From Bacteroidota bacterium (GTDB taxonomy: Bacteria > Bacteroidota > JABWAT01): a stretch of 50,236 bases of DNA. Within the stretch, counting starts at the first letter, position 1. Each line of letters opens with the position of its first letter. A model generated the notes under the pieces. It saw nothing but the letters and a program-made list of their open reading frames with translations, had not been told where the DNA came from and ran no database searches. Below are positions 1-50,236 of this stretch, piece after piece. A program made the position numbers and the translations under genes. The stretch covers positions 1 through 50,236 of the forward strand of contig JAFLBE010000032.1 in assembly GCA_017303995.1 (NCBI GenBank), in the 5' to 3' direction.

Positions 1-309
1 AAACCGCTGATCATCAGTGAATTTGGCGGTGATGCCCAGTTCGGACTTCATGGCAGTAAAGATGCCCGCTGGACAGAAGAATATCAGGAAGAATTATATG
101 TGAGGAATCTGGCCATGCTGGAAAAAATTCCGTCACTTCGTGGCATGTCCCCCTGGATATTATCGGACTTCCGTTCACCCCGACGGTTACTTCCCGGAAT
201 TCAGGATGGCTGGAACCGGAAAGGATTATTTTCTGAAGCCGGAGAAAAGAAAAAAGCGTTTTATGTTCTGAAGTCGTATTATGATGAGAAAGAGAATTTC
301 CCGCGTTGA
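1..309 (+). CDS. C-terminal end of a glycoside hydrolase family 2 enzyme (beta-glucuronidase/galactosidase-like), 5' truncated by the window
   Basis: The reading frame is open from base 1 and ends with TGA at 307-309, giving the last 102 residues. The stretch ISEFGGDA near the start resembles the strand of GH2 TIM barrels that carries the catalytic nucleophile Glu. It is followed by a conserved end: RWTEEYQ, then RGMSPWILSDFRSPRR, then RKGLFSEAGEKKKAFYVLKSYY, as in the C-terminal part of beta-glucuronidases and related GH2 enzymes. Such enzymes hydrolyse terminal glycosidic bonds in plant or host polysaccharides. The exact substrate, any signal peptide and the acid/base Glu lie outside the window. 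The GH5 gene 1.7 kb downstream also suggests carbohydrate use. Confidence 0.82.
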   Translation, partial: KPLIISEFGGDAQFGLHGSKDARWTEEYQEELYVRNLAMLEKIPSLRGMSPWILSDFRSPRRLLPGIQDGWNRKGLFSEAGEKKKAFYVLKSYYDEKENFPR

Positions 310-393
310 AACTGATTAATTCCACCGCGGAGTCGCAGGGAACGCAGAGCGGAGGGAGGATTTTTTTTAAAAAATTCAAATGGAAATTTGTAG

Positions 394-413
394 GGGCGAC
401 CGGCTGGTCGCCC
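394..413. repeat. 8-bp-stem palindrome of the GGGCGACC/GGTCGCCC type
   Basis: GGGCGACC (394-401) and GGTCGCCC (406-413) form a perfect inverted repeat with a 4-base loop. It lies in the 267-base gap after the GH2 gene, beside two other palindrome types (448-476 and 499-556). It could serve as a terminator stem, but no clean T tract follows. Confidence 0.6.
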
Positions 414-447
414 TTGAAATCATTGAAATGCAGGAAATTTGAATTTC

Positions 448-476
448 GTAGAGACACGATTTATCGTGTCTCTGTA
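448..476. repeat. GTAGAGAC...GTCTCTGTA palindrome (family R2)
   Basis: GAGACACGAT and ATCGTGTCTC are inverted around a 2-base centre. It is the same family as the GAGAC/GCGATTAATCGC palindromes that follow each tandem secreted gene at 37.8-49.2 kb, so the family is dispersed and not specific to that array. Confidence 0.7.
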
Positions 477-498
477 TTTTTTGAAATTTAGATGTTTT

Positions 499-556
499 GT
501 AACACCGACCTCCGGTCGGTATTGAATTTGAATAACCGACCGGAGGTCGGTGCTAC
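499..556. repeat. Paired inverted repeat with ACCGACCTCCGGTCGGT cores (family R1)
   Basis: A 22-base unit (499-520) with its own palindromic core ACCGACC-TCC-GGTCGGT is repeated in inverse orientation at 535-556 with one mismatch, around a short AT-rich spacer. The nested structure resembles a miniature inverted-repeat element or a REP doublet. Further copies lie at 1341-1399, 8021-8040, 8099-8176 and 8212-8235. Confidence 0.75.
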
Positions 557-576
557 ACCAAATGTTGGAGAAATAA

Positions 577-1239
577 ATGAAAATTAAAGCAATTATTACC
601 GGGGTTACCGGAATGGTAGGTGAAGGAGTTCTTCACATTTGTCTGAATCACCCTGATGTGGAATCGGTTCTGGTGATCAGTCGAAAGCCATGTGGCGTTC
701 AGCATCCAAAACTGAAAGAAATCATTCACGCCAATTTTCAGGATATTTCTTCCCTGAAAAAAGAAGTGACGGGTTACAATGCCTGTTATTTCTGTTCAGG
801 CGTTTCTTCTGCCGGGATGAAAGAAGAGCAATACCGGAAACTGACCTACGATCTGACGCTGGGATTTGCAGGCACTTTGGCTGAAGTCAATCCGGACATG
901 ACGTTTTGCTATATTTCAGGCTCAGGAACCGACAGCACCGAAAAAGGGAAAATGATGTGGGCACGGGTTAAGGGTAAAACTGAAAATGATCTGATGAAAT
1001 TGCCTTTTCGTCAGGTTTATGCTTTTCGTCCGGGCGGAATTCAGCCGTTGCCAGGCATGAAGCACACCTACACAACCTATAAAGTTCTTGCTCCTCTGAT
1101 TCCTGTCCTGAAGTTTCTGATGCCGGGGATAATGGGTACACTTGAGGAAATCGGTCTTGCGATGATTCATTCGGTGACCAAAGGATACCCCAAAAAGGTG
1201 CTTGAAGTGAAAGATATCAGAGCCTTGGCCGGGAAGTGA
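577..1239 (+). CDS. NAD(P)-binding epimerase/SDR-like oxidoreductase
   Basis: The 220-residue protein starts with a Rossmann beta-alpha-beta unit, KAIITGVTGMVGEGV (residues 4-18), with the GxxGxxG dinucleotide-binding glycines. It fits the atypical short-chain dehydrogenase / NAD-dependent epimerase-like group of small cytoplasmic proteins. YISGSGTDS (about 113-121) sits where SDRs carry the active-site Ser. A classical YxxxK is not obvious, although ARVKGKTEN follows the Ser, so catalysis is uncertain. A purine-poor GGAGAAATAA lies just before the ATG. It stands alone between palindromic repeats, so context says little. The substrate is unknown. Confidence 0.8.
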   Translation: MKIKAIITGVTGMVGEGVLHICLNHPDVESVLVISRKPCGVQHPKLKEIIHANFQDISSLKKEVTGYNACYFCSGVSSAGMKEEQYRKLTYDLTLGFAGTLAEVNPDMTFCYISGSGTDSTEKGKMMWARVKGKTENDLMKLPFRQVYAFRPGGIQPLPGMKHTYTTYKVLAPLIPVLKFLMPGIMGTLEEIGLAMIHSVTKGYPKKVLEVKDIRALAGK

Positions 1240-1340
1240 TTCGACCGCTGAGACGCTCCCAAGCAACTTCGTTGCGCGGGTCTAAGGAGAGAACGCAGAG
1301 CGGGGGGATTTTTTTTGGTTAAATGCATTTCGGGATTTTT

Positions 1341-1399
1341 GTAACACCGACCTCCGGTCGGGTATTAAAAAAAAAGAACCGACCGGAGGTCGGTGTTAC
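1341..1399. repeat. Second copy of the paired inverted repeat R1
   Basis: GTAACACCGACCTCCGGTCG is mirrored by CGACCGGAGGTCGGTGTTAC around an A-rich spacer, the same nested design as at 499-556. The two copies bracket the SDR-like gene. The whole 1240-1484 gap otherwise holds only low-complexity sequence. Confidence 0.75.
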
Positions 1400-1484
1400 A
1401 TTGGGACAAAGAAAAACCGCCCAAGCTAAAGCGTGGGACAAAGGAAATGACACAAACCGGCGGGATTTTTTTTATTTTAAAACC

Positions 1485-1847
1485 TTAGGCCTTTTTCGGC
1501 GGTTTATTGTAACCTTTGTCCCCGTACGGTTTCAATTCTTCCAGGTACATTTGTTCAAGATCTTTCATTTCTCCTGAATAATCGCCTGTTTCACCCTCTT
1601 TTTGCTGGACTTCAGCCAGAATTTCAAATTTAAATGCCTGTTCCCCGTAGGTTTTCCAGTCTGACTGAAGATCCGGACTTGGGTGGCTGCCAACATTCAA
1701 CTGAAGCTGATGCCGGTTCCAGATGGCATCCAGATTGACATTACTTCCAATGAAAATCTTACCGTTAACCTTATTCCTGATCTGGAAAACTCCGATTTTG
1801 AATTTTTTCAGTTTGTATTCGTCTTTAAGTTCTTTTTGGGTTTTCAT
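1485..1847 (-). CDS. Small GIY-YIG superfamily protein
   Basis: This 120-residue protein carries GVFQIRNKVNGKIFIGS (about 19-35), the two-strand signature in which GVF...IFIG replaces the canonical GIY...YIG. It is followed by NLDAIWNRHQ with the helix-borne Arg and by LQSDWKTYGEQAFKFEIL, typical of compact stand-alone GIY-YIG proteins. Superfamily members cut DNA through this module using a Tyr, an Arg and a downstream Glu. Here the first Tyr is Phe, so activity is uncertain. It faces away from its neighbours, with an R1 repeat just beyond its 3' end. It may be a relict selfish or repair nuclease; no partner gene is visible. Confidence 0.8.
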   Translation of the reverse strand: MKTQKELKDEYKLKKFKIGVFQIRNKVNGKIFIGSNVNLDAIWNRHQLQLNVGSHPSPDLQSDWKTYGEQAFKFEILAEVQQKEGETGDYSGEMKDLEQMYLEELKPYGDKGYNKPPKKA

Positions 1848-1996
1848 TTCCGACTGAAATTTACAGGTTATGATTGAATTAGAAATCCGGGTAATCCGTC
1901 TGTTCTGATGGTTTTTAAATTAGTTTTTCTTCCGGAAAAAAGGAAAGAGTTGTCTTAAATTCCTACATTTATTCATCATAAATCCGGATTTCATCC

Positions 1997-3946
1997 ATGA
2001 AAAATTTCCTTTTCTTCCTTTTGATGCTGGCTGCAACTCTTGTTTCCGCACAGAATTATCCGCCGTTTTCCCGAGGTGTCAACCTCACCAGCTGGTTTCA
2101 GGTTTCAGATATACAGCACATGACCTTCGGGAAATATGACGAAACTGACTTTGCAAATATTAAATCTCTGGGTGCGGATGTTGTCAGGCTGCCGGTTGAT
2201 CTGAAGGGAATGATCGGGCCCGCTCCCGATTATACGGTCAATCCGGTCTTTTTTCTTTTCATGGATCAGACGGTCGCCTGGGCAGAAAAAAACGGACTTC
2301 ACCTGATTCTTGACAATCACAATTTTGATCCGTCAATTCCAACTGCCCCAACCGTTGCAACCTGGTTAATTCCCGCCTGGAAACAGATTGCCACCTATTA
2401 TCTGGGGAAATATCCGAACTTATCCTTCGAAATCCTGAATGAGCCGCATGCCATTACTGCGACAACCTGGAATCCGATCCAAACTGCGACGATCACTGCC
2501 ATCAGGGCTATTGATAAAGACAGGTGGATTATTGCTGGTCCAGTGGATTACAACAGTGCCAGTCAACTCGCCAGTTTACCGATCGTTTCTGATAAGAAAA
2601 TCATTTACACCTTCCACTTTTATGATCCGTTTCTGCTCACGCATCAGGGTGCAAGCTGGACAGATCCGTCACTGGAAAGTTTGCAGGGAATTCCGTATCC
2701 CTATGAAGCGGCAAGAATGCCCGTTCTGCCCGCGGTTTATAAAGGCACCTGGATTGAAAATACTTTTAACAATTATAAAAATGAAGGAAATGATACCTGG
2801 GTCCGGAATGTTCTCAATGCACCGGCAAATTTCAGGAAATCGAGAAAAATGCCTTTATTTTGCGGTGAATTTGGTGTTTATGCCCGCCACAGTCCGACTG
2901 AAGACCGTGCCAGATGGTATGAAACCGTGAGTAAAAAGCTTGAAGTGGATAGTATTGCCTGGACGATCTGGGACTATCAGGGTGAGTTCGGACTTTTCGT
3001 TCCAAAGTCACCGGAACGGTTTTTCTCAGACCTGAATTTACCGGTTGTTGCAGCGCTTAGGTTTACTGCTCCGCCCCAACTTCCGTGGGTAAGAAAACCT
3101 GACAGCGCCGGCATTTCAATCTATTCTGACTGGATTAATAAAGGGTTTATGAATGCCAGTTACACCAACGCCGGTACGATCACGATTCATGAACCCGATC
3201 CGGCCGGTGAATCGGATTATGCAATCAAATTTTCAAATGGAGAGCAATACTCTCAGGTTGTTTTTAAATCACCCGACAGGCGTGATCTGAGCAAACTGAG
3301 AACGTCTGGTTACTGGCTGGAATTTAAAGTTCGGGGAACGTCTGGTGTCAACCAGATAGAAGTTCGTTTTCTCGATTCAAAAACCGGTGCAGCAGATCAT
3401 CCGTGGAGAAGCCGGGTCACACTGAATTCTACCAAAGTGACCTGGAATGACACGTGGCAAACGGTGAAATTCCCGCTTTCCTCCTTTGTTGAATCTGGGT
3501 CATGGGATGGTTCCTGGTTTGATCCGAAAGGACTTTTCGACTGGAAAGATGTTGAACGGCTGGAGTTTGTTGCTGAAAATCAGGCTTTGACCGGACAAAC
3601 TATATACCTGGATGACATCAAAATCACAAATGGAACCGGGGTTTCAGTTGCCGAGCCAATTCAGGTTCCAACCGGAATTCAAATTGTCAATATCTGGCCA
3701 AATCCGTTTAATCCGGATGTTTCTGTTCAGATCCGGAACGGAAATAAAGAAATGCTGACTTTGGTGGTTTTCAATGTTTTGGGGCAGATTGTTCGTCAGG
3801 TTGAACTTCCATCCGGAAAAGAAAATCAGATTGTGTCGTGGGATGGAAAAACCGCTTCAGGTGTTCAGGCGTCATCCGGTACTTATCTGATCAAAGTCAT
3901 GGGCAGGACCAGTTCGGTAACGACAAGAGTGATATTGATGAAATAA
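1997..3946 (+). CDS. Secreted GH5-family endoglucanase with a beta-sandwich module and T9SS sorting domain
   Basis: The protein has 649 residues. A signal peptide (1-18, MKNFLFFLLMLAATLVSA) is followed by a GH5 TIM barrel to about residue 350. SFEILNEPH supplies the probable acid/base Glu149 and LFCGEFGVY the probable nucleophile Glu291, and RLPVD and TFHFYDP are also GH5 landmarks. A beta-sandwich at about 375-555 resembles CBM11-like glucan-binding modules. The C-terminal 80 residues (WPNPFNPD ... VLGQIVRQ ... GTYLIKV) are a T9SS-type sorting domain. The protein probably cleaves beta-glucans outside the cell. Its stop codon overlaps the palindrome at 3943-3954 that may regulate the next operon. 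Confidence 0.9.
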   Translation: MKNFLFFLLMLAATLVSAQNYPPFSRGVNLTSWFQVSDIQHMTFGKYDETDFANIKSLGADVVRLPVDLKGMIGPAPDYTVNPVFFLFMDQTVAWAEKNGLHLILDNHNFDPSIPTAPTVATWLIPAWKQIATYYLGKYPNLSFEILNEPHAITATTWNPIQTATITAIRAIDKDRWIIAGPVDYNSASQLASLPIVSDKKIIYTFHFYDPFLLTHQGASWTDPSLESLQGIPYPYEAARMPVLPAVYKGTWIENTFNNYKNEGNDTWVRNVLNAPANFRKSRKMPLFCGEFGVYARHSPTEDRARWYETVSKKLEVDSIAWTIWDYQGEFGLFVPKSPERFFSDLNLPVVAALRFTAPPQLPWVRKPDSAGISIYSDWINKGFMNASYTNAGTITIHEPDPAGESDYAIKFSNGEQYSQVVFKSPDRRDLSKLRTSGYWLEFKVRGTSGVNQIEVRFLDSKTGAADHPWRSRVTLNSTKVTWNDTWQTVKFPLSSFVESGSWDGSWFDPKGLFDWKDVERLEFVAENQALTGQTIYLDDIKITNGTGVSVAEPIQVPTGIQIVNIWPNPFNPDVSVQIRNGNKEMLTLVVFNVLGQIVRQVELPSGKENQIVSWDGKTASGVQASSGTYLIKVMGRTSSVTTRVILMK

Positions 3947-3954
3947 GTACTTAT
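3943..3954. promoter_or_regulatory. Perfect 12-bp palindrome, candidate YefM operator
   Basis: ATAAGTACTTAT is a perfect palindrome overlapping the GH5 stop codon, 36 bases before the antitoxin start. YefM-type antitoxins are known to bind GTAC-centred palindromes in their own promoter, and the GTAC core is present here. A TATAAT-like element lies at 3966-3971. The assignment is inferred from position and symmetry. Confidence 0.45.
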
Positions 3955-3990
3955 ATTTGGACTCATATAATTACTTTTCTGGAGATAACC

Positions 3991-4245
3991 ATGCTGGCGG
4001 CGAATTTTACAGAATTCAGAACGGATTTAAAACGGTATTTGGATTCCGTTGAAAACAACAATGAAACACTAATTATTAAAAGAGGTGCCGGAAAAGGAAC
4101 CGTCTTGATGTCTCTTGATGAGTATAATTCAATCATGGAAACTTTGCATTTGCTGAGTTCAAAAGCAAATGCCGACAGGTTGTATGAATCGATTCAGCAA
4201 ATGAAAGCAGGAAAAGTTGTCCGCCAAAATCTGATTGAAGAATAA
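3991..4245 (+). CDS. yefM: Type II antitoxin, YefM/Phd family
   Basis: The 84-residue protein starts MLAANFTEFRTDLKRYLDSV and continues with ETLIIKRGAGKGTVLMSLDEYNSIMETLHLL, the Phd/YefM N-terminal DNA-binding fold. The acidic, flexible C terminus normally wraps the toxin. The ATG at 3991 is preferred to upstream starts because GGAG (3981-3984) is well spaced before it and the family begins there. The stop codon overlaps the yoeB start by one base (TAATG), so the two are translationally coupled with the antitoxin first. In the family, YefM with YoeB represses its own operon. Confidence 0.92.
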   Translation: MLAANFTEFRTDLKRYLDSVENNNETLIIKRGAGKGTVLMSLDEYNSIMETLHLLSSKANADRLYESIQQMKAGKVVRQNLIEE

Positions 4246-4505
4246 TGCTGATTACTTTTTCGCTGAATGCCTGGGAAGATTATATTTCCTGGCAAACTGA
4301 GGATAAAAAGATGCTGAAAAAGATCAATGAACTGATCAGGGATATTCAGCTTCATCCTTTTGACGGAATAGGGAAACCTGAACCCCTGAAATATGACCTT
4401 GCAGGATATTGGTCCAGACGAATCGACCGGGAACATCGGCTTGTTTATCAGGTTGAGGGAAAAGAGTTATTGATTTACAGTTGTAAATATCATTACGATA
4501 AATAA
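4245..4505 (+). CDS. yoeB: YoeB-type mRNA interferase toxin
   Basis: At 86 residues it matches YoeB in length. WEDYISWQTEDKKMLKKINEL, GKPEPLKYDLAGYWSRRI and EHRLVYQVEGKELLIYSCKYHY are family signatures. The catalytic residues known from E. coli YoeB fall at identical positions: Glu46, Arg65 and His83. YoeB binds the ribosomal A site and cleaves mRNA during translation, and YefM blocks it. No lesion is visible, so the toxin is probably active. A strong inverted repeat (4539-4577) follows and may end transcription. Confidence 0.94.
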   Translation: MLITFSLNAWEDYISWQTEDKKMLKKINELIRDIQLHPFDGIGKPEPLKYDLAGYWSRRIDREHRLVYQVEGKELLIYSCKYHYDK

Positions 4506-4538
4506 GCAACCTCAACCCCCACCGGTTTCCTTGTGCCA

Positions 4539-4577
4539 CCTTCTCCCGATGGGAGAAGGATGTCCGTTTTACGGACA
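4539..4577. terminator. Double hairpin between convergent yoeB and APC permease
   Basis: CCTTCTCCC-GAT-GGGAGAAGG (4539-4559) is followed by TGTCCG-TTTTA-CGGACA (4561-4577). Both stems are perfect and lie between two convergent genes. A bidirectional terminator is plausible, though neither side has a long T run. It may equally be a dispersed palindrome. Confidence 0.5.
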
Positions 4578-4593
4578 GGATGAGGTTAATTCT

Positions 4594-6096
4594 CTATTTC
4601 CCTTCATTCTCTGCTTTTAACCGGCTTTTCCGGTAACCGTAAGAAAAGTACAACGCCAGTCCGATAATCAGCCAGATCCAGAACATTTTCCAGGTGATCG
4701 AAGGAAGGCTGTAGGCAATATATCCCGAGCACAACGCAGAAGAAATTGCAACAAAGTGAATTCCTTTCACACGAAATGGCCGGGGAAGATTTGGGTCAGT
4801 GTATCGTTTCACCAAAACACCAATACTTACCAGAATGAAGGCAATGAGTGTACCGATGTTGGTCAGTTCAGCCGCCTGCCCGATGTCAACAAATCCTGAG
4901 AAAAAAGCCACAAAAACACCGGTTACAATCGTTGCTACGTAGGGAGTTTTGTGTCTTGGATGGATTTTTCCCATAAATTTCGGGAGCAGTCCGTCCCGGC
5001 TCATGGCATAGAAAATCCGTGGTTGACCAAGCCCGAAAACGATTAAGACGGATGTCATTGAAATAACGGCGCCGGCAGAAATCAGTCCCGCAACCGTATC
5101 AGCACCGACTGATCGAAGTGCAAAAGAAACCGGTTCAGGTACATTCAACGTCCGGTAATCGACCATTCCCGTCAAAATCACAGTCACCACCACATATAAA
5201 ATCGTAACGGCGATCAGGGAGGTGATAATTCCGCGCGGAATTTCCTTTTCGGGATTGATGGTTTCTTCAGAAGCCGTAGAAATGGCATCGAAACCGATAT
5301 AGGCAAAAAAGATGAGAGCGGCACCAGTCATGACGCCGTTGAATCCGTTCGGAGCAAAGGTGTTCCAATCATGTCCCCAATGTTCAGGTTTCACGTAAGC
5401 GATTCCGACGAAAATGAAAAGAAAAACCATAAGCAGTTTCAGGGCGACGAAGAAAATATTCACCCGGCTAGATTCTTTAATTCCGTAAACCAGAACCACA
5501 GTCACCAGCAGATTGATCAGAACGGCAGGAAAGTTGATCACAACCGGAATTCCGAACAAATGCGGAGCTGCCTGAATAATAGTTGTGGTTGTTGAACCGT
5601 ATTCCAGTCGGGTAAAAGCAGTCACATAATCGGTAACCATCCAACCGGGAAGGTGGATGTTGAATCCACGAAGTAAATCAACAAAATAACCACTCCAGCC
5701 GATTGCAACGGCAATATTCCCGATTGCATATTCCAGAACCAGACACCAGCCCATAATCCAGGCAATAATTTCACCAAAAGCAGCATAAGAATAGGTATAG
5801 GCCGATCCAGAAATGGGCATCATGGATGCAAATTCCGCATAACAAAAGGCAGCCAAAGCGCAGGCGAATCCGGTAATGAGAAAACTGAGCGAAAGTGCAG
5901 GTCCGGCTCCAATGTGATTGGCACCGCCGGCAGCAGCCGTTCCCGTCAGAACGAAAATCCCGGTTCCGATAATCGCACCGATACCAAGTGCAGTTAAATC
6001 GAGCCAGTTCAGTTTTCTGACAAGTTTATGATCCTGTCTATCGATGGAAGCCAGATGCTGGGCGAGGTTTTTTTTGCGGAAAAGATCTTTGAGCAA
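4594..6096 (-). CDS. APC-family amino acid permease (cationic amino acid transporter-like)
   Basis: The 500-residue integral membrane protein has about 12 hydrophobic segments. The N-terminal LDLTALGIGAIIGTGIFVLTG (about 32-52) is the APC substrate-binding TM1 signature with its unwound GxG. FCYAEFASMMPISGSAYTYSYAAFGE (TM3 region) and FFAYIGFDAISTASEETINPEKEIPRGI (TM6 onward) are typical of the CAT/YfnA branch. It probably imports amino acids with H+ or by exchange across the inner membrane. It is encoded alone, convergent with yoeB. The ATG at 6094-6096 is about 30 codons before TM1, as usual for the family. The substrate cannot be fixed from sequence. Confidence 0.9.
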   Translation of the reverse strand: MLKDLFRKKNLAQHLASIDRQDHKLVRKLNWLDLTALGIGAIIGTGIFVLTGTAAAGGANHIGAGPALSLSFLITGFACALAAFCYAEFASMMPISGSAYTYSYAAFGEIIAWIMGWCLVLEYAIGNIAVAIGWSGYFVDLLRGFNIHLPGWMVTDYVTAFTRLEYGSTTTTIIQAAPHLFGIPVVINFPAVLINLLVTVVLVYGIKESSRVNIFFVALKLLMVFLFIFVGIAYVKPEHWGHDWNTFAPNGFNGVMTGAALIFFAYIGFDAISTASEETINPEKEIPRGIITSLIAVTILYVVVTVILTGMVDYRTLNVPEPVSFALRSVGADTVAGLISAGAVISMTSVLIVFGLGQPRIFYAMSRDGLLPKFMGKIHPRHKTPYVATIVTGVFVAFFSGFVDIGQAAELTNIGTLIAFILVSIGVLVKRYTDPNLPRPFRVKGIHFVAISSALCSGYIAYSLPSITWKMFWIWLIIGLALYFSYGYRKSRLKAENEGK

Positions 6097-6424
6097 GAGA
6101 ATATCCTTCTGATGGTCTGGTGTGATTTGATTTCTAAGCTATAATAGGAACTTTTTCTTAATAATGGAAGAGGAAGGCAAAAAGGCAAGTAGTTAGTAGG
6201 TAGTAGCCAGTAGGTAGTAGTTGGTAGAATTGCATTTCTTCCAACGAAAAATGGTTGTCAGCCTGAGTGGCGGTTTCAGGTAAACTTGAAACCGCTGTAT
6301 CGAAGGCCAGTCTTCCCGATCAACTCATTTTCATACTAAAAACTCCTGAATTACTCTGTAATTAAAATTTATTGTATTTTTAAGGATCCAATTAAACCAA
6401 AAATCAAATTTAGAAGGATTTCCC
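6097..6424. other. Intergenic region between divergent permease and lipoprotein genes, with short repeats
   Basis: About 328 bases with no gene. It contains a degenerate tandem tract of GTAGTTAG/GTAGGTAG-like units (6189-6227) and a perfect 9-bp hairpin GCGGTTTCA/TGAAACCGC (6270-6295). Both flanking genes are transcribed outward, so their promoters must lie here; I cannot pick them with confidence. Confidence 0.5.
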
Positions 6425-6649
6425 ATGAAAATTACGTTAACCCTTGTTTCTCTGCTTTTCGTTTTTTCTTTCGGATGTGATAAGGCGAACTCAAACGGAC
6501 CTGCATCCATGACTGACTCAACCGCTGTAATGGATTCCACCGCAAAAGTAACAGGCTACCATTGCCCGATGCACCCGGAAGTGAAAGACTCGATTGCAAG
6601 TGACTGTCCGAAATGCGGAATGTCCCTGATTGAAGATAAGAAGGATTAA
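6425..6649 (+). CDS. Small lipoprotein with a heavy-metal-binding Cys-His motif
   Basis: The 74-residue protein has a lipoprotein signal (MKITLTLVSLLFVFSFGC, lipobox FSFGC with Cys18). A Ser/Thr/Ala linker is followed by YHCPMHPEVKDSIASDCPKCGMSL (about 45-68). This YxCPMHP...CPxCGMxL pattern is the short metal-binding domain found in Cu/Zn efflux adaptors and in the N-terminal region of some P-type ATPases. It probably binds a soft metal at the cell envelope. A purine-rich AAGGATTTCCC precedes the ATG. Only 15 bases separate it from the response-regulator gene, so they may be co-transcribed. Confidence 0.88.
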   Translation: MKITLTLVSLLFVFSFGCDKANSNGPASMTDSTAVMDSTAKVTGYHCPMHPEVKDSIASDCPKCGMSLIEDKKD

Positions 6650-6664
6650 AAAAACTACTCATCC

Positions 6665-7996
6665 ATGACCAAAGCATCCATTCTCATCATTGATGATGAA
6701 GAAAAATTGCGGAGTTTACTTTCCCGTATTCTGAGACTTGAAGGCTTTAAAGTTTTTGAGGCCGGTACAGGCGAATCCGGTTTGCAAATGGCTGGTGAGT
6801 TTGATGTTCAAGTCATTATCACAGACGTTCGTCTTCCTGATATTTCAGGGCTTGATCTGGTTTCAAAACTGAAAAAAGTGAATCCGGTTCCTGAAATTAT
6901 CATTTTGACGGCCTTCGGGAATATAACTGATACGGTAACAGCCATAAAAGCGGGTGCTTTTGATTATTTGACAAAAGGTGATCAGGAAGATCTGATCGTT
7001 CCGAGAGTAGAACGTGCGCTTGAAAAAGTGAAGCTCACACAACGGATCCTATTTCTTGAAAAACGTGCAGAACTTCCAACCGGATTTGAATCCATCCACG
7101 GAAAGTCGACAGCGATTCAGGCTGCAATTCACCTTGCCAGGAAAGTTGCCCCAACTGAAACCCCGGTGTTGCTTTTGGGTGAAACCGGGACGGGGAAGGA
7201 AGTTTTTGCTTCCGCCATCCATCAGGAAAGTCTGCGAAAAGACGGTCCGTTTTTAGCTGTGAATTGCAGTGCCATTGCACGTGACTTGCTCGAAAGTGAA
7301 ATGTTCGGGTATAAGGCCGGTGCATTTACGGGTGCAATGAAGGATAAAAAGGGACTTTTTGAGGAAGCACAGAACGGTACCCTTTTACTGGATGAAGCAG
7401 GTGATTTGAGTCTGGATGTGCAGGCGAAACTGCTCAGGGTTCTTGAAACCGGTACATTTATTAAACCTGGTGATACCAAATTGACGCAGGTAAATGTGCG
7501 CATTATTGCGGCCACGAACCGTGATTTGAAGACCGATAGTGAAACCGGCAGTTTCAGATCAGATTTGTATTACCGGCTTTCTGCTTTTACCATCACTTTA
7601 CCGCCACTTCGTGAAAGAAAGGAAGATATTCAGTTTCTTGCTGAAGAATGCCTTAAATCCCTTTCCCTGAAAATGAACCGCCCGTTAAAAAAAATGTCAA
7701 CGGAGTTTGCAGAGAATCTTGTAACCCTTCCCTGGCCGGGTAACATCAGGGAATTAAAAAATGTGCTTGAACGGGCCATTATTTTGTGCGATGGAAATGA
7801 ACTGACACCTGATCTGTTACCGGTTCATCCGATCAGCACATCCGGAACCGGCTTACAGCTTTCCGATTCTGAAAAACATCAGATAGAAACCATCCTGACC
7901 CGGTTCAACTGGGATAAACCCGCCGCAGCAAAAGCCCTGGGAATCGGATTGACAACCCTCTACCGCAAAATTAAAGAATATGGGCTGAAGGAATAG
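6665..7996 (+). CDS. Sigma-54-dependent response regulator (NtrC family)
   Basis: The 443-residue protein has the standard three-part layout. The receiver domain (1-120) carries acidic DDE near the start, phospho-acceptor Asp54 and Lys104. The AAA+ domain has Walker A GETGTGKE (172-179) and the intact sigma-54 contact loop GAFTGA (219-224). A Fis-type HTH ends the protein (about 404-443). It should activate sigma-54 promoters when phosphorylated. No kinase is adjacent upstream; the nearest lies 454 bases downstream beyond R1 repeats and behind a candidate sigma-54 promoter (8398-8414), suggesting a separated pair in which this regulator controls the kinase-kup operon. Confidence 0.93.
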   Translation: MTKASILIIDDEEKLRSLLSRILRLEGFKVFEAGTGESGLQMAGEFDVQVIITDVRLPDISGLDLVSKLKKVNPVPEIIILTAFGNITDTVTAIKAGAFDYLTKGDQEDLIVPRVERALEKVKLTQRILFLEKRAELPTGFESIHGKSTAIQAAIHLARKVAPTETPVLLLGETGTGKEVFASAIHQESLRKDGPFLAVNCSAIARDLLESEMFGYKAGAFTGAMKDKKGLFEEAQNGTLLLDEAGDLSLDVQAKLLRVLETGTFIKPGDTKLTQVNVRIIAATNRDLKTDSETGSFRSDLYYRLSAFTITLPPLRERKEDIQFLAEECLKSLSLKMNRPLKKMSTEFAENLVTLPWPGNIRELKNVLERAIILCDGNELTPDLLPVHPISTSGTGLQLSDSEKHQIETILTRFNWDKPAAAKALGIGLTTLYRKIKEYGLKE

Positions 7997-8450
7997 GAAA
8001 TTAGAGATTTGAATTTGGTACGCCGACCTCCGGGTCGGTTCCTTCTTAGGGTGATCATGTAACCCTGACCTTTAAGTCAGATGTCTTAAAGTGGTTTTGT
8101 AACACCGACCTCCCGGTCGGTTCCCTCCTGCTGTATTTATCAAATTCTATAATACCGACCGGGAGGTCGGTGTTATAGGAAACCAGAATCCGTCGGTGTT
8201 CCAAACCCAGGATACCGACCGGGAGGTCGGTAATACATAAAACCAAACAAGTTGTTTTTTCCATAATGAAAAAGATTTTTTCCATTTTAGAAAAATTCGA
8301 CTGATTTGTTTTCCCTTTCCGATTAAAATTTCCCCGTAAAACCCTTCAAACCTGTTATTTATCCCGCTTTTTACCACTTTTACTTTCCTGAACAGCTTCC
8401 GGCACGGGACTTGTTTATATTTTCATCAGGCAACCAACAGGTGAACAGCC
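7997..8450. repeat. Gap filled with R1 palindromes between regulator and kinase genes
   Basis: The 454-base gap contains R1 units at 8021-8040, a doublet at 8099-8176 (GTAACACCGACC...GGTCGGTGTTATA around a longer spacer) and a single at 8212-8235. A related CTGACCTTTAAGTCAG palindrome lies near 8065. The last ~100 bases are AT-rich and hold a candidate promoter. No gene is supported. Confidence 0.7.
8398..8414 (+). promoter_or_regulatory. Candidate sigma-54 (-24/-12) promoter for the kinase-kup operon
   Basis: CCGGCACGGGACTTGT fits the consensus TGGCACG-N4-TTGC. The invariant GG is at 8401-8402, and ten bases later the -12 dinucleotide is GT (8413-8414) instead of GC. Transcription would start near 8425, about 26 bases before the ATG. 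The sigma-54 regulator gene immediately upstream supports it. Confidence 0.5.
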
Positions 8451-10286
8451 ATGACAATCAGAACAAAACTTTATTTCGGCTTTGGCGGACTTTTTTCAAT
8501 CCTGGTTTTAACCGGGGCAATCGGGTTATTTCACATTCTCCATCTGGCAGAAAATGCCGGTGAAATTATCAAGGACAACCACCGGTCAATCGAATATTTA
8601 ACCCATATTCAGAAATCCCTTCTGGAATGGGATAACCTTCAGTCACAAACAGCACTCCATTCCAATTACGATCAATCTGGAACTGAATCAGCCCAAATCG
8701 ATTCAACACTGATTTCAAATTTTACTCTCGAAGAACAAAACCTGACTGAACCCGGCGAACATGAACTGGTCAGAGATTTTCATTCCCATTATCAGGTTTA
8801 CACGAGTCTATTCAAAACGCTGAAACTCGAAAAAAAGGTTTCACCAGAAATTTACATCACCAAACTAAAACCCGAAAATGCTAAACTTAACGATCTGGCA
8901 TCCCAGATTATCCAACTCAATCTAAGTGCAATTCTTCGGAAAAATGACATTTCACAATCCAGTGCCGACCGGGCCATTTTCATGATGGTTACCTTCCTTT
9001 TGGTTTTCCTATCGGTCAGCTTGATTCTCGTTTTGAAATTTCCCGGGTACATAGCCCGGCCTGTTAATAAGTTGGTAAAAGGCATTGAATCAGTTGCAGA
9101 AAGCCGTTATGAAGTCCGGTTAGATTACCCGGAAACCAGTGATTTGTACGAAGCAGGAACTGCCTTTAACAGGATGGCAGAACGACTCAAGGCCATGGAA
9201 TCGAGTAATATTGCGAAAGTCCTTGCTGAAAAAAGCAGAATCGAAGCCGTCATCAACCGGTTTTCTGATGCGTTGATCGGGTTTGATACTGACTTGAACG
9301 TCATTTTTGTGAATGCAATAGCTTGTGAACTAACCGGAATTCAGGAATCTGCAATTATCGGACAAAATGCTACTGAGCTGGTAAAATCGAATGAATGGAT
9401 GCAGGTTATTCTTCAGGGATTTACCGGTGGATCAGAAAAACCTGAAAAACCGTTTGAGCACATCATGGGGAAAATAAAAGGGAAAGAACAATTCTTTTCC
9501 CGTGAAATCATTGAAGTTACCACCCATGGGCCGGAAGCAAGCCGGTCTGGATATGTGATCATTCTTAGGAATATCACGGTTTACCATGAACTGAATCTTG
9601 CAAAAACCAATCTGATCGCAACCATTTCGCATGAAATGAAGACCCCGCTTGCATCCATCAATCTTACCCTGAAGTTATTAAAAGATAGCCGGGTTGGTCA
9701 GTTAACATCCGATCAGACCCAGTTACTCGATTCTCTTCGTCAGGATAGCCAGCGTCTTTCAAAAATTGTCGGTGAACTGCTCGATTTGTCGCAGGTTGAA
9801 AGCGGTCATATCAAACTTGTTCAGACAGAAATCCATCCCGGCGATCTGATTCTTTATGCCGTCAGTTCACTTATGGTTCAGATAGAAAGCAAAGCCATCG
9901 ATCTCGACGTCGTCATTCCCGATCATCTGCCATCAGTCATGGCCGATCTGGAAAAAACACTTTGGGTTGCCATCAATATTATTACCAATGCAATCAGGTA
10001 CACTCCTGCTGGTGGGCGGATTCGTGTCGATGCAGATGGATCAGGAAATGATGTCATCTTTAGTGTGAAGGATACCGGTCCCGGCATTGATCCGTCAATG
10101 AAAGATAAGATTTTCGAAAAATTCGTCAGACTGAATCCAGAATCCGCCAACAAAAAAGAAAGCACTGGTCTCGGTCTTGCCATTGCAAAAGAATTTATTC
10201 TGGCTCAGGGCGGAAAAATCTGGGTGGATTCAAAACCCGGCGAAGGATCAACTTTTTACTTTTCCTTTCCCGTTTACAGGAAGTGA
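8451..10286 (+). CDS. Membrane-bound PAS/HAMP sensor histidine kinase
   Basis: The 611-residue protein has TM1 (about 8-30), a periplasmic sensor region (31-172), TM2 (about 175-197), HAMP (about 198-250), a PAS domain (about 262-380), HisKA with phospho-acceptor His394 (ISHEMKTPL) and a C-terminal HATPase with NIITNAIRYTP, DTGPGI and GLGLAIAKEF. It is a complete kinase. AGGTGA precedes the ATG. Its stop codon overlaps the GTG of the Kup gene, so kinase and K+ transporter are made together. This suggests a signal linked to potassium, turgor or envelope state (inference). The likely partner is the regulator at 6665-7996. Confidence 0.93.
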   Translation: MTIRTKLYFGFGGLFSILVLTGAIGLFHILHLAENAGEIIKDNHRSIEYLTHIQKSLLEWDNLQSQTALHSNYDQSGTESAQIDSTLISNFTLEEQNLTEPGEHELVRDFHSHYQVYTSLFKTLKLEKKVSPEIYITKLKPENAKLNDLASQIIQLNLSAILRKNDISQSSADRAIFMMVTFLLVFLSVSLILVLKFPGYIARPVNKLVKGIESVAESRYEVRLDYPETSDLYEAGTAFNRMAERLKAMESSNIAKVLAEKSRIEAVINRFSDALIGFDTDLNVIFVNAIACELTGIQESAIIGQNATELVKSNEWMQVILQGFTGGSEKPEKPFEHIMGKIKGKEQFFSREIIEVTTHGPEASRSGYVIILRNITVYHELNLAKTNLIATISHEMKTPLASINLTLKLLKDSRVGQLTSDQTQLLDSLRQDSQRLSKIVGELLDLSQVESGHIKLVQTEIHPGDLILYAVSSLMVQIESKAIDLDVVIPDHLPSVMADLEKTLWVAINIITNAIRYTPAGGRIRVDADGSGNDVIFSVKDTGPGIDPSMKDKIFEKFVRLNPESANKKESTGLGLAIAKEFILAQGGKIWVDSKPGEGSTFYFSFPVYRK

Positions 10287-12214
10287 GTTATTCAAAAATG
10301 AGTTCAGTTTCTGAGACCGAATCTCCATCTTTCAGGAGAAATCTGCTGCTTGCCTTTGGTGCATTGGGTGTGGTTTACGGTGATATCGGTACAAGTCCGC
10401 TTTACGCTTTTAATGAAGCTTTTTTTGGCCATTATCCGCTGGCAAAAGGTTCACCTGAAGTTTTGGGTGTACTTTCCCTCTTTTTCTGGGCACTGACTCT
10501 CATCGTCACCATCAAATATCTGGTTTTTATTCTACGTGCTGATAATCAGGGCGAAGGTGGCGTTTTTTCTGAACTTGCACTTTTACAACAAACCGGTAAA
10601 AAATCAAAATCAATTAAAATTGTAACCGGACTTCTGGTTTTTGGTGCTTGCCTTCTTTACGCAGATGGGCTCATAACTCCTGCAATTTCAGTTTTATCTG
10701 CTGTTGAAGGAATTCAGATTGTGGCTCCCGGCATGTCGAAATTCATCGTACCCATTACGATTTTGATTCTGATTACCCTTTTTTCTGCCCAAAAGTTTGG
10801 GACGGGTGCCATCAGCCGGTATTTCGGACTGATCATGACCGTTTGGTTTTTAACTATTGCCGGGCTGGGTCTGGTTTACCTCATCAAAGTTCCCGAGGTT
10901 CTTGCGGCTTTAAATCCGGCTTATGCCGTTCAATTTCTTTTTCATCATGGATGGCATTCTCTTTTTGTTCTGGGTGCAGTGACGTTGTGTATTACCGGCG
11001 GAGAGGCTTTGTATGCGGATATGGGACATTTCGGGCGTGCGCCGATCCGGTTGGCGTGGTCAGGTTTGGTTTATCCGGCGTTGGTTCTGAATTATTTCGG
11101 ACAAGGTGCATTATTACTTTCCGGCGATCCGATTCAGGCGAATAATATGTTTTATTCGCTGGCTCCTGATTTTCTTCTCATTCCGCTCGTGATTCTTGCA
11201 ACCATGGCAACCGTTATTGCTTCCCAGGCTTTGATTTCAGGTGCCTACAGTCTCACTCAACAGGCTATCGGACTTGGCTACTTCCCTCGGATGCAAATCA
11301 CCCACACCAGTCATGATGTTCATGGGCAGATTTATATGCCTGCAATTAACTGGCTGCTCATGATCGGATGTATTGGTTTGGTTCTCGGGTTTAAATCATC
11401 CTCAAATCTTGCTGCCGCCTACGGGTTAACTGTAACCGCAACGATGGGAATTACGACTATCGGATTTTATATGGTTGGAACCAAAGTCTGGAACTGGAAT
11501 CCGCTTTGGCTGGCACCGTTGTGCGGTGGTTTCCTCGTTCTTGATATGGGATTTTTTACTGCCAACACACTCAAGTTTCTGGAAGGTGGTTACGTTCCGG
11601 TTATTATCGGACTCACCATTTATTCGGTCATGTGGATCTGGAACTGGGGAAAAGGAAAGTTGGGAGAAGTTTACCGGCAAACAACCCTGACTCTGGGTGA
11701 TTTGCTGTCGCTGAAAGGAATTGAATGGAAAGACCGGATTCCATCAAAAATCAGTTTTTTTACTCCGACTGCCGTAACCGATGAAAATAGTTTTGTTTCC
11801 CTGACGCTTCAAACCTTTATGACCCGGTATCACTCTTTGCCGGCGGCAATGGCTTTTATCACAGTGAAAATCAGCCATAAACCCATCTGGAACGGTGAAC
11901 GGGTCATCCGGTATGATTTGCCGGAAAATATGGTTTCACTTGTCATAAAATACGGTTATATGGAAGACATCAGGCTGGGTGAAATTCTTGAGGAACAGGG
12001 AATCAGAGGAAATATATTGGTTGGTGATCATGAAATTGTAGCTGATCAGAGTTCCTGGTTTCATGACCTGAAAGTCAGACTTTTCAGGAATCTGCTGAGG
12101 CAGGCTTTCCCGACTTACCGGTATTTTGGCCTAAAAGGTCACACAAAAATTATCAGGGAAATTATGCCAGTAAAAATCACCAGTCAAAGTGCCTATCTGA
12201 TGGATGTGGAGTGA
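10283..12214 (+). CDS. kup: Kup-type low-affinity potassium uptake protein
   Basis: The 643-residue protein opens with GALGVVYGDIGTSPLYA (26-42), the Kup/HAK/KT hallmark. About 12 membrane helices run to roughly residue 450, and a C-terminal cytoplasmic domain of about 190 residues follows, as in E. coli Kup (622 residues). It probably brings K+ in with H+. The GTG at 10283 overlaps the kinase stop codon; an ATG at 10298 is the alternative start, with AGGAAG at 10279-10284 further upstream of it. A good intrinsic terminator follows (12278-12299). Pairing with a kinase in one coupled operon is unusual for kup. Confidence 0.93.
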   Translation: MSYSKMSSVSETESPSFRRNLLLAFGALGVVYGDIGTSPLYAFNEAFFGHYPLAKGSPEVLGVLSLFFWALTLIVTIKYLVFILRADNQGEGGVFSELALLQQTGKKSKSIKIVTGLLVFGACLLYADGLITPAISVLSAVEGIQIVAPGMSKFIVPITILILITLFSAQKFGTGAISRYFGLIMTVWFLTIAGLGLVYLIKVPEVLAALNPAYAVQFLFHHGWHSLFVLGAVTLCITGGEALYADMGHFGRAPIRLAWSGLVYPALVLNYFGQGALLLSGDPIQANNMFYSLAPDFLLIPLVILATMATVIASQALISGAYSLTQQAIGLGYFPRMQITHTSHDVHGQIYMPAINWLLMIGCIGLVLGFKSSSNLAAAYGLTVTATMGITTIGFYMVGTKVWNWNPLWLAPLCGGFLVLDMGFFTANTLKFLEGGYVPVIIGLTIYSVMWIWNWGKGKLGEVYRQTTLTLGDLLSLKGIEWKDRIPSKISFFTPTAVTDENSFVSLTLQTFMTRYHSLPAAMAFITVKISHKPIWNGERVIRYDLPENMVSLVIKYGYMEDIRLGEILEEQGIRGNILVGDHEIVADQSSWFHDLKVRLFRNLLRQAFPTYRYFGLKGHTKIIREIMPVKITSQSAYLMDVE

Positions 12215-12237
12215 GTAGTAGGTCGAGCGAAGCGAAG

Positions 12238-12257
12238 ATCCCGAATGCTTTCGGGAT
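12238..12257. repeat. ATCCCGAA...TTCGGGAT palindrome
   Basis: A 20-base palindrome with a TGC-type centre. A near copy lies near the window end (about 50097-50116), so it is a dispersed element. Confidence 0.55.
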
Positions 12258-12277
12258 AGTAGGGTTTTGTAACTCCG

Positions 12278-12299
12278 CCCTCCCGGTCGGAGGGTTTTT
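12278..12299 (+). terminator. Intrinsic terminator downstream of kup
   Basis: CCCTCC-CGGTC-GGAGGG forms a six-pair GC stem with a five-base loop, followed directly by TTTTT (12295-12299), 64 bases after the kup stop. The stem is related to the R1 palindromes. Confidence 0.65.
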
Positions 12300-12309
12300 C
12301 CTGGGTGTC

Positions 12310-12330
12310 ATCCCGGACTTGATCCGGGAT
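12310..12330. repeat. ATCCCGGA-CTTGA-TCCGGGAT palindrome
   Basis: A perfect 8-bp inverted repeat with a 5-base loop. The same sequence occurs in reverse orientation near 28990-29010, marking it as another dispersed intergenic family. Confidence 0.65.
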
Positions 12331-12366
12331 CCAATATTTAAAACAAAACTCCTGTCGAAACAAACC

Positions 12367-12867
12367 CTAGAAGGTTTCTCCCAGTTTTCTGAACATTTCT
12401 ACAGTGTTACAGCAGGTGACTCCCAATGCTTTGCAAACATCGGGAATTTTAATCCTGTTTTTTTGCAACGGATTGGCAACTTCCTGAGTGACTAAAATCC
12501 GGTTTGACGGATCTGCTAAAGTAAAAGCAATGAGGAAAGCATCCGCCTCATCTGCATGAAGAAAATCGGAAATTGCCTGAGGCAAATAATGACCACTTCT
12601 TGATTGTGCCCATTTTGCTATTTGTGAATACTGGCTTAGGCAGGTTGAAGACTCTTTAAAAAAATCATCGGAAAGGTTTGCGGCACACCAGCGTTCTAAA
12701 TCATCCTGATGGACGGACAATTCACTTTTAACTTTATCAATACTGCAGATTTTAGAAGAATCGGCCAAATATTTTACTTTATTCCAAAAGCTGGGTGCAA
12801 CATCAAGCGGATAAGTTGCCCGGTGGGCTTCAATAAAAAAATTGCTGTCTACAACAAATATGCTCAT
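12367..12867 (-). CDS. DUF4411-type PIN-like protein, probable toxin of a toxin-antitoxin pair
   Basis: The 166-residue protein begins MSIFVVDSNFFIEAHR, the PIN-domain strand with the first metal-binding Asp (Asp7). EADAFLIAFTLAD and ILVTQEV continue the fold with further acidic residues. Length and sequence fit the DUF4411 family, a PIN-like group. It lies 5 bases downstream of an HTH/metallopeptidase gene on the same strand, the order antitoxin then toxin. PIN toxins cleave RNA using Mg2+. RNase activity and family assignment are from motif recognition only. Confidence 0.8.
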   Translation of the reverse strand: MSIFVVDSNFFIEAHRATYPLDVAPSFWNKVKYLADSSKICSIDKVKSELSVHQDDLERWCAANLSDDFFKESSTCLSQYSQIAKWAQSRSGHYLPQAISDFLHADEADAFLIAFTLADPSNRILVTQEVANPLQKNRIKIPDVCKALGVTCCNTVEMFRKLGETF

Positions 12868-12872
12868 CGGAA

Positions 12873-14003
12873 TCAGAATTGACTATTGAAAAAAGTTTGG
12901 AAAGTATCACCTTTTAAACCGGTTAACCGGTAGGCATCCCGGTAAAGTAGTTTGCCCGATTTGACAGCATTAATCACATGACCGGCAAACGTCAAACTTA
13001 TCCGTTTTTTAGCAGTAGCATAAAAATCACCGCCACTGCTTTGGTTTTCCTTCTTTTTAAACTCACGGTTTATATAGTCATTATAAAAATCAAAGAAGTC
13101 CTTTTTTGTGAAGCTTCCGGTATCAAGGGCCCTTCTGGCAATTACAATTTCACTTACTTTAAAATGCCGGGTCGCAGCCTTGATGTTTGGCGTTCCTTTC
13201 CAAAACCGGGTAAACTCATCTGACGGAACCAAAAACTCAGCCGCAACTTTATCGCACAAAATTTCAACAGGATCATCTGCCGGCTGAAGGTTTCTGAAAT
13301 CAAACCCTGCACTGTGTCCGGTCCAGATATGAGCAAGTTCATGAACGATGGTGAAAAGTTGAGCCGCCTTGCTGTCACTGTTATTGATAAAGATGAAGGG
13401 AGCAATTTCATCAACAAGAACAAAACCCCTGCATTCTTCAACTTCGATGGGTCTGTGGGTATTGTTCTCAACGACACCATTAAATACTGCGATAATGCCA
13501 CTGTTTTCAACTTTTTGAATTAAGAAGGTAAGTGCTTCTTCCCAAGTAGAAAACTGACTTGCCCAGCCTTTTTCAAGACCAAGCGTTTCCCTAATATGAG
13601 AAACAATTTCAACAACCTGACCCTGATTTTTGAATTTGCCAACAAAATCGAGGGGTTGAAATTCATTTTCTTTCAAATAATCTATGAGCCAATCCTGCCG
13701 TTGTCTGATAAGCATGATGGTGTCGAAAACATTGATGTTAACGGTTCGGGCGCCTTTTTGATTGGTGCGGAAAAAGGGAATCGGTAGGGTTTCAACCGGA
13801 GGTTCGGGCAAAAACAAATAACCGAAAGGGAGATAAACTTTTTTGGAAAAGCTTTCCAGTTGTTTTACGGTTGGCTTTTTTTCTCCCTCAATCCAACGTT
13901 TTATTCTGGGCTCTTTTTCAATAAAGTCACCCATCGTAAACCCGGCTCTTGTAATAGCCCAGGTAAGCATATCCGGTTTTATTTCAACTTCGGTTCGTGT
14001 CAT
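12873..14003 (-). CDS. HTH plus ImmA/IrrE-like zinc metallopeptidase, probable antitoxin/regulator
   Basis: The 376-residue protein starts with an XRE-like HTH region (about 8-60, with IKRWIEGEKKPTVKQLESFSKKV). A COG2856/ImmA-IrrE peptidase domain has the zinc motif HELAH (221-225) and the following DKVAAEFLVP helix. In this class, the HTH represses the operon and the peptidase part may cleave a regulator. Fusions of this type next to small toxin genes are a known two-gene arrangement. A perfect 9-bp inverted repeat lies just upstream (14009-14037). The gene is 82 bases from the DUF4276 gene and may have its own promoter there. Confidence 0.85.
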   Translation of the reverse strand: MTRTEVEIKPDMLTWAITRAGFTMGDFIEKEPRIKRWIEGEKKPTVKQLESFSKKVYLPFGYLFLPEPPVETLPIPFFRTNQKGARTVNINVFDTIMLIRQRQDWLIDYLKENEFQPLDFVGKFKNQGQVVEIVSHIRETLGLEKGWASQFSTWEEALTFLIQKVENSGIIAVFNGVVENNTHRPIEVEECRGFVLVDEIAPFIFINNSDSKAAQLFTIVHELAHIWTGHSAGFDFRNLQPADDPVEILCDKVAAEFLVPSDEFTRFWKGTPNIKAATRHFKVSEIVIARRALDTGSFTKKDFFDFYNDYINREFKKKENQSSGGDFYATAKKRISLTFAGHVINAVKSGKLLYRDAYRLTGLKGDTFQTFFNSQF

Positions 14004-14008
14004 AATTC

Positions 14009-14037
14009 AAATTTAGTAAAAATTCCTGACTAAATTT
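14009..14037. promoter_or_regulatory. Perfect inverted repeat at the antitoxin start, candidate operator
   Basis: AAATTTAGT (14009-14017) and ACTAAATTT (14029-14037) are exact reverse complements separated by 11 bases, beginning 6 bases upstream of the antitoxin start codon. This fits binding by an HTH dimer for autorepression. Confidence 0.6.
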
Positions 14038-14085
14038 CATTTTACACGGGATAAGAGTTTCACATATTTTAGAAATAACAACCCT

Positions 14086-14766
14086 TCAACGTTTCGGCAA
14101 TGATATTAATTTTTCGATGAACGCCCGGAAATGACCGCATTTTTCCATCAATTTATCCATCCCGATTTCAATTGCAAGCATATTCCCCTCAACTACCTTA
14201 TTGTAGCCAGGATAATTTGCCAAGATTCTTTTTGAAGGTGCTGTTTCTGCTCCCTCATTGATGTCTTCCGGATTTGGGTAGCTATCTATTATTGCTTTCA
14301 ATTTTTCCAGTTTGGCGTCAGATGGAGATACCAAATTTTCAAATCCGCTTTTATCAGAAAAAAGTAAGGCTTCAAATTCATGAAGCTGAATGTAGGGGAT
14401 AAAATTCGTTGGTGAACCTAAGTGTTCTGCAAGTTTTTGCTCCAGAAATTCAACCTTTTCCAGTTGGGTTCTTTTTCCTAACCGTTCCTGGTAACCTGGA
14501 AATCGGGATGGCAACGCATAAAAATCGACAAACGTGGTGACATAACCATGGGGTGTAGACCGAAGTAATTGGGTTAAATCGTCAATAAAGTTGTCAAAAT
14601 TGGAGTTGGTTAAACCTCCCTTGAATTTGCCACCTTCACGAAGTCGTTTCGTTGAAATAATGATGGGAACAAGGGTGATATGCTTTGAAAGTAAATAAGG
14701 ATAAAGCACTAACTTGACGAACTGTTCTTCAGTCTGACCTTCAACCAGAATATTTACATGAACCAT
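14086..14766 (-). CDS. DUF4276-like protein with TOPRIM-type motifs, partner of the adjacent AAA ATPase
   Basis: The 226-residue protein begins HVNILVEGQTEEQFVKLVLYP, where VEG resembles the first TOPRIM motif with its metal-binding Glu. VTTFVDFYALPSRFPGY (about 75-91) provides the acidic Asp segment, and IQLHEFEALLFSD (about 125-137) is characteristic of DUF4276. TOPRIM nucleases in OLD-type systems work with an ABC-like ATPase encoded beside them. Its ATG overlaps the ATPase stop codon (TGATG), so the two are co-translated. A nuclease or effector role is inferred; no DNA-binding domain is visible. Confidence 0.8.
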   Translation of the reverse strand: MVHVNILVEGQTEEQFVKLVLYPYLLSKHITLVPIIISTKRLREGGKFKGGLTNSNFDNFIDDLTQLLRSTPHGYVTTFVDFYALPSRFPGYQERLGKRTQLEKVEFLEQKLAEHLGSPTNFIPYIQLHEFEALLFSDKSGFENLVSPSDAKLEKLKAIIDSYPNPEDINEGAETAPSKRILANYPGYNKVVEGNMLAIEIGMDKLMEKCGHFRAFIEKLISLPKR

Positions 14767-15866
14767 CAGGGCCTTCCCCCGATAACATTTTTCTCCCAGG
14801 CATCACCGAGACTGTAATTTTCGAGCCAGGATTCCATTTCAAAAGTTGAAAGCCGTTTAAATGAGGTGGCACCTTTTAACCGCTCAACAATAATTAAATC
14901 TTCAGGACCAAATTGATTCACGAGCGTGACTGACTGGGTTGAAATAATAATTTGAGATTTAACCGATGCCTTTTGGATCAACCCGGCAAGTAGTTGGATT
15001 GCGGCAGGATGTAACCCAAGTTCAGGTTCGTCTATAATAATGGTTGCAGGCGGATTAGGTTGCAAAATGAGGGTAGATAATGCAATCATCCTGAGGGTAC
15101 CATCAGATAACTGATCTGCATTGAAATACTCGTCGTTTCCTTTTTCCCGCCACTCCAGCTTTATTTTTTCTGGGTTACGAAGGAGAGGAGCCAGATTAAA
15201 TCCATCAAAAAATGGAGCAATCTGCCTGACAACACTCTCAATCTGTTTTAAATTTTTTGGATGGCGTTCCTTTAAAACCAATAAAAAGGCAGCCAGATTG
15301 CTGGCATCTTTTCTGAGGAAACGGTTGTCATTCACATCACCTGTCATCTTGATCGGAGAATTAACTCCCGTATCGTGAAAATGGTAAATTTCGAATTCGG
15401 CAAGTGCTTTTTTTACATAGCCGGGAATGCCTTCATAACCCTGAAAATCCTTGTTATCTTTGACCATTTTATCCAATTTGGATTCAAAATAACCAGATTC
15501 AGAATATTTGTCATTGTGCCAGTAGGCAGAATAGAAAGCAGCAATTTCCTGAAAAAAGAAAAAAGAATCTTCACTGTTTGGCTTCAAAATAAATTCGTAG
15601 GCATTGTCACTTTTAAATTCGATCCTGCCTCTTAGGAAACCTGATTGTTTCCTTCCGAAATGAAGCAAATTGTTTGCTCCGGATTTTTCTGCAACAAAAG
15701 ACTGAAGATTTTTATTTACAATCTGTTTTAATAAAACCAGAAAGGAAATGAAATTACTTTTCCCAACACCGTTTGAACCAATCAGGATATTGATTTTCCC
15801 AAGTTCAAAACCGTCAAGTTTTTTGATGGATTTATAATTTTCGATCGAGATTTTTTTAATTGCCAT
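14766..15866 (-). CDS. AAA/ABC-type ATPase of the OLD/RecF-like group
   Basis: The 366-residue protein starts MAIKKISIENYKSIKKLDGFELGKINILIGSNGVGKSNF, with Walker A GSNGVGKS at about residues 30-37. LSDGTLRMIALSTLIL is the ABC signature region and ATIIIDEPELGLHP is Walker B with its catalytic Glu. QIIISTQSVTLVNQF resembles the switch-His region, but the usual His is Gln/Thr. The ATG at 15866 is chosen; a TTG two codons upstream is possible. Such single-polypeptide SMC-like ATPases are frequent in two-gene phage defence systems. It lies 130 bases downstream of hsdS on the same strand. Confidence 0.87.
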   Translation of the reverse strand: MAIKKISIENYKSIKKLDGFELGKINILIGSNGVGKSNFISFLVLLKQIVNKNLQSFVAEKSGANNLLHFGRKQSGFLRGRIEFKSDNAYEFILKPNSEDSFFFFQEIAAFYSAYWHNDKYSESGYFESKLDKMVKDNKDFQGYEGIPGYVKKALAEFEIYHFHDTGVNSPIKMTGDVNDNRFLRKDASNLAAFLLVLKERHPKNLKQIESVVRQIAPFFDGFNLAPLLRNPEKIKLEWREKGNDEYFNADQLSDGTLRMIALSTLILQPNPPATIIIDEPELGLHPAAIQLLAGLIQKASVKSQIIISTQSVTLVNQFGPEDLIIVERLKGATSFKRLSTFEMESWLENYSLGDAWEKNVIGGRP

Positions 15867-15996
15867 AACCAACTATCCCTTCTTCTTTGCCAGGTATCTA
15901 CAAAAAAGCAAGGCTTATAAAATTTGACGTTAATAGGTAATGTTAAAACAAAGATAGGGGATTGCAGACTGAACCGAAACCAGCACACCCCGCAAA

Positions 15997-17235
15997 TTAA
16001 GGGAAGTACCCAACCCCGGGTTCAGCAGCAAGTAAAACCGGATCCTCTTTCACACCAAGTTCACCTCTGAACGCCCGCTGACTGAGGGACTGATACAAGT
16101 TCTCCAGTTCTGCCAAACTTGCCTGATACCGTTCCTTTAATATTTCTGTTTTTTTGACAATGTCTGCAAATTGGGTCTGGAGGGAAAGAGGGGGGTGAAT
16201 AACTTGTAAATTTAAAACCCCAATTTTAGTAATATTTTTCATTGAACCACTTGTCCCTGATGAAATAGAACTGATAATTTTTCGAAAAGAAGACCAATTA
16301 ATACTGTACCATAAAAAGTATGAATTTATATCATTATTTTCATTTAGTATGAATTTCCAAATTCTATCAGGAAGAGCTAAATTTTTAATTTCATCAAACA
16401 CAAAAACAGATGCACCAACCAATTCACAGGTGTTCATTCGGGACATTAAAATGTCACCTTTTTTGATCAAATGATTTTTTGGAGGAAAATAATTTAATGG
16501 TAACCATTTTGATTCTTCCTTTATGAAATTGCCCCAGGAAACAGCACTTGTTTTAAGAACTTTGAATTCCCCAGCTGCTTCAATTTCAACAGATTGAATG
16601 CTTTTACCGGTGTCTAAACATTTTACTAATTCTTTAAGTTTAACTATTTCCCAACCTTTCTCATTTCTCACTGGATCCCCAAACATTTCCAGAAATGTAC
16701 TTTTTAAAAACTCATCCAGCAGCCTGAGGCTTTCTTTCCTTTGGGCAATCAGATTTTCGGCTTTGCTCAGAATATTGGCTATGCGGAATTGCTCGGGGAG
16801 GGAAGGAAGGGGGATTTTAAGGTTTTCAATATCTCCGGAAGAAATATTTGGCTGTGCTCCACCGTAAGCCTTTTTTTTAATTTCCTTTTTTAAATTTTCA
16901 AGGCAAAAAAATAAGTAGCCATCATTTAAAACGCTTCTATCCTTGATAATAAAGCAACCAACGCGTTGGTTTTGGAAAGCAAATTCAATGGATTTAAATC
17001 TTGCAAATTTACCAGTTGTCGCCCCTGACATTGCAACTAAAATATCACCATCAATAATTTTAAACCGATCATATTTTGCGTCAAATGATATTCTTTGGGC
17101 TTTATCAGCAGTCGCAATACCATTAGAAAGATCGGAAATTCTAACAACAGGAATTCCTTTGTCTGAAAACTCGTCACTATTAAATGCAAAACCATTTCGT
17201 ATTGTGCAAATATTTCCAAGCCTCTCGAATTTCAT
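15997..17235 (-). CDS. hsdS: Type I restriction-modification specificity subunit HsdS
   Basis: The 412-residue protein has the two-TRD layout. TRD1 (about 1-140, KFERLGNICTIRNGFAFNSDEF) ends in IPLPSLPEQFRIANILSKAENLIAQRKE, the first central coiled-coil spacer. TRD2 (about 190-345) ends in IHPPLSLQTQFADIVKKTEILKERYQ, the second spacer. Each TRD reads half of a bipartite target. The ATG at 17235 overlaps the hsdM stop (TGATG); an upstream TTG is less likely. No frameshift is seen, so the subunit should be functional. The recognition sequence cannot be predicted. Confidence 0.92.
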   Translation of the reverse strand: MKFERLGNICTIRNGFAFNSDEFSDKGIPVVRISDLSNGIATADKAQRISFDAKYDRFKIIDGDILVAMSGATTGKFARFKSIEFAFQNQRVGCFIIKDRSVLNDGYLFFCLENLKKEIKKKAYGGAQPNISSGDIENLKIPLPSLPEQFRIANILSKAENLIAQRKESLRLLDEFLKSTFLEMFGDPVRNEKGWEIVKLKELVKCLDTGKSIQSVEIEAAGEFKVLKTSAVSWGNFIKEESKWLPLNYFPPKNHLIKKGDILMSRMNTCELVGASVFVFDEIKNLALPDRIWKFILNENNDINSYFLWYSINWSSFRKIISSISSGTSGSMKNITKIGVLNLQVIHPPLSLQTQFADIVKKTEILKERYQASLAELENLYQSLSQRAFRGELGVKEDPVLLAAEPGVGYFP

Positions 17236-18812
17236 CAAAGAAGCCCTTCGATCTCTTCAATCCCGGAAAAAATCTCCTTTTCAATGGTTTTCAATTTCCC
17301 CAGAATCACCTCCGATTTTTCGTACACCGTTTCTTCATAAACGTCCGTTTTGTACTTACTCAGACTCAGGTCGTAGTCATTTTCTGCCAGTTCGGCTTTC
17401 GGCACAAAGAAATGCGGTTTCGTGCGGTCACTTTCCTGTTTCGGGCTTCTTCGTTTCCAGGCATCCAGAATCCAGTGTAAATCGCCAAAATCCCGGCTTC
17501 CGTCTGGGTTGGTTAAGGCACTCCGTTTGTCATCCAGACTGTATCCGTCACCTTTCATGTCATAAAACCAGACATCACGGGTATCACCGCCTTTGGTGAA
17601 AATTAAAATAGCCGTCGCCACTCCCGCATACGGCCGGAAGACACCGCTGGGCATACTGATCACGGCTTTCAGTTCACATTTTTCGATCAGGATTTTTCTG
17701 GCATCCTTAAAAGCCGTTCCGCTGCCGAACAAAACACCCTGCGGCACAATCACTCCAGCCGTTCCGCCGGTTCTGAGCATTTTGTAAATCCGTTCCACGA
17801 ACAGCAATTCCGATTTGGTGGTCGAAAGGGTGAAGCTTTCGTTCAGATCGCCTTTGTCAATGCTGCCGGTAAAGGGCGGATTGGCAATCACGATGTCATA
17901 TTGGTTGTCTTCGTTGTAATTTTTACTGAGCGTGTCTTTGTAATCAATGCGGGGTTGGGTGATGCCGTGCATCATTAGGTTCATGAGTCCGATTCTGATC
18001 ATGGTCGGGTCGATATCAAAACCAAAAAAGGTTGCCTCATTCACAATTTTTTTGGCACTGTCATCAACCAGTTTATCCGCCATCGTTCCGCGGGTAAATC
18101 CGTTTTCATCCGGCTGTTTGTGGGCATCGCTGGTAAACTGGGTGAGCAGATATTTGTAGGCGCCGAGTAAAAATCCCGCCGTTCCGCAGGCCGGATCTGC
18201 TATCCGGTTACCCAGTTTCGGTTCGACCAATTCCACGATCAGTTCAATTATGTGGGTTGGCGTTCTGAACTGTCCGTTTTTGCCGGAAGAGCGGAGTTCA
18301 TCGAGCAGATATTCGTAAAAATCGCCCTGGGTATCAATGAAGCGGTTTTCCCGTTCCAGTTCGGCGTAAATTTCGTCAATGGTTTTTACCGCTTCGGTGA
18401 GCATCCGGCCACTGGGAATGAGAAAGGCCGCGTTTGCCATGTGTTTGGTGAAGTAAAAACTGGTACCGTCGAGCTGTTTGATGAACGGGAAAACCCGGCT
18501 TTGCACGTGAAGAAGCATTTCATCACCGGGCATCCGGGAAAAGAACGTCCAGCGGAGAGTTTCTTTGTCAACAGCGTTTTTCGGATCCTTGCTGTCAGTT
18601 CCCGGCGGGAAAAAGAGTCCGGTAAAGGTGGAGGTGTACGTTTCATTCAGGAAATCAGCGTTGCTGATTTTTCGTTTGTCATTTTCGTCGAGCTGTTTCA
18701 TGAACAGCAGGTAAGTGATCTGTTCGATGGCGTTGAGCGGATTCGAAATGCCACCGCTCCAGAATTTATCCCAGAGGGCAGCGACTTTGTTTTTCAAGGA
18801 CGGAGTGAGCAT
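17235..18812 (-). CDS. hsdM: Type I restriction-modification methyltransferase subunit HsdM
   Basis: The 525-residue protein has the N-terminal HsdM helical domain (LWDKFWSGG ... YLLFMKQLDE), then the N6-adenine methylase fold. GQFRTPTHIIELIVELVEP and IADPACGTAGFLLGAYKYL (about 204-222) form the S-adenosylmethionine site, and IANPPF (309-314) is the NPPF catalytic motif. The C-terminal NDYDLSLSKYK is typical. It methylates the site chosen by HsdS and protects host DNA. It is coupled to hsdS by a one-base overlap, whereas a 400-base repeat-rich gap separates it from hsdR upstream. Confidence 0.95.
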   Translation of the reverse strand: MLTPSLKNKVAALWDKFWSGGISNPLNAIEQITYLLFMKQLDENDKRKISNADFLNETYTSTFTGLFFPPGTDSKDPKNAVDKETLRWTFFSRMPGDEMLLHVQSRVFPFIKQLDGTSFYFTKHMANAAFLIPSGRMLTEAVKTIDEIYAELERENRFIDTQGDFYEYLLDELRSSGKNGQFRTPTHIIELIVELVEPKLGNRIADPACGTAGFLLGAYKYLLTQFTSDAHKQPDENGFTRGTMADKLVDDSAKKIVNEATFFGFDIDPTMIRIGLMNLMMHGITQPRIDYKDTLSKNYNEDNQYDIVIANPPFTGSIDKGDLNESFTLSTTKSELLFVERIYKMLRTGGTAGVIVPQGVLFGSGTAFKDARKILIEKCELKAVISMPSGVFRPYAGVATAILIFTKGGDTRDVWFYDMKGDGYSLDDKRSALTNPDGSRDFGDLHWILDAWKRRSPKQESDRTKPHFFVPKAELAENDYDLSLSKYKTDVYEETVYEKSEVILGKLKTIEKEIFSGIEEIEGLL

Positions 18813-19212
18813 GGTTTTCTTTTTGTTAAAATGTGAATTGTCTTTTTAGGAAGGTACTTTTGACGGGACAAAAGTACCCAAAATCCCTTACCGCCCAGCC
18901 GCTCTTTGACTTGCGGCTGGCACGCCGGCCCTGAAAAATGTCAGAACATAGACGATAAAGTATCTTGCAAATTTAAAAGTGCAGACACTGACATTTTTTA
19001 TCAGGGCACTTTGCTTGCCGCTGCGTCGACCGGCTGACGGCGGGTGTTGTTTCCTGTTCGTTTTTCCCGGGTTATCCCCGGCTACCAATATTTCGCTCTT
19101 CCGGAGCGAGGGAAAAGAAGCGCACCCTTTACCGTACAGCGTACCCCGTAAAATGTACCCCGCGTCCCCAGCATTTCCCAGTCACTTGTCCCCCGTCACT
19201 TGTCACCTGCAT
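18813..19212. repeat. Repeat-rich 400-base gap inside the hsd locus
   Basis: No gene is supported. Elements seen are the hairpin GGTACTTTT/AAAAGTACC (18853-18878), an imperfect inverted repeat GCCCTGAAAAATGTCAG ... CTGACATTTTTTATCAGGGC (18928-19007), and a composite tract from about 19060 to 19217. The latter carries a GGGTTATCCCCGG...CGCTCTTCCGGAGCG palindrome, GTAC-rich units and two GTCACTTGTC units. The composite recurs upstream of hsdR. Promoters for hsdM could lie here, but none stands out. Confidence 0.6.
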
Positions 19213-22008
19213 TTAAGCCGCCAGCACCTTCTTCGTCATCGTCAGGATTTCTTCAATTTCTGCCGGACTGAAGACGCCTCTGATTCCATCCGGATGAAAA
19301 CGGGTAAACGGCGCATTGATCAGATCCCGTTTTTCGAGATCCCCTTTTTCAAGGAGGAACGACTGAAGCAGATTCAGAAATTCGAGCTGACGTGAGTTGA
19401 GATTGGAATGCAGGGCAATAAAATGTTCAAACGATTTTGAGACGGTTTCAGGGAACGATTCCAGCCGTTCAATGCCCAGAATGTGTTTCACAAACTGAAT
19501 CAGAGCTGCACGCTGATGCCGGTAAACTTTTCTGAGCAAATCAACGGTAATGTGCGGATGTTCGTTGTGCAGATCTTCGGCCAATTGTTCTGCTTCCGCA
19601 GCAGAAAGTGAATTCCCGTCACGCAGTTTCTGCAATAATGAACTCGAAGAAACCAGCGCTTTGATCCGTTCTTCAACCAGCTCTTTATACCGGGCAATGC
19701 TAACCGATTCCTGCCGGGGTCCGAATTCTACATATTCTTTCAAATAAACCGAATCTTTGAAATTAAACCGTGCCGGACCGAGCGGAACCACCGAATCGAG
19801 ATATTTCATCAACGGCGAAAGTTTGCTGATCAGTTCATCGAAATCTGTTTCCGTCACTTCCGTCCAGAAAAACGCAGTTTGTGCCTTTCTGATGAGAATT
19901 TCTTCGGCAGCCACCACATTCACGGTTAATGGCAATTCACCAATTTCTTCGATGATACTGTCTTTTAACGTGTCATATTTTTCTTTTTCACCGGCTAACA
20001 GAGCCAACGAAACTTCCACAATATCCTTTTCAAACCGCATAGCCTTGAAATCGGCGGAAGAAATAGTGCGGAGAAGCGGTTTGACGAAACTGCGCAGAAA
20101 ATCTATTTTATCGGGAGAAAGCAGGGTGAAAAAGTTGGGGTCGTCCAACCGCTGAAGGTCATGACGGGCATCCAGAATAACGACCGAACTTTCCGGAAGC
20201 ACTGCAATCTGGAGTTTCAGTTTCTCAGTTTCACTGTTGACAATTTCAGGAAGGTGCTTTTCGATGGCTTTTTCAATTTTGTCCAGCCGGAGTCCGAACA
20301 GTCTGACCGGAAGCGGAATCTGCTGGGTTTCCTTTTTTCCCTTCGGATTCAGTTTGAAGTAGTCGAAATTATCCCAGCAATCCAAAATAAGAAACGAGTC
20401 TTTTTTCGTACACCAGGGCTTCATTTTTTCTGCTTCGAGCAGACGTGTTCCACGGCCGATCATCTGCCAGAATTTGGTGTAACTGTAAACCGGCTTGGCA
20501 AAAACCAGATTTACAATTTCCCGCACGTCAATTCCGGTATCCAGCATATCCACACTGAGCGCAACCCGTGGCATGTTGCTATTTTTAAACTGATCCATCA
20601 GTCCGCCTTTGCCATAAACTCTGGGGTCTTCACTGACGATAACTTTAGCCAGTTCACCTTTATATTCCGGATAAAGGGAATCAAAAATCTGTTCCATCCG
20701 TCGGGCATGGGCTTTGCTGATGCAGAAAAAAATGGTTTTTCCGGGAAGAACGCCGTTCTCATCCTTAATCGCTTCTTCCATAAATTCTCTGACGATGAGG
20801 GCATTGGTTCCCCGGTTAATTACCGTTTTTTCAATTTCTGAACCTTCATAGTCAACCTCATCAATATCCTGACCCTGCGCCAGCATGGCTTTCTGATCAT
20901 CGAGGGAAATTGTTCGTTTGTTGATTCCTTCTTCCTGAAACCGGGTTCTGAGTTTCAATACCTGAAAATCACTCAGGTAAGGCGGAATGTGGTCTACAGC
21001 TTCTTCGTAAGAATAGGCAAAAGTGGGAACGCCGTCTTCACAATTGAAAATCTGAAATGTGTTGTGATCAATCACATCAGTTGGGGTGGCGGTTAGTCCC
21101 AGTGTAATGGTATTGAAATAATCAAGAATTTCCTGGTAGGTATTGTAAATCGAACGGTGACTTTCATCTACAATTATCAGATCAAAAAAGTGTGCAGAAA
21201 GCGGATTATTTTCATTCCGGATAACCCCGATCATGGTCTGATAGGTTGAAATGTAAATTCTGCGGTCTGTTGCAAGTTCCTTTTCGTGGGATTTTGGCCA
21301 GCGGGGTTCATTCGGGAGAAATTCTTTAAAAGCATCAAGCGCCTGATTCTGAAGTTCAATCCGGTCTGCTAAAAATAAAATCCGTTCTGCCCATCCTGCC
21401 CGCATCAAAGCATCAACGAGGGCAATGCAAGTCCGGGTTTTTCCCGTTCCGGTAGCCATAACCAGCAAAAATTTCTGGTTCCGTCTTTCGATGGATTCCA
21501 TCACGGCACGAATGGCTCTGATCTGGTAATCACGACCTGCAATTTTGGAATTGATAAGTTCGGCGGAAAGATTTTTTCGTGCTTTTCTGAGGTAGCTAAA
21601 CCGTTCCAGATCGTCACGGGTAGGGAATCCGTACACCTTTTTTGGTGGATAGTGATCAAGATCCCAGAAGAAAATATCATGTCCGTTGGTGTAAAAACAG
21701 AAGGGAAGATCACCGCCGGTGACTTTCTGAATATTGGTGCAGTATTGTTTTGCCTGTTCCCGGCCAATTGCTGCATCACGGGAAGTCTTTTTGGCTTCAA
21801 CAACGGCAAGAGGTTTTCCGTCTTTTCCAAGCAGAACATAATCACTGAACTGATGTCCGGAATAAGGATTTGCCGGATCTTTAGCAACGGCTGGATCAAC
21901 CACAATATCAAACTCTTCAATAACCTGGGTACGGTCACTGACTTTCCAACCGGCTTTATCAAGCCGATGGTCAATTATTTCTTTTCTTGTGGATTTTTCG
22001 TTGCTCAA
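19213..22008 (-). CDS. hsdR: Type I restriction endonuclease subunit HsdR
   Basis: The 931-residue protein has an N-terminal PD-(D/E)xK nuclease with Asp56 and E71-x-K73 (AVVEAKK). The SF2 motor follows, with Walker A ATGTGKT (185-191), DESH (281-284), LTATP, and the late motif IGRGTRL. A C-terminal helical region likely contacts HsdM. It translocates DNA and cuts unmethylated targets. The sequence appears intact. It is transcribed toward hsdM but separated from it by a repeat-filled gap, and composite repeats lie on both sides of the gene. Confidence 0.95.
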   Translation of the reverse strand: MSNEKSTRKEIIDHRLDKAGWKVSDRTQVIEEFDIVVDPAVAKDPANPYSGHQFSDYVLLGKDGKPLAVVEAKKTSRDAAIGREQAKQYCTNIQKVTGGDLPFCFYTNGHDIFFWDLDHYPPKKVYGFPTRDDLERFSYLRKARKNLSAELINSKIAGRDYQIRAIRAVMESIERRNQKFLLVMATGTGKTRTCIALVDALMRAGWAERILFLADRIELQNQALDAFKEFLPNEPRWPKSHEKELATDRRIYISTYQTMIGVIRNENNPLSAHFFDLIIVDESHRSIYNTYQEILDYFNTITLGLTATPTDVIDHNTFQIFNCEDGVPTFAYSYEEAVDHIPPYLSDFQVLKLRTRFQEEGINKRTISLDDQKAMLAQGQDIDEVDYEGSEIEKTVINRGTNALIVREFMEEAIKDENGVLPGKTIFFCISKAHARRMEQIFDSLYPEYKGELAKVIVSEDPRVYGKGGLMDQFKNSNMPRVALSVDMLDTGIDVREIVNLVFAKPVYSYTKFWQMIGRGTRLLEAEKMKPWCTKKDSFLILDCWDNFDYFKLNPKGKKETQQIPLPVRLFGLRLDKIEKAIEKHLPEIVNSETEKLKLQIAVLPESSVVILDARHDLQRLDDPNFFTLLSPDKIDFLRSFVKPLLRTISSADFKAMRFEKDIVEVSLALLAGEKEKYDTLKDSIIEEIGELPLTVNVVAAEEILIRKAQTAFFWTEVTETDFDELISKLSPLMKYLDSVVPLGPARFNFKDSVYLKEYVEFGPRQESVSIARYKELVEERIKALVSSSSLLQKLRDGNSLSAAEAEQLAEDLHNEHPHITVDLLRKVYRHQRAALIQFVKHILGIERLESFPETVSKSFEHFIALHSNLNSRQLEFLNLLQSFLLEKGDLEKRDLINAPFTRFHPDGIRGVFSPAEIEEILTMTKKVLAA

Positions 22009-22375
22009 GGTGATCGTGGGTTTTTTCTGCTGAATCAGATGAAAGTTTGTAATTCCTTCAAGTTACCTGAATTTAAGGTCTGATTCAAGATACACCTCAG
22101 AATGGTGAATTGGGTTTTCGTTTGCTTGTAGCGTACGGCGTAAACCGTAGCCTGTATTTTCCGGTCACTTGTCCCTCGTCACCGAAATTTAAGCCGTTCC
22201 GTCCGGAATGGGGGCAATGATTTAAATGAGTTTGGTGGCCGGCCGGTTTTTGTATGTTGTTTGTTCCCTCCGGGTTGCGACCCGGGGCTATTCATATTCC
22301 GCTCTTTCAGAGCGGGGAATGTGTTTTATCCTCTGTATCCCTTACCCCGTACAACGTACCTCGTACAGCGGTCTT
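22009..22375. repeat. Intergenic composite repeats upstream of hsdR
   Basis: This 367-base stretch has no gene. It contains GTAC units and GTCACTTGTCCCTCGTCACC followed by TTTAAGCCG (about 22129-22196), and a palindromic CCGGG...CCCGG/CGCTCTTTCAGAGCG block with more GTAC units (about 22265-22372). The same components occur in the same orientation at 19060-19217. The hsdR promoter should be within the first ~120 bases; nothing matches a known consensus well. Confidence 0.55.
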
Positions 22376-23434
22376 TCACAGTTTCCCGTTCATTTTCCCA
22401 GCATAGCCCGTCATTTCAAGATACCCTTTTCCTGTGACGGATTTTCCGTTCAGTTCACCTTTTACTGAAATGGCGCCTTCCCAATACGTCACTCCGGTTT
22501 CTTTCATCACCAATTCCTGATTGTCCATCCACGGAGAAATCTGAAACCGGTTGTCGCCGGATTTAATTTCCCACTCGACCGGATAAACACCTTTGCTTGC
22601 TTTGGATGTCCAGGTTTTGCGAGGAAGAAATGATATTGTTTTTGGATCAAGTGCAGAAACTTTTCCGTCCGGAGAAATTAAACTTCCAGAGACAAAATGC
22701 GGATTCCCGCGAACCTGAAAAGCCATCACTTTCCATCCGTTGTCCAATGATAAAGTCACCCAATCCCAACCGGACTGAAAAGGGGACAAAGCGTTTGAGC
22801 TGAATTCATGATCCATCCACGCTGAAACCGATTTTACCGGAACCGGTTTTCCTTTAACTTCAAGTGAGCCACTTCCCAAAAGATTGACGACCGAATAGTA
22901 ATGGGAAGCATTTCCTGGCTCTTTACTTTTCGGACTGTACCCGTTTACTCCATGTAAAACCGGCGAAAGGGCTGATTCCAGACCAAACGAAAAAGAAAAG
23001 TCAGTTCCATGGAAGGAAAGTTGGTGCCGGTTATTTGAAATTTTAAGATGACTTCCTTCAACGTTCAGAGACGAATCTGCCGGATTGATTCCTGCACTTC
23101 CCGGAAATTCCCGCTGAAGGATTTCAGTATACTGAAAAGTTTTGCCAGTTTGGTCGGTTATCGCTGAATGGAGCAAATACAAAACCGGAGGACGGTTCAC
23201 GACACCTGGCGGGGCAGGTTCAACTTTGAAAATGGTGAACTGAAATCCGTACTGGTTCCCCGATTGAGCTTCAACATGCCCGGTATAATACCACCACTCC
23301 GTCCGGAAACCGGCATGAGGAAAATGATCTTTCGGAAAACTGAGTTGATAGTCAGGTGAAGCCACCTGGTAAGTTTGGGAAAATGCCGGCAGGAAAGTGA
23401 AAAGTATTAAGATCAGCAGGGAATTGAATTTCAT
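22376..23434 (-). CDS. Exported lipocalin-like protein (CrtC/AttH type)
   Basis: From the ATG at 23434 the protein has 352 residues. Its signal peptide is MKFNSLLILILFTFLPAFS; an upstream in-frame start would bury that signal and is rejected. HAGFRTEWWYYTGHVEAQSGNQYGFQFTIF is the signature of the AttH/hydroxyneurosporene-dehydratase-like double lipocalin. VSAWMDHEFSS and GWDWVTLSLDNGWKVMAFQVR are also typical. CrtC relatives hydrate carotenoids, while many exported homologues with this same start have no known substrate. No carotenoid genes are nearby, so the role is probably binding or modifying a hydrophobic ligand in the envelope. Confidence 0.85.
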   Translation of the reverse strand: MKFNSLLILILFTFLPAFSQTYQVASPDYQLSFPKDHFPHAGFRTEWWYYTGHVEAQSGNQYGFQFTIFKVEPAPPGVVNRPPVLYLLHSAITDQTGKTFQYTEILQREFPGSAGINPADSSLNVEGSHLKISNNRHQLSFHGTDFSFSFGLESALSPVLHGVNGYSPKSKEPGNASHYYSVVNLLGSGSLEVKGKPVPVKSVSAWMDHEFSSNALSPFQSGWDWVTLSLDNGWKVMAFQVRGNPHFVSGSLISPDGKVSALDPKTISFLPRKTWTSKASKGVYPVEWEIKSGDNRFQISPWMDNQELVMKETGVTYWEGAISVKGELNGKSVTGKGYLEMTGYAGKMNGKL

Positions 23435-23724
23435 AGAACTTATGGTTAATTTTTTAAATTGCCAGGGACAGGGGACAAGTGACCAGGGACTGATAGTACG
23501 CTGTACGTTGTAAGCTGTAAGCATTGAATTGTCTAATAGCTTACTCCTTATGCCTTAAACCTGTTTTTATATTACCTAACAGCTATCAGCTAACCCTTCG
23601 ACTCCGCTCAGGGACCGAAGATAGCATCTTTTTCCTTACGCTTGATTCAAAACCCCAAAATGGAAAATAAAACTCCTGAAATGAACAGAATTTTCGAAAT
23701 GAAATCAACCCTGGTCTTTTTCAA
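23435..23724. other. Divergent intergenic region with dispersed repeats
   Basis: The 290 bases separate two divergently transcribed genes. Visible are an ACAGGGGACAAGTGACCAGGG tract near 23465, a GTACGCTGTACGTTGTAAGC degenerate tandem unit near 23497, and AACCCTTCGACTCCGCTCAG near 23591, which recurs at about 29165. No clear promoter was found. Confidence 0.5.
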
Positions 23725-25695
23725 ATGACAAATCGTTCGTTTCTATGGTTTATAGGCTTTTTCAGTATCCTGATTGTGTTCTACTGGTTATTCGATTATG
23801 CAAATTCCAAACAGCATCTAACGGCTGCTTTGGTTGAAAAATCACTCAGCATTCACCGTCTGATCGGACCTGAACTCGAATTCTCTGCAAAAATCCGTGA
23901 AGAGTTTATGGATGAACGGCGCACTAGAATTGAAGGGTCGGCAGATATAATTAGCCAAATGGTTTTAAATGGCAGACTTTCAGATAAGGCACTGGACCGG
24001 ATTTCCGAGATAAACCATTTTTCCCACATTTTCATTTGGAACCAGAACAAAAAGCTGATTCATTATCATCAGTCGTCTGATTATGAATTTCCTGATTCCC
24101 TCAATTCCACCATCCTGTCGCAGGCCAACGACCTGATTGAAAAAAATAATCCGGGATTCATTGAATTGTTTAATGTGGTTGACACAAACCTTGTTTTTCT
24201 TGGTTACACAGGGGTTCTGGGTGGTTTTCAGCGGATACTGATTTTGTCTGATGCCCGTTACAGAGAAAATTTACTCAGGAATCTGGGGTTTCAGAGATTG
24301 ATTGAAAATTTTTCAAATGATCAGGCTGTTTCCTTTATCCGGGTTAGCGACGGCACCCGTGAACTTGCTGGTTTTGGAACTGAAACTCAGGGCGTTCTAA
24401 TAAAAAATCTATCTGCTTATTCTCCAGCGGGTTATTCGCTTTGGCTAAGTAATGATTCCAACGGTAACTGGTTGATTAAAAGCCAGGAACAGGTCAATAT
24501 TGGTGATAAAACGCTTACCATTTTTACAGGAATTGTTGCAGATGAACTGGGAGATCTGCCTAGCCTGGTTTTAATTAAAGGTATTTCTACTCTTTTAGGT
24601 GCATGGTTAATTATGGGGCTGGGTTTGCTTTATTTGGAATCCAGAAAAAAATATTTTTCCTCCATAGATGAAAAGGAATTCCTCCGGCATCAATCTGAAT
24701 CTATGATTGAAGGGTTGCCAGAAGGGCTTCTTGTTTTGTCGGATGCCGGAAAGGTTCTCGTTGTCAACAGAAAAATTGAATTGTGGTTTTCGGTCAAACG
24801 TAAAGATATTTTCGGAAAATCAGTTTCCGACTTTCCTGACCACCTCGGGAAAGTAATCAGTTCAATGGAAGTCAATAATCTGACCAATTTCCAGATTCCC
24901 GATTCACCTGGACTTGACCGGGAACTTGTGGTTTCACGAACTTTCTATCCGGGGAACCCCGCCTTTTACGTTTTTTTTTTTACTGATGTGACTGATTTCC
25001 AGAAACTGCAAACTGAAATGGATAACCGGAAACGGCTTTCTGAACTGGGTACCCTTTCTGCAGGTCTTGCCCATGAAATCAGGAATCCAATCAATACACT
25101 TGGTCTTATTTTGCAGCGGATCAGAGCCGAAAACGATAATCTGAATCCGGATGTACAACCCATGCTCAGTGCCGGACTGTCAGAAATTAACCGGATCAAC
25201 CGTCTGATCGAGGAAATTCTGACTTTTGCCCGTTCACGGGCGTCAGCAAAAGTTCAACTTGGACTGGATGACCTGATTTCCCGTCTGAAGAACCGGCTGG
25301 AGGTACAGATACAGGAAACCGGCGTAATTTTTGAAACTGATCTGCCGCAATCCGGTTTAACTGTTTTTACAGATCCGCTTAAATTGCTTCAGATTCTTGA
25401 AAACCTGATTCTGAATGCCGTCACGGTTTCTTCGCCCGGAAGTTTGGTTGCGTTAAGAGTCAGATCAGATGAAAAAATGGTGAAGTTTTACATTTGTGAC
25501 TCCGGCCCCGGTATCCCCAAAGAAAACCGGGATCAGATTTTTTATCCTTTTTTTACAACCCGTCAAGATGGCACCGGGCTAGGCTTGTTTCTCGTCAACC
25601 AATATGCCAATCAGACCGGAATAAAAGTCAGCCTGACTTCAATTCTGGGAAAAGGAACGATTTTTACACTGATTTTACGAAAGCAAGAGCATTGA
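23725..25695 (+). CDS. Membrane-bound PAS sensor histidine kinase (NtrB-like core)
   Basis: The 656-residue protein has TM1 (about 7-22), a large periplasmic sensor of about 255 residues without a recognised motif, TM2 (about 281-304), and PAS (about 320-425). HisKA carries phospho-acceptor His450 in LSAGLAHEIRNPINTL, a form common in kinases that pair with NtrC-type regulators. The HATPase has NLILNAVTVSSPGS, CDSGPGIPKE and GTGLGLFLVNQY. The stop codon is one base before the ATG of the sigma-54 regulator gene. The signal is unknown. Confidence 0.93.
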   Translation: MTNRSFLWFIGFFSILIVFYWLFDYANSKQHLTAALVEKSLSIHRLIGPELEFSAKIREEFMDERRTRIEGSADIISQMVLNGRLSDKALDRISEINHFSHIFIWNQNKKLIHYHQSSDYEFPDSLNSTILSQANDLIEKNNPGFIELFNVVDTNLVFLGYTGVLGGFQRILILSDARYRENLLRNLGFQRLIENFSNDQAVSFIRVSDGTRELAGFGTETQGVLIKNLSAYSPAGYSLWLSNDSNGNWLIKSQEQVNIGDKTLTIFTGIVADELGDLPSLVLIKGISTLLGAWLIMGLGLLYLESRKKYFSSIDEKEFLRHQSESMIEGLPEGLLVLSDAGKVLVVNRKIELWFSVKRKDIFGKSVSDFPDHLGKVISSMEVNNLTNFQIPDSPGLDRELVVSRTFYPGNPAFYVFFFTDVTDFQKLQTEMDNRKRLSELGTLSAGLAHEIRNPINTLGLILQRIRAENDNLNPDVQPMLSAGLSEINRINRLIEEILTFARSRASAKVQLGLDDLISRLKNRLEVQIQETGVIFETDLPQSGLTVFTDPLKLLQILENLILNAVTVSSPGSLVALRVRSDEKMVKFYICDSGPGIPKENRDQIFYPFFTTRQDGTGLGLFLVNQYANQTGIKVSLTSILGKGTIFTLILRKQEH

Positions 25696-25696
25696 A

Positions 25697-27058
25697 ATGA
25701 AACTTCTTTTGGTGGATGATGAAGTTGCCCAAAGGCAAATTCTGGCCGGATTTTTGCGAAAACAACAACTCGAAATAGTTGAGTGCAGTTCTGGTGAAGA
25801 AGCACTTGCTGCTATTCCCGGTTTTCGTCCGCACCTGGTTTGTACCGATTACCGCATGCGGGGGATGAACGGATTCGACCTGCTGAAAAAAATCAAACAA
25901 TCCTGGCCTGAAACCGATGTTCTGGTTATTACAGCTTTCGGCAATATTGAGGATGCAGTTGCCTGCATCAGGGCGGGAGCCTATCATTATGTGAGTAAGC
26001 CAGTCAATCTGGATGAACTTGTTCACCTGATCAGGCAGATTCAGTCAAAGCGCCAGACTGATCATGAAATTCAGATTTTCAAAGATCATCTTCAGGTCGC
26101 TGAATTTTCTGAAGGAATCATCGGTAACTCACCATCCATGAAAAAGGTAATGGAAATGGCCGGAAAAGTTGCGCCGACTGCAACTTCACTTTTAATCAGA
26201 GGCGAAACCGGAACCGGAAAGGGGCAACTTGCCAACTGGATTCACACTCATTCCCAACGAAAAATAGGTCGTTTTGTAGCCGTAAATTGTGGTGCTTTAC
26301 CCGAAAACCTGATCGAATCTGAACTTTTCGGACACGAAAAAGGTGCTTTTACCAGTGCTGACCGTATGCGAACCGGGAAATTTGAATTTGCAGATGGCGG
26401 AACCTTGTTTCTCGATGAGATCGGAGATTTACCTGCGCTTGCTCAGGTGAAGTTGTTGCGGGTCCTTCAGGAAAAAGTTATTGAGCGCGTTGGTGGAAAT
26501 CAACAGATCCCCGTTGATGTTAGAATCATTGCTGCAACTCATCAGAATCTGGAGCAGCTTATTCAAACCGGTAAGTTCAGAGAGGATCTTTACTACCGTC
26601 TGAATGTCATCAGTTTAGCTTTGCCACCGCTGAGAGAACGTCAGGAAGATCTTGAGCTGCTTGCCGGAAGTTTTCTGAAAAAATTTGCTGCTGAATACCG
26701 GAAGCCTGTGCCGGTTTTGTCTTCTGCTGCACTTGGGATATTACAGACCTATGAATTTCCGGGAAACATAAGAGAACTTGAAAACCTGATTCAGCGGGCA
26801 GTTTTACTTTCTGAAGGCGATCAGATTCAACCCTCTGATCTTCCGGTTACCGGTTCTGCAAAATTCAATGAACCGGTTTTTACTCAGGATGATTTTTCCC
26901 TGAACCGGCAGGTTCAGCTTCTTGAGATGTCTCTGATTTCCCGGGCTTTGGAAAAAACAAAAGGTAATCAACTTCAGGCGTCAAAACTGCTCGGGCTCTC
27001 TGAAAGAAACCTTCGGTTTAAACTTGAAAAATACAATCTCAGAAAAGATCAGAAGTAA
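25697..27058 (+). CDS. Sigma-54-dependent response regulator with a GAFTSA loop
   Basis: The 453-residue protein has a receiver domain with Asp51, an AAA+ domain with Walker A GETGTGKG (169-176) and a Fis-type HTH at the end ([29 protein letters not shown]). The sigma-54 contact loop reads GAFTSA (216-221), with Ser at the fifth position in place of Gly; the essential Phe-Thr pair is intact. It is the partner of the kinase one base upstream. A likely target is the promoter at 27242-27257, 184 bases beyond its stop. Confidence 0.93.
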
Positions 27059-27241
27059 CTGACTCTTTCATTTCCTCGTCATATCTGCCTTGTCCAGGTC
27101 TCTAAATCGTCATTTCTGACGATTCAGATGCTTACCAATCTTCGCATTATGATCCTTTCTGGAAAATAAAATAGATATAAATCTAATAATTACAATAGCA
27201 TAGAATGTGAATTGAGCTGGCTGTTTTTTTCCGTCTTATTG

Positions 27242-27257
27242 TGGCACACCTTTTTCA
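27242..27257 (+). promoter_or_regulatory. Candidate sigma-54 promoter of the Lys-rich exported protein
   Basis: TGGCAC is followed by ACCTT and TTTCA. The -24 half is perfect (GG at 27243-27244), and the -12 half, at the correct 10-base spacing, is TC (27255-27256) in place of GC. It lies about 70 bases before the ATG at 27313, just downstream of a sigma-54 regulator gene. Confidence 0.45.
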
Positions 27258-27312
27258 TGGTAGCTGACAGTCGAACCCTGACTTTGTAGAACTGACATTA
27301 GGGTGAAAACGG

Positions 27313-27552
27313 ATGAAAAATTTTCTTAGTCTTGTGGTTTTACTTTTGGTTTCAACGCCATTGACCTACAGCCAAACCCAACCGGCTGGCAAGAAAAAGG
27401 TAGAACCCAAAAAAGTTGAAATGAAGAAAGCTGAAATTCCAGCTCAAAAGGTAAGTAAGCCAGAAGCCAGGTTGGATAAACAAATCCCGAAAGTCGGGAA
27501 AAAATTGGTTACCAGAGCAAAGGCGACGCCTGAGAAATCGTCTAAAAAATAG
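27313..27552 (+). CDS. Small Lys-rich exported protein of unknown function
   Basis: The 79-residue protein has a signal peptide (about 1-20, MKNFLSLVVLLLVSTPLTYS). A mature part of about 59 residues is rich in Lys, Pro, Ala and Glu, with VEPKKVEMKKAEIPAQKV-like repeats and no Cys. It is expected to be disordered and strongly basic in the periplasm. I recognise no family. It has its own candidate sigma-54 promoter and its own terminator, so it is a single-gene unit. This arrangement suggests a stress- or envelope-response product of the adjacent two-component system. Confidence 0.75.
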   Translation: MKNFLSLVVLLLVSTPLTYSQTQPAGKKKVEPKKVEMKKAEIPAQKVSKPEARLDKQIPKVGKKLVTRAKATPEKSSKK

Positions 27553-27600
27553 TGAAAGCAGAACCCACTATTCTGGAAACGGAATAGTATTCTGAATAGA

Positions 27601-27631
27601 AAAAGCCGGGTCCGGGTTCCCCCGGCTTTTT
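27601..27631 (+). terminator. Intrinsic terminator after the Lys-rich gene
   Basis: AAAAGCCGGG (27601-27610) pairs perfectly with CCCGGCTTTT (27621-27630) and ends in a T run. A smaller perfect hairpin, ACTATTC/GAATAGT (27567-27588), sits between it and the stop codon. Confidence 0.85.
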
Positions 27632-27985
27632 CGCTTTATAGGGGATTGGTGACAGGTGGTAAGTTATAAGTTAAAAGTTATAAGTTACAAGAAAAAATTC
27701 CCCTCCTTCTCAAGGAGGGGTGCCGAAGGAGGGGTGGTTTGGCTGTTTTCTGAAAACTGAAGGAAGAAAAACGATCCCAGTCCAGGCACTACCCAATGAA
27801 ATCGTGACTCAGTAACCTCATCCGTCCCGATCCCGATCTTTAACCTTTTTCCTCCCATCTCCTGTCATTTCCCACTCAAATGCGATTCAATGAAACTTTA
27901 TTGCAGGATTTTGCATTGAGGTGAGTTGGAATCAACCCCTTAAACTTCTTTGAATTTTGTCAACCACTTTGTAAAGTATAATCAG
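27632..27985. repeat. Gap with tandem AAGTTATAAG units and a CCCCTCCTT/AAGGAGGGG palindrome
   Basis: A degenerate tandem tract of TAAGTTATAAGTTAAAAGTT type lies at about 27659-27690. The perfect 9-bp palindrome CCCCTCCTT-CTC-AAGGAGGGG (27700-27720) is followed by TGCCGAAGGAGGGGTGGTTT; the same composite recurs at 31415-31453. The last ~150 bases before the channel gene hold no clear promoter. Confidence 0.6.
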
Positions 27986-28852
27986 ATGTCTTTTATCCAA
28001 AATAAAACAACTCAGATCGTGAACTCAGGTCAGTTCAGGTATTTTATCCTGACGCTGATCATCATTTCAGGCATTATAGTTGGTCTTGAAACCTATCCGA
28101 CAGTTTATAACCAGTTTGCTCATATCTTTTTTGTGGTCGATCAGATCATTATTTACATTTTTCTGGGTGAACTCATTTTGAAGTTACTTTCACATGGATC
28201 GAAACCATGGGTTTATTTCCAGGATCCCTGGAATGTTTTTGATTTCATAGTTATTGCAGTTTGCTTTATTCCCAATATTGATACCCATTTTGTAACCGTT
28301 CTGCGGCTGGCCCGGATTCTAAGGGTTTTCAGAATTATTTCAATTTTACCCAAACTTCAGTTGCTGGTCAATGCACTCCTGAAAAGTATTCCGTCAATGG
28401 GTTATGTTTTTGTTTTGTTATTCCTTGTTTTTTATATCTATGCCGTCATTGGCAGCTTTATTTTTGGAAAGAATGACCCGATTCATTTCGGATCACTTCA
28501 TGCTTCCATGATTACACTTTTCAAGGTTTTAACTCTTGAGGGTTGGACGGATATCATGAACATCCAGCTTTTTGGTACTGCGAATCCGACTGCTGAATTT
28601 GTAATGAAACCCGGTTCATTTGCATCAATGGCTTATTTTGTATCATTTATTGTATTTGGTGCAATGATTATTATGAACCTGTTCATCGGTGTGATCATGA
28701 ACAGCATGCAGGAAAGTCAGGAAGATCTTAAAAAAATGCTGATGAAAAACCAAAAGCCAGATTCAGATGGTCAGGCTTTACTGAAGGAACTGGAAAGTAA
28801 AATTGATGAACTGAAGCTGGATATTCAAAAAATAAGCAAGTCATTGAAATAA
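27986..28852 (+). CDS. Single-domain voltage-gated cation channel (BacNav/CavMr type) with TLEGWTD filter
   Basis: From the ATG at 27986 the protein has 288 residues and the six-helix layout of bacterial voltage-gated channels. S4 is LRLARILRVFRIISILPKL with gating Arg at 107, 110, 113 and 116. The pore helix and filter read TLEGWTD (183-189), and S6 contains MNLFIGVIMNSM. A C-terminal heptad-like helix (about 262-287) is expected to be the tetramer coiled coil. Sodium-selective relatives have TLESW; Gly after Glu is the feature linked to Ca2+ selectivity in the native channel CavMr, so Ca2+ permeation is possible. A TTG 12 codons upstream is an unlikely start. Confidence 0.9.
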   Translation: MSFIQNKTTQIVNSGQFRYFILTLIIISGIIVGLETYPTVYNQFAHIFFVVDQIIIYIFLGELILKLLSHGSKPWVYFQDPWNVFDFIVIAVCFIPNIDTHFVTVLRLARILRVFRIISILPKLQLLVNALLKSIPSMGYVFVLLFLVFYIYAVIGSFIFGKNDPIHFGSLHASMITLFKVLTLEGWTDIMNIQLFGTANPTAEFVMKPGSFASMAYFVSFIVFGAMIIMNLFIGVIMNSMQESQEDLKKMLMKNQKPDSDGQALLKELESKIDELKLDIQKISKSLK

Positions 28853-29321
28853 GGATTCGCTTGTAATAACGTATTTCATTGTTTTTTAATCAGTGGGTGT
28901 AAATTCCGCTCTGCTTGCGCCGCCCGATGTAATACCCGCGAAGGCGGGCTAACGAAGTTCTGCGAAGCTCATCAAATATAGAAGGCATGGATCCCGGATC
29001 AAGTCCGGGATGACAACCTTATCTCCGTTTGAAATAGATACCCCGCTTCTTGTGGCGGGCTTGACCATTCAGTGATCTTGATAGGATTAGACCAAGCTAT
29101 TTTCATTTGAAACGTGTGGGACTATAAGACCATTTCTGAATTTAACCGTAAACCTGTATTTCCCAACAGCTAACCCTTCGACTCCGCTCAGGGACCGTAG
29201 CTAATAGCCAACAGCTATTTCCCATTTAACCTTAATCCTTAAACCTTTAACCTTTTACCTCCTTTACTTACCCCTGCCTTTTTCTTATTTTTCCCGCAGA
29301 TTAAAATCAAATTTCAATTCT
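28853..29321. repeat. 469-base intergenic region with several dispersed palindromes
   Basis: No gene is supported. Visible are CCCGCGAAGGCGGG near 28936, ATCCCGGATCAAGTCCGGGAT near 28990 (inverse of 12310-12330), CCCGCTTCTTGTGGCGGG near 29042, and AACCCTTCGACTCCGCTCAG near 29165. There is also a degenerate tandem tract of CCTTAATCC/TTAAACC units at about 29228-29265. Confidence 0.6.
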
Positions 29322-29903
29322 ATGCTGTATTCAAGAAAACTTGCCTTTATCAAACGGCTTTTCGGTTACCACGAAACGGTCGGACTTCGTTTTTCTTTGA
29401 TTTCCACTTTTTTTAAATTTTTTCTTCGTTATAATAAAAATGTGCCCTGGGCCGTTCATTATACATCCACAGTCGGGAATCCTGAAAACATCAAACGTGG
29501 AAAACATGTCTTCCCCGGCGATTCACCCGGTATGTACATCAATTCGAAGAACGGTATTGAAATTGGAGATTATTCCAATCTGGGTCCGAATGCCGGACTG
29601 ATTTCTGCCAATCATGATTCTATTGATCTGACGATTCATCTGAAGGGAAAACCGATCAAAATCGGCAAATTCTGCTGGGTTGGGATGGGTGCAATCATTC
29701 TTCCTGAAGTGGAACTGGGTGATTTTACTTTGGTGGCTGCCGGTGCCATTGTAACCAAATCATTTCCTGACGGATATTGTGTCATCGGCGGAAATCCTGC
29801 AAAATTTATCAAATCTCTCGATAAAGAAGCCTGCCTTGCTCATCAGAAACTTGTTGAATCAGGGCAGCATCCTGTCTTTCCGGGTTTAAATGATCCAGAA
29901 TAA
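29322..29903 (+). CDS. Left-handed beta-helix acyltransferase (hexapeptide repeat), O-acetyltransferase type
   Basis: The 193-residue protein has imperfect hexapeptide repeats from about 75 to 165 (IEIGDYSNLGPNAGLISANHD, IKIGKFCWVGMGAIILPEVELGDFTLVAAGAIVTK, then YCVIGGNPAKFIKSL). These form the beta-helix of the xenobiotic/sugar acetyltransferase group. NHD in the loop supplies the usual catalytic His. The NPAK end is typical of sugar O-acetyltransferases using acetyl-CoA. It is followed after a few bases by a flippase-like gene, pointing to decoration of a surface polysaccharide. Confidence 0.88.
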   Translation: MLYSRKLAFIKRLFGYHETVGLRFSLISTFFKFFLRYNKNVPWAVHYTSTVGNPENIKRGKHVFPGDSPGMYINSKNGIEIGDYSNLGPNAGLISANHDSIDLTIHLKGKPIKIGKFCWVGMGAIILPEVELGDFTLVAAGAIVTKSFPDGYCVIGGNPAKFIKSLDKEACLAHQKLVESGQHPVFPGLNDPE

Positions 29904-29912
29904 GGATTGACG

Positions 29913-31319
29913 GTGGTTTATCCTCTTCTCATCAGAACCTTCCGGCTGACGTTGTCGAAAACATTTCCCACGCTGGCGGTTCTTTTTACCGGTATACTTT
30001 TTTCCCATCAGCTGGATCCTTCGGTTTACGGACATTATCTCACCATCTGGGTAACGGCCGGGGTTGGAACCCTGATCAGCGTCTGGGGATTTCCATCCAT
30101 CATTCTTGCCTTCGGTACCCGTCTTTCTGAATCGGTTAGCCGGCGGATTTCACTTCACGCCATTTTGCTTACAGCCGTGTTGTCACCGGTTTTTGCCGGA
30201 ATGATGGGTTTTCTTGATCCATCCTGGCAGGTTTCCATGCTGGCGCTTCTTGCCATTTTCTTTTTCTCTCAATCGTTGTTTTACATTCAGGAATCCTGGA
30301 TGATCAGCCGGAAAGGGGAAACGTTTCTTCAGTGGTTGAATACAGGTTATGCTGTTTTATTTTTCGGTATCCATTGGGTTGTACTTCAAACAGGATTCGA
30401 TCTGTTTAACCTGATTGCTGCGCTCACCGTTCTGTCGATCACCCGGAATGCCATTTTATTTTCTGCCCGAAAAAAACAGGAGGAGGTAATTACAGAAGAC
30501 ATTCCCATTTATCAGCATTGGTTGATGTTTGGCTTGAATGATTCCTTCCAGATTCTTTCCCGCTGGCTTGATAAACTCGTTATTCTGGCGATTGCCGTCC
30601 CGGCTGATTTTGCCGTTTATTACAATGGAACCTTTGAAATCCCATTTGTGGGTTTGGTAATGAATGCAGTTGCAGCAGTGCTTACTTCGGTTATGGCTGA
30701 AAAAATTAAAGCCAATTTTCAGGCACCGGCCATCATTTTCCGGGCTTCTACGGCTTTGATGTCAGGACTCATTTTCCCCGGCGTCTGGCTTTTGTTCACC
30801 AACCGGGAGTGGCTGGTTGTGACTCTGTTCAGTTCACAGTATGAAGCTTCAGTTCTGCTTTTTGGCATTTCTGTCTGGATGATGGTATTCAGAATCGGGG
30901 CATTCAATACGTTGCTCCAGGTGAACGGACAAAGCAAAGAACTCGTTACCGGCGCCATCATTGACAATGTTTTTGTGTTGCTTCCCATGTACCCGTTGTA
31001 TCTTCTCTTCGGTCCGGCCGGACTTGCTCTGTCGATCTTAATCGGCGGAACAGCTCAGGGAATTTACATTCTTGTTAAAGGATCAAAAAAGGCAGAAATG
31101 AAATTCAGCGAAATTTTGAATTGGGGTAGACTGGGTTTCCGGTTTATGATCTCCGGATTTGTCATCGGTTTTTCGGGATGGATGTTGCTGTTTCTTGGAT
31201 TTGAAAAACTGCCGGTTTTACTGATTACCGTTTTTCTGACGGGAGTTTTGAGTTTGTGGTGGCTGAGAAAAGATTTGTCGAGATACGGCGTGGGGCTTAA
31301 AACAATGATTAATGGTTAA
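29913..31319 (+). CDS. Polysaccharide flippase-like membrane protein (MOP/Wzx type)
   Basis: The protein has about 468 residues and 12-14 hydrophobic segments with the MOP-superfamily pattern. Paired helices run through FGLNDSFQILSRWLDKLVILAIAVPADFAVYYNGTFEIPFVGLVMNAV, a motif shared by O-antigen flippases. The GTG at 29913 is chosen because AAGGA lies seven bases before it; a TTG at 29907 is the alternative. It would move lipid-linked sugar units across the inner membrane. With the acetyltransferase 9 bases upstream it forms a small surface-polysaccharide operon. No glycosyltransferase is in view. Confidence 0.85.
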   Translation: MVYPLLIRTFRLTLSKTFPTLAVLFTGILFSHQLDPSVYGHYLTIWVTAGVGTLISVWGFPSIILAFGTRLSESVSRRISLHAILLTAVLSPVFAGMMGFLDPSWQVSMLALLAIFFFSQSLFYIQESWMISRKGETFLQWLNTGYAVLFFGIHWVVLQTGFDLFNLIAALTVLSITRNAILFSARKKQEEVITEDIPIYQHWLMFGLNDSFQILSRWLDKLVILAIAVPADFAVYYNGTFEIPFVGLVMNAVAAVLTSVMAEKIKANFQAPAIIFRASTALMSGLIFPGVWLLFTNREWLVVTLFSSQYEASVLLFGISVWMMVFRIGAFNTLLQVNGQSKELVTGAIIDNVFVLLPMYPLYLLFGPAGLALSILIGGTAQGIYILVKGSKKAEMKFSEILNWGRLGFRFMISGFVIGFSGWMLLFLGFEKLPVLLITVFLTGVLSLWWLRKDLSRYGVGLKTMING

Positions 31320-31649
31320 TGGAAATTACTGGTCCCTGAGCGGAGTCGAAGTGCCCAGTAATCAAGGGATTAATGTTTACAACCCGGCCTCTGACGGGGA
31401 TGATGGTGTGGATTCCCCTCCTTTTCAAGGAGGGGTGGCGAAGCCGGGGTGGTTTGTATTGGCTACTGTTTTTGAAAACAGCCCCATCATGGGCACTTCG
31501 ACTCCGCTCAGTGACCGTGACTCTCCTAGAAAAGGAGGGGAATTTGAGTGATTAAAACCAAACAGTTGAAATTTCGATTTTAAATTAAAAAAATCGACCC
31601 TCCGCTTAGGGCTTTCTTTGTGTCTTCGCGTCTTTGCGTGCAAATTTCC
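31320..31649. repeat. Intergenic region with GGAGTCGAAGTGCCC and CCCCTCCTT palindromes
   Basis: It contains CTGAGCGGAGTCGAAGTGCC near 31335 and its inverse GGCACTTCGACTCCGCTCAG near 31492, enclosing the CCCCTCCTT-TTC-AAGGAGGGG palindrome (31415-31435) and the GGGTGGTTT composite seen at 27700. The enclosing inverted pair makes a roughly 180-base mobile-looking unit. No gene is supported. Confidence 0.6.
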
Positions 31650-32468
31650 CTACTGCCATTCTACCAGAGTTACTTTGTCGAACGGTTCATCCATGAACAT
31701 TTTTCCGAGTTCTTTAAACCTGAAATTGAGGTCGGATACAAAATACTGAAACGGTTCTGTCCGTTTTGAAACCCTGAGCAGTTTATGTTTTTCAAGGACT
31801 GATTTCACATCTTTTGCCACTTCTTCACCCGAGTCAACCAGCGTAATCGAAGAAAACACTTCCCGGTCTATGGCCGATTTTAAAAGCGGATAATGCGTGC
31901 ATCCCAAAACAAGTGTATCAATCCGTTCATTTTCGAGTGGTTTCAGATATTCCCTGATTATCAGACTTGTTGCCGGATGGGTAAACCAACCTTCTTCAAC
32001 CAGAGGAACGAACAACGGTGCAGCCTGACTGAAAACCAACATGTCGGAATTCAATTTGTGGATGGCTTTTTCATAGGCTTTTGAGTTAACAGTTCCAACC
32101 GTCCCGATCACGCCGATTCTTTTGCTTTTGGTGTAGTGAACGGCAGCTTTTGCCCCGGGATCCACAACCCCTATCACCGGCAGATGAGTTGCTTTTTTTA
32201 CTGCATCAAGGGCATGAGCTGTAGCTGTATTACAGGCAATGACAATGAGTTTGACGCCCTGAGATTCGAGGAACTTGGTGATTTGAAGGGAATAATCAAT
32301 AATGGTGGATTTTGATTTATTGCCGTATGGAACCCGGCCGGTATCGCCAAAATAAACAATGCCTTCATTGGGAAGAAGGCGTTTTATTTCCTTAACGACG
32401 GTGAGTCCGCCAATTCCGGAATCAAAAACTCCGATTGGCAGATCTGGATTGAGATGTGATAAAGTCAT
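31650..32468 (-). CDS. murI: Glutamate racemase
   Basis: The 272-residue enzyme makes D-glutamate for peptidoglycan. LPIGVFDSGIGGLTVVKEI is the family N terminus with the catalytic-site Asp and Ser. IVIACNTATAHALD carries catalytic Cys79 and LVLGCTHYPLL carries Cys190 and His192, the two-base pair used for cofactor-free racemisation. GDTGRVPYG is also conserved. The ATG at 32468 is preferred over a TTG six codons upstream. It stands alone between repeat tracts, transcribed in the same direction as the upstream glnD-like gene but with a terminator between. Confidence 0.96.
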   Translation of the reverse strand: MTLSHLNPDLPIGVFDSGIGGLTVVKEIKRLLPNEGIVYFGDTGRVPYGNKSKSTIIDYSLQITKFLESQGVKLIVIACNTATAHALDAVKKATHLPVIGVVDPGAKAAVHYTKSKRIGVIGTVGTVNSKAYEKAIHKLNSDMLVFSQAAPLFVPLVEEGWFTHPATSLIIREYLKPLENERIDTLVLGCTHYPLLKSAIDREVFSSITLVDSGEEVAKDVKSVLEKHKLLRVSKRTEPFQYFVSDLNFRFKELGKMFMDEPFDKVTLVEWQ

Positions 32469-32790
32469 GGATGCAAAAGTAGGCAAAAATTACGAATAAC
32501 AAATTGCGGATAGCAAATTACGAATTACGAATTGCGAATAGCGGATAACGGATAACGAATAACGAATTACGAATGTCATATTGAAGAAAAAAGATTGTTT
32601 TTCTGAAAATTAAAAGCCGGGAAAACCACCCCGGCTTCGCAACAATCAATCACCGTGCACTTCGCCCGAAGTCCTGGAGTATGGCGCCCTTCGATAAAAT
32701 TTTTTGCTTTGCAAAAAATCACTCAGGGTGACATGCTAAGTGACCAGTGATTCCCATTAACCATTAATCATTCACCATTAACCATTATCA
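32469..32790. repeat. Gap with degenerate tandem repeats flanking a terminator
   Basis: At about 32490-32576 there is a tandem tract of 6-8 base units of the GAATTACGAATAACGAATTGC type. At 32754-32789 there is a second tract of CCATTAACCATTAATCATT type. Between them are a GCCGGG terminator stem (32612-32637) and a CTTCGCCCGAAG-like hairpin. No gene is supported. Confidence 0.65.
32612..32637 (-). terminator. Terminator-like stem for the minus-strand glnD gene
   Basis: Read on the minus strand, AAGCCGGGG ... CCCGGCTTTT forms an 8-9 pair stem followed by T-rich sequence (TTAATTTTC), 154 bases after the glnD-like stop. Confidence 0.6.
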
Positions 32791-35394
32791 CTAGATTCCC
32801 GCTTCAACGAAAGACTGAATAGCTCCCTTCAGTTTGGCTGTGGCTTCAACTACTGAGCCTTCTTCACCAACAACCATCCGGTTGATGTAAAATGTATCGT
32901 TTACACCATCCACCCGGGTGGCGATTTTGGCATGGTGAATCGGCAACTTCAGTTCAGAGAACGTGCGGGTAATTTTGTACATCAGCCCGAGGGTGTCAGG
33001 GGCATAAATATCCAGAATGACCACATCGCCAGAAAACTCCCAGGTAATTTCGGGCACAAAAACCGTTGATGGTTTAAATTTCCGTTTCCATTTTTTCCTG
33101 AAGCGGTCAACAAGAGGTTCTATCGGCTGATTTTGCACCAAAACTGCCTGAAGCCTTTCCATGGCTTGTTGCTTCAGAACTTCGGTATCCGGCATGCTGT
33201 CAGTAACCGGGAAAACCCTGAAACGGTCAATACAAAGTCCGGCAGGTGAGGTGAAGACCCGGGCATCGAAAATGGAGGTATCCAAACTGGAAATAATGCC
33301 GCACAGTTTATAAAGCAAACCGTCACGGTCGTCGCAGATAATGGTGATTTCGAGATAACCGTCGAACGGCGTGACTTCCACTTCAAATTCATTGGTATTC
33401 TGGCGGAAGCCTGCGTGTTTGGCAATTTCTTCCGGTTTAAACGTGAGCCAGTAATCGGTATGAATATCGAATTCTTTAATGTGAGCCAGTACCTGCGGAT
33501 CGGTTTGATGCCGGGTCAGTTCAGCAACTTTGGCGTGTTTCGATTCCTGAAGAATTTTTGCTGATGTGGTCACCGTTGAAGAAGTGATCGTACGGCGGGT
33601 GATGCGGTACAATTCATCCAGCATCATGCCCTTCCACTCCGTCCAGACATTCGGGTTGACGGCACTTAAGTCGGAATAAGTGAGACAGAAAAGAATGTCG
33701 AGATATTCCACATCCGGGAAAAGATCAATGAACGATTGCAACGTATCTGGGTCATGATAATTCCGCCGGAAGGCCATTTGTTCCATGGTCAGATGCTGCT
33801 CGACCATAAAGCAAACCAGATCAATTTCTTCCTGATTAAATCCCCATCTCGACATCACCTGCTGGGTTACATCCATCCCGACAATCGAGTGATTGGCAAT
33901 ATCAAATCCTTTTCCAATATCATGAAAAAGGATACTGAGCGAAAGCAATTCAGGCCGTTCGAGAACTTCACGCCAGACCCGGTAAACCGGCTGAAACCGG
34001 GTTCGGCTCATTTCGAGCCGTTCAATGGCGACAAGTGTGTGATAATCTGCCGTGTATGAGTGGTAAGCGTTACGCTGATATAAGCCGACCAGATTCCCAT
34101 ACTCGGGAATAAACCGGTTCAGAACGCCAAGTTCGAGCATATTTTTAAGTGCGAAGGAAGCGTGAGGCGCAAGCAAAATTTTCCTGAACAGGTGAACCAC
34201 TCTGGGATTTGCCTGAAATTCTTCGGTGATGAGCTCATAGGATTGAATGATGGCACCACGAAGGACGTCAGAAAACCGGAATCCATATTCCGCCTGAAAA
34301 TAAAAAGCAGTCATTTGCAGGTAAGGTGCATTCACAAATTCTTCAGTGATGGTAGACTCATAAGAACCCCGTCCCCAATGGATCCGGTTATTGCGGATGG
34401 CAAATCCACTGTCGAGCTGCTCATCAAGATCTGAAACCGGTGGCCGGCACAACTCTTCAATCTGCTGGACGAAGGTTTTCGATAACCTGAAAATTTTCCG
34501 GGCGTGCAGATAGAATTTTTTCATCAGCGCTTCACAGATTTCCTGGCTGAGTTCACCTTTGTAGCCCAGCATTTCTGCAACTTTGGGTTGTTGGGGAAAC
34601 CCAAGCTGATCGGTACTTCTTTCATCAACAAGGTGAAGAGCAAAGCGGGTTTTCAGCATGAAATCAGTAGCTTCGAAAACGTGCCGGTATTGGGTTTCAT
34701 CGATGAGACCCTGTTTAAATAACCGCAGAAAAACCCGTTCAGTCTGGGTTTCATCATCTGATGACCGGCGGGTGAATAACCGCTGTCCTTCTGAAATTAA
34801 GAGGTATGCCCATCCGAGAAAATGAACGTCACGAAGCGTTCCCGGTGACTTTTTGACGTTAGGCTCGAGAAGATTTACCGATCCGCCGTAATTGGCAACA
34901 TTGGTGTTGTAATTAACGACCAGTTCATACAGGAATTTCTGGTTTTTATTGGATTGAAGAAAGTCGTCGATGAGTTTATCAAATTTGGCAGCCAGAGCCG
35001 GATTCCCGTCAAGAAACCGGCTGTCAAGGCAGGTCATGAGCGTTTCTACATCAGAAACCAGCGCTTCACGGGCTTCTTCAAGTGTTCTGACGGCATGACC
35101 GATTTTGAGTCCGTTCTGCCACATGGGATAAAGTAGATTTTTAACACCGGTTTCGAGTTTTTCCTTATCCATATTATCCGGAACAAGAATCAGAATGTCC
35201 ACATCTGAGTTTGGACACATTTCACGCCGGCCAAATCCACCAAGCGCAATAATGGCTGTGTCTTTCAATTCAGGCAATTCACGGAATTGCCTGATGAGAT
35301 CTTTGCCGAACTGATTGGCCAGATGGCGCACCATCAGAAATCCGGTTTCTGACGGATTATAGATCTGTTGTCCGAGTTGATGTAGAATTGTCAT
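32791..35394 (-). CDS. glnD: GlnD-like [protein PII] uridylyltransferase / uridylyl-removing enzyme
   Basis: The 867-residue protein has the full GlnD order. The nucleotidyltransferase domain has GGFGRREMCPNSDVDILIL (52-70, metal-binding Asp64 and Asp66). A helical linker is followed by the HD hydrolase domain with ILFHDIGKG (His491, Asp492). Two C-terminal ACT domains lie at about 695-770 and 797-867, the sites that sense glutamine. GlnD attaches and removes UMP on the PII nitrogen regulator. No glnB or amtB is in the window. The length is close to E. coli GlnD (890). Confidence 0.93.
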   Translation of the reverse strand: MTILHQLGQQIYNPSETGFLMVRHLANQFGKDLIRQFRELPELKDTAIIALGGFGRREMCPNSDVDILILVPDNMDKEKLETGVKNLLYPMWQNGLKIGHAVRTLEEAREALVSDVETLMTCLDSRFLDGNPALAAKFDKLIDDFLQSNKNQKFLYELVVNYNTNVANYGGSVNLLEPNVKKSPGTLRDVHFLGWAYLLISEGQRLFTRRSSDDETQTERVFLRLFKQGLIDETQYRHVFEATDFMLKTRFALHLVDERSTDQLGFPQQPKVAEMLGYKGELSQEICEALMKKFYLHARKIFRLSKTFVQQIEELCRPPVSDLDEQLDSGFAIRNNRIHWGRGSYESTITEEFVNAPYLQMTAFYFQAEYGFRFSDVLRGAIIQSYELITEEFQANPRVVHLFRKILLAPHASFALKNMLELGVLNRFIPEYGNLVGLYQRNAYHSYTADYHTLVAIERLEMSRTRFQPVYRVWREVLERPELLSLSILFHDIGKGFDIANHSIVGMDVTQQVMSRWGFNQEEIDLVCFMVEQHLTMEQMAFRRNYHDPDTLQSFIDLFPDVEYLDILFCLTYSDLSAVNPNVWTEWKGMMLDELYRITRRTITSSTVTTSAKILQESKHAKVAELTRHQTDPQVLAHIKEFDIHTDYWLTFKPEEIAKHAGFRQNTNEFEVEVTPFDGYLEITIICDDRDGLLYKLCGIISSLDTSIFDARVFTSPAGLCIDRFRVFPVTDSMPDTEVLKQQAMERLQAVLVQNQPIEPLVDRFRKKWKRKFKPSTVFVPEITWEFSGDVVILDIYAPDTLGLMYKITRTFSELKLPIHHAKIATRVDGVNDTFYINRMVVGEEGSVVEATAKLKGAIQSFVEAGI

Positions 35395-35558
35395 GGTTTT
35401 CCTGCTTGCAATTAAGTTAATATAGTAATTATGGGCGAAATATTAAATAAATAAGGGGGAAATGCGCTGACCGGGGTAAGTTGTACGCTGTACGTAGTAC
35501 GGGAAACTGGTCACTGAGGCTCTCGAAGTGACCAGGGGTAAACCATGGGGCCGTTATG

Positions 35559-35622
35559 AAAATGAGGACACTGAGCGGCACTTCGACTTCGCTCAGGAAC
35601 CAAGTCGAAGTGCCCTCATTTT
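35559..35622. repeat. Long two-part hairpin upstream of the tandem array
   Basis: GGCACTTCGACTT (35577-35589) pairs perfectly with AAGTCGAAGTGCC (35602-35614) around a 12-base loop. An outer arm AAAATGAG (35559-35566) pairs with CTCATTTT (35615-35622), leaving a 10-base bulge on one side. It belongs to the CTTCGACT...CGCTCAG family. Confidence 0.65.
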
Positions 35623-35697
35623 TGCAGTGAGTAGTATTGATGACATCTCAACCAATAATCAACTTTAAAAAAGACCGATTTATCCACAAAAAAAGTA

Positions 35698-35726
35698 TTG
35701 ACAATCTCCTTAAAACCGTTTAATTT
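35698..35726 (+). promoter_or_regulatory. Candidate promoter of the first tandem gene
   Basis: TTGACA (35698-35703) is followed after 17 bases by TAATTT (35721-35726), about 27 bases before the ATG at 35753. The -10 region also partly fits the Bacteroidota TAnnTTTG form. Confidence 0.5.
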
Positions 35727-35752
35727 AGGTTAAAAGTTATCCCGGAGTTTTT

Positions 35753-37792
35753 ATGCAAACCAGCGTACAGGTTTTGTTTTTCATTCTAAGCGTGAATACT
35801 GGATTTGGCAACCCATCAAACGGCATCTATTTAGCTGATGGTGATTCTGCAACTGTCACTTTCAAGGTGAACACGGCTTTTGTACAGGATACACTATCAG
35901 AAAGGTCTTCAATTTTAATTGTAGGGAATGCTTTTGGCGGTGACGGATCTCTTAACACTGGAATCAAATTAAAAAGTGCAGGTGGTGATTACTGGGAAGC
36001 ACAGAAAAAAGTACCGGTTGGACCTTCAGGAGGAACTTTTAAAATTGCAACTGTCACTCAAACAGGTACCGGCTGGGACCGGCATGTGGTTAATGAATTT
36101 GAAATAACCGGCGATACAACCCTGACGTATTTCACAACCGGACTGAAAGAAACTTACACAGACCCGGTAACCGGAACTGAAATTACCCGAGGCGATAACT
36201 GGAATCCGCTTGAAATAGCCAAAGCAGGGACAACCGGAAAAATTGCCATTCACTTTAGGGTTAATATGCTAGTGCGGGAGTCATTTAACAGTTTTAACAA
36301 CCCCGTTCAGGTCCGGGGCAATTTTAATGACTGGGATGGATCCACAACGTTGTATCCTGAAGTGCGGCATGATGATTTGGAAACATCGCCTTATTGGGCT
36401 GACCGGTATTTTTTCAGCAGAACGGTTTTAGTTCCAGATTCTTTATCCGGGAAACAAATTGTGTACAAGTTTACCTATACAGATCCGGCCACACAGTGGG
36501 AATCGTTACCAGACAGGACGTTTATTCTAAATACGGATACAACTATCCATTGGAAATATTGGGATAACTTACCCTATATAATTTATGTAGACCCACCGCT
36601 GACTCCCCCCGTTGTAATTAACTATTCTGTAGACCTTAACAAAGCAATTTTAACAAACGGATTTAACAGACTCACCGACACCCTTTATGTAAAAGCCGGA
36701 ATGGAAAATACTTACGATGAAATTATAGTAACCAGGCTGCCAACCCCCTTACTGGGTAATGTTTTTTCGGGCCAATCAGATTCAATTTTTGTTAAAGCCC
36801 ACAAACCTTTATTCTATTCCTATTTCAAACGAAATGCCGATGGAGAATTTTCAGAATTCTATTTTGATCATTTCGATTCAACTGGCCTTGAAGCAGGACC
36901 CAAATACAGAAAAGTTTTAATTGATGAACTAGGCAGAACCTATCAGGTATCCGATAAATTTAAAGACGCTGTTTCTACCCATCGTCAGCCATTCTGGAAA
37001 AATTACAGCAAAGTTGGAGTTCCAACCACTTTAAATCTGGAAGTCAATTTGAAGCCTGCAAGTTTTATAACAAAATGCTTGGGGAAAACTCTGGAAGATA
37101 CTCAAGGGGGGCCACTGGTAGTTTCAAAAGAAAATTTCGACTCGCTGGATTTGTATATCAACGGACCCGCAGTTGGAGGGTGGCATCCCTGGACTTCAAT
37201 AGCCCTGAACGAATATAAGCTAACGAATAATGGTCTGGGAATATGGTCAATAACTATTGATTATCCTGCTGATGCCACAATTAGTCAGGAATTCAAATTA
37301 AGTATTGGGGGTGCAGATAATGAAGCGGGAAGTGTAAATAACCACCTGGTAAATTTAGTTCCTAATTTAAGCAATTCTTTCAGAGTTCAATTTGGGGAGA
37401 TTCAGCCTTTGCGTTATCATGTTGACAGTGACAGGTATTGGGATTTTGCCTATAATGATGGGACAGGTAGTGCTATTGTACCTTACTATTATTATTGTTT
37501 TCCTAATACTGTTCATGATTCAGAGAAACCGTTTGAATTTGCAATTTCTGCCTACCCCAACCCGTTCAATCCGGCAACCTTGATCTCCTATTCCATTCCC
37601 CAATCCGGAAAGGTGAGTCTGAAAGTTTTTGATTTACTTGGCAGACAAGTTGCCATCCTTGCAGAAGAAATAAAACCTGCCGGAACGCATCAGATCCCAT
37701 TTCGTGGCGATGATCTGGCATCCGGAATTTATATAATGAGAATGGAATCAGGCACCAAAACCGAATCGATTAAGGTGATTTTATTAAAATAG
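35753..37792 (+). CDS. Tandem secreted paralogue 1: multi-beta-sandwich protein with T9SS sorting domain
   Basis: The 679-residue protein has a short signal peptide (about 1-19). Four beta-sandwich repeats each open with an alternating strand such as VTFKVNTAF or IHFRVNM. Domain A spans about 30-150, B about 160-290 (VQVRGNFNDWDGS, typical of CBM20/CBM48-like folds), C about 295-410 and D about 425-585. The T9SS domain spans about 600-679 (YPNPFNPATLISY ... GIYIMRM). It is the only array member with GGAG before its ATG and with a distinct leader. It may bind glycans at the cell surface; no catalytic motif is seen. DNA of domains B and C is almost identical to paralogue 2. Confidence 0.88.
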   Translation: MQTSVQVLFFILSVNTGFGNPSNGIYLADGDSATVTFKVNTAFVQDTLSERSSILIVGNAFGGDGSLNTGIKLKSAGGDYWEAQKKVPVGPSGGTFKIATVTQTGTGWDRHVVNEFEITGDTTLTYFTTGLKETYTDPVTGTEITRGDNWNPLEIAKAGTTGKIAIHFRVNMLVRESFNSFNNPVQVRGNFNDWDGSTTLYPEVRHDDLETSPYWADRYFFSRTVLVPDSLSGKQIVYKFTYTDPATQWESLPDRTFILNTDTTIHWKYWDNLPYIIYVDPPLTPPVVINYSVDLNKAILTNGFNRLTDTLYVKAGMENTYDEIIVTRLPTPLLGNVFSGQSDSIFVKAHKPLFYSYFKRNADGEFSEFYFDHFDSTGLEAGPKYRKVLIDELGRTYQVSDKFKDAVSTHRQPFWKNYSKVGVPTTLNLEVNLKPASFITKCLGKTLEDTQGGPLVVSKENFDSLDLYINGPAVGGWHPWTSIALNEYKLTNNGLGIWSITIDYPADATISQEFKLSIGGADNEAGSVNNHLVNLVPNLSNSFRVQFGEIQPLRYHVDSDRYWDFAYNDGTGSAIVPYYYYCFPNTVHDSEKPFEFAISAYPNPFNPATLISYSIPQSGKVSLKVFDLLGRQVAILAEEIKPAGTHQIPFRGDDLASGIYIMRMESGTKTESIKVILLK

Positions 37793-37802
37793 GTGAACCG
37801 TG

Positions 37803-37860
37803 TAGAGACGGGTCTCAGACCCGTCTCCGTAATTGAAATTTGCGATTAATCGCGTCTCCA
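37803..37860. repeat. R2 unit after paralogue 1
   Basis: GAGACGGGTCT-C-AGACCCGTCTC (37805-37827) is followed by GCGATTAATCGC (37842-37853) and GTCTCC. The pair directly follows the stop codon and recurs after the other array genes. Confidence 0.8.
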
Positions 37861-37898
37861 TATTGAATTTGTATTACATCAATCAAAAAGATTGCAAA

Positions 37899-39947
37899 AT
37901 GAAAAAACAGATTGCCAAATATTGGTTTGCATCAGCACTAAGTCTGATTTCGCTCCAAACCATCGGTTTTGCACATATCCAGAATCCAGATTCTGCAACT
38001 GTCACCTTCAAGGTCAACACAGCCTTTGTTCAGGATACTTTATCTGCGAGGTCCACAGTTTCAATCAGAGGAACAGCTTTTGGCGGTGATGGATCTCTAA
38101 ATAATGGAATTAAATTAAAAAGTGCAGGTGGTGATTACTGGGAAGCCCAGAAAAGAGTACCGGTTGGACCTTCAGGAGGAACTTTTAAAATTGCAACTGT
38201 CACTCAAACAGGTACCGGCTGGGATCGGCATGTGGTTAATGAATTTGAAATAACCGGCGACACAACCATTACATATTTTACAACCGGCCTTAAGGAAATG
38301 TACACAGACCCGGTAACCGGAACTGAAATTACCCGAAGCGATAACTGGAATCCGCTTGAAATTTCAAAAGCAGGAACAACCGGAAAAATTGCCATTCACT
38401 TTAGGGTTAATATGCTAGTGCGGGAGTCATTTAACAGTTTTAACAACCCGGTTCAGGTCCGGGGCAATTTTAATAATTGGGATGGATCCACAACGTTGTA
38501 TCCCGAGGTCCGTCATGATGATTTTCAAACATCCCCTTATGATGCTGACCGGTATTTTTTCAGCAGAACGGTTTTAGTTCCAGATTCTTTATCCGGGAAA
38601 CAAATTGTGTACAAGTTTACCTATACAGATCCGGCCACACAGTGGGAATCGTTACCAGACAGGACGTTTATTCTAAATACGGATACAACTATCCAATGGA
38701 AATACTGGGATAATTTACCATACACCTTCTGTGGTATACCAGATGATAAAGTTGTCCTCAACTATTCTGTAGACCTTAACAAAGCAATTTTAACAAACGG
38801 ATTTAACAGACTCACCGACACCCTTTATGTAAAAGCGGGAATGGGAAATACTGCCGAATATATTATGGTAACCAGGCTGGCACATCCCTTGGCGGGTAAT
38901 GTTTTTTCGGGCATATCAGATTCAATTTTTGTTAAAGCTCACAACCCTTTATTCTATTCTTATTTCAAGAGAAATGCTGATGGGGAATTTGAAGAATTCT
39001 ATATGGATCATTTCGATTCAACCGGAGTTGTTGCCGGACCAAAATACCGAAAAGTTCTAATTAATGAACTTAACAAAACCTATCAGGTAGAAGATAAATT
39101 GACTGACCCTGTTTCCACCCACCGTCAGCCATTCTGGAAAAATTACAACAAAGTGGGAAAAGCAGTTTTAGCTACTTTTGAAGTAAACATTAATCCCGCA
39201 CGGTTTTTTACAAAAGTTATAGGTGGCACTCTGAATGATTTTCAAGGCGGACCAGTAGTTATCACTGGTGAAAATATTGATTCCTTTACAGTATATATAA
39301 ACGGACCTGCCACCAATACAACAAATAGCTGGTTATCATGGAATGAGACTGATCTCGGCTTAACCCGGCAACTTAATGATGAGGGAATCAATGGCGATGC
39401 AATAAAGGGTGATCATATCTGGACCATTCAATATTTGTATCCTGCAGAAGCTTTTGTCAGTCAGGAATTCAGGTTTGGAATAAAAGGGGCTGATAATGAA
39501 GGGGGAACGGGATTTAATCACATTTATAACCTGATTGCCGATGCACAAAATATTTATAAGGTACAGTTTGGTGATATTGACCCTTACCGTTATTTCTTTG
39601 AAGACTGCTTATATTGGGATTTTACAATATTTGGGTACATTAAGAATTGCTATATAACGCCCCATGTTGAAAATCAGTTTCATCCAAATAAAATCTCACT
39701 TTCCGCTTACCCGAACCCCTTCAATCCGGCAACCTTGATTTCGTATTCAATTCCTCAATCAGGGAAAGTGAGTTTGAAAGTCTTTGATTTGCTGGGAAGA
39801 CAAGTTGCCATCCTTGCAGAAGAAATAAAACCTGCCGGAACGCATCAGATCCCATTCCGTGGCGATGAACTGTCATCCGGAATTTATATAGTGAGAATGG
39901 AATCGGGCACCAAAGCCGAATCGGTCAAGGTGATTTTATTAAAATAG
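37899..39947 (+). CDS. Tandem secreted paralogue 2
   Basis: The start is placed at the ATG 37899, which begins a signal peptide (MKKQIAKYWFASALSLISL...IGFAH) shared with paralogues 3 and 5. An in-frame ATG 22 codons upstream lies in repeat DNA and is rejected. The 682-residue protein has the same A-B-C-D-sorting-domain order as paralogue 1. Domain D adds LNDEGINGDAIKGDHIWT (about residue 500), a DGxxGDxxxGD-type loop likely to bind calcium. No SD site is visible; GATTGCAAA precedes the ATG, as in paralogues 3 and 5. At 38544-38695 the DNA is identical to 36398-36549 of paralogue 1. Confidence 0.88.
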   Translation: MKKQIAKYWFASALSLISLQTIGFAHIQNPDSATVTFKVNTAFVQDTLSARSTVSIRGTAFGGDGSLNNGIKLKSAGGDYWEAQKRVPVGPSGGTFKIATVTQTGTGWDRHVVNEFEITGDTTITYFTTGLKEMYTDPVTGTEITRSDNWNPLEISKAGTTGKIAIHFRVNMLVRESFNSFNNPVQVRGNFNNWDGSTTLYPEVRHDDFQTSPYDADRYFFSRTVLVPDSLSGKQIVYKFTYTDPATQWESLPDRTFILNTDTTIQWKYWDNLPYTFCGIPDDKVVLNYSVDLNKAILTNGFNRLTDTLYVKAGMGNTAEYIMVTRLAHPLAGNVFSGISDSIFVKAHNPLFYSYFKRNADGEFEEFYMDHFDSTGVVAGPKYRKVLINELNKTYQVEDKLTDPVSTHRQPFWKNYNKVGKAVLATFEVNINPARFFTKVIGGTLNDFQGGPVVITGENIDSFTVYINGPATNTTNSWLSWNETDLGLTRQLNDEGINGDAIKGDHIWTIQYLYPAEAFVSQEFRFGIKGADNEGGTGFNHIYNLIADAQNIYKVQFGDIDPYRYFFEDCLYWDFTIFGYIKNCYITPHVENQFHPNKISLSAYPNPFNPATLISYSIPQSGKVSLKVFDLLGRQVAILAEEIKPAGTHQIPFRGDELSSGIYIVRMESGTKAESVKVILLK

Positions 39948-39957
39948 GTGAACCGTG

Positions 39958-40015
39958 TAGAGACGGGTCTCGGACCCGTCTCCGTAATTGAAATTTGCGA
40001 TTAATCGCGTCTCCA
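39958..40015. repeat. R2 unit after paralogue 2
   Basis: It is almost the same 58 bases as 37803-37860: one change in the loop of GAGACGGGTCT-C-GGACCCGTCTC, then an unchanged GCGATTAATCGC. The leader that follows also matches the one before paralogue 2. Confidence 0.8.
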
Positions 40016-40053
40016 TATTGAATTTGTATTACATCAATCATAAAGATTGCAAA

Positions 40054-42120
40054 ATGAAAAAACAGATTGCCAAATATTGGTTTGCATCAGCCTTAAGTCT
40101 GATTGCTTTTCAAACCATCGGTTTTTCACAAAATCAGAACCCAGATTCTGCCACCGTCACCTTCAAAGTCAACACCGCTTTTGTTCAGGATACAGTAACC
40201 CATTGTTCCGGAGTTTTTATAACCGGCGGGAATCAATTGGGGGACTGGAGTCTGCCGAACGGAATAAAATTAAAAAGTGTAGGTGGTGATTATTGGGAAG
40301 GATCAAAAACCTTCAAAACCGGATCAACAATCGGAACCTTTAAACCGGTAACCCAGACAATGAGCGGAATTGGGTGGGATCGGCATGAATATTCAGGTTT
40401 TACGGTTCATCAGGATACCACTATTACCATTTTTGCCACCGGACTTAAAGAGAAATACACCGATCCGGTTACAGGCTCTCTGATTACCCGTGGCGATGAC
40501 TGGAATCCGTTAACCTTTGAAAAAGCAAAAGAAGCAGGTAAAATTGCCGTTCTTTTTCGGGTAAATATGCAGAGTGAATGGAGCTTTAATCCTGCCACTC
40601 ACAAAGTTCAGGTTCGGGGTTCTTTTAATGAGTGGAGTGGTTCAACGGAGTTATATCCGGAAGTTCGCCATGATGATCTTGGGTCTTCAGTTTATCAGGC
40701 AGAAAAATATTTCTTTTCACGAATTGTACTCCTGAATGTAACTGATCTGCATTCGGAAGTTAAGTACAAATTTACTTATACAAATCCGGCCACTCAATGG
40801 GAATCATTCCAAGACAGGACCTTTACTTTAAATCAGGATACTACTCTATTCTGGAAATGGTTCAACGGTGGTCTTTATTATAAAGGATCTGATGAAGATT
40901 GTGGTGGTGGCCATGTTATTTATGACCGTGATGCCTATAAAGTTCATTTCAAAGTTGATTTGGATAAAGCAATAAAAGCAACCGGATTCGATCCCCAAAC
41001 CGATACGCTTTATGTTAAAGCCGGCCTTGCTGGCACAGGAACTCAGGTTGTTGAGATTAAGCTGAATCCGGAATCGGGAACCATCTTTTCAGGAGATTCA
41101 GGCGCTGATAGTCTGTATATTGGGATCCTGCCAATGAAGGGAAAAGAACTTCAAAATGAAATCGTGTTTTATGGATATTACAGACGGAATACTAACGGGG
41201 AATTTGAAGAATTCTATTTTGACATTTATGATTCAACAGGCAAAGCAAACGGACCAAAATTCCGGAAAATGATTGTTGCTGCAGGCGGAAAGGATATCTT
41301 TGCTGAAGATCTGATCAATGATAACAGTTCAACACACCGGGTTCCGTTTTTTAAAAATATGAATCCAATAGGAACTGAAACTACCTTAACTCTTGAAGCA
41401 AACCTAAACCCGGCGATTTTCTTTACAACGATTCTTGGCGGTTCTTTGAAAGATATTCAGGGTGGACCATTAGTGGTTGATTCAACAAATATCAGTAATT
41501 TGGCGGTTTATATTAACGGCCCTGGTATTGGTGGATGGAAACAATGGAATGCAGACAGCCTTGGAGAATCCAGAAGGATGAATTACATGGGTTTAGGAAA
41601 ATGGTCAATTGATTTATTGTTTGATGCCAATGCAATAGTCAGTCAGGAATTTAAACTGAGTATCGGTGGTGCTGATAATGAAGCGAACTATGGAAATCGT
41701 CATATTACCAATTTGAACCCGATTTCAACAAATAGTCAAAGTATTCAATTTGGTGATACTCAACCCCTTCGTTACAAGAATGAAAAAGGCTTCTGGGATT
41801 TCAATGCTGGTAAAGGCGTTATAACTTCAATTGAAGTGAATTCAAACAGTGAAAATCCAAATAAAATCTCACTTTCTGCCTACCCGAACCCCTTCAATCC
41901 GGCTACCTTGATCTCCTTTTCCATTCCCCAATCAGGGAAAGTCAGTCTGAAAGTTTTTGATTTGCTGGGAAGACAGGTCGCCACCCTTTCAGAAGAAATA
42001 AAACCTGCCGGAACGCATCTGATTCCGTTTCGTGGTGATGATCTGGCATCGGGAATTTATATGGTGAGAATGGAATCAGGCAGCAAAACCGAATCCCTCA
42101 AGGTGATTTTGTTAAAATAG
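40054..42120 (+). CDS. Tandem secreted paralogue 3
   Basis: The 688-residue protein starts at the ATG 40054 with the shared signal peptide (MKKQIAKYWFASALSLIAF...GFSQ). The A-B-C-D-sorting layout is kept, but sequence in A to C is clearly diverged from paralogues 1 and 2 (for example ITGGNQLGDWSLPNG in A and VQVRGSFNEWSGS in B). Domain D ends in YKNEKGFWDFNAGKGVITSIEVNSNSE, nearly the same as in paralogue 4. The last 200 bases, encoding the sorting domain, are close to identical in all five genes. The IS110 element lies in the gap just downstream, so the coding region is intact. Confidence 0.88.
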   Translation: MKKQIAKYWFASALSLIAFQTIGFSQNQNPDSATVTFKVNTAFVQDTVTHCSGVFITGGNQLGDWSLPNGIKLKSVGGDYWEGSKTFKTGSTIGTFKPVTQTMSGIGWDRHEYSGFTVHQDTTITIFATGLKEKYTDPVTGSLITRGDDWNPLTFEKAKEAGKIAVLFRVNMQSEWSFNPATHKVQVRGSFNEWSGSTELYPEVRHDDLGSSVYQAEKYFFSRIVLLNVTDLHSEVKYKFTYTNPATQWESFQDRTFTLNQDTTLFWKWFNGGLYYKGSDEDCGGGHVIYDRDAYKVHFKVDLDKAIKATGFDPQTDTLYVKAGLAGTGTQVVEIKLNPESGTIFSGDSGADSLYIGILPMKGKELQNEIVFYGYYRRNTNGEFEEFYFDIYDSTGKANGPKFRKMIVAAGGKDIFAEDLINDNSSTHRVPFFKNMNPIGTETTLTLEANLNPAIFFTTILGGSLKDIQGGPLVVDSTNISNLAVYINGPGIGGWKQWNADSLGESRRMNYMGLGKWSIDLLFDANAIVSQEFKLSIGGADNEANYGNRHITNLNPISTNSQSIQFGDTQPLRYKNEKGFWDFNAGKGVITSIEVNSNSENPNKISLSAYPNPFNPATLISFSIPQSGKVSLKVFDLLGRQVATLSEEIKPAGTHLIPFRGDDLASGIYMVRMESGSKTESLKVILLK

Positions 42121-42130
42121 GTGAACCGTG

Positions 42131-42186
42131 TAGAGACGGGTCTCAGACCCGTCTCTGTAATTGAAATATGCGATTAATCGCATCTC
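42131..42186. repeat. R2 unit after paralogue 3, left flank and target of the IS110 element
   Basis: The GAGACGGGTCT palindrome is followed by GCGATTAATCGC-ATCTC, where other copies read GCGTCTC. The element begins within or right after the final CTC (42184-42186). Confidence 0.8.
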
Positions 42187-42187
42187 A

Positions 42188-42195
42188 TATGTTTG
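42188..42195 (+). promoter_or_regulatory. -7 half of a junction-dependent promoter in the IS110 circle
   Basis: TATGTTTG fits the Bacteroidota -7 element TAnnTTTG. It has no -33 partner in the inserted state. If the element's ends join through one CT core, TTTG at 43478-43481 falls exactly 20 bases upstream, giving TTTG-N20-TAnnTTTG. Read as sigma-70 the same junction gives TTGACT-N17-TATGTT. Confidence 0.55.
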
Positions 42196-42249
42196 TATAA
42201 ATCTGGAAATGAACCAGAAAAGACTTAAACTTAACAATGCCACTTAGTT

Positions 42250-42414
42250 AAAAACTGGGATAGCACCGTGCGCGTCTAAATACGACAACGATATTCTCGT
42301 AGAGAAATTGCACCCGGTTTTTAGCTTCTTTCGAATTTGAGCAGTACTTAGATCGGTACAGAACTCTTAGATACCAGATCGCATAAATCCATGAGAAAAA
42401 ACGAAGAAGAAGCT
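42250..42414 (+). ncRNA. Predicted bridge RNA of the IS110 element
   Basis: Two stem-loops are visible. Loop 1 is closed by AAAAACTGGG (42250-42259) with CCCGGTTTTT (42313-42322). Inside, CGCGTCT (42271-42277) reads like the left target plus core, and GTAGAG (42299-42304) is the reverse complement of the right target CTCTAC. Loop 2 is closed by AGCTTCTT (42323-42330) with AAGAAGCT (42407-42414). Inside, GCAGTACT (42341-42348) matches the element's right end GCAGTACCT with one wobble, and ATGAG (42391-42395) is the reverse complement of the left end CTCAT. This is the target-loop/donor-loop order known for IS110 bridge RNAs. RNA ends are approximate. Confidence 0.7.
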
Positions 42415-42450
42415 TTAACTATTGGTTGTTAATCCAACAAAAAGGACACA

Positions 42451-43482
42451 ATGAAAGCCAAAGACAACCTGATTAAAACTTCCTTTGGTATCGACATCTC
42501 CAAAGACAAATTTGATGCCGCCTTGATGAGTTTGTCCAGTGACTTCGAACAGAAAACTTTTCCGAAGGTTCCTACCTTTGATAATAATCTGTCCGGATTT
42601 GCTAAGTTTCTCTCCTGGGCTAACGCTCAGACTCCGGATTCTGCCACCTCGGTTTGGTTTGTTATGGAAGCAACCGGTGTTTACTACGAGTCACTGGCTC
42701 ACTTTCTTGCGGTGAACCAGAAACAGGTTGCAGTTGTACTTCCAACAAGGTCAAAAGCCTTCAGCGCCAGTCTGTCTCAAAAATCAAAAACAGACTCAAT
42801 CGATGCGCTCATGCTTGCTCAAATGGGCCTGGAGCGCACTCTAGATACGTTTGTTGTTCCTGAACCTCTTCTCCATGAAATCAAAATCCGGTGCAGAGAA
42901 CTTCAGCAGATCAAGAAACAAAAAACCAGTCATTCCAATCAGCTTCATGCTTTAAAGTATAGCTATCAGCCTCCGGCATCGGTTATTTTGAGGCATGAAA
43001 ACACGATCCGGCATTATGACGACCAGATCGACATCATTGAAAAAGAACTCACCGATCTGGTCAATCAAAATTCTGAACTCAAAGATAAAATTCAGAAAGT
43101 GATCACCATTAAAGGCGTCGGACTGATAACCGTTCTCTCTATTGTTGCTGAAACCAATGGTTTTGCTCTCATTGAAAATGCTAGACAACTGACCAGTTAT
43201 GCCGGTCTTGATGTTAAACTCAATGAAAGTGGCAAATTCAAAGGCAAGACAAGAATCAGCAAAGCGGGAAACTCGAACATCCGGCATGCACTCTATTTTC
43301 CAGCAATGTCAGCCATCCAATATAACGACCCATTGAAAGATTTTTACGAAAGACTCTCTCAAAGAACAAGTACAAAACAAGCCGCTTTAATTGCCGTTAT
43401 GCGAAAATTACTGATCCTTATTTTTACCCTTTGGAAAACTGGTGAAACCTGGAATCCCAACTATTTATCCAAATCCGTTTGA
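42451..43482 (+). CDS. IS110-family transposase (DEDD recombinase)
   Basis: The 343-residue protein has an N-terminal RuvC-like DEDD domain with Asp15 (FGIDISKDKFD), Glu73 (VMEATGVY), and Asp115/Asp118 (KTDSIDALMLA). A coiled-coil stretch (about 180-215) leads to the Tnp_20 domain, which opens with ITIKGVGLITVLSIVAE. It includes LTSYAGLD and ISKAGNSNIRHALYF, where Ser270 is the likely nucleophile. With a bridge RNA such enzymes join element and target through a Holliday-type intermediate. AAAGGACACA precedes the ATG. The gene is intact, so the element may still move. Confidence 0.95.
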   Translation: MKAKDNLIKTSFGIDISKDKFDAALMSLSSDFEQKTFPKVPTFDNNLSGFAKFLSWANAQTPDSATSVWFVMEATGVYYESLAHFLAVNQKQVAVVLPTRSKAFSASLSQKSKTDSIDALMLAQMGLERTLDTFVVPEPLLHEIKIRCRELQQIKKQKTSHSNQLHALKYSYQPPASVILRHENTIRHYDDQIDIIEKELTDLVNQNSELKDKIQKVITIKGVGLITVLSIVAETNGFALIENARQLTSYAGLDVKLNESGKFKGKTRISKAGNSNIRHALYFPAMSAIQYNDPLKDFYERLSQRTSTKQAALIAVMRKLLILIFTLWKTGETWNPNYLSKSV

Positions 43483-43510
43483 CTTTGATCGCAGTACCTC
43501 TACAATAAAT

Positions 43511-43533
43511 ATTTGCGATTAATCGCGTCTCCG
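43511..43533. repeat. R2 unit on the right side of the IS110 element
   Basis: GCGATTAATCGC (43515-43526) followed by GTCTCC. Together with the unit at 42131-42186 it formed a double unit before insertion. Confidence 0.75.
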
Positions 43534-43574
43534 TAATTGAAATTGAATATTTAAATCCAAAAAGGGCAACCCCA

Positions 43575-46500
43575 ATGAAAAAGATGTTATCTCTGTTCGT
43601 TCTAACCGTAATTTCCGGATTGTTATTTGCTGGAAATCCGCCCAAAAAAATGCCAGCAAAACTGGATAAAGGCGAATCCTCAGATGCAGGTTCAGCACCA
43701 ATCCGGTCAAAGATCAACGAATCAGTTTTGATCGGGAATTCGGTCAATTCATATGCCTGGCAGGGTTCCGGGACAAATCAAATTTATTATGATGTTGCCA
43801 GCGGAACCATCGCAGTGGTAAAAAGAAGGGGATCATTGGATACTGCAATTCCCGTTGGGGCTGGGCAAATCGTAACCCATCAGTCAGCCGATCAGGGTTC
43901 TGTCTGGAGTTTGGGAAACCATGTAAATGCAACACTTCCACATCAAAATGGAAGACACCCGAATGTTGCTATTCTTCCCTCAGGAGAAATAATCACCCTG
44001 TGGAATGATATTTATAACGGAACCATGTTTGGGATTTTGGGAATTGCTTCCACCAATTTGTCTGATGGAACTTTGATTTCGGCTTATCTTGATAGTACAC
44101 TTTCTGCCGAAATTGATGAAAATCCTGGTAGTGATGAAGCGATTTACGGCGTTCAGGATGAAATTTTTGTTGATGAAAAAAATAACACATTTTATTTTGG
44201 TGGCAACGCAGTTAACTATCCAAATACCTTGTTTCTTTTCAAATCTACCGATAAAGGTCAATCACATCAACTGGTAAAACTTTGGAAAAATGTGTATGAC
44301 AGCGGGCAAATTGCAGACGTCAGCACAACTCATGGTGACTTTTTTGGTGATATTGGCTATTTCATTGCTCAGGTCTTACCTGATTCAGCCTGGGCTGTTG
44401 AAAACGGATTAACTCCAAATGTTTTGGTTCCCTATCTGGTTCAGTTTCAAAACGGTTCCATTGCAGATGAAGGATTTCTTGACCTGAGCGACATTTTTAC
44501 TTCTCTCGGAATTGACAGCTGGACCTATGAGTGGGATGTGGTTACTGATAAAGACGGTAACTGGCACATGTTCATTCATGGATATTTGGCTGGTGGAACA
44601 GAAGACACCCATGTTGGTATTTATGAAATCTTTTCCACCTCACCTGGTTTGACTTCGGTCAGTGCAAAGAAAGTTGCAGATATTACCTTGGTTGAGTGTG
44701 AAATTGATGCTTTGAACAACCTGTATGGAGCTGCAGATATTCATGCCGCACGGGATGCAGAAGGCAAGTATGTCTTTGTAAAATATTTGGATTGGGATCC
44801 AGCTGACTCTCCTGAAACCTCGACAGAAATGTTTGTTACCGGCCGTGCGATTTCCCGTGAAACTTATTCTGACCCGATTGCTGTGAACGACAATGACTTT
44901 GCAAATCAGTTTTTCACACAGGCTGCTCCCCGTGTCACTGCCTTAGGTGCTGGTGATGCTGCCGGAACGAAAAAATTCCAGATCCACTCGTCCTGGGTTG
45001 AATTTGGCGGCACCCCAGTTTCAGGACTTGCTGCTGCAAATTTATATTATGCCGGACCTAACATTGACTTGCCGGACTATTATAATTTGAACGATTCTGC
45101 AACTGTTACCTTTAAAGTCAATACAGCCTTTGTTCAGGATACGTTGTCTGCCGGATCTTCAGTTTCTATTCGTGGCAGCGCTTTTGGTGGTGATTGGTCA
45201 CTAGCAAAAGGGATCAAATTTAAAAACGTGGGCGGAGATTATTGGGAGGCTAAAAAAACCGTCTTTCCCGGTCAATCGGGTGGCATTTTCAAAATTGTAA
45301 CTGCCACCCAAAGTGGAACCGGTTGGGACCGTCATGAGATCGCTCAGTTTGAAATTAAGGACGATACAACAATTACCTATTTCACAACTGGTTTAACCAA
45401 TACCTATCCTGATCCTGTTACCGGCGCTGAAATTACACGTGGCGATGACTGGGATCCTCTTGAAATCGCAAAAGAAGGTACAACTGGTAAAGTTGCTGTT
45501 CACTTCCGTGTAAATATGCAACCTAGGGACGGATTTAATCCTGCTCAGCATGAAGTACAAGTTCGTGGCGGATTCAATGATTGGGGTGGTAATACCAAAC
45601 TTTATCCTGAGGTTCGATATGATGATATGGATGCCACAACCATATATGATGCACCTAAATACTTCTTCAGCAGAACTGTACTTATTGATGCAGCCAGCAT
45701 TGGTAGTGAATTGAAATACAAGTTCACTTATACCGATCCTTCTACTCAATGGGAATCCATTCAAGATCGGGTTTTTAACCTTTCAGGAGACACAACCCTT
45801 TACTGGAAGTGGTTTGATAATTATTACATTTGTGAATGTCCGCCATATGGATCGCTATTTAATGTTTCCGTTAAAGTTAATCTTGAAAAAGCAATCAATA
45901 CCAATGGTTTTAACCCACAAACCGACACACTGATTGCCAGAGTTGGCTTTCTGGGCACAGCCTGGAAAACGGTTGATGTAAAATTGGTTCCCCCGCCCTT
46001 GGGTACAGTTTATATTGGTGATTCTGGCCTTGATAGTCTGCGTTCGCTTTACAGTAACGTCGTTTTTTATCAATATTTTAAGAAAAATGTGACCGGTGAA
46101 TATGAAGAATTTTACTTTGATTATTTTAACACTAAACCCAATTTAACTGCTACTAAATACAGAAAAGTTTTTATGCCAAATAGCGGGACGACTGTTTTTA
46201 TTGAAGACCTTGAAACCGATAAATTTTCAATGCATCGGCAACCCGTATTTAAAAATTATACGCCGATGGCAGATTCAACCCGGATTAATTTTGAAGTTGA
46301 TTTTTCCCCTCTTTTCTACTTTGTGAATGAATTGGGTGATTCTTTAACTGGGGGATGGTCAACGGGTGATCCACTCTATGTTTCCGGTAAAAATATTTCG
46401 AGTCTCCCTTTTGAATTGGTAATAAGGCAATATTGTGATGTTTGTATTGGCTTACCCATTTCGCCTATCAGTCTCAAAGATGATGGAACAGGTTTGGATC

Positions 46501-47036
46501 GGGTGGCCGGTGATAGAATTTATTCGGGTTCACTAACGGCAACACAGGAATGGAATTATGGATTCAATTGTACCGTATTTATTGCTGGTCTAGGACTCGA
46601 ATCAAATGCGAATGATCATCTGGTCAATTTATATCCCCAACCGGAAAATAATATCAGTTTGGTGTTCGGTGAAACCGATCCGTTTCGATTCCGGAATGAA
46701 AAAGGATACTGGGATTTCAATGCCGGTAAAGGCGTTATAACTTCAATTGAGGTGAATTCAAACAGTGAAAAACCAAACAAAATCGCTGTCTCCGCCTACC
46801 CCAACCCATTTAATCCGGCAACGTTGATTTCGTATTCCTTACCCCAAACCGGAAAGGTGAGTCTGAAGGTTTTTGATTTGCTGGGAAGACAAGTTGCCAT
46901 CCTTGCAGAAGAAATAAAACCTGCAGGAACATATCAGATTGCATTCCGTGGCGATGATTTGTCATCAGGAATTTATATCGTCAGAATGGAATCTGGCAAC
47001 AAGACCGAATCGATCAAGGTGATTTTGTTAAAATAG
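43575..47036 (+). CDS. Tandem secreted paralogue 4, enlarged by an N-terminal propeller-like region
   Basis: The 1153-residue protein has its own signal peptide (MKKMLSLFVLTVISGLLFAG). About 490 residues follow that are absent from the other members, rich in short strands and Asp-box-like segments (HPNVAILPSGEIITLWNDI, KDGNWHMFIHG). This suggests a sialidase/BNR-like beta-propeller, though no full catalytic set is evident. At about residue 508 (SATVTFKVNTAFVQDTL) the common A-B-C-D-sorting block begins. Domain D has LKDDGTGLDRVAGDRIYSG, a calcium-loop-like motif. Either this is a fusion or the others are trimmed copies. It follows the IS110 element, with its ATG 75 bases past the insertion. 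Confidence 0.85.
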   Translation: MKKMLSLFVLTVISGLLFAGNPPKKMPAKLDKGESSDAGSAPIRSKINESVLIGNSVNSYAWQGSGTNQIYYDVASGTIAVVKRRGSLDTAIPVGAGQIVTHQSADQGSVWSLGNHVNATLPHQNGRHPNVAILPSGEIITLWNDIYNGTMFGILGIASTNLSDGTLISAYLDSTLSAEIDENPGSDEAIYGVQDEIFVDEKNNTFYFGGNAVNYPNTLFLFKSTDKGQSHQLVKLWKNVYDSGQIADVSTTHGDFFGDIGYFIAQVLPDSAWAVENGLTPNVLVPYLVQFQNGSIADEGFLDLSDIFTSLGIDSWTYEWDVVTDKDGNWHMFIHGYLAGGTEDTHVGIYEIFSTSPGLTSVSAKKVADITLVECEIDALNNLYGAADIHAARDAEGKYVFVKYLDWDPADSPETSTEMFVTGRAISRETYSDPIAVNDNDFANQFFTQAAPRVTALGAGDAAGTKKFQIHSSWVEFGGTPVSGLAAANLYYAGPNIDLPDYYNLNDSATVTFKVNTAFVQDTLSAGSSVSIRGSAFGGDWSLAKGIKFKNVGGDYWEAKKTVFPGQSGGIFKIVTATQSGTGWDRHEIAQFEIKDDTTITYFTTGLTNTYPDPVTGAEITRGDDWDPLEIAKEGTTGKVAVHFRVNMQPRDGFNPAQHEVQVRGGFNDWGGNTKLYPEVRYDDMDATTIYDAPKYFFSRTVLIDAASIGSELKYKFTYTDPSTQWESIQDRVFNLSGDTTLYWKWFDNYYICECPPYGSLFNVSVKVNLEKAINTNGFNPQTDTLIARVGFLGTAWKTVDVKLVPPPLGTVYIGDSGLDSLRSLYSNVVFYQYFKKNVTGEYEEFYFDYFNTKPNLTATKYRKVFMPNSGTTVFIEDLETDKFSMHRQPVFKNYTPMADSTRINFEVDFSPLFYFVNELGDSLTGGWSTGDPLYVSGKNISSLPFELVIRQYCDVCIGLPISPISLKDDGTGLDRVAGDRIYSGSLTATQEWNYGFNCTVFIAGLGLESNANDHLVNLYPQPENNISLVFGETDPFRFRNEKGYWDFNAGKGVITSIEVNSNSEKPNKIAVSAYPNPFNPATLISYSLPQTGKVSLKVFDLLGRQVAILAEEIKPAGTYQIAFRGDDLSSGIYIVRMESGNKTESIKVILLK

Positions 47037-47041
47037 GTGAA

Positions 47042-47099
47042 CCGCGTAGAGACGGGTCTGAGACCCGTCTCCACAAAGAAAATGAGTAATTTATCGCAT
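47042..47099. repeat. R2-like unit after paralogue 4
   Basis: GAGACGGGTCT-G-AGACCCGTCTC (47049-47071) is followed by a decayed TTTATCGCATTTCCG half in place of GCGATTAATCGC. Confidence 0.75.
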
Positions 47100-47142
47100 T
47101 TCCGTTTTGAATTTGTACAGCAACAATTTCAAGGATTGCAAA

Positions 47143-49161
47143 ATGAAAAAGCAAAATGTTCGATATTGGTTTGCATCAGCACTAAGTCTATTTGCTTTTC
47201 AAACCATCGGTTTTTCACAAATCCAGAATCCAGATTCAGCAACCGTTACCTTCAGGGTCAACACCGCCTTTGTTCAGGATACCCTCACATCGGGTTCCTC
47301 AGTTTCAATCAGGGGAACTGCTTTTGGCGGTGACTGGTCTCTGGAAAAAGGAATTAAATTAAAAAATGCGGATGGTGACTATTGGGAAGCAGAAAAAAAA
47401 GTTCCAGTCGGGTCATCTGGTGGACCCTTCAAAATGGTAACACTGACAGGGACAGGAACCGGCTGGGATCGCCATCAGGTCGATCCGTTTGAAATAAAAA
47501 ATGACACGACCCTTGAACTTTTCGCAACCGGACTGAAAGAAACCTATACAGACCCGGTAACCGGAACTGAAATTACCCGTGACGATAATTGGAATCCGCT
47601 TGAACTTGCCAAAAACGGAGAAACCAGTGTTTATGCGGTTCACTTCAGGGTGAATATGCAGGGGGTTGAGGCTTTCAAGGCTTCTAAACATGTTGTCACT
47701 GTTCGTGGCTCCTTCAACAGCTGGTCAGCAGCAGATACCTTAAAAGCTGAGGTTCGTCATGATGATCTCACCAGCGGATTTGGACCTTATGAAGCTGATC
47801 AGTTTTTCTTCAGTAAAACGATTTTGATTCCTAAAACTTATGTGGGAGAAATCAAATACAAGTTTGTAGTTAGTATGGGGGAAGACGTTAGTTGGGAATC
47901 GATTTCTGATAGATCTTTCATGTTTTCTGGAGATACAACACTTAATTGGAAATGGTTTGATAATAAACAACCTGTTTATTGTGATTGTGAAATACTCTTT
48001 CCACTAACTTTAAATGTTGATATGGAAAAAGCTATTCAATCAAACGGATTTAATCCGCAAACGGATACTTTGGTTGCTGTTGCTGGGTCACTGGGAAGTG
48101 CTGCTAAAATTGTTGAGTTCGAACTTCACCCCACTTCAGGTACGATATACACCGGCTCTGATTCAATTTTATCAGCCTTCAACCGTACCGTTTTTTACCG
48201 GTTTTTTAAAAAGAGTCAGTCAAACCAGATTGTTGAAACCTATTTTGATTTTTACAATGACCAACTGCAACCGTCAGCACCTATTTTCCGGAAAATTGTA
48301 ATGCCTTCATCAGGTGAATCGGTTACCGGCTGGGATATTGATAAAACTGTTGAATCCACCCACCGTCAGCCCTTTTTTAAAAATCTAAATAAAATCAGCG
48401 ACAGTACGATTCTGGTCATCGAAGCGGATCTGCGACCGGCGCATTTTTTTACGAAAGAATTGGGCGACACACTTGTTGACCTTCTTGGCGGATCTTTAAA
48501 GGTAACAGCATCAAATATTGATACTCTGGGACTTTACATCAGAGGAACTCAAATCTGGTGGGACTGCTGGTGTCCATGGTGGGATTATCCGCCCGAATTA
48601 TTTGATAACGGACTTTATGGCGATCAGGTTGCCGGGGACAATATTTATACAATCAAGTTCATTTATTCACCAAACTCCCCAAGTGCTCAGGAATTTGTAT
48701 TCATGATTGGTAGCGGAAATAATGAAAGCAAATTATTTTATCACGTGGTTAATTTGATTGATCGGGAGGAAAACAAAATCAGGGTTCAATTCGGCGAAAC
48801 TGATCCCCTTCGTTACCGGAACGATAAAGGTTTCTGGGATTTCAATGCAGGAAAGGGGGTAATGACTTCAATAAATGAGAGTCCCTATAATGAGGTTCCA
48901 GGTAAAATGACTATTTCTGCCTACCCGAACCCGTTCAATCCGGCAACCTTGATTTCGTATTCGATTCCACAATCCGGGAAAGTGAGTCTGAAGGTTTTTG
49001 ATTTACTGGGCAGACAGGTTGGCATTCTAACAGAAGAAATAAAACCTGCCGGTACTCATCTGATTCCGTTTCGTGGTGATGATCTGGCATCAGGAATTTA
49101 TTTGGTGAGAATGGAATCAGGCAACAAAACCGAATCAGTTAAAGTCATCCTGTTAAAATAG
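47143..49161 (+). CDS. Tandem secreted paralogue 5
   Basis: The ATG at 47143 begins the shared signal peptide (MKKQNVRYWFASALSLFAF...GFSQ); an ATG 12 codons earlier is in repeat DNA. The 672-residue protein keeps the A-B-C-D-sorting order. Domain A (VSIRGTAFGGDWSLEKG) resembles paralogue 4 most closely, and domain D contains an unusual Trp/Cys-rich loop WWDCWCPWWDYPPE (about 478-491). LYGDQVAGDNIYT follows as the probable calcium loop. Export by T9SS to the surface is expected. Function beyond carbohydrate or ligand binding cannot be read. Confidence 0.88.
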   Translation: MKKQNVRYWFASALSLFAFQTIGFSQIQNPDSATVTFRVNTAFVQDTLTSGSSVSIRGTAFGGDWSLEKGIKLKNADGDYWEAEKKVPVGSSGGPFKMVTLTGTGTGWDRHQVDPFEIKNDTTLELFATGLKETYTDPVTGTEITRDDNWNPLELAKNGETSVYAVHFRVNMQGVEAFKASKHVVTVRGSFNSWSAADTLKAEVRHDDLTSGFGPYEADQFFFSKTILIPKTYVGEIKYKFVVSMGEDVSWESISDRSFMFSGDTTLNWKWFDNKQPVYCDCEILFPLTLNVDMEKAIQSNGFNPQTDTLVAVAGSLGSAAKIVEFELHPTSGTIYTGSDSILSAFNRTVFYRFFKKSQSNQIVETYFDFYNDQLQPSAPIFRKIVMPSSGESVTGWDIDKTVESTHRQPFFKNLNKISDSTILVIEADLRPAHFFTKELGDTLVDLLGGSLKVTASNIDTLGLYIRGTQIWWDCWCPWWDYPPELFDNGLYGDQVAGDNIYTIKFIYSPNSPSAQEFVFMIGSGNNESKLFYHVVNLIDREENKIRVQFGETDPLRYRNDKGFWDFNAGKGVMTSINESPYNEVPGKMTISAYPNPFNPATLISYSIPQSGKVSLKVFDLLGRQVGILTEEIKPAGTHLIPFRGDDLASGIYLVRMESGNKTESVKVILLK

Positions 49162-49172
49162 ATGAACCGCGT

Positions 49173-49257
49173 AGAGACGGGTCTTAGACCCGTCTCCGTA
49201 TTGTAAAGACGCGATTCATCGCGTCTCTGTATGAAAATATGCCGTTTATCCCGTCTC
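49173..49257. repeat. Double R2 unit after paralogue 5
   Basis: GAGACGGGTCT-T-AGACCCGTCTC is followed by GACGCGATTCATCGCGTC and then ATGCCGTTTATCCCGTCTCC. The spacing of the last two palindromes is the model for the uninterrupted IS110 target site. Confidence 0.75.
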
Positions 49258-49372
49258 CGTTTGAAAAGAATTTCAATTTCATTTTAGACAAGGAATTTTA
49301 TTTTCCTTTGTAAGGTTTTAGAAGAAATTGTAATTTTCTGTCCCTAGTCACCTGTGATTTTAAAAGGTACCT

Positions 49373-50017
49373 ATGTCTAATCTAAAACATCTTTTCGATA
49401 ACAACCGGAACTGGGCAAAGAAAATTGAAGAAAATGATCCCGGTTTTTTTAAGAAGTTATCCCGCCAACAAAATCCTGAATATCTCTGGATTGGTTGCTC
49501 AGACAGCCGCGTTCCGGCCAATGAAATTGTAGATTTACTGCCGGGTGAACTTTTTGTTCACCGGAATGTGGCTAATATTGTGGTTCATACAGATCTGAAT
49601 TGCCTCTCAGTTATTCAGTATGCAGTTGATTTTCTGAAGGTAAAACACATTATCGTCTGCGGACATTACAGTTGTGGTGGGGTAAAGGAAGCGTTTAAAA
49701 ACTCCCGGCTGGGTCTTATTGATAACTGGCTTAGGCACACTCAGGATGTCGCACAAAAACACAAACTGCTTCTGGCAAAAAAAACAGACCAAACCCAGGC
49801 GATTGAATTACTTTGTGAATTGAATGTTATCGAACAGGTTCAAAATGTCTGCCAGACAACCATTGTTCAGCAAGCATGGGAACGCGGACAGGATTTAACT
49901 GTTCACGGCTGGATTTACGGGTTGAATGACGGCCTGATCAAAGATCTGAACATCAACATTAAAACTGCCGAAGAACTTGATACTGTTTATGATCTTGCAA
50001 TAAAGTCACTTGCCTAG
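49373..50017 (+). CDS. can: Beta-class carbonic anhydrase
   Basis: The 214-residue zinc enzyme interconverts CO2 and bicarbonate. The ligand set Cys42, Asp44, His98 and Cys101 (WIGCSDSRVP and CGHYSCGGV) falls at the same numbers as in E. coli Can, with the Asp44-Arg46 dyad. HRNVANIV is also conserved. Length matches the family (about 220). AAAGGTACCT precedes the ATG. It is a single gene separated from the array by the double R2 unit. Confidence 0.96.
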   Translation: MSNLKHLFDNNRNWAKKIEENDPGFFKKLSRQQNPEYLWIGCSDSRVPANEIVDLLPGELFVHRNVANIVVHTDLNCLSVIQYAVDFLKVKHIIVCGHYSCGGVKEAFKNSRLGLIDNWLRHTQDVAQKHKLLLAKKTDQTQAIELLCELNVIEQVQNVCQTTIVQQAWERGQDLTVHGWIYGLNDGLIKDLNINIKTAEELDTVYDLAIKSLA

Positions 50018-50180
50018 TTGTTGTCTTTTGTCAAAAAGTTTACAACCCGGCTTTTGACGGGCTAACCCTTCGGTTTCCAATTCATTCTTCGATAAAATCC
50101 CGAACGCTTTCGGGATCACTCTATTAGATTTGCATGTTCATTGAAAATATTGAAAATTAAGAAAAAGCAGAAAACAGTTT

Positions 50181-50236
50181 ATGGACACTCTAGTTGAAAA
50201 ACTATATACTGAATCAAACATTTCTGCCCCTTTGTT
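50181..50236 (+). CDS. Possible start of a further gene, cut by the window end
   Basis: An ATG at 50181 opens a frame (MDTLVEKLYTESNISAPL) that stays open to the last base. There is no clear ribosome binding site, and 18 residues are too few to recognise. It is listed only as a possibility. Confidence 0.25.
   Translation, partial: MDTLVEKLYTESNISAPL

What the first reader, a model, noticed from the sequence alone, without database searches (positions are those of the whole stretch)
42184..43500. IS110 element with a readable bridge RNA whose target guide spells the host's dispersed palindrome
The leader before the transposase folds into two stem-loops. Loop 1 carries CGCGTCT and GTAGAG, which match left target plus core and the reverse complement of the right target in the reconstructed site CGC(A/G)TCTCTAC. 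Loop 2 carries GCAGTACT and ATGAG, which match the element's own right and left ends. The left target guide matches the common R2 form (CGCGTCT) better than the actual copy hit (CGCATCT). The element therefore seems programmed to land in a family of intergenic palindromes, a safe-harbour strategy that spares genes.
Basis: partly seen in the sequence, partly recalled or inferred. Interest (0 to 1): 0.88.

Follow-up and report, generated by a model that had tools for sequence, protein, structure and literature searches.

The report
IS110 element guided to dispersed palindromes
A small jumping gene carries a guide RNA that spells out a short palindrome scattered between this bacterium's genes, and two sister copies sitting in two versions of that palindrome differ at the guide letter that tells those versions apart, so we see an RNA-guided element shifting its aim by one base.

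Summary
Window 42184-43499 is an intact IS110-group element of 1314 bp with a CT core at both junctions. Its leader encodes a bridge RNA with a target loop (LTG CGCGTCT, RTG GTAGAG) and a donor loop (LDG GCAGTACTT, RDG ATGAG). Single-sequence folding is not significant, but comparison with homologues is decisive. The basal target-loop stem is kept by compensatory changes in 17 leaders. Across homologues of 32-49% identity the leaders match their own left target, right target and right end better than permuted partners (0 of 50,000 permutations each). Five leaders found blind with a covariance model all match their own left flanks at 6-7 of 7 bases. A second copy of the element (98% identical over its left 515 nt, only synonymous coding changes) sits in a different palindrome subtype (GACCCGTCT instead of CGCATCT), and its guide reads CCCGTCT instead of CGCGTCT. 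All 16 free sites in the 4.31-Mb genome that match either guide exactly (11 bases) lie in this palindrome family; 34 of 35 palindromes tested lie outside long ORFs. The 'safe-harbour strategy' is consistent but untested. RNA-guided IS110 elements in REP palindromes are known (IS621), so this is a new member of a known kind, with an unusually clean natural one-base retargeting.

The parts
42166..42185 (+). left half of target: degenerate palindrome (GCGATTAATCGC core at 42170-42181) ending CGCAT + core CT (42184-42185)
   Evidence: the same spacer motif without the IS at 37842, 39997 and 43515
42186..43497 (+). IS110-group insertion sequence between its two CT cores (1314 bp with one core)
   Evidence: end definition by core duplication and homologous ends C(A/G)TATGTT...CACAGTAC in relatives
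42188..42193 (+). TATGTT, -10-like half of a promoter that forms only when the ends are joined in the circle
   Evidence: TTGACT-17 bp-TATGTT across the joined right-left ends; TTG at 17-bp spacing in most homologues, TTGACA in three
42247..42259 (+). 5' arm of target-loop basal stem (GTTAAAAACTGGG)
   Evidence: 9-bp stem kept with compensatory changes in 17 homologous leaders
42271..42277 (+). left target guide CGCGTCT (LTG, core included)
   Evidence: the sister copy has CCCGTCT and flank CCCGTCT
42299..42304 (+). right target guide GTAGAG (RTG), pairs with CTCTAC
42313..42325 (+). 3' arm of target-loop basal stem (CCCGGTTTTTAGC)
42341..42349 (+). left donor guide GCAGTACTT (LDG), matches own right end GCAGTACCT; its G covaries with the right end (A or T in homologues)
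42391..42395 (+). right donor guide ATGAG (RDG), reverse complement of CT+CAT at own left end
   Evidence: follows the left end as ATGAG/ACGAG/AGGAG/ACCAG in homologues at leader position about 177-238
42324..42413 (+). donor-binding loop, closed by GCTTCTTTCG / CGAAGAAGAAGC
   Evidence: sequence; inner hairpin covaries; covariance-model hit 42240-42413
42451..43482 (+). transposase, 343 aa, DEDD RuvC-like domain (D15, E73, D115, D118 by alignment) plus Transposase_20 (candidate Ser270)
43479..43484 (+). TTGACT, -35-like half of the circle-junction promoter, overlapping the stop codon
43498..43503 (+). right core CT plus right target CTAC

Best explanation
This is an autonomous IS110-group element (type with the guide RNA upstream of the transposase) that is copied or moved as a circle. 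Joining its ends creates a promoter that transcribes a bridge RNA of roughly 170-200 nt from the leader. The donor loop of this RNA holds the element's own joined ends. The target loop pairs with both strands of an 11-base site, CGC(G/A)T-CT-CTAC or CCCGT-CT-CTAC, which is the arm of a dispersed intergenic palindrome (GTAGAGAC...GTCTCTAC). The DEDD/Ser recombinase then exchanges strands at the CT core. Shown by sequence: element, ends, guide-flank matches, conserved structure, palindromic target family, and guide change matched to target change between sister copies. Inferred: transcription, circle formation, catalysis, and that the guide mutation preceded and caused the different site choice.
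For: Own-versus-permuted guide matching over 16-18 elements, scanning the whole leader without anchoring: left target z 5.6, right target z 6.4, left donor z 5.7, 0 of 50,000 permutations each. Five leaders found only by the covariance model, with guides picked by a fixed rule, match their own left flanks at 7,6,6,6,6 of 7 (total 31, null mean 12.2, maximum of 200,000 draws 22.5). Compensatory changes in all 16 predicted pairs and in the basal stem. Right donor guides follow left ends. Sister copy: 11 differences in 515 nt, 5 coding changes all synonymous, 4 of the 6 leader changes in the target loop, none in the donor loop, and G->C at 42272 matches the G->C difference of the flanks. All 16 exact 11-base guide sites free in the genome are in palindromes.
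Against: The window copy's own left flank has only 4.5 of 7 non-core matches. The sister copy's right flank is missing because the contig ends inside the element. Only two copies exist in the genome. The window's base before GTAGAG (C) does not pair with its own right flank (A). A chance origin of the one matching guide difference has a probability of about 1% (11 differences, 2 informative positions, 515 sites, 3 bases). No RNA, circle or transposition data were available.
Confidence: 0.93

Rival explanations
1. The transposase recognises the palindrome as a structure (cruciform or hairpin), as proposed for other REP-inserting elements before bridge RNAs were known; the guide matches are incidental.
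For: Both copies sit in palindrome arms; protein recognition of REP was the earlier proposal (PMC1525189).
Against: Homologues with the same RNA fold insert at varied sites that follow their leaders; both insertions are at the same asymmetric CT in the arm, not at the centre; the guide differs with the palindrome subtype.
Confidence: 0.04
2. The two copies arose by duplication or recombination between palindromic repeats carrying the element, not by two guided insertions, and the guide difference is drift.
For: Only two copies; the C44 copy is cut by the contig end; palindromes are repeats that can recombine.
Against: Flanks outside the palindromes are unrelated; the guide base differs exactly as the flanks do, with about 1% chance probability; the donor loop has no changes and coding changes are synonymous.
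Confidence: 0.1
3. The leader is an ordinary 5' UTR and the short matches are coincidence.
For: Fold of the single sequence is unremarkable (z -0.9); no Rfam family.
Against: Covariation, permutation and blind tests.
Confidence: 0.01

Closest known systems
IS621 and its bridge RNA (Durrant et al. 2024, PMC11208160; solved structure 8wt6)
   Same: IS110 group, leader-encoded bridge RNA, LTG/RTG/LDG/RDG in the same order, CT core, junction promoter, target in dispersed REP palindromes
   Different: Protein clearly diverged (phmmer E 5e-28); target CGCGTCTCTAC instead of ATCAGGCCTAC; host palindrome family unrelated to E. coli REP; relatives are in Bacteroidota
ISPpu9, ISPpu10, ISPa11, ISRm19 (IS110 family in REP; Tobes and Pareja 2006, PMC1525189)
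   Same: IS110-family elements found in REP palindromes in 4/4 to 7/7 copies
   Different: Different hosts and palindromes; guides not read in that work
ISEc11/ISXne4 seekRNA natural redirection (Siddiquee et al. 2024, PMC11187229)
   Same: Natural change of the target-matching bases together with the target
   Different: There between proteins of 72% identity and largely different targets; here between near-identical sister copies in one genome by one base

Membership tests
IS110 family (bridge-RNA group) | DEDD RuvC-like domain plus Transposase_20 domain | tested here: met
   (alignment to ISCro4: D15, E73, D115, D118, SKAG motif)
IS110 family (bridge-RNA group) | long non-coding region upstream of the transposase, short right end, no long terminal inverted repeats | tested here: met
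   265-nt leader, 15 nt between stop codon and core
IS110 family (bridge-RNA group) | two-loop RNA with four guides matching target and own ends | tested here: met
IS110 family (bridge-RNA group) | core dinucleotide (CT) at both junctions, no longer target duplication | tested here: met
   CT at 42184-42185 and 43498-43499; no empty allele was available
IS110 family (bridge-RNA group) | promoter created by joining right and left ends | tested here: met
   TTGACT-17-TATGTT; spacing conserved in most homologues; sequence only, activity not tested
IS110 family (bridge-RNA group) | RNA bound by the recombinase and directing recombination | not testable with these tools
   needs biochemistry or a plasmid assay
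REP-targeting IS | copies lie within a dispersed, mainly intergenic palindrome family | tested here: met
   2 of 2 copies; palindrome pattern 40 hits against 1 in the reversed control; 34 of 35 palindromes outside ORFs of 150 aa or more, although those loci are 67% ORF-covered

The most novel reading that the evidence does not exclude
The element tracks the diversification of a host palindrome family: because the palindromes share their ends but vary in the middle, single guide mutations move the element between subfamilies, so a repeat family acts as a ladder for stepwise natural reprogramming of a bridge RNA. The two sister copies would be one observed step.
Probability: 0.4. Interest if true: 0.6.

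Novelty: new member of a known kind. Interest (0 to 1): 0.5.

Why it matters
How bridge RNAs acquire new targets in nature is open; the published examples compare diverged elements. Here two near-identical copies in one genome, with only synonymous coding changes, differ in the guide base that separates the two palindromes they occupy. This gives a directly testable one-base case of target switching, and a further bridge recombinase with a readable RNA. It also shows independently that IS110 elements living in REP-like palindromes occur in an unrelated host group with an unrelated palindrome family.

Tried and rejected
Rfam gave no match. The single-sequence fold was not significant. The viral contig scan found no relatives. 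The class-level search reached only four genomes and no closer element. Literature searches for the palindrome sequence returned only primers and unrelated text. The MAFFT alignment missed the outer stem, so its arms were aligned by hand, and the hand-anchored guide test is given less weight than the unanchored and blind tests. The second CT of CTCTAC was considered as core and rejected because the left junction then reads CA. Structural recognition and coincidence were rejected as set out under the rivals.

Full report
What is there. The window holds an intact IS110-group element. The left junction reads AATCGCAT-CT-CATATGTTTG (core 42184-42185) and the right junction GATCGCAGTAC-CT-CTACAATAAA (core 43498-43499), giving 1314 bp with one core. 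The 343-aa product has the DEDD_Tnp_IS110 and Transposase_20 domains and aligns with the solved ISCro4 and IS621 transposases, including the DEDD residues.

Guides. The leader contains, in the published order, a left target guide CGCGTCT (42271), a right target guide GTAGAG (42299), a left donor guide GCAGTACTT (42341) and a right donor guide ATGAG (42391). On the one sequence this is suggestive but weak: the left guide matches its own flank at 4.5 of 7 non-core positions (G:T wobble counted half), the minimum free energy is ordinary (z -0.9), and Rfam knows no such family.

Comparative tests. I collected homologous elements of 32-49% identity from other genomes and from plasmids of Hymenobacter, Rufibacter, Persicobacter and Spirosoma, with ends C(A/G)TATGTT...CACAGTAC (variants in the more distant ones) and CT cores. 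Scanning each whole leader for the best match to its own flanks and to every other element's flanks gave an excess for own left target (z 5.6), own right target (z 6.4) and own right end (z 5.7), with 0 of 50,000 permutations reaching the observed value in each case. Individual cases vary: some are perfect (L101, L030) or nearly so on the left (L105), while L029 and L103 match poorly on the left but perfectly on the right, and L100 shows no left match in the target loop. Right donor guides track the left end (CTCAT/ATGAG, CTCGT/ACGAG, CTCCT/AGGAG, CTGGT/ACCAG). A covariance model from 11 leaders found further leaders in other genomes. Five of these, not used before, were read with a fixed rule (seven bases before CTA[AG]ATA) and matched their own left flanks at 7,6,6,6,6 of 7; no draw of 200,000 random sets came near. 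All 16 predicted pairs have compensatory changes, and the basal stem of the target loop is kept in 17 leaders with different sequences.

Second copy. Contig C44 holds the left 515 nt of a sister copy. It lies in GAGACGGGTCTGAGACCCGTCT, another subtype of the palindrome. Its guide reads CCCGTCT where the window copy reads CGCGTCT. The copies differ at 11 positions: five coding changes, all synonymous; four in the target loop region; two shortly before the start codon; none in the donor loop. The guide change at 42272 is the one that separates the two targets at that position. My estimate of the chance of such a match among 11 random changes is about 1%. A second target-loop change (42298, C to T) lies next to the right guide; the C44 right flank is not assembled, so it cannot be judged.

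Target family. The palindromes share GTAGAGAC...GTCTCTAC and vary in the middle (GGGTCTGAGACCC, GCGATTAATCGC, GTTGCATGCAAC, AAGGCATTGCCTT and others). There are 40 pattern hits in the genome against one in the reversed control. Of 35 distinct palindromes tested, 34 are outside ORFs of 150 aa or more, although such ORFs cover 67% of those loci. Of 22 ten-base sites SCRTCTCTAC, the 16 that extend to an exact 11-base target of either guide (11 CCCGTCTCTAC, 5 CGCGTCTCTAC) are all in palindromes. No free CGCATCTCTAC exists, so the window copy sits in a one-mismatch (wobble) variant, or the flank changed after insertion. The same sites are frequent in one congener (39 in G002) but at control level in another congener (G001) and in G003 of the same family, so the palindrome family itself expands unevenly.

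Expression. In the circle form the right end and left end join to TTGACT-17-TATGTT; the spacing is conserved in most homologues, and three have a perfect TTGACA. In the inserted form the two halves lie at opposite ends. This fits the junction promoter described for IS621 (PMC11208160).

Relation to what is known. IS110 bridge RNAs (PMC11208160), IS110 elements in REP palindromes (PMC1525189) and natural redirection (PMC11187229) are all published. The element meets every IS110 criterion that could be tested. New here are the particular family, host and palindrome, and the one-base guide difference between near-identical copies. The safe-harbour idea is compatible with the intergenic, repeated target, but selection for harmlessness is inference. 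Three multi-copy homologues (G111, G004, G056) also insert in conserved flanks repeated in their genomes, so choosing a dispersed repeat looks common in this clade.

Noticed in passing
window 37800-49230: Array of paralogous large secreted-type proteins (one with a Por_Secre_tail domain) whose spacers repeat a GGGTCTGAGACCC palindrome just after the stop codon, several followed by a GCGATTAATCGC palindrome (37802/37842, 39957/39997, 42130/42170, 47046, 49171).
   Followed up: partly
L148, L149, L155: Leaders matching the bridge-RNA model and their own left flank, but with no IS110 transposase found by tblastn in the locus: solo left ends or remnants.
   Followed up: partly
L105, L110, L114, L118, L121 (G111); L030, L047, L115, L119 (G004); L031, L048, L116, L120 (G056): Multi-copy homologues inserted in flanks that are themselves conserved among insertion sites (e.g. 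ACTCCGAGAGCATCACT, RAGGCTGTCT/CTAAAAAGGTCTCTTAAAA), i.e. dispersed repeats other than the window's palindrome.
   Followed up: partly
L057, start of locus: The left end CGTATGTTTGTAATCT is duplicated in tandem before the leader, as if two insertions or a slipped end occurred.
   Followed up: no
window 43512-43532: A further GCGATTAATCGCGTCTC palindrome starts about 12 bp to the right of the insertion site and is unoccupied.
   Followed up: no
G000:C111:6904-7320 and G000:C57:728-1141: Two distant IS110-type transposases (25-28% identity) in the same genome; their target sites were not examined.
   Followed up: no
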